Assembly (NCBI GenBank): GCA_021730945.1
Contig: JAKFYH010000055.1
Location: forward strand, 1 to 43,475
Length of the DNA stretch: 43,475 nt
Source: Acidobacteriota bacterium
GTDB lineage: Bacteria; Acidobacteriota; Vicinamibacteria; Vicinamibacterales; UBA2999
Direction: 5' to 3'
A program made the translations under genes and the position numbers. The notes below the pieces were generated by a model that was not told the origin of the DNA, made no database searches, and saw nothing but the letters and a program-made list of their open reading frames with translations. Numbering within the stretch: the first letter of the stretch is position 1; the number at the start of each line of letters is the position of its first letter. This document shows, piece after piece, positions 1 to 43,475 of the stretch.

Positions 1-1
1 G

Positions 2-445
2 GCGGGTGGGGCCGGTCGGGCGGGTAACACCCAACCAGCCCCATCCACCCTACCAGCCCAACCAGCCCTATCCACCCTGCCAGCCCTTCCCAAGGCGCCG
101 ACCAAGCCCCAGGCCGACGCCATTTCGGCTGACGCCCTGACCAGCCGGATCGATCGCTTTCTGGCCACCCGCGGCCTGGCGCCGGCATCCGCCTCCGCTC
201 GCCCGGAAACTGGCGAGCCACGGCGAGACCTCGCCAAGGCGGCCGCCGGCCGCGAAGGCGGGCCCGATGCAGCAGGTAGTTCCTCGCCAGCGACAGCTGA
301 GAAATTTGTTTGTGAAGACGATGTCAGGTTGGCGATCAAGCAGGGGCGAACGCTCTTGATCGGCGACCGCACCATCGTCACGCCGGCGGCCCGGGATGCG
401 GGCGAAGCAGCCAAGGTCTTCGTCTACGCAGGCGGTCTTCTGTAA
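2..445 (+). CDS. C-terminal fragment of an unidentified protein
   Basis: An open frame runs from the window edge to TAA at 443-445; the start lies outside the window. The visible 147 residues begin with a Pro/Ala/Thr-rich linker encoded by a tandem DNA repeat, pass through a short helical piece (SRIDRFLATRGL) and a polar Ala/Gly-rich stretch, and end in a compact domain of about 45 residues with the motifs FVCEDDVR and TIVTPAARD. A short tail of the DVR-then-TPAARD kind is reminiscent of segments in bacterial-microcompartment enzymes (EutQ/PduL type), but the match is from memory and the catalytic part is missing, so no function is assigned. The next gene on the same strand (lytic transglycosylase) starts 75 bp downstream with its own promoter. 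Confidence 0.6.
   Translation, partial: AGGAGRAGNTQPAPSTLPAQPALSTLPALPKAPTKPQADAISADALTSRIDRFLATRGLAPASASARPETGEPRRDLAKAAAGREGGPDAAGSSSPATAEKFVCEDDVRLAIKQGRTLLIGDRTIVTPAARDAGEAAKVFVYAGGLL
30..84 (+). repeat. 27-bp tandem repeat encoding a Pro/Ala linker
   Basis: Two adjacent 27-bp units, 31-57 and 58-84, start with CCAACCAGCCC and differ at only two positions. Because 27 is a multiple of three, the repeat stays in frame and encodes a Gln-Pro-Ala-Pro-type linker. A 14-mer from it, CCCAACCAGCCCCA (30-43), recurs on the opposite strand at 43452-43465 inside the metG linker. Confidence 0.7.
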
Positions 446-463
446 ACACCTGAGCCGTAACAG

Positions 464-508
464 GTTTGACCCACCTCTGGCGGGCGTGCTACCCTGCCCC
501 GGTCAAAC
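464..508 (+). promoter_or_regulatory. mltD promoter inside an inverted repeat
   Basis: TTGACC (466-471), an 18-nt spacer and an extended -10 TGC-TACCCT (487-495) precede the transglycosylase start at 521. Perfect 8-bp inverted arms GTTTGACC (464-471) and GGTCAAAC (501-508) cover the -35 box and the expected transcription start, the geometry of an operator. No Shine-Dalgarno is visible before ATG 521. Confidence 0.5.
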
Positions 509-520
509 TTTCGCCCCTGA

Positions 521-2242
521 ATGACCTTTAAGAATGCGCTCTCGATCGCCCTGTTGTGCGGCACGCCTGTGCTTGGGGGCTGTGTCGCCACCGTGGGCGC
601 CAAGTCGGCCCAGCTCGTCCCGCAGTCGCCGGCGACGGTTGCGGACCCGGTCGCCGCCACCGACGCGTCGGCGGATCCGGTGGCCGTGCTGGTGGCCGCA
701 TCCAACACCCATTTTGCCGCCGGCCAGCAGGAACTGGCGCTGGGACACCTGAAGCAGGCGCGGACCGAGTTCGACCGTTCGCTCGACATCCTGCTGGAAT
801 CGCCCGACGGGGCCCGGGCTGATGCCCGCCTGCGTGAGCACTTTGATCGGCTGGTCGATCGCATCAGCGTGCTCGAGCAGAGCGCGCTGGCCACCGGCGA
901 CGGGTTCACTGAGACCAAGAGCGAGCCGGCGTCGATCGACGCGCTGCTGGCGATTGAGACTTTTGGCGCGGGTAAGCCGGCTATGGCCACGGCCGAAACG
1001 GTCGAGGCCGATCTCGAGAACACGACCCACGACATTCCGATCCCGGCCAACGACCGCGTCCTGCGCTACGTCGAGTTGTTTCAGGGCCGGCTCCGCGACT
1101 TCCTGGCCGACGGACTCGCTCGCGGCGCACAGTACCTGCCGATGATCCAGGAGACGTTTCGCGCCGAGGGTCTGCCGCTGGACCTCGCCTACATCCCGCT
1201 GATCGAAAGCGCCTTCAAGCCCTCGGCGCTGTCGCGGGCCAAGGCCCGCGGGGTGTGGCAATTCATGCGCGGCACCGCGCTCGAGAACGGCCTGAAGGCC
1301 GATTGGTATCTCGACGAGCGTGCTGATCCGGAGAAGGCCACGCGCGCGGCCGCGAAGTACCTCAAGACCCTGCATTCCATCTTTGAAGACTGGCACCTGG
1401 CCATGGCCTCGTACAACGGCGGACCGGGCCGTGTGAAACGCGCGTTGACGACCAGCCGCAAGAACGACTTCTGGCAATTGAGCGCGACGACGCGCTACCT
1501 GCCCCGGGAGACCCGCGACTACGTGCCGATGATCCTGGCCGCGGTGATCATCGCCAAGAACCCGGCGCAGTACGGTTTCGATGTCATTCCGATGGTGCCG
1601 CCACCGACCGAGACGGTGATGGCGCCGGCGGCGCTCGACTTGCGCCGGGTGGCGGAGTGGGCGGGCGTGGCCGTGGATGAGATCCAGCGGCTCAATCCGG
1701 AGTTCCGGCGCTGGACCACCCCGGTCAAGCAGGGCGAGTATGCGATCCGCGTGCCGCTCGGCACGGCCGATCGCATTCGCGAGGGGCTGGCGGCGTCGGC
1801 GCCCAGCCAGTTGAACGCCATGCAGTTCCACACGGTGAAGAAGGGCGAGACACTTGCCCTGATTGCCAAGAAGCTCGGGGTCAGCCGCACCGACCTGGCC
1901 GAGGCGAACTATCTGCGCACGACCTCGCGGGTCGCGACCGGCGCCAGGCTGGTGATTCCGCGCATGCCTTCGTCCGCCCTGCTGGCGCGCGCCTCGTCGG
2001 CGGATCTGGCGCAGGCGGCGCTGACGGTGGCTGAAGTGATGGCGGAGACGGCGGCCGTGTCGGAACCGGCGGCCCGCACCTACCGGGTGCGCGCCGGCGA
2101 CACGCTGTTTGCCATTGCCAGGCGCAACGGCGCGACTGTCGCGCAGCTACAGAGCTGGAACAAGATGCGCGGCACCAAGCTGAGCATTGGCGATCGCCTG
2201 ATCGTCCAGCGGCCCAACGCGGCCGCCAATACCCAGCAGTAA
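521..2242 (+). CDS. mltD: LysM lytic transglycosylase lipoprotein, MltD-like
   Basis: Membrane-bound murein lytic transglycosylase that cleaves the MurNAc-GlcNAc bond of peptidoglycan non-hydrolytically. The 573-residue product opens with a lipoprotein signal whose lipobox LGGC places the lipidated Cys at residue 21. A helical segment (about 60-120) precedes the SLT domain (about 205-330), with the catalytic Glu229 in PLIESAFKP, then GVWQFM and ASYNGGPGRVKRA. Two LysM peptidoglycan-binding modules close the protein (about 435-480 and 518-563, the second with VRAGDTLFAIARR). This order matches the MltD family. The start at 521 is chosen because it gives the complete lipoprotein signal. The gene ends 1 bp from the stop of the convergent coiled-coil gene. 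Confidence 0.92.
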   Translation: MTFKNALSIALLCGTPVLGGCVATVGAKSAQLVPQSPATVADPVAATDASADPVAVLVAASNTHFAAGQQELALGHLKQARTEFDRSLDILLESPDGARADARLREHFDRLVDRISVLEQSALATGDGFTETKSEPASIDALLAIETFGAGKPAMATAETVEADLENTTHDIPIPANDRVLRYVELFQGRLRDFLADGLARGAQYLPMIQETFRAEGLPLDLAYIPLIESAFKPSALSRAKARGVWQFMRGTALENGLKADWYLDERADPEKATRAAAKYLKTLHSIFEDWHLAMASYNGGPGRVKRALTTSRKNDFWQLSATTRYLPRETRDYVPMILAAVIIAKNPAQYGFDVIPMVPPPTETVMAPAALDLRRVAEWAGVAVDEIQRLNPEFRRWTTPVKQGEYAIRVPLGTADRIREGLAASAPSQLNAMQFHTVKKGETLALIAKKLGVSRTDLAEANYLRTTSRVATGARLVIPRMPSSALLARASSADLAQAALTVAEVMAETAAVSEPAARTYRVRAGDTLFAIARRNGATVAQLQSWNKMRGTKLSIGDRLIVQRPNAAANTQQ

Positions 2243-2243
2243 A

Positions 2244-4940
2244 TTACGCCAGCTTGGACTCGCCCGACCGCGCGCGCAGGGACTTGATGCCCTGCTCGAT
2301 GCGCTCGGCCACTTCGCGCTCGCGCTGCAAGGCGCGCAAGGTGTTCTGCGCTTCCTGCACCATGAAGTCGAGCCGCGCCAGCTTCTCGCCGACGTGATCG
2401 ATCACGGCGCGCTGCTCACCCAGCATCTCGAGGTTGACGTTGATGTCGTCGAGCAGGTTGGTGATGGCATTGGCGCGGGTCTGCACCTCTTCCACCGTCT
2501 TGCGGCGGGCCTCGATGTCGGCAATCTTGCTGTCGGTATCGCTGACGCGGCCGAGCAGGTCTTCGACCTTGCCGCGCAGATCGGTGACCTCGGCGCGGTG
2601 GTCGGTGACAAACTGCAAGTCGGCCTTGCTGCGGCTGCTGATCTTGTGGACGCTCTCGACCTCGGCCTTGACCGCCTGGACCAGTGATTCCTTCTCGGCG
2701 ATCAGCTTGATCTTCTGCTCCACCACCTCGGTGGCGCGGGTCAGGTCGGTGAGGCGCAGTTCAAAGGTGGTGATCTTCTTCTCCGAAAACGCCAGTTGCG
2801 TGCGGCGCTGCTCGAGCTGCTTGACCATGGTCTCGGCGCGCTTGAGCTGATCCTCGGCCGCCTCGGTCTGGGTCATGGCGTCGCGCTGGCGCGCCTGCAC
2901 CCGCGTCAGCTCGGTCAGCAGCTCCTCCTTGATCGTCGCGGCGCGTCCCAGTTCGTCGCCCACCGCCTGCACCTGCTTGAGGCGTTCGGCGGTTTCCGAC
3001 GCCAGCGACTTGCCCTGCTCCACCAGCTCGGTGAGACGGGCCTTCTGGTCGTGCACGGCCGACTCTTCCTGCTTGACGCTCTCGACCAGTTGCTGCGACT
3101 TGGCGATCGACTCGCCGAGCACCGACACCTGCACGGTCATCGGCATCAGCCGCGCCTGCAGGGCGGCGACGCCGTCGAGCTTCTGCTGGGCATCACCGAC
3201 CTGGGTGCCCAGCGTGTCGCACAGGCTCTTCAGGCTCTCGACCTCGTTGCGGCGGGCGAGCTGGTCGGCCAGCTTGCGATCGACATCGGACGTGACCACG
3301 TGCAGGTTATTGATGCGGCCTTCGAGCTTCTCGATGAACTGCAGGCGGGCGCCGACGCGGGTGAGTTGGGCGTCGAGTTCCGCCGCCAGTTCACCCAGCC
3401 GGGTGGCCGCCTTGGTGCCGTCCTCCACCGTGCCCATCTTGCTCAACACGGCGTCCATCTTCGACTCGAGTTCCGGCGTGCGGCTCAAGAGCGTGGTGGC
3501 GCGGTCGCCGAACGCCTCGAGTGAGGCGCGGTCGGCGGCCAGCTTGTCTCGCAGGATCGACGCCTCGGCGTACGACTTGTGGAACTCGGCGATCTCGGCG
3601 CGCAAGGCGTCGAGGTCCTGGCGCGACTGCTTCAGGCTCTCGTGCTGCGCCATGGTCCGGCGCCCGAGTTCGTCGACCTGCGCCAGCCGTTCGCCGAGCG
3701 CTTCGAGCGCGCCCTGCTTGCGGGCCATCTCGTCGGCCTGGGCCATCAGCGTCTGGAATTCCGTACTGAGCTCGTCCGCCCGCTGGTTCATGGCCGAGAG
3801 CGCCTTGTCCTTGGCGAGCACGCCGTCCATTCGCGCTTCGGCCTCGCCCACCGCCGACGACAGTCCGCGCAGCCGGTGGTCGAACGCATCGAATTCCTTC
3901 TTGTCGACCGACAGCCGATCGACGGTGGTTTTGAGGTACTCCGACAGGCTGCGGCTTTCCTTGTCGAGGCGGATGAACTCGCGCGAGAACTCCTCGCGGG
4001 CCGTGGTGGCGGCCGACAGCTGCGCGCTGGTCTCCTGCGCGAGCTTTTCCATGCGCTCCACGGTCTCTTCGGCGCGGGCCACTTGCTTGCTGCCCTCGTT
4101 GAGCTTGGAGATCTGCACGTCCATCGCCCACATCATCTCGTTCAGGCGATTGGCCTCGACCACGGCGCGTTCGACCGCGTGGCGCTGAGCCTCGAGGGCC
4201 TTGGCCTTCTGCGAGACATGCTCGGCGAGGGCGTTGAGCGAGGTGAGACGTTCCTCGGTGTTCTTGCTCAGTTCCTGCAGCTGGACCAGCGGGCCCAGTT
4301 TCTTTTCAATTTCCTTGACCGCCTCGGTGGCGGAGGTGGAGTCGTCCTTGGCCTCGCGCGAGGTCTCGCGGATGCGCTGGAATTCCTGGGTCAGTTGCGC
4401 GCCGACCGAGCGGACGGCGTCGAGTTCGCCCTTGAGCGCGGCCACGCCTTCCACCGAGCGCACGACTTCGACGGTCGAGGTCTTGAGCTGTCCGCGCAAG
4501 TCTTCGAAGGCCGCTCGTTCCCGGCGCAGCGTTTCGATCGTCGCCTGGTTTTCCAGGGCCTGCGACGCCAGTTGGTTCACCGCCAGGCGGTGCTTCTGCA
4601 GTTCGCCATCGGGTGCCGTGATCTTCTCGGACACGCGCTGGGCCTCGACCACCTGCTCGAGCACCTCGCTCATGCGCTTCTCGATCTGCTCGAGCCCCTT
4701 GGCGCGCTCGTCGTAGCCGGACACTTTCAGGCCCAGTTCGTCGAGCTTGGCCAGAGCCAGTTCGGCGCGCTGGCCAACCTGCTCGAGCGCCTTGCTCGTC
4801 TGCGACAGCTTCGAGGTGCCGCCGGCCAATTGTGTGAGCATGGCGCTCAGCGCCGCGCGTTCTTCCCGCGCTTGCGCCACCAGGCTCTGCAACTCGTCCT
4901 GCTGCTGCTTCTTATTGCCGCCAAATAGTGCGTCGAGCAT
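2244..4940 (-). CDS. orphan long coiled-coil protein
   Basis: An 898-residue protein that is almost entirely predicted coiled coil: heptad-like runs rich in Glu, Lys, Ala, Leu, Gln and Arg from about residue 15 to the end. It has no Walker A or B motif, signal peptide or membrane segment, so it is not an SMC ATPase, though it looks like an isolated SMC/myosin-type rod. The short N-terminal head MLDALFGGNKKQQQ is distinctive and Gly/Lys-rich. The start at 4940 is preferred over an in-frame ATG at 5042, because the extra 34 residues are Arg-rich and atypical and a TATACT box lies just upstream of 4940. The protein is probably a cytosolic scaffold or cytoskeleton-like filament; this is inference. 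The function is not recognised. Confidence 0.8.
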   Translation of the reverse strand: MLDALFGGNKKQQQDELQSLVAQAREERAALSAMLTQLAGGTSKLSQTSKALEQVGQRAELALAKLDELGLKVSGYDERAKGLEQIEKRMSEVLEQVVEAQRVSEKITAPDGELQKHRLAVNQLASQALENQATIETLRRERAAFEDLRGQLKTSTVEVVRSVEGVAALKGELDAVRSVGAQLTQEFQRIRETSREAKDDSTSATEAVKEIEKKLGPLVQLQELSKNTEERLTSLNALAEHVSQKAKALEAQRHAVERAVVEANRLNEMMWAMDVQISKLNEGSKQVARAEETVERMEKLAQETSAQLSAATTAREEFSREFIRLDKESRSLSEYLKTTVDRLSVDKKEFDAFDHRLRGLSSAVGEAEARMDGVLAKDKALSAMNQRADELSTEFQTLMAQADEMARKQGALEALGERLAQVDELGRRTMAQHESLKQSRQDLDALRAEIAEFHKSYAEASILRDKLAADRASLEAFGDRATTLLSRTPELESKMDAVLSKMGTVEDGTKAATRLGELAAELDAQLTRVGARLQFIEKLEGRINNLHVVTSDVDRKLADQLARRNEVESLKSLCDTLGTQVGDAQQKLDGVAALQARLMPMTVQVSVLGESIAKSQQLVESVKQEESAVHDQKARLTELVEQGKSLASETAERLKQVQAVGDELGRAATIKEELLTELTRVQARQRDAMTQTEAAEDQLKRAETMVKQLEQRRTQLAFSEKKITTFELRLTDLTRATEVVEQKIKLIAEKESLVQAVKAEVESVHKISSRSKADLQFVTDHRAEVTDLRGKVEDLLGRVSDTDSKIADIEARRKTVEEVQTRANAITNLLDDINVNLEMLGEQRAVIDHVGEKLARLDFMVQEAQNTLRALQREREVAERIEQGIKSLRARSGESKLA

Positions 4941-4947
4941 GCCCGAG

Positions 4948-4953
4948 AGTATA
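4948..4953 (-). promoter_or_regulatory. -10 box of the coiled-coil gene
   Basis: On the minus strand TATACT ends 7 nt before the ATG at 4940, so transcription would start at or next to the start codon. No clear -35 box is visible (TTCCGT at the expected place). There is no Shine-Dalgarno. Confidence 0.4.
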
Positions 4954-5016
4954 TCGCGCCCACAGCGCAGACGGAACAGCCCGAGAGCGCGAAAACTGCG
5001 GCGCTGCAAGCCCGCC

Positions 5017-5039
5017 GGCGTGGCAGTTCCTGCCACGCC
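5017..5039. repeat. perfect 10-bp hairpin between divergent genes
   Basis: GGCGTGGCAG (5017-5026), loop TTC, CTGCCACGCC (5030-5039). It lies in the 184-bp divergent gap between the coiled-coil gene and comM. It could be an operator or a dispersed hairpin repeat of the same style as those at 13141-13229. No T-run follows on either strand, so it is not a typical terminator. Confidence 0.5.
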
Positions 5040-5124
5040 CAAGAGTCACTGGAGCCCCCTACGGTGGTTTCCCGCCCGAATACCGCGGCTCGCCGGCGGC
5101 AATCTAGTTGCACCAGACCGAGGC

Positions 5125-6666
5125 ATGCTGGCTACCGTCGAGAGCGCCACCGTCTTGGGGATCGACGCCTGTCGTGTCGACGTCGAGATCGACGTCAGTT
5201 TCGGCCTTCCCCACTTTCAGGTCGTCGGCCTTCCCGACGCCAGCGTTCGCGAGAGCCGCGACCGTGTCCGGGCAGCGATCCGCAATTCGGGATACGAGTT
5301 CCCCGCCCATCGCATCACCATCAATCTGGCGCCGGGCGATGTGCGCAAGGCGGGCCCGGCTTTCGACTTGCCCATTGCCCTCGGCGTGTTGGCCGCCACT
5401 GGGGTGGTCAAGCCGCCGAGTCTCGCCGACATCGTGCATGTCGGCGAGTTATCGCTCGACGGAGCCATTCAACCGGCGCGCGGCATGTTGGCAATTGCCG
5501 CGGCTGCCCGCCGCCGCGGGGCGAGGGCGCTGATCCTTCCGCACGACAACCTGCCCGAAGCCGCCGTCGTGGCCGGCCTTCGCCTGTTGCCGGTGCGCAC
5601 GCTGATCGAGGCGGTGACGCGCCTGAACCAGCCGCCCGAGGACTGGCCCACTGCCGGGGCCCTTGGCACCAACCTCGGCACCCCAGGCACCCCTGGCACC
5701 TACGGCACCATTGGTGCCCTGGATCTGTCCGATCTCCACGGGCAAGCCTTCGCCCGGCGGGCGTTGGAGGTGGCGGCGGCGGGCGGCCACAACCTTCTGA
5801 TGATCGGCCCGCCCGGAGCCGGCAAGACCATGCTCGCGCGGCGGCTGCCCGGCATCTTGCCGCCACTGTCATTCGATGAAGCCATCGAGGCCACCACCAT
5901 TCACTCGGTGGCCGGGCAACTGCGCCGGGGCGTGGGTCTCCTGGCCGAGCGCCCGTTTCGCGCGCCGCACCACACGATCTCCGACGTCGCATTGGTAGGG
6001 GGCGGCGCCACGCCCAGACCCGGCGAAGTCAGCCTCGCCCATCACGGCGTGCTGTTCCTGGATGAAATGCCGGAGTTCGACCGGCGCGTGCTTGAGGCCT
6101 TGCGCCAGCCGATCGAGGAAGGCCGCATCACGGTGTCGCGCGCGCTGCGCTCGGTGGCCTTCCCGGCGCGTTTTGTGCTGGTGGCGGCCATGAACCCGTG
6201 CCCGTGCGGGTATCTCGGCGACGCGAAGCGGGAGTGCCGGTGCACACCGCCGCAAATTGCCCGCTATCGCGGCCGGTTGTCGGGTCCGTTACGCGATCGG
6301 CTGGACCTGATCGTCGAGGTGGAAGCCGTGCCGATCACGGCCCTCACCGACGGCCCGGCCGGCGAGTCGTCTGCGGCGGTGCGCGAACGCGTGCTGGCGG
6401 CGCGGCAGCGTCAACTCGTCCGCCCGTCTCGCGCGCGGGTGAACGCGCAGTTGAGCGGCAGCGAGCTGAAGAAGTTCGCGCCGCTCAACCTGGACGGCCG
6501 GCGTCTGCTGGAGCGATCGGCCGAGCGTTTGCACCTGTCGGCCCGCGGGTTCCACCGCACTATTCGCGTGGCCCGCACGATTGCCGATTTGGAGGGTGCC
6601 GATGCGGTCGCCACCGCCCACTTGATGGAAGCCCTGCAGTACCGACTTGTCGACACGGCGACTTGA
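5125..6666 (+). CDS. comM: ComM/YifB AAA+ ATPase (Mg chelatase-like)
   Basis: A 513-residue member of the ComM (YifB) family, hexameric helicases that promote branch migration during natural transformation and recombination. An N-terminal Lon-protease-like domain (about 1-175: TVLGIDACRVDVEIDV, FQVVGLPDASVRES) is followed by the AAA+ domain with Walker A IGPPGAGKTML (about 226-236) and Walker B LFLDEMPEF. The family signature NPCPCGYLGD plus CRC supplies the cysteine cluster, and the C-terminal helical lid is complete. ATG 5125 is chosen because family homology begins exactly there; upstream in-frame codons belong to antisense of the coiled-coil gene. The linker at residues 181-198 is a Gly-Thr repeat. 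The operon with comEA and pilin genes seen in some bacteria is absent here, but a comEA-like operon lies elsewhere in the window. Confidence 0.93.
   Translation: MLATVESATVLGIDACRVDVEIDVSFGLPHFQVVGLPDASVRESRDRVRAAIRNSGYEFPAHRITINLAPGDVRKAGPAFDLPIALGVLAATGVVKPPSLADIVHVGELSLDGAIQPARGMLAIAAAARRRGARALILPHDNLPEAAVVAGLRLLPVRTLIEAVTRLNQPPEDWPTAGALGTNLGTPGTPGTYGTIGALDLSDLHGQAFARRALEVAAAGGHNLLMIGPPGAGKTMLARRLPGILPPLSFDEAIEATTIHSVAGQLRRGVGLLAERPFRAPHHTISDVALVGGGATPRPGEVSLAHHGVLFLDEMPEFDRRVLEALRQPIEEGRITVSRALRSVAFPARFVLVAAMNPCPCGYLGDAKRECRCTPPQIARYRGRLSGPLRDRLDLIVEVEAVPITALTDGPAGESSAAVRERVLAARQRQLVRPSRARVNAQLSGSELKKFAPLNLDGRRLLERSAERLHLSARGFHRTIRVARTIADLEGADAVATAHLMEALQYRLVDTAT
5665..5718 (+). repeat. 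GGCACC-based microrepeat in the comM linker
   Basis: GGCACC occurs at 5665, 5677, 5686, 5695 and 5704 and ends with GGTGCC at 5713; most copies are spaced 9 bp apart, with one free codon between them. It encodes a Gly-Thr-x linker between the N-terminal and AAA+ domains and keeps the reading frame. Confidence 0.7.
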
Positions 6667-6701
6667 CCAACCGGAGAACAAATATGCCAGCCCTTCCCGA
6701 A

Positions 6702-6739
6702 TTGACGCTACACCGTACCAATGATATGGTTCTCCATAT
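6702..6739 (+). promoter_or_regulatory. vapB promoter with overlapping operator
   Basis: TTGACG (6702-6707), a 17-nt spacer and TATGGT (6725-6730) place the start of transcription at about 6737, one base from the ATG at 6738. The perfect inverted repeat ATATGG (6724-6729) / CCATAT (6734-6739) overlaps the -10 box and the start codon. This is the position expected for autorepression by a ribbon-helix-helix antitoxin. Confidence 0.6.
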
Positions 6740-6965
6740 GAAGACCACCCTTAACATCGACGATGGGGTCATGAGCAGGCTGCGGCGCGAGGCCGCCCGC
6801 ACTGGCCGCACCATGTCCGAACTGGTGGAAACGGCGCTCCGCGGCCTGCTCGAGGCCAAGCCGGCCGCCGTCGACCTGCGCCCTCTGCCATCCTTCAAGA
6901 GCGGCGGCGCCCTCGTCGACATCGCCGACCGCGAAGCGCTTTATCGCGCCATGGAAGGACGCTGA
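6738..6965 (+). CDS. vapB: ribbon-helix-helix antitoxin, VapB type
   Basis: A 75-residue protein: N-terminal beta strand MKTTLNIDD followed by two helices (VMSRLRREAARTGRTMSELVETAL), the ribbon-helix-helix DNA-binding fold of many VapB antitoxins. The C-terminal half (PLPSFKSGGALVDIADREAL) fits the toxin-binding tail. It should bind the palindrome over its own promoter and neutralise the PIN toxin encoded immediately downstream (TGATG overlap, 1 nt). An upstream ATG at 6726 is in frame, but the ribbon begins at 6738 and the promoter would then lie inside the gene. Confidence 0.88.
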   Translation: MKTTLNIDDGVMSRLRREAARTGRTMSELVETALRGLLEAKPAAVDLRPLPSFKSGGALVDIADREALYRAMEGR

Positions 6966-7408
6966 TGTTTGTCGTCGACACCAACGTGCTGGTGTATGCC
7001 GCAGACGAAAGCTCACCGGAACACGCCCGATGCCGGGCGTTGATCGAGGACTGGCGCCGCCGCCACGGCGCGTGGTTCCTGACGTGGGGTGTGGTCTACG
7101 AGTTTCTCCGAGTGGTAACCCACCCGCGGGTGATGCGCCAGCCGTGGAGCGTCGAGGCCGGCCTGGAGTTCGTCGCCGCCCTGCAATCGTCGCCGGGCTT
7201 GACCTTTCTGGTCCCCACCAGCCGGCACAGCGCCGTGCTGGCCGAAGTGGTCGCCGAGGTCCCGGGCCTGGCCGGCAACATCATTCACGACACCCAGACG
7301 GCGGTGTTGATGCGTGAGCACGGCATCCGCCGCATTTGCACGCGGGATACCGATTTTCACAGATTCCGGTTCCTGGAGCCTGTCGATCCCCTGGCCGCCG
7401 CCCCGTGA
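6965..7408 (+). CDS. vapC: PIN-domain toxin, VapC type
   Basis: A 147-residue PIN-domain ribonuclease, the expected toxin of this pair. The acidic metal-binding residues are visible: Asp5 in VVDTNVLVYA, a Glu in VVYEFLRVV, Asp in IIHDTQTAVL and Asp residues in TRDTDFHRF. VapC-type toxins cleave tRNA or rRNA and stop translation when the antitoxin is degraded. The ATG overlaps the antitoxin stop by one base, so the two are translationally coupled. All active-site residues are present and there is no sign of decay. Confidence 0.9.
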   Translation: MFVVDTNVLVYAADESSPEHARCRALIEDWRRRHGAWFLTWGVVYEFLRVVTHPRVMRQPWSVEAGLEFVAALQSSPGLTFLVPTSRHSAVLAEVVAEVPGLAGNIIHDTQTAVLMREHGIRRICTRDTDFHRFRFLEPVDPLAAAP

Positions 7409-7491
7409 CCTGCTGCCACGCTCGGTGGCGAACACACGGCGAACCACATGCACAGTCCGGCAATTTACGCTTCAGCTTTTTGGAGCGGACG

Positions 7492-7500
7492 TGCTAGCCT
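7492..7500 (+). promoter_or_regulatory. extended -10 of the M23 peptidase gene
   Basis: TGC-TAGCCT (7492-7500) is an extended -10 box nearly identical to the one before mltD (TGC-TACCCT). No convincing -35 is present. The leader to ATG 7550 would be about 43 nt. The 141 bp between vapC and this gene hold nothing else recognisable. Confidence 0.4.
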
Positions 7501-7549
7501 TACGGGTTCCTGTCAGGCGACCGGAACCCCGACATTTTCAGAACACTTG

Positions 7550-8467
7550 ATGTTTTCGAAGCGCTACACCGTTGTTCTGGCCGATCGCACCTCTGGGGTG
7601 GTCCGCCGCTTCACGATTCGTGTGAAGACGGCTGCGGTCGTGGTGTGCCTGGCAATGGGTCTGCCCGTGTTGATCGGGTTTGGCGCGGCTTCGAAGGCCA
7701 AGTACGACGTGGCGCAGCTCTATGCGTCGCACGACACACTTGAGCTCGAGAACGCCAACTACCGCGCCGCCACCGAAACCCTCGCTGGCCAGATCGTCGC
7801 GCTGCAGACCACGATGTCCGACCTCGGTGCCAAGGCGGCTCTCGACCCGGCACTGCAGAACTCGATGGACAAGCTGCCGACGGTAGTGAAGAACCGGGCG
7901 ATGGGCGGTCCCTCGGCGGGTACCGCGCTCACCACGGTAACCCCCGGCCTGTCGTCTCCCGACAACACGTTCAGCGTTCTCAAGGATTTGCTGCAGGGCC
8001 TCGAGAGCCGGCTGCAGACCGTCCGCTCGGATGTGGATAAGCGCAATTCCCTGGCGGCGGCCACGCCGTCCATCTGGCCGACCCACGGCTGGCTGTCGTC
8101 AAGCATGGGCAACCGTGCCGACCCGTTGACCGGCGAGAAAGACTTCCACCCCGGCCTCGACATCTCGGCCGACAAGGGCGATCCGGTCTACGCTACCGCC
8201 GACGGCAAGGTCATCGGTGCCGCCATGGCCGGTAACTACGGCAACCTGATCGTGATCGACCATGGCTTCGGCATCGAGACCCGCTACGGCCACCTGTCGG
8301 CGTTCAAGGTGCAGGACGGCCAGATGGTGAAGCGCGGCGACCTGCTCGGCCTGGTCGGGTCGACTGGCCGCACGACTGGCTCGCACCTGCACTACGAAGT
8401 GCGCGCCAACGGCCGCATCCTCAATCCGCTCCAGCTCCTCCTCAACCCCCGCCGCAACGCCAACTAG
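7550..8467 (+). CDS. membrane-anchored M23 endopeptidase
   Basis: A 305-residue peptidoglycan endopeptidase of the LytM/M23 family. The N-terminus is short and cytoplasmic with Lys/Arg, followed by one membrane segment (about 23-45, VVVCLAMGLPVLIGFGA), a coiled-coil stretch (about 55-90), a linker, and the M23 domain (about 170-300). Zinc ligands are visible: His200 and Asp204 in HPGLD and His281 in HLHYE, with His279 in the same motif. The start at 7550 (MFSKRYTVVL) is preferred over 7448 because the extension runs across the promoter. The typical role is cell-wall remodelling at division or elongation. With all zinc ligands present the enzyme should be active rather than an EnvC-like regulator. 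Confidence 0.9.
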   Translation: MFSKRYTVVLADRTSGVVRRFTIRVKTAAVVVCLAMGLPVLIGFGAASKAKYDVAQLYASHDTLELENANYRAATETLAGQIVALQTTMSDLGAKAALDPALQNSMDKLPTVVKNRAMGGPSAGTALTTVTPGLSSPDNTFSVLKDLLQGLESRLQTVRSDVDKRNSLAAATPSIWPTHGWLSSSMGNRADPLTGEKDFHPGLDISADKGDPVYATADGKVIGAAMAGNYGNLIVIDHGFGIETRYGHLSAFKVQDGQMVKRGDLLGLVGSTGRTTGSHLHYEVRANGRILNPLQLLLNPRRNAN

Positions 8468-8489
8468 CCCCCACGAGGGCGGACGGCCC

Positions 8490-8548
8490 GAGCCCCACGA
8501 GCGACTTGTGCGCCGAAGCGCGTCAGCGCGCAGATGGAAGCGAGCCCC
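8490..8548. repeat. GAGCCCCAC-flanked hairpin repeat before secA
   Basis: Direct copies of GAGCCCCAC, at about 8490-8498 and 8542-8550, flank a GCGC-rich hairpin segment (around 8512-8532, TGCGCCGAAGCGCG then CAGCGCGCA). Read on the other strand it gives TCGTGGGGCTCG next to GCGCTTCGGCGC, the same words that make up the tandem hairpin array after guaB. The 138-bp gap between the M23 gene and secA is mostly this repeat. Confidence 0.45.
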
Positions 8549-8549
8549 A

Positions 8550-8574
8550 CCTGCCCTCAGAAGGCAGGTATAAT
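8550..8574 (+). promoter_or_regulatory. secA promoter and adjoining hairpin
   Basis: A perfect TATAAT lies at 8569-8574, 31 nt before the secA ATG. Directly upstream, CCTGCC (8550-8555) and GGCAGG (8563-8568) form a 6-bp stem over the region where a -35 box would lie, and no TTGACA-like box is visible. The hairpin could be a factor-binding site. It is not followed by a T-run, so it is a poor terminator. Confidence 0.45.
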
Positions 8575-8605
8575 CGGGAGATAGGCATCCAGCCTTTTTC
8601 CCATC

Positions 8606-11557
<2,952 letters not shown>

Positions 11558-11585
11558 CACCGATGGCGCCGACGTTCATCCAGGG

Positions 11586-11600
11586 CCGCAGATTACACAG

Positions 11601-11611
<11 letters not shown>
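11586..11611 (+). repeat. CAGATTA-type repeat supplying the guaB start codon
   Basis: CCGCAGATTACACAGATG followed by ACACAGA spans the secA-guaB gap and the first codons of guaB. The 9-mer CGCAGATTA also occurs, on the opposite strand, at 19105-19113 between nnrD and tsaE. The guaB ATG at 11601 lies inside the repeat. Confidence 0.5.
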
Positions 11612-13139
<1,528 letters not shown>

Positions 13140-13142
13140 GGC

Positions 13143-13229
13143 GCGGGCCGTTGGGCCCGCGTAGGGCTCGGCGCTTGGCGCCTTGTTGGGCTTGTGCCTT
13201 CGGCACTCGTGGGGCGCGCCTTCGGCGCG
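13143..13229. repeat. tandem array of four small hairpins
   Basis: Downstream of guaB four perfect hairpins follow each other: GCGGGCC/GGCCCGC (13143-13160), GGCGC/GCGCC (13170-13182), GTGCC/GGCAC (13194-13206) and CGCGCC/GGCGCG (13215-13229). The last two have the loop TTC inside a UUCG-like context. The spacers resemble each other (GTAGGGCTC, TTGTTGGGCTT, TCGTGGGG), giving a period of about 21-27 bp. No T-run follows. Confidence 0.7.
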
Positions 13230-13245
13230 TGGGGAAGTTCTTACA

Positions 13246-13271
13246 TTGGGGCATGTCACGAATGCTCCCAA
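13246..13271. repeat. imperfect stem-loop before the small membrane gene
   Basis: TTGGGGCAT (13246-13254) pairs with ATGCTCCCAA (13262-13271) with one bulged base and a 7-nt loop. It lies 58 bp before the small membrane protein gene and could be an operator or leader structure. Confidence 0.4.
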
Positions 13272-13328
13272 GTCAATCTCCCGCTGCCCTATTCCCGCCA
13301 GATTGCCTGCCGATACCAGGCACGCAAT

Positions 13329-13517
13329 ATGCAAAACCGCTTAGGCATGACGTTCGTGAGCCGACTGGCCGCCGCTGCGGGCATCTCCCTGGTGCTGACG
13401 ATCCTGCTCATGCTGCTCTTTCAGGCCGACGCCCCGCCGCCCAGTGACGCCCTCGAGGCCTCCGGCGGTGTGCGGCGGATATCGGAACCCGGCATCCGGC
13501 CCATCAGCCTCCGCTAG
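13329..13517 (+). CDS. small single-pass membrane protein
   Basis: A 62-residue product with one strongly hydrophobic segment (about 13-34, LAAAAGISLVLTILLMLLFQ) preceded by an Arg-containing cytoplasmic start and followed by a Pro/Ser/Arg-rich tail. A shorter start at 13347 (MTFVSRL) would keep the membrane segment. No family is recognised. Its stop TAG (13515-13517) shares the palindrome CTAG with the stop of the convergent vapC gene. It could be a signal-anchored small protein or a non-functional ORF; the in-frame ORF upstream runs through the hairpin array and is not credible. Confidence 0.4.
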   Translation: MQNRLGMTFVSRLAAAAGISLVLTILLMLLFQADAPPPSDALEASGGVRRISEPGIRPISLR

Positions 13518-13942
13518 GGTCCACTCCCGTAGAGGACGACGCCGCACTTCTTCGCGGCCGTCCGCAGCGGCCCGTCCTTGCACGCCAACGGTAAGCGGCG
13601 CCGCTCAGCCAATTCCAAATACGACGCGTCGTAGACCGAGAGCCGGTAAGTGTGGGCAAGGTCCGCCAGGCGCGAGAACGCCAGGCCCGCCATCTCGTGA
13701 TCGATGCGCAGCCGCAGGCCGCGCATCCAGCCGAGCGCAATCCGGCGCTCCTTGCCCGTCAGCTTGCCGCGGCGCTCCAGCACGGTGAGCGCGTTGGCCA
13801 CCTCAAGCGGCCACACGGCTGGCACTTCGAGCGTCGCCCCTTCAGCAATTGCGATCAGCGTCGCTGCCGTGTCATCGGTCGACTGGGCGGGATGCACCCA
13901 GCCAATTGCCACCGAGGCGTCGGCCACGAATGACTTCGTCAC
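13514..13942 (-). CDS. PIN-domain toxin paired with a Phd antitoxin
   Basis: A 142-residue PIN-domain ribonuclease. Acidic residues of the active site are visible: Asp8 in VADASVAIGW, Glu in PLEVANAL, Asp in SVYDASYLELA and Asp in CKDGPLRTAA. The start overlaps the antitoxin stop by four bases (ATGA), so translation is coupled. Unlike the first toxin in the window, it is paired with a Phd/YefM-type rather than a ribbon-helix-helix antitoxin. The C-terminus shares a CTAG stop overlap with the gene on the other strand. Confidence 0.88.
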   Translation of the reverse strand: MTKSFVADASVAIGWVHPAQSTDDTAATLIAIAEGATLEVPAVWPLEVANALTVLERRGKLTGKERRIALGWMRGLRLRIDHEMAGLAFSRLADLAHTYRLSVYDASYLELAERRRLPLACKDGPLRTAAKKCGVVLYGSGP

Positions 13943-14196
13943 CGCCGGCCTTCGTCGATCGCCGAGCGGACCTCACGGTCTGACAGCTTCGCCCGGGAAC
14001 GCCTGCCGATCTGTTGCTGCAGTTCCTGCAAGCCGGCCACCGCCCGCCGGACATCGTCCCCCCGCTGCGCGCCTTCGGGCACCAAGCGGGCGACGGGTTT
14101 GTCGTGCCGGGTAATCACGACCTCCTCACCCTGGGCGACGCGCTCCAGGAGTTCGCCGAACCGGGTCTTGGCTTCAAACGCGGTCACCTTGGTCAT
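13939..14196 (-). CDS. Phd/YefM-family antitoxin
   Basis: An 85-residue protein with the Phd/YefM N-terminal DNA-binding fold: MTKVTAFEAKTRFGELLERV, then EEVVITRHDKPVARLVP, the canonical two blocks of the family. The charged C-terminal helix (KLSDREVRSAIDEGRR) is the expected toxin-binding part. It precedes its PIN toxin with an ATGA overlap. Its promoter carries a 9-bp direct repeat likely to be its operator. A second, unrelated toxin-antitoxin pair diverges from the same 113-bp intergenic region. Confidence 0.9.
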   Translation of the reverse strand: MTKVTAFEAKTRFGELLERVAQGEEVVITRHDKPVARLVPEGAQRGDDVRRAVAGLQELQQQIGRRSRAKLSDREVRSAIDEGRR

Positions 14197-14205
14197 GGCA
14201 CACCA

Positions 14206-14234
14206 ATATTAACCAGTCGTTAACCAGTTTTCAA
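14206..14234 (-). promoter_or_regulatory. phd promoter with direct-repeat operator
   Basis: On the minus strand TTGAAA (14234-14229), a 17-nt spacer and TAATAT (14211-14206) form a strong sigma70-type promoter ending 9 nt before the ATG at 14196. The spacer is filled by two copies of TTAACCAGT (14209-14217 and 14220-14228, plus-strand reading), which also create the inverted pair TTAAC/GTTAA. This is the expected site of autorepression by the antitoxin. Confidence 0.65.
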
Positions 14235-14294
14235 TCGGTTCCCAGCATTGCGCTCGTAGGCGATCGCGAAGCCCGTCCCATGGAATACAAACTG

Positions 14295-14303
14295 TGGTAG
14301 ATT
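14295..14303 (+). promoter_or_regulatory. extended -10 of the second vapB
   Basis: TGG-TAGATT (14295-14303) fits TGNTANNNT and ends 6 nt before the ATG at 14310, predicting a leaderless message. GGAGG at 14304-14308 is only 1 nt from the ATG, too close to act as a normal ribosome binding site. Confidence 0.4.
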
Positions 14304-14309
14304 GGAGGC

Positions 14310-14513
14310 ATGAAGACCACTGTCGATATTCCAGACGTGGAACTTGAAGATGCCATGCGCTTCACGCGCGCGCGCACCAAACGCGAGGCTATCGTGACGG
14401 CCATCACCGAATTCAACCATCGCCGCCGCATGGCAGAACTGGCGAAACGGGCGGGATCGTGCCCCGACATGATGACGGCCGACGAGCTGCGGCAACTGCG
14501 GCGCCGGGGCTGA
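14310..14513 (+). CDS. VapB-type antitoxin (second)
   Basis: A 67-residue protein with the pattern of type II VapB antitoxins: strand MKTTVDIPDVELEDAM, then TRARTKREAIVTAITEFN, then a C-terminal toxin-binding segment (CPDMMTADELRQLRR). The block around TKREAIVTAI is typical of the VapB family that pairs with short PIN toxins. The toxin gene starts 2 bp after its stop. The pair faces away from the Phd/PIN pair at 13514-14196. Confidence 0.85.
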   Translation: MKTTVDIPDVELEDAMRFTRARTKREAIVTAITEFNHRRRMAELAKRAGSCPDMMTADELRQLRRRG

Positions 14514-14515
14514 CG

Positions 14516-14899
14516 ATGGTGCTGGTCGACACCTCTGCCTGGATTCACTTCCTCCGGCCGGACGGCGATGCCACGGTTCGGACGAGGGTGGCCGCGCTGC
14601 TCCAGACGGGCACCGCGCACTGGTGCCCACTCGTCCGCTTGGAACTCTGGAGTGGCGCCGGGGGCGACCGCGAGAAGAAGGTGCTGCGCGAGTTCGAACG
14701 GCTCGTTCCAGAACTGGCCATCACCTCGGCGGTCTGGGACGACGCGCACGGCCTGGCCCGCCGCTGTCGTGCGGCCGGCGTGTCAGCGCCGGCGACGGAC
14801 GTGCTCATCGCCGCCTGCGCGCACCACCACGGCGCGCGCCTCGAGCACGCCGACAGTGATTTCGATCGGATAGCGACGGTGGCGGGTCAGAAGCCGTAG
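14516..14899 (+). CDS. PIN-domain toxin (third in window)
   Basis: A 127-residue PIN-domain toxin. Conserved acidic residues are seen in VLVDTSAWIHFLR (Asp5), RLELWSG (Glu), ATDVLIAACA (Asp) and HADSDFDRIA (Asp), the full quartet of the VapC fold. The start at 14516 puts Asp5 in place and lies 2 bp after the antitoxin stop. The function is predicted as RNA cleavage kept in check by the upstream antitoxin. There is no truncation. Confidence 0.9.
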   Translation: MVLVDTSAWIHFLRPDGDATVRTRVAALLQTGTAHWCPLVRLELWSGAGGDREKKVLREFERLVPELAITSAVWDDAHGLARRCRAAGVSAPATDVLIAACAHHHGARLEHADSDFDRIATVAGQKP

Positions 14900-14964
14900 C
14901 GACGTCCGCCGCCAGGGGTCACGCCCTGTTCAGGTGAACTGTTCGCCAGCGCCGACAGTCGAGA

Positions 14965-14970
14965 TAGACT
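14965..14970 (+). promoter_or_regulatory. -10 box of the kinase-AAA gene
   Basis: TAGACT (14965-14970) ends 11 nt before ATG 14982. TTCGCC (14942-14947) lies 17 nt further upstream and is a weak -35 candidate. The predicted leader is about 5 nt. Confidence 0.3.
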
Positions 14971-14981
14971 GCACGTCTCCG

Positions 14982-17900
14982 ATGCCACCCGAGTTGCTCG
15001 CCGGCCGCTACCGCATCCTCTCACCCCTCGGTGCCGGCGGCATGGGCGAGGTATTCCTCGCCGAAGACACACGGCTCGAGCGCCGCGTCGCCGTCAAGCT
15101 CCTCCCGGCGTCGATCGAGGCCGACGCCGTGGCCCGCGAGCGACTGCGTCGCGAAGCTCTCGCCGCGGCCGCGCTCGATCACCCCTTCATCTGCAAGGTC
15201 TACGAGATCGGCGACGCCGACGGCCGCGTCTTCATCGTCATGGAGTATGTCGAGGGCGACACGCTGCATGTCGCCGCGCGCCGGGCGCCGATGCCGGTGC
15301 GCCAGGTGGTGGAGATTGCGCACGAGTTGACGCAGGCGCTGGACGCCGCCCATCGGCGCGGCATCGTGCATCGCGACTTGAAGCCCGCCAACGTGATGCT
15401 GACGCCGCAGGGCCACGTGAAGGTGATGGACTTTGGCCTGGCCAAAGCGATGAGACCTGCGGAGGGCGATGGCTTGAGCCGTCGCCAGGCGGAGGCAGAA
15501 GCCTCCGCCCTCCAGACCGCGGCTGGCGCGGCGTCGACGGCTGCGGCCCTGACCGACGCGGGCACGCGCATCGGCACGCCGGCCTACATGTCGCCGGAGC
15601 AGATCCTGGGTGCCTCCCTCGATCCCCGCTCCGACCTGTTTTCGCTGGGCGTCATCCTGCACGAGCTCGCCACCGGGACCCACCCGTTTCTCCGCGACGA
15701 TCCCAGCGACACGATGGCGGCGATTCTGCGCGATCCGCCGACGTCTGGTTCGCGCGATGCGGACGAAGCGACCGGGTTCGGCCACGTCATCCACCGGCTG
15801 CTGTCGAAGGCCTGTGCCGAACGGCACCAGACCACCGCCGCCCTGCTCGACGACCTCGAGGCCCTGCGGGCCAACGCCTGGTCGACCTCGCGCGCCACCA
15901 CCACGGTTCCCGCGTCCCCGGCCGAACGCACACCCTTTGTCGGGCGTGACCCCGAGGCCGCCGAGCTCGCGCGGTTGCTCGACCAGATGCTCACCGGGCA
16001 GGGCGGCCTGGTGCTGGTGGGCGGCGAACCGGGCGTGGGCAAGACGCGCCTGGCGCGCGAGCTATTGGCCACGGCGCGGCAGCGCGGCGCGATCGGCCTC
16101 ACCGGACACTGCTATGAAATGGAGGGGTCGCCGCCATTCGTGCCGTTCGTGGAGATGACGGAGCAGGCGGTGGCGATGCTGCCGCAGGCGCTGCGCGCGG
16201 CCATGGGCGAGGTGGCCCCGGAGATCGCGGCGATCGTGCCCAGCTTGCGCCGCAGCTACAGTGACATTCCACCCTTGCCGGAGGTGCCTGCCGACCAGCA
16301 ACGCCGTCTGATCTTCAGCGCATTCCTCGAGTACATCCGGCGCGGGACCCAGAAGTCGCCGGTCGTCTACCTGCTCGACGACCTCCACTGGGCCGACGAG
16401 TCGACGCTCCAACTCCTGCAGCATCTCGCGCCGCACCTGGCGACCATGCGCGTCCTCATCGTCGGCACTTACCGGGACGTGGAGCTCGACGTGAAGCGGC
16501 CATTCGCCAAAACGCTCGAATCGCTGGTGCGCCAACGCCTCGCCACGCGGATCGCGCTACGCCGGTTGCAGGAGTCGAGTGTGCACGAACTGCTCGCCAA
16601 AATGAGCGGGTCGGCACCACCGTCGGGCCTGGCCAAGGCGGTGTTCCGCGAAACCGAGGGCAACCCGTTCTTCATCGAAGAGGTCTACCAGCACCTGTCC
16701 GAAGAAGGGAAGCTTTTCGACGCGACCGGCGCGTGGAAGGCGGACCTGCGCGTCGACACGGTCGAGGTGCCCGAGGGCGTGCGCCTGGTGATCGGCCGCC
16801 GGCTCGACCGGCTGGGGGCGCACGCGCGGACCGTGCTGACCGCCGCCGCCATCGTTGGCCGCACCTTTCCGCTCGACGTGGTACAGGCCTGCGTGGACCT
16901 GTCGGACGATGAGGTGCTTGACGCCATCGAGGAAGCCGAGCGTGCGCAGCTCGTGGCCGTGGATGCCACCCAGCGAACGGCGCGCTACGGGTTCGTGCAC
17001 GAACTGATCCGGACCACGCTGATCAACGGTCTGTCGCTGCCGCGACGGCAGCGGCTGCACTTGAAGATTGCCGATGCGCTCGAACGCCTGCGAGCGGCCT
17101 CACTCGACAGCCATGCGTCGGTGCTGGCCCATCACCTGTATCAGGCCGGCGCCGTGGCCGATACGAGTCGCACCGCCCAGTCCCTGCTGCGGGCGGGCCG
17201 GCGCGCGCTGGCAGCCTGCGCGTTCGAAGAGACCCTGGAGGTGTTCGACAACCTGCTCAGTCTCGAACTGTCCGAGTCCGACCCCCTGTTCGGCGAGGCG
17301 TGCGAGCATCGCGGCGAGGCACTCGCCGGATTGAAACGGTACGACGACGCGATCGCGGCTTTTGAGCGCGCGGTGACGATCTACAGCGCGGTCCACGATG
17401 ATGCGGGCATCGCTCGCGCCGCCAGAAGCGGATCCAACTGTGACATATGGCGTGGACACATGCCCACAGCGGTGGCGGCGCTCATACGGGGAGTGCACGC
17501 GCTCTCGAAGGACGCGGCGCGCGAACGCGCGCTCCTGCTTTCGTGGACCGCGGTCGGCGTGTCGCCGTCTCACCTGGACGACGTCTGGGAGAGGCTTGAC
17601 CAGGCGGCGGCGCTTGCCGAGTGCCTCGCTGACCCTGTCGTGACGGGTCTCGTTCTGGCTGGCAAGAGCTTCGGCCACCGATTGTGCTGCGAGTTGGAGG
17701 CGGCGCAGGCAACGGGTGAAGACGCCCTGCCCCTCGTCAGCGAGAAGGCGCTGTGGGATCGCGCCGATGTGCTCATCAGCATCATCTATTCTTCGTACTA
17801 TCTCGGTCGCTTTTCGACCTGCGATGCGCGGCTGCCCGAACTGTTCACCATGGCCGCCCGCGCCGGCCATCATGGCGCACAGTGGGCCCACGATGCCGCG

Positions 17901-18641
17901 CAGAACGCGATCGCCCTGGCGCGCAGTGGCGACATCCGAGCGTTCATGGGTCGCAGCATGCCGGCGCTCGACGGACCGATCTACCCGTTCGCCGCTCGCT
18001 CCAATGTGGGCCTGAGTAGCCTCTATCTTGGCGAGGTCGGCGCGGCGCTGGAACACCTGGCCCGCGCCGTAGAGGAACAGCCGGAGGAGCAGTGGCTACA
18101 AGGCATGCCGGAAGGCAACCTGTTCGCGTCGACTGCCTTCGCTGGCCATCACGAGAGCGCCCGGGCGTTGATCCCACCTGTGATCCAGCGGCTGCCGGTG
18201 ACCGGGCGTCGCAACGCGCATGGTGCGTACTTCGCGCTGGACGCATTTATCTCGGGCCTCACGCTCCTTGGCGATCGCGACCGCTGCGGTGCGCTCTATC
18301 CGCTGACTCTCGACTACATCGGCACCGGTCAGGTCATTTCGGCTATCTGCTTCGGATTTGGCAACCCCCACCTCGCCGCCGCCCTGGCCGCAGACGCCGC
18401 CGGACTGGTTGACCAGTCGAGGGAGCACTTCGAAATCGCGCTCCACCAGGCGCGTGAGGTGCCGATCCGGATCCTGCAGCCGACGGTGCTGTACTGGTAC
18501 GGACGCTCGCTCTCGGCCGCCACGGACAGCGTCGAACGCCTGCGCGGCCGCGCCATGGTCGAAGCCGCACTCACCGACTTCCGCGCGCTCGAGATGGTGC
18601 TGCACGCGAACCTGGCGGAGCAATTTCTGCGCGAGCGTTAG
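14982..18641 (+). CDS. Ser/Thr protein kinase fused to AAA and TPR domains
   Basis: A 1219-residue signalling protein. Residues 1-275 are a Hanks-type kinase: Gly-rich GAGGMGEVF, VAVKLL, catalytic HRDLKPANV (130-138), DFG (150-152) and GTPAYMSPEQ (from 198). About 45 residues separate DFG from GTPAY, roughly 25-30 more than usual, and the extra part is encoded by a structured DNA repeat. A flexible joint leads to an AAA/STAND-like ATPase (about 310-690) with Walker A GGEPGVGKTRL (347-357) and Walker B YLLDDLHWADES. The rest (about 720-1219) is helical with TPR-like repeats. No membrane segment is seen, so it is probably cytosolic. The start at 14982 (MPPELLAGRYRIL) is where kinase homology begins. 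Its stop overlaps that of tsaE. This architecture is common in Acidobacteriota and Myxococcota. Confidence 0.93.
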   Translation: MPPELLAGRYRILSPLGAGGMGEVFLAEDTRLERRVAVKLLPASIEADAVARERLRREALAAAALDHPFICKVYEIGDADGRVFIVMEYVEGDTLHVAARRAPMPVRQVVEIAHELTQALDAAHRRGIVHRDLKPANVMLTPQGHVKVMDFGLAKAMRPAEGDGLSRRQAEAEASALQTAAGAASTAAALTDAGTRIGTPAYMSPEQILGASLDPRSDLFSLGVILHELATGTHPFLRDDPSDTMAAILRDPPTSGSRDADEATGFGHVIHRLLSKACAERHQTTAALLDDLEALRANAWSTSRATTTVPASPAERTPFVGRDPEAAELARLLDQMLTGQGGLVLVGGEPGVGKTRLARELLATARQRGAIGLTGHCYEMEGSPPFVPFVEMTEQAVAMLPQALRAAMGEVAPEIAAIVPSLRRSYSDIPPLPEVPADQQRRLIFSAFLEYIRRGTQKSPVVYLLDDLHWADESTLQLLQHLAPHLATMRVLIVGTYRDVELDVKRPFAKTLESLVRQRLATRIALRRLQESSVHELLAKMSGSAPPSGLAKAVFRETEGNPFFIEEVYQHLSEEGKLFDATGAWKADLRVDTVEVPEGVRLVIGRRLDRLGAHARTVLTAAAIVGRTFPLDVVQACVDLSDDEVLDAIEEAERAQLVAVDATQRTARYGFVHELIRTTLINGLSLPRRQRLHLKIADALERLRAASLDSHASVLAHHLYQAGAVADTSRTAQSLLRAGRRALAACAFEETLEVFDNLLSLELSESDPLFGEACEHRGEALAGLKRYDDAIAAFERAVTIYSAVHDDAGIARAARSGSNCDIWRGHMPTAVAALIRGVHALSKDAARERALLLSWTAVGVSPSHLDDVWERLDQAAALAECLADPVVTGLVLAGKSFGHRLCCELEAAQATGEDALPLVSEKALWDRADVLISIIYSSYYLGRFSTCDARLPELFTMAARAGHHGAQWAHDAAQNAIALARSGDIRAFMGRSMPALDGPIYPFAARSNVGLSSLYLGEVGAALEHLARAVEEQPEEQWLQGMPEGNLFASTAFAGHHESARALIPPVIQRLPVTGRRNAHGAYFALDAFISGLTLLGDRDRCGALYPLTLDYIGTGQVISAICFGFGNPHLAAALAADAAGLVDQSREHFEIALHQAREVPIRILQPTVLYWYGRSLSAATDSVERLRGRAMVEAALTDFRALEMVLHANLAEQFLRER
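15461..15513. repeat. four-way-junction repeat inside the kinase gene
   Basis: Two hairpins lie side by side: GGCGATGGC/GCCGTCGCC with loop TTGA (15465-15486) and GGCGGAGGC/GCCTCCGCC with loop AGAA (15488-15509). They are enclosed by GGAG (15461-15464) and CTCC (15510-15513). The first half repeats the words of the intergenic hairpin at 40039-40068 (GGAGGGCGATGGCTT). It is in frame and encodes part of the activation-loop insert. Confidence 0.8.
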
Positions 18642-19084
18642 CTGAACGGTGCTGACGCCTTCAGGCGGGAGTGAGGTGTGACAATCGTAATCGTCCGCGA
18701 GTCCTCACCAGACGCCACGATCGTCACCGACACCGCGCCGACCGGCAGCCGCACCAGGCGGTCGGACCATTCGATGGCCAGGACGCCTTGATCGGCCAGA
18801 TCCGCGTCCATCCCCAGTTCATCCAGATCGATCTTCTCCAATCGGTACAGGTCGACATGAACCAGCGGCAGACGTCCGCCGCGATACTCGTGGACCAGCG
18901 TGAAGGTTGGGCTGGTCACCTCGCCGGGGTCGACGCCGAGGCCTTCGGCCAGCCCCTTGGTGAATGCCGTCTTCCCCGCTCCGAGATCGCCGGACAGCAG
19001 TAACACCACGCCTGGCTTCAGTTCACCAGCGAACCGAGCCGCAATGGCGCGGGTCTCTGTCTCTGAGTTGGATTGATGCACCAC
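18638..19084 (-). CDS. tsaE: tRNA threonylcarbamoyladenosine biosynthesis ATPase TsaE
   Basis: A 148-residue P-loop protein needed, with TsaB and TsaD, for the N6-threonylcarbamoyl modification of adenosine 37 in ANN-decoding tRNAs. Walker A is LLSGDLGAGKTAF, followed by the family motifs SPTFTLVHEY, HVDLYRL and IEWSDRL. A GTG at 19084 (or the adjacent one at 19081) is chosen as the start because homology begins just after it. An in-frame ATG at 19192 would add 36 residues encoded by a dispersed repeat and the end of nnrD. It lies directly downstream of nnrD, a common bacterial pairing, and its stop overlaps that of the convergent kinase gene by 4 bp. Confidence 0.93.
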   Translation of the reverse strand: MVHQSNSETETRAIAARFAGELKPGVVLLLSGDLGAGKTAFTKGLAEGLGVDPGEVTSPTFTLVHEYRGGRLPLVHVDLYRLEKIDLDELGMDADLADQGVLAIEWSDRLVRLPVGAVSVTIVASGEDSRTITIVTPHSRLKASAPFS

Positions 19085-19094
19085 GTGAAGAAGA

Positions 19095-19138
19095 GAATCG
19101 GTGATTAATCTGCGTTTAATCTGTGGCTGTATTTCTTC
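19095..19138 (-). repeat. CAGATTA-type dispersed repeat between nnrD and tsaE
   Basis: On the minus strand the 52-bp gap reads GCCACAGATTAAACGCAGAT followed by TAATCACCGATTC. It contains the 9-mer CGCAGATTA that also precedes guaB at 11588. It fills nearly the whole gap and carries no Shine-Dalgarno for tsaE. Confidence 0.5.
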
Positions 19139-20717
19139 ACTCGGCGGCTTTGGCGGCGACGCGGCGGCGCGCCGTGAGCTCGAGAACGGCATCGCCGATG
19201 TGGTCCACCAAATCGCCGGCCGTCATCGACACCTCGCCGTTGTCGGCATCGGCCAGCTCTCCGGCCGAACCATGCAGGTAGACAGCGAGCCGGCACGCGG
19301 CCTCGGCGTCGAGCAACTGCCCCAGCCACGCTGCCAGCATGCCGGCCAGCACGTCGCCAGTGCCGCCGGTGGCCATACCCGCGCAGCCGGTGGGATTGAC
19401 GAACACCTTCTGATCGGGCGTCACGACCAGAGTGCGATAGCCCTTCAGGACGACATAGAGGCGATGCCGCTTGGCGAAGTCGGTGGCGATGCCGATGCGA
19501 TCCGCCTGGAGGTCTTCGACGCTGCAGCCGACCAAGCGGGCCATCTCACCTGGGTGGGGCGTGATGATCAGGTCGCGGCCCTCGCGACCGACCAGTAGTG
19601 ACGGCTCATCGGCAAACGCGTTCAAAGCATCGGCATCAAACACCAGGGGGCCGTCGTACTTGTCCAGCAGTTCGCGGACAAACGTCGTCACGCCCTCGCC
19701 GCGGCCCAGACCCGGACCCGCCACCATCACATCGGCATCGATGTTCAGCAGCGCATCGATCGCCGAAAAATGCACGGTTCCATCTGGCGTTTCATCCAGG
19801 CCCTCGGTCATGTACTCCACGGCGTGGGCGGCAATCGTCGCCTGGCACGATCGCGGCGCCGCCACCGTGACCAGGCCGGCGCCCGACCGCAGGGCGCCCT
19901 GGGCGCACAGGACGGCGGCCCCGGCCTTCCCCACCGACCCGGCCACGACGACCACGCGGCCGAAGTCGCCCTTGTGGGCATCGACGGCCCGCGCCGGAAT
20001 CAGCGGCCGCATCTGCTCGCGCGTCAGCAGCTCAATGTGCGGCCCTTCCAGTTGTTCGAAGACCTCGGCGGGAATGCCGATGTCGGCGATCACGACCTCA
20101 CCCGACTTCGACTCCGCCGGCGGCAACACCAGCGGCAGCTTCGGCGCGCCCAGCGTCACGGTGACGGTGGCGTCGATCGCATCGCCGATGAGGTCGGTAC
20201 TGTCGGCCGACAGGCCCGATGGGATATCGACCGACACGATCGGCACGCCCGATTCGTTGAGGTCGGCAACCACGGTCTCGTAGAATCCGGCGAGCGGCGC
20301 CGACAGGCCGGTGCCGAACATGGCGTCGATAATCAAATCATGACTGGTGATCTCGGTGCCGTGCAGTTCCCAGGCGGTCTCGTCGGCCACCTCGACCACG
20401 GTCTGCCCAACCCGGCCGAGAATCTCCAGGTTCACGCGCGCGTCGCCCTTGATCTCGGTGACCTTGCCGATGACAAACACCGAGACCTCGACGCCGCGCT
20501 GATGCAGAGTGCGCGCGACGACAAACCCGTCGCCGCCATTGTTGCCCTTGCCGCACACGACGGCTACCTGGCGGTCGGCGAGGTCAGGATAGAGCGCTTC
20601 GATCGCCGCAACCACCTGGCGGCCGGCATTCTCCATCAACACCAGCGACGCGATGCCGATGTCCTGGATCGCGCGCCGCTCGGCCTCGCGCATTTGCTCG
20701 GTGTTCAGGATTCTCAT
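19137..20717 (-). CDS. nnrD: bifunctional NAD(P)HX epimerase/dehydratase
   Basis: A 526-residue fusion repairing damaged nicotinamide cofactors. The N-terminal half (about 1-220, YjeF_N fold: SLVLMENAGRQV, VVCGKGNNGGDGFVVAR, DAMFGTGL) epimerises R-NAD(P)HX. The C-terminal half (about 225-526, ribokinase-like: VAGSVGKAGAAV, TPHPGEMARL, VLKGYRT, and ATGGTGDVLAGM) dehydrates S-NAD(P)HX using ADP or ATP. The fused arrangement is the usual one in bacteria. The tsaE gene follows. The C-terminus ends in ARRRVAAKAAE. ATG 20717 gives the complete YjeF_N start (MRILNTEQMREAE). Confidence 0.95.
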   Translation of the reverse strand: MRILNTEQMREAERRAIQDIGIASLVLMENAGRQVVAAIEALYPDLADRQVAVVCGKGNNGGDGFVVARTLHQRGVEVSVFVIGKVTEIKGDARVNLEILGRVGQTVVEVADETAWELHGTEITSHDLIIDAMFGTGLSAPLAGFYETVVADLNESGVPIVSVDIPSGLSADSTDLIGDAIDATVTVTLGAPKLPLVLPPAESKSGEVVIADIGIPAEVFEQLEGPHIELLTREQMRPLIPARAVDAHKGDFGRVVVVAGSVGKAGAAVLCAQGALRSGAGLVTVAAPRSCQATIAAHAVEYMTEGLDETPDGTVHFSAIDALLNIDADVMVAGPGLGRGEGVTTFVRELLDKYDGPLVFDADALNAFADEPSLLVGREGRDLIITPHPGEMARLVGCSVEDLQADRIGIATDFAKRHRLYVVLKGYRTLVVTPDQKVFVNPTGCAGMATGGTGDVLAGMLAAWLGQLLDAEAACRLAVYLHGSAGELADADNGEVSMTAGDLVDHIGDAVLELTARRRVAAKAAE

Positions 20718-20745
20718 CGGGGATCAGGGACCAGAGACTGAGGTC

Positions 20746-20754
20746 AACATAGCA
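20746..20754 (-). promoter_or_regulatory. extended -10 of nnrD
   Basis: On the minus strand TGC-TATGTT (20754-20746) is an extended -10 box 28 nt before the nnrD ATG. No good -35 is visible. Confidence 0.35.
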
Positions 20755-20773
20755 CGGTCTCAGCGTGTTGGGG

Positions 20774-20779
20774 TACCAT
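20774..20779 (+). promoter_or_regulatory. -10 box of the aminotransferase gene
   Basis: TACCAT (20774-20779) ends 8 nt before ATG 20788, giving an almost leaderless message. No Shine-Dalgarno is present. Confidence 0.35.
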
Positions 20780-20787
20780 CCGCGGCG

Positions 20788-21693
20788 ATGAGCGCATACG
20801 TCAATGTCAACGGCGTGATTACCGACGCCGCCCACGCCGTGATTCCGGTCTACGACCACGGTTTTCTCTATGGCGAAGGGGTCTACGAGGTGTTCCGCAC
20901 CTACCGGGGCGAGCCGTTCCTGCTCGATCGGCACCTGGCGCGGCTGCGCGCCTCGGCCGCCCGCATTGGCCTGGACGTGCCGTTTACCGACGCCGAGTTC
21001 GAGCGCCGGTCGCTGGACACCATGATGGCGGCTGGACTCGGTACGCCGGCGTCCCCTGGGGAGCCCTACCCGGAAGCCAACGAGGCCTACGTCCGCATCC
21101 TGCTGACCCGCGGTGTCGGCGAGATCACCTACGACCCGGCTGCCTGCCCGTTTCCCTCGCTGGTGGTGATTGCCAAGCCGCTGCCGCCGACGCCACTGCC
21201 GCACTATGAGAACGGGATCAAGGTGGTGATTGTGACCGATATCATTCGCAACCACCCCGAGTCGGTCTCGCCGCTCATCAAGAGCAACAACCTGCTCAAC
21301 AACGCGCTCGGCATGCAGCAGGCCGTGCGCGCCGGCGCGCAGGAAGCCGTCTTCCGCAACTACCGCGGCGAGCTGGCCGAGTGCGCCCAGTCGAACCTGT
21401 TCATCGTGACGGGTGGGACGGTGAAGACGCCGCCGCTCGATGCGGGCCTGCTGGCCGGCATCACCCGGGCCTTCACGATCGAAGTGGCCGCCGGACTCGC
21501 CATCCCTTGCGAAGAGGCCGCGCTCACCGACGCGGCCCTGTTCGGCGCGGATGAGGCGTTCTTCACCAGTACGACCAAGGAACTGGTGCCGATTGTTCAG
21601 GTGGATGATCAGATGATTGGCGACGGGCAGGTGGGGTCCGTCACCAAACGCTTGCTGGCGGAATACCGGCGTCGGGCACACGGCCGCCCGTAA
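20788..21693 (+). CDS. class IV PLP aminotransferase (branched-chain type)
   Basis: A 301-residue fold-type IV PLP enzyme. The family block YDHGFLYGEGVYEVFRTY is at the N-terminus, the PLP-binding Lys165 is in LIKSNNLLNN, and later motifs ELAECAQSNLFIV, TPPLDAGLLAGITR and DEAFFTSTTKEL are intact. These fit branched-chain amino-acid aminotransferase (IlvE) best. D-amino-acid aminotransferase and aminodeoxychorismate lyase share the fold and cannot be excluded without alignment. The start at 20788 follows from the family N-terminus (SAYVNVNGVITD). It diverges from nnrD and is convergent with gcvP, separated by a perfect hairpin. Confidence 0.9.
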   Translation: MSAYVNVNGVITDAAHAVIPVYDHGFLYGEGVYEVFRTYRGEPFLLDRHLARLRASAARIGLDVPFTDAEFERRSLDTMMAAGLGTPASPGEPYPEANEAYVRILLTRGVGEITYDPAACPFPSLVVIAKPLPPTPLPHYENGIKVVIVTDIIRNHPESVSPLIKSNNLLNNALGMQQAVRAGAQEAVFRNYRGELAECAQSNLFIVTGGTVKTPPLDAGLLAGITRAFTIEVAAGLAIPCEEAALTDAALFGADEAFFTSTTKELVPIVQVDDQMIGDGQVGSVTKRLLAEYRRRAHGRP

Positions 21694-21697
21694 AGGC

Positions 21698-21723
21698 GAG
21701 GGCAGCACTGAAGTGCTGCCCTC
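21698..21723. repeat. perfect 11-bp hairpin repeat between convergent genes
   Basis: GAGGGCAGCAC (21698-21708), loop TGAA, GTGCTGCCCTC (21713-21723). On the minus strand the loop is TTCA and the flanks are TGGAGGGC and GCCCTCGC, exactly as in the hairpin at 40039-40070, while the inner stem differs. It sits between the stops of the aminotransferase and gcvP genes and could act as a bidirectional transcription block, though no T-run is present. Confidence 0.75.
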
Positions 21724-21734
21724 CAGGCACGGTG

Positions 21735-24647
21735 TTATTGGTACGCTTCCATCGGCGGACAGATGCAGATCAGGTTGCGGTCGCCGTAGGGGTTGTCGAT
21801 GCGGCCCACGCTCGGCCAGAACTTGTTGGCTCTCACCCACGGCAGCGGATACGCCGCCTTCTCGCGCGAGTAGGCATGCGGCCAGGTGTCGGCTGACACC
21901 GCCGCCGCCGTGTGCGGCGCGTTTTTCAGCACGTTGTCCTTGGCGTCGGCCTGGCCGGTGATCACTTCCTCGATCTCCTGGCGAATCGCAATCAGCGCAT
22001 CGCAGAAGCGGTCGAGTTCGGCCTTGGGTTCACTTTCCGTCGGTTCGATCATCAAGGTGCCGGGCACGGGAAACGACACCGTCGGCGCGTGGAAGCCGTA
22101 GTCCATCAGGCGCTTGGCGACATCGCCTTCCTCGACCCCCTTCGCCTTGAAGGCGCGCAGGTCGAAGATCATCTCGTGTGCCACCCGGCCGTTCTCGCGG
22201 GTGTAGAGCACGTCGTAGTGTTTCTCGAGCCGCGACTTGATGTAGTTGGCGTTGAGGATGGCGAAGCGGGTCGCATCGGTCACCCCGGTCGCGCCCAGCA
22301 TGCGAATGTAGGCATACGAAATCAGCAGGATGCTGGCACTGCCCCACGGCGCCGCCGACACCGGTGGAATGGACATGTCGGCGCCGGCTGACGCCGGCGC
22401 CCTGCGAACGTCAACCAGCGGATGACCCGGCAGGAACGGCGCCAGGTGCCGGGCGACGCCGATCGGTCCCATGCCGGGACCGCCGCCGCCATGTGGAATG
22501 GCGAACGTCTTGTGCAGGTTCAGGTGACACACGTCGGCGCCGATAATCGCCGGGCTGGTCAGCCCGACCTGCGCGTTCATGTTGGCGCCGTCCATGTAGA
22601 CCTGGCCGCCGTACTGGTGGATGGTGGCGCAGATGTCGCGAATGGAATCCTCGAACACGCCGTGGGTCGAGGGATAGGTAATCATCAGCCCGGCGAGATC
22701 CTTCGCGTGCGCCTCGGCTTTCTGCTTCAGGTCGGCCACGTCCACGTTGCCGTTGGCATCGGTCGCGGTCACGATCACCTTGAACCCGGCCATCACGGCG
22801 CTGGCCGGATTGGTGCCGTGAGCGGACGAGGGAATCAGGATGACGTCGCGGCCCTGGTCGCCGCGCGACTGATGGTAGGCGCGCATCACCGCGAGGCCGG
22901 CAAACTCGCCCTGCGCGCCCGAGTTGGGCTGGAGCGACACTGCGGCAAAGCCAGTGATGGCGCACAGCGCCGCTTCGAGCTCGTCGCAAATCTGCCGGTA
23001 GCCTTCGGCCTGCTCGGCCGGGGCAAACGGGTGCATGCGCGAGAACTCTTCCCACGACACCGGGTACATCTCGGTGGCGGCATTGAGCTTCATGGTGCAC
23101 GAGCCGAGCGGAATCATCGACGTGTCGAGCCCGACGTCCTTCCGCTCGAGGCTGCGAATGTAGCGCATCATCTCGCTCTCCGAGCGATGCGTATTGAACA
23201 CCGGGTGCGTCAGGTAGGCGCTCGTCCGCTGCAGGCGCTCGGGCCACGACGGCCTCTGCGCGCCCTTGACGTCGAGCGCCACGGCGCTGCCCGCCTTGCC
23301 GGCGGCCGCCGCGAACACGTCGAGAATCGCCGTCAGGTCGGCGGTGGTCACCGTCTCATCGAGCGCGATGCCGATCTCGCTGTCGCCGGCGTAGCGGAAG
23401 TTGAGCCGGGACTGTTCGGCGGCCTGGCGAATCGCCGCCGCCCGCGCGGCGTCGGTCTTGATCCGCAGCGTGTCGAAGTAATAGAGATTCGACTGCTGAT
23501 ACCCGAGCGAAGCCAGTCCGCCCTCGAGCGACCGCGCGAACGTGTGGACGCGGGAGGCAATTGCCTTGATGCCCTCGGGGCCGTGGTACACGGCATACAT
23601 GGCCGCCATGTTGGCCAGCAGCGCCTGCGCCGTGCAGATGTTCGAGGTCGCCTTCTCGCGGCGGATGTGCTGCTCGCGCGTCTGCAGGGCCATGCGGTAG
23701 GCACGATGCCCATGCACGTCGACCGACACGCCGATCACGCGGCCCGGCATGTGGCGGACGTATTCCTGGCTGGTGGCAAAGAAAGCTGCGTGCGGACCGC
23801 CAAAGCCGAGCGGCACACCGAAGCGCTGCGAATTGCCGAACACGACGTCGGCGCCCATCTCGCCGGGCGGCGTCGCAAGCGCGAGGGCGAGCAGGTCGGT
23901 GGCGACAGCGACCCTCACCCCGGCGGCGTGGGCCTTGTCGATAAACGGTCTGAGGTCGGCCAGGCTGCCGGCTTCGTCGGGATACTGCACCAGCGCGCCA
24001 AAGACATCCGGCTGGTCGAGCGGCATCTGATCGGCAGGGCCGATCTTGAGCGCGATTCCCAGGGGTTCAGCCCGGCTGCGCAGCACGGCAATGGTCTGCG
24101 GGAAGCACCGGTCCGACACCAGGAAGGTGCCGCTCGCGTCGCCCAGCTTCTTGCCCTGCACCCGGTGCAGCAGCGCCATGGCCTCGCCGGCCGCGGTGCC
24201 TTCGTCCAGCAACGAGGCGTTGGCCACCGCCATCCCCGTCAGGTCGGTGACCATGGTCTGGAAATTCAGGAGCGACTCGAGCCGGCCCTGTGCGATCTCC
24301 GCCTGGTACGGCGTATAGGGCGTATACCAGCCCGTGTTCTCGAACACGTTGCGGCGAATCACGCTGGGCACCAGCGTGTCGGCGTAGCCGAGGCCAATGA
24401 AGCTGCGAAACACCTGGTTCTTCTTGGCGATGCCCTTCAGGCGCGCCAGGTAGGTGGATTCGCTCTCGGCCGCCGGCAGATCGAGCGGGGCCTTCAGCCG
24501 GATGCTGGCCGGAATGGCCTCGTCGATCAGTTGGTCGAGGGACCGGGCGCCCACTTCCTTGAGCATCGCGGTGATGTCGTCACCGCGGGGACCGATGTGG
24601 CGAGGCGCGAAGGTGTCGAGGGGGTCGAGAAAAGGAACCGGCTTCAT
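21735..24647 (-). CDS. gcvP: glycine decarboxylase P-protein (single chain)
   Basis: A 970-residue PLP enzyme of the glycine cleavage system. It decarboxylates glycine and passes the aminomethyl group to lipoyl-GcvH. The single-chain form contains both halves: the N-terminal half ([34 protein letters not shown]) and the catalytic C-terminal half with PLP-Lys713 in [16 protein letters not shown]. The length fits the family (about 950-970). The ATG overlaps the gcvH stop by four bases (ATGA), so the genes are coupled in the order gcvT-gcvH-gcvP. No key residue is missing. Confidence 0.97.
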
Positions 24648-25021
24648 TTCTGAATAAGTGCTTCGTAGGCCGCTGAATCCATCAAGGCCGAGGCCTCGCC
24701 GGCAGTGGTCATCTTCACCTTCACCATCCAGGCCTCGTGCGGCTTGCTGTTGACCTGATCGGGGCGGTCCTTGAGCTCGGCGTTGGTCGCCACCACTTCG
24801 CCGGTGACCGGCGCGAACAACTCCGACACCGCCTTCACCGACTCGATCGTGCCAAACACCTGGCCCGCGGTCATGGTGGCGCCCACTTCAGGCAACTCCA
24901 CGTAGACCACGTCGCCCAATTGCTGCTGCGCGAAGTCGGTGATGCCAATCGTGCCGGTATCGCCTTCGACGCGGATCCACTCGTGCTCTTTCGTGTACTT
25001 GAGGTCGGTTGGATAGGACAT
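24644..25021 (-). CDS. gcvH: glycine cleavage system H protein
   Basis: A 125-residue lipoyl carrier protein that shuttles the aminomethyl intermediate between GcvP, GcvT and lipoamide dehydrogenase. The lipoylated Lys63 is in [12 protein letters not shown], and the family start [13 protein letters not shown] is present. The start at 25021 ([15 protein letters not shown]) is chosen over the longer frame to 25141, whose added residues are Arg-rich antisense of the gcvT end. It follows gcvT by 4 bp and overlaps gcvP by 4. Confidence 0.97.
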
Positions 25022-25025
25022 GGGG

Positions 25026-26150
25026 TCAGCTCTTCTTGGGACGCTTGTAAAAGGGCATGGGAACAACCACCGCCTTGGCGCGGCGGCCGCGGATGTCGAT
25101 CTCGATCTCGGTCCCCGGCGCCTTGAGCGCCGGCGGCACATAGGCCATGCCGATGGCCTTTTTCAGAAACGGGGTCTGGGTGCCGCTGGTGACCACGCCC
25201 ACCGGCTGGCCGTTGTGGAACACCGCGTGGCCGTGGCGGCCAATGGCCCGCTCGGTCATCTCGAAACCCACCAGCGTGCGCGCCGTGCCGTTGGCCTTCT
25301 GCGCGTGCAACACGTCGCGGCCCAGGAACTCGGTCTTGCCCCAGCCGACGATCCAGTTCAGGTCGGCTTCGACGACGGTCGTGGTGTCGTCGATGTCGTT
25401 GCCGTGAAGCCGCATGGCCGCTTCGAGGCGCAGCGTGTCGCGGGCGCCCAGGCCGGCGGGAATCAGCCCGTGCGGCTGGCCGGCCCTGAGCAACGCGTCC
25501 CACACCGTGGCCGCCATGGCCGGCGGGATCATGATCTCGAAGCCGTCCTCGCCGGTATAGCCGGTCCGCGAGACCGTGCCGCGCACGCCGGCAATCTCGC
25601 CGTGCGCGAACCAGTAGTACTTGATGGCCGGCAGGTCGATGGCCGTCAGGGTCTGCAGAATCTCCTGCGCCTTCGGTCCCTGGATGGCGATCAACGCATA
25701 GCGGCTGCTCGAGTTCACGGCCGCGACATCAGGCGACGCTTCCTTGGCCCGGGCCGCGATCCAGTCCCAGTCCTTGTCGATGTTGCCGGCGTTGATGACC
25801 AGCAGGTAGTGCGACGGCCCGAACCGGTAGACCAGCAGGTCGTCCACGAAGGTACCTTCCGGCGAGGTCAGGCCGGAATACTGGATTTGGCCAACCTGGA
25901 GCTTCGCGGCATCGTTGCTGGTGATGTGCTGCACGGCTTCGAGCGCGCCCTTGCCGGCAATCTCGACCTCGCCCATGTGGGACACGTCGAACAGCCCGGC
26001 GGCGGTGCGCACGGCCATGTGCTCCGCGGTAATCCCCGAGTACTCCACCGGCATGTCCCAGCCGCCAAAGGGGACCATGCGAGCGCCGAGGGCGACATGC
26101 GAAGCGTGAAGCGGGGTCTTCTTGAGTGGAGCGGTAACGGAGTCAGTCAT
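25026..26150 (-). CDS. gcvT: aminomethyltransferase, T protein
   Basis: A 374-residue tetrahydrofolate-dependent enzyme that releases ammonia from the aminomethyl-lipoyl group and forms methylene-THF. Family signatures include MVPFGGWDMPVEYSG, LFDVSHMGEVEI, ITSNDAAKL, SRTGYTGEDGFEI and GLGARDTLRLEA. The length is typical. It is the first gene of the gcvT-gcvH-gcvP operon and has its own promoter with a dyad over the transcription start. There is no Shine-Dalgarno before the ATG. The lipoamide dehydrogenase gene is not in the window. Confidence 0.97.
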   Translation of the reverse strand: MTDSVTAPLKKTPLHASHVALGARMVPFGGWDMPVEYSGITAEHMAVRTAAGLFDVSHMGEVEIAGKGALEAVQHITSNDAAKLQVGQIQYSGLTSPEGTFVDDLLVYRFGPSHYLLVINAGNIDKDWDWIAARAKEASPDVAAVNSSSRYALIAIQGPKAQEILQTLTAIDLPAIKYYWFAHGEIAGVRGTVSRTGYTGEDGFEIMIPPAMAATVWDALLRAGQPHGLIPAGLGARDTLRLEAAMRLHGNDIDDTTTVVEADLNWIVGWGKTEFLGRDVLHAQKANGTARTLVGFEMTERAIGRHGHAVFHNGQPVGVVTSGTQTPFLKKAIGMAYVPPALKAPGTEIEIDIRGRRAKAVVVPMPFYKRPKKS

Positions 26151-26157
26151 TTAATGA

Positions 26158-26217
26158 GGGGGTTCACCCGGGTGAGGCGAACCCCCAAAAGGTACTATGC
26201 CGCTCCGTCACGGTCAA
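26158..26217 (-). promoter_or_regulatory. gcvT promoter and start-site dyad
   Basis: On the minus strand TTGACC (26217-26212), a 17-nt spacer and TACCTT (26194-26189) form a clear promoter. Immediately downstream, GGGGGTTC (26186-26179) and GAACCCCC (26165-26158) form the ends of a roughly 12-bp stem including wobble pairs, with a 5-nt loop, 7 nt before the ATG. It may be an operator over +1 or a 5' hairpin. The -35 box contains the TGA of the upstream small membrane gene. No glycine riboswitch features are seen. Confidence 0.6.
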
Positions 26218-26417
26218 GGCAACTCGCGGGCCTTTCGGCGCTTGTTCATGCGTTCGCCAGCCACCACGCAGATGGCAATCGACCCCGCTGCCGCCGCCCA
26301 TGCCAGCCACGGGCCGGCCGCGTAACCAAGACTCAGAGTCGCGGGCACCAACACTGCCATGACCAACCCCGCGAGCAGGACTCCGACGATGACCTCACCG
26401 AGGATACGAAACAGCAT
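26214..26417 (-). CDS. small two-span membrane protein
   Basis: A 67-residue protein with two hydrophobic segments (about 7-27, VIVGVLLAGLVMAVLVPATL, and about 34-53, WLAWAAAAGSIAICVVAG) and a basic C-terminus (RMNKRRKARELP), suggesting an inner-membrane hairpin with the tail in the cytoplasm. The start at 26417 (MLFRILGEV) is chosen because GGAGG lies 5 nt upstream, one of the few good ribosome binding sites in the window; an in-frame ATG at 26444 lacks one. The family is not recognised. The stop overlaps the -35 box of gcvT. Confidence 0.6.
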   Translation of the reverse strand: MLFRILGEVIVGVLLAGLVMAVLVPATLSLGYAAGPWLAWAAAAGSIAICVVAGERMNKRRKARELP

Positions 26418-26448
26418 CACACCCTCCCTTCGTCCAGTGGACACAAGT

Positions 26449-27171
26449 CTAAACCGGCATGCCTCCCGAGCAGCTGATCAGCCAGAACCAGGCCAACTCC
26501 GCCTGCAATACGAACTGGAAGGAGCAGGCCGATGTCCAGCCCGGAATCCACCAGTAGCTGTCGATGCATGAGTTGAACTGCACCAGGTACTGGTCCACCG
26601 TTGATGCGTACTCGGCCCAGCAGGCAAACGGACCTTCCGTGCCGGCGGTGAGGGTGAGCCCGGCCGGCGACAGCTTTGCCGTCGACCGGACCGGCGCGGG
26701 AGCCATCGGGATGGTGACTCCCCGCACGACGCTCAGCAGCGCGTGCGACGATCGCACCGACTGCGCGTTGGCCGAATCGTCGGATGCCAGCGACGCCACC
26801 AGTCCCTCAAAGGCGTCGAGCGCCTTCGACCCCGCCGTCAGCTTCTGGATGCGCGCGATGTTCAGCTCGAAGGCGTCGCTCATGTGAACCGCCACTGCCT
26901 TGCCCTGGCGTGACACCCGGACGGCCCCCCTGGTGTCGGCATCGAGCTCGATCCGGTCGCCTGTCACTTCCACCCGCAGGCTCACCTTGTCGCGCCCGAC
27001 GCGCTTGACGAGGGTCACGCCGCGTCCCTCGACCCGAAGCGTCGGCTCGTTCTCGACCCATTTCAGCGTGAACCTTGTGCTGCCGGCAGCGGGGGCGCCC
27101 GCCGCCTCGGGCCACGCGCTCGGCACCATCACGCCCGCCAGCACCATTCCCAACCACAATTGTCGACCCAT
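26449..27171 (-). CDS. secreted protein with cysteine-containing aromatic tail
   Basis: A 240-residue protein with a signal peptide (MGRQLWLGMVLAGVMVPSAW, cleavage probably near AGA-PA). The middle part (about 30-110) is rich in alternating beta-type residues (FTLKWVENEPTLRVEGRG, VSLRVEVTGDRIELDAD). The last 60 residues hold four cysteines in an aromatic setting: CWAEYAST, NSCIDSYWWIPGW, SACSFQF and LISCSGG. The start at 27171 is supported by GGAGG 5 nt upstream. No family is recognised. It lies 123 bp downstream of a sigma54-type activator on the same strand, separated by a 16-bp palindrome, which suggests but does not prove regulation by it. Confidence 0.7.
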   Translation of the reverse strand: MGRQLWLGMVLAGVMVPSAWPEAAGAPAAGSTRFTLKWVENEPTLRVEGRGVTLVKRVGRDKVSLRVEVTGDRIELDADTRGAVRVSRQGKAVAVHMSDAFELNIARIQKLTAGSKALDAFEGLVASLASDDSANAQSVRSSHALLSVVRGVTIPMAPAPVRSTAKLSPAGLTLTAGTEGPFACWAEYASTVDQYLVQFNSCIDSYWWIPGWTSACSFQFVLQAELAWFWLISCSGGMPV

Positions 27172-27245
27172 GACTTCCTCCGACCAATCCCGAAGCCGGC
27201 GCATGACCGCACGGCACCTCCGCCCTGCCTCGCCACCTTCCACTT

Positions 27246-27261
27246 GCCGGAGGCCTCCGGC
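27246..27261. promoter_or_regulatory. 16-bp perfect palindrome
   Basis: GCCGGAGGCCTCCGGC is a perfect palindrome without loop between the activator stop and the secreted-protein start, 75 nt upstream of that ATG. It could be a dimeric regulator site, for instance for the Fis-type helix-turn-helix of the adjacent activator. No matching second copy is seen nearby. Confidence 0.4.
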
Positions 27262-27294
27262 GAACCAGTACCCGCGCGGGCGGCCGGCGCCGCC

Positions 27295-28713
27295 CTAGCG
27301 CGCTGACTCGAGGCCGCCGGTCGTGGCGGCGGCCGCTGGCGCGGATGGCGCCGGGCGGTACCTGAGATACGCGTTCAGCGTGTGATAGCTGATGTCGAGC
27401 ATGCGGCACGCCTGGCGCTTGTTGCCGTTCTGCTTCTCGAGCACGAGCCGCGCATACCGGCTGCCCCAGGCGCGCATGGTGTCGCCGATCCGAATGGACG
27501 GGACGAGCACATCGCTATATGGGCCCCGCAGGCTGATCGGCAGGTCGTCGACCGAGATCTGCCTCGACTCAGCGGTGGCAATTGCTCCCTCCAGCAGGCG
27601 CTCGAGTTCCCGGACGTTGCCGGGCCAGTCGTACGCAAACAGGGCATCGACCGCGGCGGCGGTCATCGTCAGTGGCCCGCGCCCCTGGTGCCGGGCCAGG
27701 AAATATTGCGCCAGCTCCACGATGTCGCCCTTGCGCCGGCGCAGGGGTGGCACGCTGATCTCGACCCCACTCAGGCGATAGAAGAGATCGGTGCGGAACA
27801 ACCCATGGTCGACCAGGCCCGCCAGCGGCCGGTTGGTGGCGGCAACGATGCGCGTGTTGATGCGGCGAGCGCCGTTTCCGCCGACCCGCTCGACAGTGAA
27901 GTCCTGAATGGCCCGCAACAACTTGGCCTGGGCGGCCATCGACAGGTCGGAGACTTCGTCCAGGAACAACGTGCCGCCATCGGCGTGCTCGAACTTGCCC
28001 CGGCGGCCGCGGACGCCGGTGGCGGTGCGCTCTTCAATGCCAAACAGCTCGGCCTCGATTAGCGTCTCAACCAGGGCCGCGCAGTTGATCGCGACAAACG
28101 GCCCCTTGCGGCGCCGGCCCAACTCATGAATCTGACGCGCCACCAGTTCTTTCCCGACGCCGCTCTCGCCTTCGATCAACACGGTGAAATCCGTGCTCGC
28201 GACCCGCTCGACCCTTTCGCGAAGAGCCTGCATGACCCCGCTCGATCCAATCAACGGCGCCGCCCCATCGCGATCAGCCGAGGTCAGCGGCGCCGGCGAG
28301 TTGGCCAGCCGTTCGGTTTCGATCAACAGCGAGGCCAGGTGCGCCGCCGCCTCGATGACCTGACAGGTCCAGGCATCGGGCCCTCGCCTGGGATCGAACG
28401 ACGCCTCGAGCATCACTTGCCGGCCCTCCTCCCTGACCGGCACGGCAAACGCCACGTAGTCGCGCGCGCGAATCGGCTGCAATGATCGGGTTGGCATGGC
28501 CGCCGAGATTTCGTTCAGCCGAATGCTGCGCACGCCGTCCAGGTGACTCAACCGCTCGGCCAGGATCGTCGTGAGATTGCGGCGCTCGGTCGCGCCGACC
28601 AGGCCGGACGCAACCTGGCGCAGCAGCGGGAAGATGCCGCTTCGGCGCTCGGCGCGGCGCGCCTGCAGGCCGCTTGTCCCCGGGGATGCTGCCATCTTCG
28701 CGCCGGACTTCAT
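27295..28713 (-). CDS. sigma54-type AAA+ activator with degenerate GAFTGA loop
   Basis: A 472-residue enhancer-binding protein. A GAF-like sensory part (about 20-160) precedes the AAA+ domain with Walker A EGESGVGKELVAR, Walker B GGTLFLDEVSDL, sensor region RIVAATNRPL, the Arg-finger region FRTDLFYRLSGVEI and YDWPGNVRELERLLEGA. A C-terminal Fis-type helix-turn-helix follows (KRQACRMLDISYHTLNAYL). Where GAFTGA normally contacts sigma54, the sequence is FGIEERTATGVRGRRGKFEH, so the core Phe-Thr contact is missing (RTATGV). The start at 28713 is preferred to 28812 because GAGGAG lies 5 nt upstream. A TGGCAC-N5-TTGGT element, close to a -24/-12 promoter, precedes it. Confidence 0.88.
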   Translation of the reverse strand: MKSGAKMAASPGTSGLQARRAERRSGIFPLLRQVASGLVGATERRNLTTILAERLSHLDGVRSIRLNEISAAMPTRSLQPIRARDYVAFAVPVREEGRQVMLEASFDPRRGPDAWTCQVIEAAAHLASLLIETERLANSPAPLTSADRDGAAPLIGSSGVMQALRERVERVASTDFTVLIEGESGVGKELVARQIHELGRRRKGPFVAINCAALVETLIEAELFGIEERTATGVRGRRGKFEHADGGTLFLDEVSDLSMAAQAKLLRAIQDFTVERVGGNGARRINTRIVAATNRPLAGLVDHGLFRTDLFYRLSGVEISVPPLRRRKGDIVELAQYFLARHQGRGPLTMTAAAVDALFAYDWPGNVRELERLLEGAIATAESRQISVDDLPISLRGPYSDVLVPSIRIGDTMRAWGSRYARLVLEKQNGNKRQACRMLDISYHTLNAYLRYRPAPSAPAAAATTGGLESAR

Positions 28714-28747
28714 GCCCACTCCTCTCATGACCAGTGATGGGACGGCT

Positions 28748-28763
28748 ACCAAAGTTGGTGCCA
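28748..28763 (-). promoter_or_regulatory. possible sigma54-like promoter of the activator gene
   Basis: On the minus strand TGGCAC (28763-28758), five bases, then TTGGT (28752-28748) resembles TGGCAC-N5-TTGCA. The invariant -12 GC is replaced by GG, so this is at best a weak or altered site. It lies 35 nt before the ATG at 28713. Confidence 0.25.
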
Positions 28764-28887
28764 GATCGAGTCGGCGCCATTGCGCGTGAATCTGGCGTAA
28801 CGCTGTTGCCATTGGTTTGGCCCTCCGCTCTGTTTGGGTATTCCGTACCCGGTGAAGCCGTCCCGCCCAGAGACGCGTGGGGACGCG

Positions 28888-29220
28888 CTACTCGCTACCC
28901 TCGCCGCCCGCGTTGATCTCGATGGTCTCGTCGAACCGGATCACCACGCGATAGCGCAAGGGTTCGAGACCGACGATGTGACAGCGATCGACACGGCCAG
29001 AGACGCTCGCGCGTGACCCGTTGCCGCATAAAAGCAATTCGGTGCGCGAACCGGGACGCAGCCAGGCACCCGACTCGACCAGCGCGCCACCGCGGCTGAT
29101 ATTGACGACCTGCACGTCTCGTCCGGGCCGGATCTGGGCCTCGACGGCGAATCGCGGGCCGCCGCCGGCCAGGCGCCGGTCGTGCCGGCGCTCGTCTGCC
29201 GCTCGCGCTAGGACCGCCAT
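28888..29220 (-). CDS. PilZ-domain protein
   Basis: A 110-residue single PilZ domain. The cyclic-di-GMP-binding elements are visible: the Arg-rich RRHDRRLAGG near the N-terminus and VNISRGGALVES, the (D/N)xSxxG motif, followed by beta strands (ELLLCGN, YRVVIRFDETIEI). It overlaps the end of the pseudopilin gene by 13 bp and is the last gene of a comEA-pseudopilin-PilZ operon, so a role in type IV pilus or competence control by cyclic-di-GMP is plausible. Whether it binds the nucleotide is untested; the arginine motif is RRHDRR rather than the textbook RxxxR. Confidence 0.8.
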   Translation of the reverse strand: MAVLARAADERRHDRRLAGGGPRFAVEAQIRPGRDVQVVNISRGGALVESGAWLRPGSRTELLLCGNGSRASVSGRVDRCHIVGLEPLRYRVVIRFDETIEINAGGEGSE

Positions 29221-29792
29221 TGCCGCGCCTGCGCATCAAACACCAGGACGCGGACGCGGCCGGTGCCGCCAAAGATGCGAATCGCCATCTGCGCACCCTG
29301 CAAACCAGCCACGTAGAGCGAGCCGCTGGTCGAACTGCCGAGCGGGCTGAACGACACGAGCGAAGTGTTGCCAATCCGCACGGGGTCGGCGCCGGCGGCA
29401 AGTTCACCGGCGCCAGACACGTCGGTGACCACTTGATTGATACGCCACGACACATCGCGCGCATGAACGCTCACACGGGTCGCAGGCGCCAGCGGCAGAT
29501 CCACGCCGCGATCGATGTCCCGCTGCAAGACGCCGTTACCGTTGCCGTCGCGAAACAGCTGGACGGCGGCCCCGCCGTCCAGCACCTCGACCCGCATCGC
29601 CACCGTCATCCCGCGCTTGAACGCTTCGAGCCTCGCCCGCTGCGCGCTGGCGGCGACCAGCTGCGCCCCGACTCTGACCCGGTCGCGGTCGAGGGAGCGG
29701 CCGGCGACCGGGACGGCGATTGTGGCCATGACCACACAGAGACCGGTGGCGGCCAGCACGTCGATCAGCGCGGCACCACGGTCGCTAGCCAC
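29208..29792 (-). CDS. type IV pseudopilin, GspH/FimT-like
   Basis: A 194-residue protein starting with GTG at 29792. The prepilin-peptidase-type N-terminus MASDRG-AALIDVLAATG is followed by a hydrophobic helix (LCVVMATIAVPVAG). Cleavage after Gly6 would leave a short basic leader. Position +5 of the mature form is Asp instead of the usual Glu. The rest fits a minor pseudopilin: helix AASAQRARLEAFKRGMTV, then a beta-rich globular part. It overlaps comEA upstream by 8 bp and PilZ downstream by 13 bp. It probably primes or decorates a type IV or competence pilus; the exact family (FimT or GspH) is inferred from the layout. Confidence 0.8.
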   Translation of the reverse strand: MASDRGAALIDVLAATGLCVVMATIAVPVAGRSLDRDRVRVGAQLVAASAQRARLEAFKRGMTVAMRVEVLDGGAAVQLFRDGNGNGVLQRDIDRGVDLPLAPATRVSVHARDVSWRINQVVTDVSGAGELAAGADPVRIGNTSLVSFSPLGSSTSGSLYVAGLQGAQMAIRIFGGTGRVRVLVFDAQARQWRS

Positions 29793-30108
29793 CGCTGGCC
29801 TTGTCGGAACGGGCGACGGTGACCAGGGGCTTGAGCTTCAGAAAGCTCTTCTCACCGATGCCTTTGACGTTCATCAGTTCCTCGATCTTCTTGAAGCCGC
29901 CGCTCTTGGCCCGGTACTCGAGAATGCGCTCGGCTACCTTGCGGCCAATGCCGGGCAACGTTTCGAGCTGGTCCAGCGTGGCGGCGTTCAGGTTCAGCGC
30001 GGCCTTTTCGGCGACCGGCGCCGGAGCCTGAGTCGGCGTGGCCGTGGCCGGCCCGGCGATGATGAGCAGCGCACACAGCGCGAGAGCGGTCGACAGTGTG
30101 GTTCGCAT
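29785..30108 (-). CDS. ComEA-like helix-hairpin-helix DNA-binding protein
   Basis: A 107-residue exported protein: signal peptide MRTTLSTALALCALLIIAG, short Pro/Ala linker, then a ComEA-type tandem helix-hairpin-helix (LNLNAATLDQLETLPGIGRK, VAERILEYRAKSGGF, ELMNVKGIGEKSFLKLKPLV). ComEA-like proteins bind incoming double-stranded DNA in the periplasm during natural transformation. The start at 30108 has GGAGG 8 nt upstream; a longer frame to 30216 is less likely. It opens the operon with a pseudopilin and PilZ gene. A LexA-box-like palindrome lies 42-55 nt upstream. Confidence 0.88.
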   Translation of the reverse strand: MRTTLSTALALCALLIIAGPATATPTQAPAPVAEKAALNLNAATLDQLETLPGIGRKVAERILEYRAKSGGFKKIEELMNVKGIGEKSFLKLKPLVTVARSDKASGG

Positions 30109-30149
30109 GATGGTTTCCTCCAATGACGTCGTGACCTGGTTGACTGTGG

Positions 30150-30163
30150 TGAACACACGTTCG
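30150..30163. promoter_or_regulatory. candidate LexA (SOS) box upstream of comEA
   Basis: On the minus strand CGAACGTGTGTTCA (30163-30150) matches the Gram-positive type LexA consensus CGAAC-RNRY-GTTYG at 13 of 14 positions, with a perfect GAAC-N4-GTTC core. It lies 42 nt before the comEA-like ATG. Whether this organism uses that LexA motif is unknown. Confidence 0.4.
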
Positions 30164-30454
30164 TGACTGCACGGACAGATCGGCGGCAACGTTGCGGTCA
30201 GGCGCGTCGTCAGCAAACGCCCGCGCAGTCGAGCAGCCAGAGAGCAAGGTGCGCACCGGCCTGCCGCGTCCCCGCAACCGACTGAAATCGCACGGCTTCA
30301 CGTAATCTCGCGGTGACAGAGGGCAATGAAGGGAGGGGCAACTGCCAACCGCCGTTGGCAATGGCAGCGGCGACCCGCGTGATTTGCGCGGAAATCAGGT
30401 ATGGAGTGCCGGCAACCCCGGTTACCACGGCGCAACGAGCGTTGCCTGGCGTCC
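30164..30454. other. non-coding stretch between divergent genes
   Basis: Part of the 405-bp gap between the comEA-like gene (minus) and the kinase-fold gene (plus). No credible ORF is seen. It holds one perfect 7-bp hairpin, TGCCAAC (30343-30349) and GTTGGCA (30354-30360), loop CGCC. Otherwise I see no repeat, tRNA or recognisable RNA. Confidence 0.5.
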
Positions 30455-30463
30455 TGCTACAAT
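30455..30463 (+). promoter_or_regulatory. extended -10 of the kinase-fold gene
   Basis: TGC-TACAAT (30455-30463) is a strong extended -10 box (TACAAT matches TATAAT at five of six positions). No -35 at proper spacing is visible. The leader to ATG 30514 is about 44 nt and ends in AGAGGA, a usable ribosome binding site that supports 30514 over 30508. Confidence 0.5.
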
Positions 30464-30513
30464 CCCTGCGACTGTTCCGTCTGTCGAGGGCGTCGGCTCC
30501 CAAGAGGATGACC

Positions 30514-31326
30514 ATGCGTAGAACTCAGTTGCTTCCCTATACCCTGATCGCCCTGGCGGCCACCGCCGTCCTGACCTCGAGCGTCTCGGCGCAAAATCCG
30601 GTCACCGAGCGGCTGGTGCAGTGTTCGCTGGTCTGGAAAGGCCAGGAAGATGCCATCGAGAAGTTCCTGTCCGAGGGCCGCATCGAGAAGATGGAGGCGG
30701 TGCCCGTGGGCGTCACCAAGCCGCAGCGCGCCACGCTCGAAGCCGGCGGACCGGCGATGCGCTTTGCCTGGAAGCCGCTCACCCCGGGCTACAGCAAGGG
30801 CTACATGGAGAGCTACAAGGCTGAGATCGCCGCCTACAAGCTCGACCGCATGCTGGACCTTCACATGGTCCCGCCCATTGTCGAACGCGCCATCAGCGGC
30901 AAGCTGGGCGCGGCTGTGCTGTGGATTGAGAACACCAAGGGCTGGAGCATCCAACAGCCCCCCCAGGGACCCGAGCCCAGGTGGAGCATCGAGCTGACTC
31001 GCATGAAGATGTTCGACCAGTTGATCGCCAACATCGACCGCAACCAGGGCAACCTGCTGTACGACGACGACTGGCACCTGTTCCTGATTGACCATTCCCG
31101 GGCGTTTACCGATCGCAAGGACCTGAAGGGTGTGGCCGCACTCGGCCGGGTGGACCGCCAGTTGTGGGCCAAAATGTCGGCCCTGACCATGGCCGATCTG
31201 GAAGCCGGCCTCGGCACCTGGGTCGGGAACAAGGAGAAGAAGGCGTTATTGCAGAGGCGGGACAAGATGGATCAGGAGATCAAGCGATTGGTCGCCAAGC
31301 GCGGCGACTCCGTGTTCTACGATTAG
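30514..31326 (+). CDS. predicted exported kinase-fold protein
   Basis: A 270-residue protein with a signal peptide (MRRTQLLPYTLIALAATAVL, cleavage near VSA-QN). The remainder resembles the atypical kinase fold of the PI3/4-kinase, HipA and FAM20C group. Candidate ATP-binding Lys87 is in MRFAWKPL, Glu104 is in KAEIAAYKLDRML, the catalytic loop is IDRNQGNLL with Asp175 and Asn180, and the metal-binding Asp193 is in LFLIDHSRAF. Spacing and order fit that superfamily, and all four positions are filled, so activity is plausible. The substrate is unknown (protein, lipid or sugar). A metallophosphatase gene follows after 2 bp and is also exported, suggesting opposing activities in the periplasm. Export plus a kinase fold is unusual, as periplasmic ATP is scarce. 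Confidence 0.7.
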   Translation: MRRTQLLPYTLIALAATAVLTSSVSAQNPVTERLVQCSLVWKGQEDAIEKFLSEGRIEKMEAVPVGVTKPQRATLEAGGPAMRFAWKPLTPGYSKGYMESYKAEIAAYKLDRMLDLHMVPPIVERAISGKLGAAVLWIENTKGWSIQQPPQGPEPRWSIELTRMKMFDQLIANIDRNQGNLLYDDDWHLFLIDHSRAFTDRKDLKGVAALGRVDRQLWAKMSALTMADLEAGLGTWVGNKEKKALLQRRDKMDQEIKRLVAKRGDSVFYD

Positions 31327-31328
31327 GC

Positions 31329-32579
31329 ATGCGCACCCTCGCCGCCCTGTTGGCCCTCGCCCTGCTGTCGGGGCCGGCCCTGCCGCTCACCGCGCAGGGG
31401 CCGCCACGAGTCGTGGCGGTCGGCGACATCCACGGCAGCCTCGAGGGTCTCACGGCCATCCTGAAGGCGGCCGGTCTCACCGGTGCCGACGGCAAGTGGG
31501 CCGGCGGCCGCGCCCAGTTCATCCAGACCGGCGACTACATGGACCGCGGCGATCGGACCCGCGCCGTCCTGGACCTGCTGATGGCCCTCGAGCCGCAAGC
31601 CAAGGCCGCCGGCGGCCGCGCCTTTGCCCTGCTCGGCAATCATGAAGTGATGAACTTGATCGGCGATACGCGGGACGTCACCCACGAAATCTTCGCCACC
31701 TTCGCCGACAGCAAGTCCGAATCGCGCCGGCAGGACGCCTGGTCGAAGTACGCTGCCCTGGCGGCGGCGCAGACACCGAAGGAAGGGCCGCCACCGCCGG
31801 TCTACGCGCAGACCAAGCAGGCGTGGCTCACGACGCATCCGCCCGGCTACGTCGAGTATCGCGAGGCCCTCGGACCTGGCGGCAAGTACGGCCGTTGGCT
31901 CCGCGACAAGCCCATCGTCACGCAGTACGACGGCACCATCTTCATGCACGCCGGTTTCGATCCGGCCACCGCCCCGGCGACCCTCGACGAGGTGAACGAC
32001 CGCGTGCGGGATGAAATCCGGCGGCTGGATCGATTCGTCGACCGTTTGGTCGACCGCAAGCTGGCACTTCCCTTCTTCACCCTGCAGGAAATCCTGCAGG
32101 TCACTGCCAACGAGATCCGCGCGGCCAACGCGGTGATGGCCGAAGCCGAGGCCGCCGGCAGGCAGCCGGACGGCTCGAAGCTCGATGTGCCGCTGCTCAT
32201 CGAAGCGCAGGAGATCATGAAGATCGATTCGTGGACGATTGTCGCCGGCGAGGGTGCGCTGTGGTACCGCGGGCTCTCCACGCTGCCCGACGACCCGACG
32301 GGCGGTCCGTTCGCGGCGCTCCTGGCGCGCTACGGCGCCCAGCGTTTTGTGACCGGCCACACGCCGCAACAAAGCCGCCGCATCACCTCGCGCTTCGGCG
32401 GACGCGCGATCCTGATCGATACCGGGATGCTGGCCTACTACAAGGGTCGGGCGTCGGCGCTCGAGATCGCGGGCGGCGCGCTGACCGCGATTTACGAGAA
32501 TTCGCGGGAGCCGTTACCGGTCTTGAACCAGGCGACGGTCTGGCGCAGCCCCTCTTCCAGCGTGACGATCGGGCGATAG
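31329..32579 (+). CDS. exported calcineurin-like metallophosphatase
   Basis: A 416-residue protein with a signal peptide (MRTLAALLALALLSGPALPL, cleavage near TAQ-GP) and a complete metallophosphoesterase domain: GDIHGS, QTGDYMDRGD, LLGNHEVMNL, FMHAGFDP, VTGHTPQQ and ILIDTGML. The layout fits the Shewanella-like protein phosphatases, which act on phosphoserine, phosphothreonine or phosphotyrosine. It starts 2 bp after the kinase-fold gene, so the pair forms an operon. The last 27 or so residues (from about ENSREPLP) are encoded antisense to the end of the epimerase gene and are probably a dispensable tail. Secreted location and pairing with a kinase fold are the notable points. Confidence 0.9.
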   Translation: MRTLAALLALALLSGPALPLTAQGPPRVVAVGDIHGSLEGLTAILKAAGLTGADGKWAGGRAQFIQTGDYMDRGDRTRAVLDLLMALEPQAKAAGGRAFALLGNHEVMNLIGDTRDVTHEIFATFADSKSESRRQDAWSKYAALAAAQTPKEGPPPPVYAQTKQAWLTTHPPGYVEYREALGPGGKYGRWLRDKPIVTQYDGTIFMHAGFDPATAPATLDEVNDRVRDEIRRLDRFVDRLVDRKLALPFFTLQEILQVTANEIRAANAVMAEAEAAGRQPDGSKLDVPLLIEAQEIMKIDSWTIVAGEGALWYRGLSTLPDDPTGGPFAALLARYGAQRFVTGHTPQQSRRITSRFGGRAILIDTGMLAYYKGRASALEIAGGALTAIYENSREPLPVLNQATVWRSPSSSVTIGR

Positions 32580-33436
32580 CCCAGCAGGCGCTCGGCCTTG
32601 CCGATATCGGCCTGCGAATCGCGCACGTCGCCCAGGCGGCCGGCCTCGTAGATCGGCTCGACCTCGGAGCCGACAATGTTCTTCAACACGGCCAGCAGGG
32701 CGTTGAGCGAGACGCGGCCGCCGGTGGCGACATTGAAGACCTCGCCGGCCACGGCCGGCGCCGCAGCAGCCCGCAGCACACCGTCCACCACGTTGGTCAC
32801 GAAGGTGAAGTCGCGCGTCTGGCTGCCATCGCCGTAGATCACGGGCCGCGTGCCGGCCAGCAGCGCCTTGATAAACAGCGAGATCACGCCGGAGTAGGGC
32901 GAACCCGGATCCTGCCGCGGACCAAACACGTTGAAGTAGCGGGTGGTCACCACCTCGAGCCCGTAGAGGCGGGTGAACATCTGGCCGTACTGCTCGCTCA
33001 CCAGCTTCTGCAGTGCGTAGGGCGTCATCGGGTTGGTGGCCATGTCCTCGCGCTTGGGCAGCGTCGGCAAATCGCCGTAGACCGACGAGGAACCGGCAAA
33101 GACGACGCGCTTGACGCCGGCGGCGCGGGCGGCGACCAGGATGTTGAGCATGCCGTCGACGTTGGCCCGATGCGACTCGACCGGATTCTTCACCGACCGT
33201 GGCACCGACGGGATGGCGGCCTGGTGAATGACGTACTCCATGCCATCGACGACGGCGGCGGCCGCCGTCGCGTCGGCGAGGTCGGCCTCGACGAACTCAA
33301 CGCCTTCACGCAGGTTGCGGCGATAGCCGGTGACCAGGTTGTCGGCCACCCTGACGCGATGGCCGCCAGACACAAGCGCTTCGGAAATATGTGAGCCGAT
33401 AAAGCCGGCTCCGCCAGTCACGAGGTATGAGGCCAT
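32492..33436 (-). CDS. NAD-dependent sugar-nucleotide epimerase (extended SDR)
   Basis: A 314-residue short-chain dehydrogenase/reductase of the extended GalE type. The Rossmann motif TGGAGFIGSH is at the N-terminus, the Ser-Tyr-Lys catalytic set is in GSSSVYGD and YALQK, and the substrate region includes RYFNVFGPRQDP, YGDGSQTRDFTFV and NVATGGRVSLN. It likely interconverts UDP-GlcNAc/UDP-GalNAc or UDP-Glc/UDP-Gal for surface polysaccharide; the exact substrate cannot be read from sequence. AGGA precedes the ATG by 5 nt. The 3' end of the RNase P RNA lies 14 nt upstream on the same strand. The C-terminus overlaps the phosphatase gene on the other strand by 88 bp. Confidence 0.92.
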   Translation of the reverse strand: MASYLVTGGAGFIGSHISEALVSGGHRVRVADNLVTGYRRNLREGVEFVEADLADATAAAAVVDGMEYVIHQAAIPSVPRSVKNPVESHRANVDGMLNILVAARAAGVKRVVFAGSSSVYGDLPTLPKREDMATNPMTPYALQKLVSEQYGQMFTRLYGLEVVTTRYFNVFGPRQDPGSPYSGVISLFIKALLAGTRPVIYGDGSQTRDFTFVTNVVDGVLRAAAAPAVAGEVFNVATGGRVSLNALLAVLKNIVGSEVEPIYEAGRLGDVRDSQADIGKAERLLGYRPIVTLEEGLRQTVAWFKTGNGSREFS

Positions 33437-33450
33437 GTCGTCCTAAAAGT

Positions 33451-33998
33451 GCCGCAGTGAGCCTATAAGCCGAATTCTGTCCCGCGCCGCCCTTGCGAGC
33501 GCCGCGAGGGTAATCATTCCTCTAGCCCCGGCATTGCTGACGGGATCGAGCAACCTACCCGGAAGCTTTAGGCGGGCCGCCATCGTTCGCTTCCCTATTT
33601 GGTCTTGCTCCGTGCGGGGTTTGGCCTGCCACGCTTGTTACCAAGCGCGCGGTGGGCTCTTACCCCACCATTTCACCCTTACTCGCCATGGGCCGGGTGA
33701 TTGAGGCGGCCCCTGACGACCGCGCTTCGCGCGGCCGTCGCTGGGATTACCCGCCGACTTATGGGGAGTGCCGGGGCGCCTGCCCCGCCACTCCTCCCCA
33801 ATCACCCGACCCACGGCTAGCGGTATATTTTCTGTGCCACTGTCCGTCGGGTCGCCCCGCCCGGGAATTACCCGGCGCACTGCCCTGTGGAGTTCGGACT
33901 TTCCTCTCCCGCCGGCACTGCCCGCCTTCGCTCTCGACCTTTCGATCGCGAGCTACGGCGGGGTTACCGGCGGCAGCGATTACCCGGCTCACTGCGGC
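33451..33998 (-). ncRNA. rnpB: RNase P RNA, bacterial class A, expanded P12
   Basis: The catalytic RNA that trims tRNA 5' ends. The minus strand holds the universal blocks GAGGAAAGTCC (33906-33896), ACAGTGGCACAGAAA, AGTAAGGGTGAAA, GGTAAGAGCCCACCG, GGAGCAAGACCAAATAGGG, GGGTAGGTTGCT and the 3' ACAGAATTCGGCTTAT (33480-33465). Helix P1 is a perfect 13-bp pairing of GCCGCAGTGAGCC (33998-33986) with GGCTCACTGCGGC (33463-33451). At about 548 nt it is much longer than the usual 350-400. The excess lies largely in P12, where a 95-nt insert (33704-33798) with two extra hairpins caps the stem GGCCGGGTGATTG. The 5' end overlaps the stop codon of the NtrC-type gene by 10 nt. Confidence 0.96.
33704..33798 (-). 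repeat. hairpin insert in P12 of RNase P RNA
   Basis: Inside P12 two GC-rich hairpins follow each other. One spans about 33763-33799 (ends GGGGAGTG and CTCCTCCCC, core CGGGGCGCC). The other has arms GACGACCGCGC (33715-33725) and GCGCGGCCGTC (33729-33739) with loop TTC, resembling the GCGC-TTC-GCGC words of the intergenic hairpin repeats. Confidence 0.65.
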
Positions 33999-35401
33999 GT
34001 CTTGTCTTTCTCCTCTGAAATTTGATACTGCTCGAGCTTCTTATACAAATTACTGCGCGGCGTATCGATGACTTCGGCGGTCTTGGAGATGTTCCATCCA
34101 TTCTCCCTCAGCTTGGCCACCAGGTAGGCCCGTTCTGATCCGGCCTTGAATTCCTGCAACGTGTTGGCCAGCAGCCAGGCCGGCGCCGGCGAGGTGACCG
34201 GCGCGCCGGCCGCCGCCCCCAGCATTGGCGCGTCGCCGCGAATGGCGCCACCCTCAGGAATGTCCCCGGCGTCGATCGCCTCACCGCCGGTCATGATGAT
34301 CAGGCGCTCGACGAAGTTGCGCAGCTCGCGGATGTTGCCGCGCCAGTGCTGTTGCGTCAGGCGCGCCATCGCCGCGGCCGTGAAGGTCTTGCGGTGAAAG
34401 TTATTGTCGCGCGAAAACAGGTCGGCGAAGTGCCGCACCAGCGCCGGAATGTCATCGCGCCGATCGCGCAAAGCCGGGACGTGAATCGGCACCACGTTCA
34501 GGCGATAGAACAGGTCTTCGCGGAAGGTGTTACGGTCGATTTCCTCTTCCAGGTTCTTGTTGGTGGCGGCAATCACGCGGACATCGACCTTGATCACCCG
34601 GTTGCTGCCCAGCCGCTCGAGCTCCTGCTCCTGCAGCACCCGCAGCACCTTGGCCTGGGTCTTCAGGCTCATGTCGCCGACTTCGTCGAGGAAGATGGTG
34701 CCGCGATCGGCCTGCTCGAACTTGCCAATCTGCCGGTCGGTGGCGCCGGTAAACGAGCCCTTCTCGTGCCCGAACAGCTCCGACTCAATCAGCTCGTCGG
34801 GAATGGCCGCACAGTTCACCTGCACGAACGCGCCGTCGCGCCGCAAACTCTCGCGGTGAATGGCCCGGGCCACCAGCTCTTTGCCGACGCCGCTCTCACC
34901 CCAGATCAGCGCCGTGGCGTTGGTCGGCGCCGCCTTGTGAATCGCACTCCGCACCGCCGCCAGGGAGGGTGAGTCGCCGACAATCTGGTACTTCTTCTCG
35001 GCATCGCGACGGTAGGTGCGGTTCTCGGTCTTCAGCCGGCGGGTGTCGACGGCGTTGCGGACCGTCACCATCAGGCGGTTGGTGTCGAGCGGCTTTTCGA
35101 TGAAGTCGAATGCACCCAGCCGGGTGGCTTCGACCGCGGCGTTGATGCTGCCGTGGCCGGAGAACACCACGATCGGGGTGTTCTCCACCATGTGCTTCAG
35201 CTTCTGCAGCACTTCCATGCCGTCCATGCCCGGCATCTTGATGTCGAGGAAGACCAGGTCGGGCGCCTCGCGCTCCACCAGCTTGACACCTTCGTCGCCG
35301 GTGGCCGCCTGCATGACTTCATAGCCCTCGTACTCGAGCACCATCTTGAGCGAGTCGCGAATGGCCAACTCGTCGTCGATCACGAGGATCCGCGGTTTCA
35401 C
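33989..35401 (-). CDS. NtrC-family response regulator
   Basis: A 470-residue sigma54 activator. A receiver domain (1-120) has phospho-acceptor Asp53 in LVFLDIKMPGMDG, then an AAA+ domain with Walker A WGESGVGKELVAR, an intact GSFTGA loop in FGHEKGSFTGATD, Walker B GTIFLDEVGDM and the Arg-finger region FREDLFYRLNVVPI. A Fis-type helix-turn-helix ends the protein (WNISKTAEVIDTPRSNLYKKL). This is the functional counterpart to the degenerate activator at 27295. The ATG overlaps the htrA stop by four bases, so the two are coupled. No partner kinase is adjacent in the operon, but a hybrid histidine kinase lies about 5 kb upstream on the same strand. The stop lies within the rnpB 5' end. Confidence 0.95.
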   Translation of the reverse strand: MKPRILVIDDELAIRDSLKMVLEYEGYEVMQAATGDEGVKLVEREAPDLVFLDIKMPGMDGMEVLQKLKHMVENTPIVVFSGHGSINAAVEATRLGAFDFIEKPLDTNRLMVTVRNAVDTRRLKTENRTYRRDAEKKYQIVGDSPSLAAVRSAIHKAAPTNATALIWGESGVGKELVARAIHRESLRRDGAFVQVNCAAIPDELIESELFGHEKGSFTGATDRQIGKFEQADRGTIFLDEVGDMSLKTQAKVLRVLQEQELERLGSNRVIKVDVRVIAATNKNLEEEIDRNTFREDLFYRLNVVPIHVPALRDRRDDIPALVRHFADLFSRDNNFHRKTFTAAAMARLTQQHWRGNIRELRNFVERLIIMTGGEAIDAGDIPEGGAIRGDAPMLGAAAGAPVTSPAPAWLLANTLQEFKAGSERAYLVAKLRENGWNISKTAEVIDTPRSNLYKKLEQYQISEEKDKTPQ

Positions 35402-36897
35402 TGCTGCTCCGTGCGGACGGTACGAATGGTGCGCGTGTCGGTGGCGGGGTCGTAGAGGAAGACCGCCAGCACTTCTCTGGACTCGGCGCCGCCGACCACG
35501 CGCCGGAAGCCCGCGATCGAGTTGACCGGCTGACGGTTAATCTCCAGGATGATCGCGCCGCGTTCGATGCCGGCATCGTAGGCCACCGACAACGGCTCAA
35601 CCCGCTGCACCAGCAACCCGGTCATGCCGGCCGGCACGTCGAAGCGGTGGGCGTTGCTGTCGTCGATCTCGACCAGGCTCAATCCCAGTTCGCCGGGCCC
35701 CATGCGCTTCACCGATCGGAGGGCGGGCGAGGTCACGGTATCGCGAGTGCGCTGTGGCCGTGCCGCCAACTTCAGCGCCACCTCGCGGGGGCGGCCGTCA
35801 CGCAGGTACTCCAGGCGCGCGCTGGTGCCCGGCGCGCGGGCGGCAATCTCTCGGACCAGCTGATCGTGGGTGGTCACCGGCCGCCCGTCGAGCGCGGTCA
35901 CCACGTCGTACGGCCGCAGCCCGCCCCGGGCCGCCGGCGAACCGGCCGCCACGTCCTGCACCAACGCGCCGTCCTGGCGCGGCAGCTTCAGCGAAGTCTG
36001 CAAGTCGGGATCGATGTCGCGGCCGGTCACACCAATGAAGCCGCGTTCGACCCGGCCCAGTGTCTTCAACTGCGGCAGGACCGCCCGCGCTTCATTGATC
36101 GGGACCGCGAAGCCGATGTTATTGGCCTGGCGGCTGATCGCCGAATTGATGCCAATGACCTGGCCGCGCGCATTGATCAGCGGACCGCCGCTGTTGCCAA
36201 AACTGATCGCCGCATCGGTCTGGATGTAGTTATCGAGACTGGTGTCAAACAGCTTGCGCCCCAGGAAACTGACGACGCCGACCGTCACCGTGTGTTCGTA
36301 GGCGAGCGGATTGCCGATGGCGCACACCCATTCGCCGACCCGCAGGACATTCGAGTCCCCCATCGGGGCGTAGGCGAACGGTCGATCGCCCGTCACCTTG
36401 ATCAACGCAATGTCAGTGTCGGGATCCGACCCCACCACCTCGGCGCGCAGGCTGCGACCATCGGCCAGCTTGACCGTCAGCCGTTCGGCGCCCTCGATGA
36501 CATGGTGATTGGTGAGGATGTGCCCGGCGGCGTCGATCAGGAAACCGGTGCCGGTCCCGCGCCTGGGCACCTCGCTGCCACGCCGCCCCAGGTCGAATGG
36601 GTCGGCCTGCGCCCCATCCTGCATCAGTTGCCGGGCGCGGCGGCTGCGGGCGGTGGCATCGATGTTCACCACGGCGGGATTCAGACGCGCGGCGACATCG
36701 GCGAAATTGATGGCGGGCGAGGCGATGGGCGCGGCGGCCTGGCTCACCCGCTCCAGCGGCGCCGACTCGGTGCTGTCGCTCGCTCCCTCGGGCACGTCGG
36801 CGTTCTCGGGCAGGCGCGGCGTCGAGAGGATGATCCCGATCAGGATGCCGATGATGCCGGTGAGCGTTGCGGTGATCCACGCAAACTGCCGCGTCAT
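35398..36897 (-). CDS. HtrA/DegP-like serine protease with two PDZ domains
   Basis: A 499-residue envelope protease. The N-terminal anchor is about 7-25 (WITATLTGIIGILIGIIL), then a trypsin-like domain with His132 in LTNHHVIEG, Asp162 in DPDTDIALIKV and Ser236 in GNSGGPL. Two PDZ domains follow (about 285-375 with GALVQDVAAGSPAARGGL, and about 395-490 with GLLVQRVEPLSVAYDAGI). HtrA proteins degrade or refold damaged periplasmic proteins under stress. A TATAAT box lies 9 nt upstream of the ATG, and the next gene (NtrC-type regulator) overlaps by four bases, suggesting an envelope-stress module. Confidence 0.94.
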   Translation of the reverse strand: MTRQFAWITATLTGIIGILIGIILSTPRLPENADVPEGASDSTESAPLERVSQAAAPIASPAINFADVAARLNPAVVNIDATARSRRARQLMQDGAQADPFDLGRRGSEVPRRGTGTGFLIDAAGHILTNHHVIEGAERLTVKLADGRSLRAEVVGSDPDTDIALIKVTGDRPFAYAPMGDSNVLRVGEWVCAIGNPLAYEHTVTVGVVSFLGRKLFDTSLDNYIQTDAAISFGNSGGPLINARGQVIGINSAISRQANNIGFAVPINEARAVLPQLKTLGRVERGFIGVTGRDIDPDLQTSLKLPRQDGALVQDVAAGSPAARGGLRPYDVVTALDGRPVTTHDQLVREIAARAPGTSARLEYLRDGRPREVALKLAARPQRTRDTVTSPALRSVKRMGPGELGLSLVEIDDSNAHRFDVPAGMTGLLVQRVEPLSVAYDAGIERGAIILEINRQPVNSIAGFRRVVGGAESREVLAVFLYDPATDTRTIRTVRTEQQ

Positions 36898-36906
36898 GAT
36901 GGTCTC

Positions 36907-36912
36907 ATTATA
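36907..36912 (-). promoter_or_regulatory. htrA -10 box
   Basis: A perfect TATAAT on the minus strand (36912-36907), 9 nt before the htrA ATG, predicts a leader of 2-3 nt. No TTGACA-like -35 is visible. It lies 11 nt beyond the ligA stop. Confidence 0.5.
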
Positions 36913-36922
36913 AGGGAGGAGC

Positions 36923-39971
<3,049 letters not shown>

Positions 39972-39985
39972 GTGACGTCAATCTC

Positions 39986-40009
39986 ACCATAGGCCGACGA
40001 CGGTGTCAA
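39986..40009 (-). promoter_or_regulatory. promoter of the polyprenyl synthase gene
   Basis: On the minus strand a perfect TTGACA (40009-40004) is followed by TATGGT (39991-39986) at only 12 nt and by TGAGAT at 17 nt, so the -10 assignment is uncertain. The GTG start lies 14 nt after TATGGT. Confidence 0.35.
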
Positions 40010-40040
40010 CGAAAGTGGACGGCGGAAAAGGCGACGATTG

Positions 40041-40068
40041 GAGGGCGATGGCTTCAGCCGTCGCCCTC
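40041..40068. repeat. 12-bp hairpin repeat after tatD
   Basis: GAGGGCGATGGC (40041-40052), loop TTCA, GCCGTCGCCCTC (40057-40068), one G-T wobble. The context TGGAGGGC and GCCCTCGC is shared with the hairpin at 21698-21723, and the left arm words are shared with the kinase insert at 15461. It begins 1 bp after the tatD stop. Confidence 0.75.
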
Positions 40069-40069
40069 G

Positions 40070-40849
40070 CTAGGGTCTAAAGAGCGCGTCGAAGTTTCGG
40101 TCCGTTTCGGCCGCGACGATTTCCGGGGCGACGCCACGGGCGGCGGCGACCTGGTCGACGACCCTGGCCACGTAGGCCGGCTCGTTCCGCTTGCCGCGGA
40201 AGGGCACCGGCGCCAGGTACGGGCTGTCCGTCTCGACCAGTAATCGGTCGGCCGGCACCTGGGTTACCGCGTGCCGGAGTGCTTCGGCCTTCGGAAAGCT
40301 CACGACTCCCGGAATCGACAGGTAGAACCCTGTTGCCAGCGCCCGCGTGGCCGCCGCGGCGTCGCCGGTGAAGCAGTGAAAGACGCCCCGCAGCCGGTCG
40401 CCCCCCTCCTCAGCCAGGATGCGGAAGGTGTCGTCTTCGGCCTCGCGCGTGTGGATCACGACCGGCAAGCCGCGGTCGAGCGCCAATTGCAACTGCGCGC
40501 GAAACACCGCGTGCTGGACGTCGCGCGGCGAGAAGTCATAGTGGTAGTCGAGACCGATCTCGCCGATCGCCCGGGCTAGCGGTAAGGCCTCGAGACGAGC
40601 CGCCACCGTGGCGGCTGCCTTCGCCGGATCGGCAGCAAACATGTGCGCGTGGTGGGGATGCACCCCAACCGCATACCGGCATTCGGGCCACGCCGCCGAC
40701 ACGGCCGACACCCGCGCGAATTCCGCCTCGTCTTCAGCGGCCAGAATCACGAGGGCGCGATCGACGCCGGCAGCACGCGCCCTGGCCACGACGGCGTCGA
40801 GGTCGACGGCGAACTCCTTGCCGGCAATATGGCAGTGTGAATCAATCAT
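40070..40849 (-). CDS. tatD: TatD-family metal-dependent hydrolase
   Basis: A 259-residue TIM-barrel DNase of the TatD family. Metal-binding motifs are intact: IDSHCHI at the start, GEIGLDYHYD, VIHTREAEDD, HCFTGD and ETDSPYL near the end. TatD enzymes act as 3'-5' exonucleases and in nucleic-acid quality control. The ATG overlaps the upstream histidine kinase stop by four bases (ATGA). In many bacteria tatD directly follows metG; here a hybrid histidine kinase is inserted between them. Confidence 0.95.
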   Translation of the reverse strand: MIDSHCHIAGKEFAVDLDAVVARARAAGVDRALVILAAEDEAEFARVSAVSAAWPECRYAVGVHPHHAHMFAADPAKAAATVAARLEALPLARAIGEIGLDYHYDFSPRDVQHAVFRAQLQLALDRGLPVVIHTREAEDDTFRILAEEGGDRLRGVFHCFTGDAAAATRALATGFYLSIPGVVSFPKAEALRHAVTQVPADRLLVETDSPYLAPVPFRGKRNEPAYVARVVDQVAAARGVAPEIVAAETDRNFDALFRP

Positions 40850-43023
40850 GCTGACTGCAGATTACGCGCTAAGACGGCACTGAGTCGATCGACGTCGATC
40901 GGCTTGCTGAGATAGTCGTCCATGCCGGCGGCCAGGCACACCTCGCGATCGCCGGCCATGGCATTGGCGGTCATGGCCACGATGCGGGGCTGCGCGCCGT
41001 CGGCCGCGCGAATCCGGCGGGTCGCCGTGAGGCCATCCACCATCGGCATCTGCACGTCCATCAGGACGATGTCGTAGGGGGTGCGAGCGACGGCGGCGAC
41101 CGCCTCTTCGCCGTCCTCGGCAAGGTCGGCGTTATGACCGAGTCGGCGCAGCATGTGCACCACCACCAACTGGTTCACCCGATTGTCCTCTGCGACCAGG
41201 ATGCGGATCGGCCGGGTCGTCGCCATCACCGGCGGCGCGGCCGGTTCCGGCGCCTCGGCGGGCGCGGCCGCCAGCGGCTGCACCGTCCAGTCGACGCGGA
41301 AGGTCGAGCCACGGCCCGGTTCGCTGTCGACGGTGATCGACCCACCCATCATCTCGGCCAACCCGCGGCAAATCGCCAGGCCAAGGCCGGTGCCGCCAAA
41401 GCGCCGGGCGACGGAGGCGTCGACCTGGCTGAACGGCCGGAACAGCCGGTCCATGTGACTGGCCGGAATCCCAATACCGGTGTCGGTGACGGCCAGGCGC
41501 AGCCGTTGCGCCGTGCCGTCTGGTTGCGGCGAATCGGCGTCGAGCGACACCGACACGGTGCCTGTCGCCGTGAACTTGATGGCATTCCCCACCAGGTTGG
41601 TCACGATTTGCCGGACCCTGAACTCGTCGCCGGCGCAACGTGCCGGGACGGCGCTACCCACCGTCAGCGTGAGGACCAGGCCCTTCTGGTTCGCCTGCGG
41701 CTCGAGCAGGGCGACGACCGACGCCACCGCGCGTCCCGGCTCGAACGGCACCTGCTCAACAGAGAGCTGGCCGGCATCGAACTTCGAAAAATCGAGGATG
41801 TCGTTGATGATCGACAGGAGATGGCCGCCGCTCGATCGAATGGTCTCGACGTAATGACGTTGCTGCGCATCGAGGCCGGTATCGAGCAACAGCGCCGTCA
41901 TTCCGATCACGCCGTTCATGGGGGTCCGGATTTCGTGGCTCACCGTGGCCAGGAACTCGGATTTCACGCGCGCCAGATCTTCGGCGGCGTCCCTGGCACG
42001 AGCCAGTTCGGCGATGACTTGTCGCCGCTCGGTCACGTCGCGAAAGGTGACGACGCGACCGATCTGACGGCCGCGCCGGTCGTTGAGAGGCGTAATCCCG
42101 GGCTCGTAGTGGCGGTCGCCGGCACCGTCGGCGCGAATCGCTGGTGACGCCGGGCCACCATCGAGCGCTGCCAGCAGCTCGGGAAACGCCGCGAACACCG
42201 TCGCCGCCGGTTCGCCAATCGCGACCGGGCCGACGATCTGCCGAAGAGCCGCATTGGCGTCGATCAGCCGATCCTGCAGGTCCAACACGGCGACGCCATC
42301 ACTGAGGCTCTCCACCACGAGGCCACGCGCAACCGGTGCCAGGTCCAGCAGTTGCGCTTTCCGGATGGCCCAGGCCGTTCCCAGACCGGTGAGGGTAAAC
42401 CCAATCGGCGTGAGGTCAACAACGGGGCCGACGCCCATCTGGTAGAGCGCGTTGACCACCCACGGCGCGGCCGCCGACAGCAGCAGCGCCGCCACTTGCC
42501 GCTGGTAGATCCGCGGCGACGTCCAGAACGCCGTCAGAATGACACCGGCGCCGGCCGTCAGGCAGACATAGGCGTAGACCACGTTTGCCCAGCCGGCCGG
42601 ACCATATGTCAACTGCAAGACCAGCCAGCGGCCGTCGCGGATGGTGTCGATCTGGCTATAAACCAGGTGATGCCATCGGTCGGTGACAACCAATAGATAA
42701 AGCCCGACGGGAACAACCGACAGGCCCGCGAGGACAGGCCGCGACAACCACGCGTCGCGACCGGTGAATCGCAGTGCGAAGACGAACCACGCTAACGGGG
42801 CAAAGAGAATGCCGAGGTATTCAACCGGCGCCCAGGCCAGCTGGGCCGCCTGCGACGTAGACGCCAGTTCGAGGCCGTAGGCGGAGGACCATAACGCCAT
42901 GGCCACCATCAGCGCCGCCGAGGTCCTGGCGCCAGGTGCGGGCCGCCGCCACATGGCCCTCGCCACGAGCATGGAGATGATCGCGCTGGCGAGGTAGATG
43001 AACGTAAACGGATGCGGCTGCAC
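40846..43023 (-). CDS. hybrid histidine kinase with 7TM-type sensor
   Basis: A 725-residue membrane kinase, starting with GTG at 43023. Residues 1-220 contain about seven hydrophobic spans (FIYLASAIISMLVA, APLAWFVFALRF, VPVGLYLLVV and others) like the histidine-kinase N-terminal 7TM domain. A PAS domain (about 225-335), HisKA with His363 in VSHEIRTPMNGVIGM, HATPase with the N box and DTGIGIP and GLGLAICRGL, and a receiver domain with Asp656 in IVLMDVQMPMVDG follow. It may pass phosphate to a separate histidine phosphotransferase; none is visible here. It is translationally coupled to tatD. Confidence 0.93.
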   Translation of the reverse strand: MQPHPFTFIYLASAIISMLVARAMWRRPAPGARTSAALMVAMALWSSAYGLELASTSQAAQLAWAPVEYLGILFAPLAWFVFALRFTGRDAWLSRPVLAGLSVVPVGLYLLVVTDRWHHLVYSQIDTIRDGRWLVLQLTYGPAGWANVVYAYVCLTAGAGVILTAFWTSPRIYQRQVAALLLSAAAPWVVNALYQMGVGPVVDLTPIGFTLTGLGTAWAIRKAQLLDLAPVARGLVVESLSDGVAVLDLQDRLIDANAALRQIVGPVAIGEPAATVFAAFPELLAALDGGPASPAIRADGAGDRHYEPGITPLNDRRGRQIGRVVTFRDVTERRQVIAELARARDAAEDLARVKSEFLATVSHEIRTPMNGVIGMTALLLDTGLDAQQRHYVETIRSSGGHLLSIINDILDFSKFDAGQLSVEQVPFEPGRAVASVVALLEPQANQKGLVLTLTVGSAVPARCAGDEFRVRQIVTNLVGNAIKFTATGTVSVSLDADSPQPDGTAQRLRLAVTDTGIGIPASHMDRLFRPFSQVDASVARRFGGTGLGLAICRGLAEMMGGSITVDSEPGRGSTFRVDWTVQPLAAAPAEAPEPAAPPVMATTRPIRILVAEDNRVNQLVVVHMLRRLGHNADLAEDGEEAVAAVARTPYDIVLMDVQMPMVDGLTATRRIRAADGAQPRIVAMTANAMAGDREVCLAAGMDDYLSKPIDVDRLSAVLARNLQSA

Positions 43024-43031
43024 CGTCAGCG

Positions 43032-43037
43032 ATGATA
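43032..43037 (-). promoter_or_regulatory. -10 box of the histidine kinase gene
   Basis: On the minus strand TATCAT (43037-43032) ends 8 nt before the GTG start at 43023, predicting a leader of about 2 nt. It adjoins the inverted repeat at 43040-43088. Confidence 0.35.
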
Positions 43038-43039
43038 AC

Positions 43040-43088
43040 GGGTCTTGAGTCTTGCGTGTTGGGGCTCAGGCCCCAGGCCTCAAGACCC
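43040..43088. repeat. long inverted repeat between metG and the kinase gene
   Basis: Perfect 10-bp arms GGGTCTTGAG (43040-43049) and CTCAAGACCC (43079-43088) enclose an inner GGGGC/GCCCC hairpin (around 43060-43074). The surrounding DNA is built of related words (GTCTTG, GGGACCCAGGACTC). The element separates the end of metG from the kinase promoter. Confidence 0.65.
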
Positions 43089-43121
43089 GGGACCCAGGAC
43101 TCCTTCCCTCTTGATCGCCTG

Positions 43122-43475
43122 TTATCGGACCCGCGTGCCGGGTGTGGCGGGCTCGACGTTGAGCACAATCGCCGCGCCACCATCGGGACTCGCAGCGAGC
43201 ACCATGCCGTTCGACTCCAGGCCCATCATCTTGCGCGGGGCCAGGTTGGCGACAATCACGATGGTCTTCCCCACCATCGCCTCGGGCTCGTAGGACTCGG
43301 CAATACCCGCGAGAATGGTGCGCGGCTCGGCTTCGCCGGCATCCACTGTCAGCTTCAGCAGCTTCTGTGACTTCGGCATCCGCTCGGCGGCCAGCACCTT
43401 CCCCACCTTCAACTGGATCTTCATGAAGTCGTCGATGGTGATCAGGGCTGGTGGGGCTGGTTGGGCAGGTGGGGC
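43122..43475 (-). CDS. metG: methionyl-tRNA synthetase, C-terminal tRNA-binding domain (partial)
   Basis: The 5' part lies beyond the window edge. The visible 117 residues start with a Pro/Ala-rich linker (APPAQPAPPA) and continue with ITIDDFMKIQLKVGKVLAAE, the characteristic start of the C-terminal OB-fold appended to many MetRS and to Trbp111. Further motifs LKLTVDAGE, ILAGIAESYEPE, ANLAPRKMMGLESNGM and GMVLAAS complete the dimerising, tRNA-binding module. The frame is open to 43475, so ATG 43424 is internal and not the real start. A free-standing CsaA-like protein is less likely because of the upstream linker. Confidence 0.85.
   Translation of the reverse strand, partial: APPAQPAPPALITIDDFMKIQLKVGKVLAAERMPKSQKLLKLTVDAGEAEPRTILAGIAESYEPEAMVGKTIVIVANLAPRKMMGLESNGMVLAASPDGGAAIVLNVEPATPGTRVR
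43446..43475 (-). repeat. CCAACCAGCCC-type repeat encoding the metG linker
   Basis: On the minus strand the window edge reads in words such as CCCAACCAGCCCCA (43465-43452), a 14-mer identical to 30-43 in the first gene. In both places it encodes a Pro/Ala-rich linker between domains. Confidence 0.6.

Follow-up and report, generated by a model that had tools for sequence, protein, structure and literature searches.

The locus and its two predicted exported products

Two adjacent reading frames on the forward strand occupy positions 30,514 to 32,579 of the window (the whole 43,475-nt stretch of Acidobacteriota DNA that was analysed). The sequence-only reading had placed them 2 nt apart, and direct reading of the frames shows these coordinates to be exact. 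The features are the following:

30502..30507, + strand: AAGAGG, Shine-Dalgarno-like, 6 nt 5' of the ATG at 30514 (read in the sequence)
30514..31326, + strand: predicted exported FAM20-like kinase-fold protein, 270 aa (reading frame read directly, predicted fold, structural match)
30514..30591, + strand: predicted kinase signal peptide, residues 1-26 (by reading; heuristic on the family)
31329..32579, + strand: predicted exported Shewanella-like PPP metallophosphatase, 416 aa (Pfam, PDB and fold matches)
31329..31394, + strand: predicted phosphatase signal peptide, residues 1-22 (by reading; heuristic on the family)

The kinase frame starts at the ATG at 30514, and a second in-frame ATG lies at 30508. 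A convergent epimerase gene (32492-33436, - strand) overlaps the final 88 bp of the phosphatase frame, whose residues 403-416 have low confidence in the predicted model. The neighbours that recur in the window's family (small genes, an NtrC-type regulator and the epimerase, all named by reading) form a syntenic block. A conserved third gene within the window itself was rejected, as these recurring neighbours are a syntenic block only.

Both N-termini resemble Sec signal peptides, namely MRRTQLLPYTLIALAATAVLTSSVSA followed by Q after the cleavage site in the kinase and MRTLAALLALALLSGPALPLTA followed by Q in the phosphatase (both cleavage sites by reading). Of the kinase family, 72 of 81 members pass a simple signal-peptide heuristic, and of the phosphatase family 30 of 35, compared with 227/554 other genes and 71/554 shuffled sequences. 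The signal peptides that had been claimed for both proteins are supported by sequence reading and by this family-wide heuristic, and the two proteins are very probably extracytoplasmic, as far as their sequences tell.

The second protein had been described as a complete Shewanella-like metallophosphatase, with which its metal motifs and its sequence and fold matches all agree. It matches Pfam Metallophos (46.7 bits for a cut-off of 21.5) and PDB 1v73, the Shewanella enzyme, both by sequence (E 1.6e-26; next family 4.9e-5) and by predicted fold (Z 32.8; next group 20.6). The PPP metal motifs GDIHG, GDYMDRG, GNHE, MHAG and TGH are present, and LIDTG fits the motif (I/L/V)D(S/T)G named for Shewanella-like phosphatases in the available part of PMC535813. 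The Shelph/SLP enzymes (PDB 1v73, 2z72, 2zbm) are alike in sequence, fold and metal motifs, whereas the window-type phosphatase is paired with a kinase, is fused to it in relatives and carries long helical stretches C-terminal to GNHE and to HAG (by eye), 259 of its 416 residues aligning with 1v73.

A FAM20-like fold and its catalytic positions

The first protein had been assigned to the PI3/4K-HipA-FAM20 fold. Structure prediction confidently gives a kinase fold (pLDDT 90.8, pTM 0.84), and the outcome that was to count against the assignment, a prediction without such a fold, did not occur. FAM20 chains fill the first nine structural rows (Z 19.2-21.3, rmsd 2.6-3.5, 225-235 residues aligned), the best of them at Z 21.3 and rmsd 2.6 over 226 residues, followed by PI4K-II (Z 16.4-17.8), CtkA (13.9-15.4) and HipT/HipA (about 10-12). 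The top row is a hydra Fam20 with a bound sugar, which is tied with FAM20C (Z 21.3 versus 20.7); since Z differences within 1 are ties, the class of substrate cannot be read from the fold.

PI3/PI4 kinases, CtkA, HipA/HipT and the SCO1664 family (TIGR03843) have the superfamily fold in common with the window protein. PI3/PI4 kinases, CtkA and HipA/HipT nevertheless score lower than FAM20 in structure, and profile scores lie under each curated cut-off: 22.2 bits for PI3_PI4_kinase (PF00454; E 1.6e-4; cut-off 27.1), on a match that covers the catalytic loop, 18.1 for the HipA-like PF20613 (cut-off 27) and 43.1 for TIGR03843 (cut-off 172.4). The same holds for PF06702 (Fam20C), with 12.7 bits for a cut-off of 26.8. 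An ordinary PI4-kinase was rejected, the best PI4K-II row being 3.5 Z units under the best FAM20 row. A HipA-type toxin was rejected on its Z of about 10-12, its profile score under the cut-off and the presence of a signal peptide.

The six residues expected to hold metal and ATP can be located as follows:

30772..30774, + strand: K87, beta-3 lysine (almost invariant in alignment A1)
30808..30810, + strand: E99, at the position of Glu306 of FAM20C, the essential acidic residue (alignment)
30823..30825, + strand: E104, at the C-helix glutamate position, Glu218 of ceFam20 (alignment)
31036..31053, + strand: DRNQGN catalytic loop, D175-N180 (alignment A1; pairs with FAM20 'NMDRHHYE')
31090..31092, + strand: D193 in IDHSRAF, DFG-type aspartate (D in 157/157 kinase domains)

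By role, we take D175 to be the catalytic Asp and D193 the DFG-type Asp. Alignment A1 comprises 21 sequences, the window copy among them; D175, N180 and D193 are invariant in it and K87, E99 and E104 nearly so, while over the 157 kinase domains the K87 position is K in 100 and mostly R or Q in the rest. The spacing of 5 between E99 and E104 matches that of residues 213 and 218 of ceFam20. The Lys, Glu, DRNQGN and IDH positions that had been picked out from the sequence are present, and the alignments show the FAM20 catalytic positions to be kept. The role of the acidic residue (Glu306/Glu213/Asp152) has been described in FAM20 kinases, and the pseudokinase FAM20A has a Gln at the Glu306 position, loss of the acidic residue being part of the cause (PMC5865150, available part). 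The window copy has kept its catalytic residues, the acidic one lost in FAM20A among them, and is likely to be an active kinase.

Fused kinase domains are often degenerate: D175 is retained in 10/18 of them versus 34/39 phosphatase-adjacent copies. Alignment A2 (54 rows) uses 53 of the 62 listed kinase frames and omits L119 8756-9607, 6365-7198 and 7842-8705, L121 7992-9188, L125, L150 8844-9758, L152, L154 and L157; L162 is excluded from the gene maps and domain tables.

The FAM20A/B/C kinases (Golgi casein kinase; PF06702) are alike in fold over nearly the whole domain, in the placement of acidic and catalytic residues, in secretory location (predicted for the window protein from its signal peptide) and in the presence, in some genomes, of degenerate copies next to intact ones. 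Unlike them, the window protein is bacterial, about 270 aa long, under the PF06702 cut-off and of a type coupled or fused to a phosphatase. Its precursor has a single Cys (C38) and thus no FAM20-type disulfides within the chain, whereas ceFam20 has the disulfide Cys273-Cys277 (PMC5865150, available part). A 545-aa exported neighbour of kinase paralogues gives a weak profile comparison with FAM20 (probability 4.2), in which the 44 aligned columns span the catalytic loop. CotH of the Bacillus spore coat is related to FAM20C and is not known to be exported by Sec or to work with a phosphatase or an ATP carrier. It is likewise a bacterial kinase, but its targets are spore coat proteins, on which it acts as a Ser/Thr kinase (PMC7821199, available part).

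Linkage of the pair and association with a transporter family

Among 297 genomes of the window's phylum, 58 encode the kinase, 50 a strong phosphatase match (E<1e-35) and 48 both. This threshold drops 16 of the 66 genomes with a phosphatase match, those with weaker E, including the kinase genomes G136, G241 and G266; ten of the 58 kinase genomes lack a strong match, and seven of these ten any match. In 59 relatives, the window's own genome being excluded, both genes are found in 22, the kinase only in 5, the phosphatase only in 2 and neither in 30 (kinase E<1e-20, phosphatase E<1e-35, which leaves the decayed G007, with a kinase E of 5e-12, out of both positive sets). The association of kinase and phosphatase is more than chance, with Fisher values that ignore common descent and whole-genome searches that scored few candidates per genome and may have missed some.

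The phosphatase is present in 24/61 kinase-search loci, directly downstream on the same strand in 18 of the 61, and locus maps show the pair to be adjacent across different gene neighbourhoods. No phosphatase lies within 700 nt of 100/157 kinase domains, for some of them only for want of sequence. At the syntenic place, both genes are absent from G003, for which joint absence alone is claimed as the phosphatase 'remnant' lies largely inside the epimerase-gene overlap, and both have decayed together in G007; G006 is uninformative on joint loss, its phosphatase match being the contig start only. Phosphatase-kinase fusions, in the reverse of the operon order, were found in 19 frames that correspond to 18 distinct proteins (L153 and L216 being one protein, counted once) and 8 family codes. 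On the kinase tree, the fusion label changes 7 times, at least 4 of the changes being forced by starred branches.

Conservation of the pair, which the sequence-only reading had proposed to survey, holds for the adjacency in varied contexts and for the fusions in 18 proteins. It does not hold for seven genomes, in which the genes are separated, either on different contigs (G013, G029, G032, G036, G058) or 4.7-4.8 kb apart (G001, G008). Given the adjacency in different contexts and the fusions, the random separation in relatives that was to argue against a pair was not observed. Adjacency, joint presence and repeated fusion indicate that the two proteins work together, and they almost certainly form a functional pair. 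Outside the phylum, divergent kinase relatives occur in 22/140 genomes of the phylum of G335 (locus L160 is titled Myxococcaceae). Linkage was rejected there, as all 14 loci read in that phylum lack the phosphatase and the transporter described below, and a Gemmatimonadetes-titled kinase locus (L159) has no phosphatase.

A third correlate, invisible from the window sequence alone, is the TLC/NTT family of ATP/ADP-transporter homologues, found in 56/58 kinase genomes versus 20/239 others. Genome size alone was rejected as the source of this co-occurrence, since flagellin, of like frequency (80/297), shows none (16/58 versus 64/239). The transporter lies in one stretch with the kinase or phosphatase in 18/40 loci from 10 family codes, while none was found in 114 scanned kinase or phosphatase loci (duplicates and cut stretches included); the window's genome has two transporter genes, at a different locus from the pair (G000:C20). 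In the window's family (36 genomes), the kinase/transporter table reads 12/1/1/22 at E<1e-5 and weakens to 12/1/6/17 at the looser E<1e-3. For the remaining families of the order, the table of phosphatase versus transporter at this looser threshold is not significant (7/4/5/7, p 0.41). Four kinase genomes had no transporter detected at E<1e-3, of which G037 is 98% and G048 86% complete, and G057 and G006 are less so.

All nine linked transporters tested belong to PF03219 (TLC 39.4-79.6 bits, cut-off 21). HEAT repeats were found in seven, three of which also have a cNMP-binding domain, and the other two (L204, L217) are single-domain; a separate cNMP-binding protein lies next to the linked transporter of L216. 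These domains are those of the NTT/NTT-HEAT(-cNBD) homologues, from which the present proteins differ in that their co-occurrence and position link them to a kinase and a phosphatase with predicted export. The NTTs characterised so far are known to take up nucleotides, and the NTT-HEAT subfamily is described as uncharacterised (Major et al. 2017, PMC5381601); in the available part of that paper, no known function is given for NTT-HEAT(-cNBD) fusions and the word 'kinase' is absent.

A possible extracytoplasmic phosphorylation module

The periplasm is usually taken to be without ATP, and reversible regulation by kinases and phosphatases to be confined inside the inner membrane. In the periplasmic phosphorylations that are known, the donors are lipids, as with LpxT and EptA. 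In the Golgi, FAM20C is supplied by nucleotide carriers. From the data above, the following model can be drawn. The kinase and the phosphatase would be exported via Sec, and their site of action would be the periplasm or the cell surface. The kinase, an atypical one of FAM20/PI4K-II type by fold and motifs, would hold metal-ATP by K87, E99, E104, D175, N180 and D193 and phosphorylate an extracytoplasmic protein or glycan, and the phosphatase, a Shewanella-like PPP enzyme, would dephosphorylate the target of the kinase; it is in this sense that we infer a 'writer' and an 'eraser'. The associated TLC/NTT protein would supply ATP, or swap ATP and ADP, across the inner membrane. Such a carrier would explain the working of a kinase in a compartment poor in ATP, and we lean slightly towards the transporter being its ATP source.

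Overall, the balance tips modestly in favour of a module of this kind, in which exported kinase and phosphatase act on a common target and have some functional tie to the transporter. A bolder version, which we hold only tentatively, is that many Acidobacteriota possess a counterpart of Golgi phosphorylation, with a dedicated NTT-type carrier, a FAM20-like exported kinase and an exported PPP phosphatase that reverses its action, in some lineages on the kinase's own polypeptide, the targets being envelope or secreted ones. If so, the NTT-HEAT proteins of free-living Acidobacteriota would gain a function.

The literature searched contained no description of such a kinase-phosphatase-transporter module. 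A conserved kinase and phosphatase with predicted export, which several lineages have as a fusion and which are associated with a family of ATP/ADP carriers, make the assumption of a periplasm without ATP directly testable, and pair and carrier hint at bacterial phosphorylation beyond the cytoplasm. The FAM20 secretory kinases gain a bacterial relative, and the NTT-HEAT transporters, whose function is given as unknown in the available part of PMC5381601, gain concrete partner genes.

Other readings of the same data can be weighed against the module. The kinase might instead modify a glycan or lipid, be it a sugar within an exported polysaccharide, lipid A or another lipid, as FAM20B does with xylose, the phosphatase trimming the product. 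The sugar-bound hydra Fam20 in the top structural row, the PI4K-II lipid kinases that come next and the kinase copies that adjoin a PAP2-type phosphatase (L062, L101 and L085, Pfam having been run for L062 and L085) point this way, but the tie within 1 Z unit leaves the fold silent on substrate class and a specificity for Tyr is described for the Shewanella phosphatase (PMC535813, available part), and we consider this reading rather unlikely. It is improbable that the pair is regulated in cis, where the target of the phosphatase would be the autophosphorylated kinase, or that of the kinase the phosphatase, and where some fused kinase domains would serve as pseudokinase regulators as FAM20A does for FAM20C. 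Degenerate fused or adjacent kinases (e.g. 'KDECDD') do lie beside intact 'KEEDND' ones (L202-L206, L217-L219), yet the catalytic residues of the window copy are intact and most phosphatase-adjacent copies keep D175.

Scavenging, in which the exported enzymes would process extracellular nucleotides for import by the NTT homologue, is very improbable: nucleotides could be substrates of an extracellular phosphatase, but FAM20-type kinases are not, to our knowledge, a nucleoside kinase family, and a kinase fused to a phosphatase would be odd for uptake. The import of nucleotides by the NTTs of intracellular parasites (PMC5381601, available part) speaks in its favour. Finally, the pair does sit in a conserved syntenic block within the window's family, as it would if descent alone held unrelated exported proteins together; this is scarcely credible, since the adjacency in other contexts and the fusions in 8 family codes, which accompany the co-occurrence, are incompatible with mere synteny.

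Predicted export and folds of the two proteins

Both ORFs lie exactly where the sequence-only reading had placed them, with 2 nt between them, and the signal peptides that it had proposed are also read, as Sec-type, at the N-terminus of both proteins, as a prediction rather than a localisation. The features are as follows.

Upstream of 30514, + strand: Shine-Dalgarno-like AAGAGG before the kinase ORF
30514-31326, + strand: kinase-fold protein, 270 aa
31329-32579, + strand: phosphatase, 416 aa
32492-33436, - strand: epimerase gene, overlapping the phosphatase ORF tail-to-tail by 88 bp (32492-32579)

A heuristic for signal peptides (hydrophobic stretch plus small-residue site) is passed by 72 of the 81 members of the kinase family and 30 of the 35 members of the phosphatase family; among other genes of these stretches 227 of 554 pass, and among shuffled sequences 71 of 554.

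The Pfam matches of the kinase are all weak and under the curated cut-offs (PI3_PI4_kinase, E 1.6e-4; HipA_2, 1.7e-3; Fam20C, 0.1), and TIGR03843 gives 43 bits of the 172 required. A PDB search with a 21-sequence profile places FAM20 chains on top (E 8e-8 to 1e-5), and AlphaFold2 (54 sequences) predicts the kinase fold that had been proposed (pLDDT 90.8, pTM 0.84). FAM20 chains also rank first when this model is compared by Foldseek and VIA-align: the best match is sugar-bound hydra Fam20 (226 residues aligned at Z 21.3 and rmsd 2.6), followed by FAM20C from zebrafish (Z 20.7) and human (20.6), and lower down by PI4K-II (17.8), CtkA (15.4), HipT/HipA (about 10-12) and PI3K (about 10).

In the sequence alignments, E99 lies opposite the Glu of 'FERHNAEIAAF' in FAM20C and a Gln in FAM20A, E104 lies opposite the next Glu, and D175 and D193 fall at the catalytic and metal aspartates of FAM20. 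According to PMC5865150, the acidic residue essential in FAM20 proteins is Glu306 in FAM20C, Glu213 in ceFam20 and Asp152 in hydra, whereas the pseudokinase FAM20A has Gln there; five positions after Glu213, Glu218 of ceFam20 aligns with the canonical ion-pair Glu. E99 and E104 have the same spacing of five, and we infer from the alignments that E99 is the FAM20 essential acidic position. The protein is called FAM20-like rather than a FAM20 member, because it falls below the Fam20C Pfam cut-off and has a single Cys.

The phosphatase carries the PPP motifs and is, as read from the sequence, a Shewanella-like metallophosphatase (Pfam Metallophos, 46.7 bits for a cut-off of 21.5; Shewanella phosphatase in the PDB sequence search, E 1.6e-26). 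Its AlphaFold model (pLDDT 89.7) matches 1v73 with Z 32.8, the next group being at 20.6. The Shewanella enzyme is reported as Tyr-specific (PMC535813).

Adjacency, co-occurrence and fusion

The kinase and the phosphatase belong together. Among 61 loci matching the kinase alignment in a titled genome collection, 55 with Acidobacteriota-group titles, the phosphatase lies within the fetched stretch in 24 and directly downstream on the same strand in 18, with gaps as small as -4 nt; it was not found in the stretch of the other 37, some of which end with the contig. The flanking genes are mostly unlike among eight loci (L072, L078, L079, L080, L081, L082, L083, L084), so the pair is not one inherited block. 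Among 297 genomes of the window's phylum, taken to be Acidobacteriota from such titles, 58 carry the kinase and 66 the phosphatase. Of the 50 genomes in which the phosphatase match is strong, 48 have the kinase as well; among the 58 with the kinase, 10 are without such a match, and 7 of these without any. Two genomes of the window's genus deviate at the site that holds both genes in other family members: G003 lacks the two there, and in G007 a kinase N-terminus runs into phosphatase fragments. The proposed pair is adjacent in varied contexts, co-occurring and, in some relatives, fused, and is not randomly separated.

The fusions amount to 19 open frames (18 distinct proteins), with the phosphatase N-terminal to the kinase in every one; as this order is the reverse of that of the operon, they are not read-through copies of it. 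Most begin signal-peptide-like by eye, and 17 are spread over eight family codes. On the kinase tree, the fused label requires 7 changes, at least 4 of them forced by starred branches. The eight site residues checked in the phosphatase are intact in 16 of the 18 distinct fusions; the kinase catalytic Asp is retained in 10 and is Cys in 5, and the fused kinase of the latter group looks like a pseudokinase. In most of these genomes, such degenerate fusions adjoin intact 'KEEDND' kinases, which may be a parallel to FAM20A with FAM20C.

Some genomes carry between two and four copies of the kinase in tandem (L202, L206, L217, L218, L176 and L181), in several cases a degenerate copy next to intact ones. 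In L065 (G001) and L066 (G008), both of the window's genus, 4.7-4.8 kb of other genes, read as a large carboxypeptidase-regulatory-like protein and signalling genes, separate kinase from phosphatase.

A TLC/NTT transporter as third partner

One further family recurs near fused and adjacent copies. Nine representatives all match PF03219 (TLC ATP/ADP transporter) above cut-off, with HEAT repeats in seven and cNMP-binding domains in three; these are the NTT and NTT-HEAT(-cNBD) architectures of PMC5381601, which describes the function of the fusions as unknown.

At E 1e-5, the transporter is found in 76 of the 297 genomes (56 of 58 with the kinase, 20 of 239 without), and flagellin, a control of similar frequency (80/297), in 16 of the 58 kinase genomes and 64 of the other 239. 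In the 36 genomes of the window's family, both genes occur in 12, the kinase only in 1, the transporter only in 1 and neither in 22 at E<1e-5 (12, 1, 6 and 17 at E<1e-3). The corresponding values for 23 genomes from other families of the order are 10, 4, 0 and 9 (11, 3, 1 and 8 at E<1e-3); phosphatase and transporter show no significant association in those 23 (7, 4, 5, 7). All these statistics count genomes as independent and ignore kinship.

Eighteen of 40 stretches (37 genomes) picked for kinase or phosphatase hold the transporter, 35-3282 nt off and in 10 family codes, as do four loci of an earlier set (L080, which is L141; L083; L119; L146); none was found in 114 scanned kinase/phosphatase loci, duplicates and cut stretches included. 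The window's own genome has two transporter genes, a divergent pair at another locus (G000:C20). No transporter was detected in G037, G048 and the incomplete G057, although kinase and phosphatase are both there. A 139-149 aa protein, read as an RsbW-type anti-sigma ATPase, lies beside tandem kinases in L203, L204, L217, L218, L220 and L221, which belong to two family codes, f52 and f69.

Possible mechanism and distant relatives

The two ORFs with the families, predicted folds and conserved residues of their products, together with the adjacency, fusion and co-occurrence observed, lead us to the following model. The kinase would be the writer and the phosphatase the eraser of an extracytoplasmic phosphorylation, and the NTT protein would be the likely source of ATP for the exported kinase; export, activity, a shared substrate, and the ATP supply with its direction are all putative elements. 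The main rival reading is that the target is a glycan or a lipid. Kinase copies adjoin PAP2-type phosphatases in L062, L101 and L085, which keeps it plausible, and the fold does not separate protein from glycan substrates, since hydra Fam20 and FAM20C are tied. For the writer and eraser pair, the literature searched, which lay mostly outside subscription journals, contained no recognisable description of a bacterial exported FAM20-like kinase with a phosphatase or NTT protein.

The window's genome also has a kinase paralogue, with Q at K87 and N at E104, in a run (L062:7594-12197, G000:C7; also L101) with an Omp85-like protein, a 545-aa exported protein and a PAP2 phosphatase. Members of a family of ~530-560 aa, exported by reading, are found at:

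L062:9391-11025, - strand
L101:5179-6813
L141:3686-5359
L145:10028-13193

The one member tested has no Pfam match; the family carries 'HVDAKGIN...LLDFGSAL', reminiscent of the catalytic loop and the DFG motif of kinases, and is perhaps a second exported kinase family.

In the phylum to which G335 belongs, and whose locus is titled Myxococcaceae, 22 of 140 genomes carry divergent relatives of the kinase, with no phosphatase or transporter in the 14 loci read. Several of the divergent kinases at L298-L310 and L296 have 'RAEIAAFRLNRLLGLxRVPPAI' and 'NWDRW...YRDNNGGF', near FAM20 motifs by eye. Two loci, L104 (JAIEMQ010000016.1, titled Cyanobacteria) and L105 (VFZG01000001.1, titled Acidimicrobiia), appear to be G008:C7 and G004:C1 of the window's genus, so that their titles look wrong.
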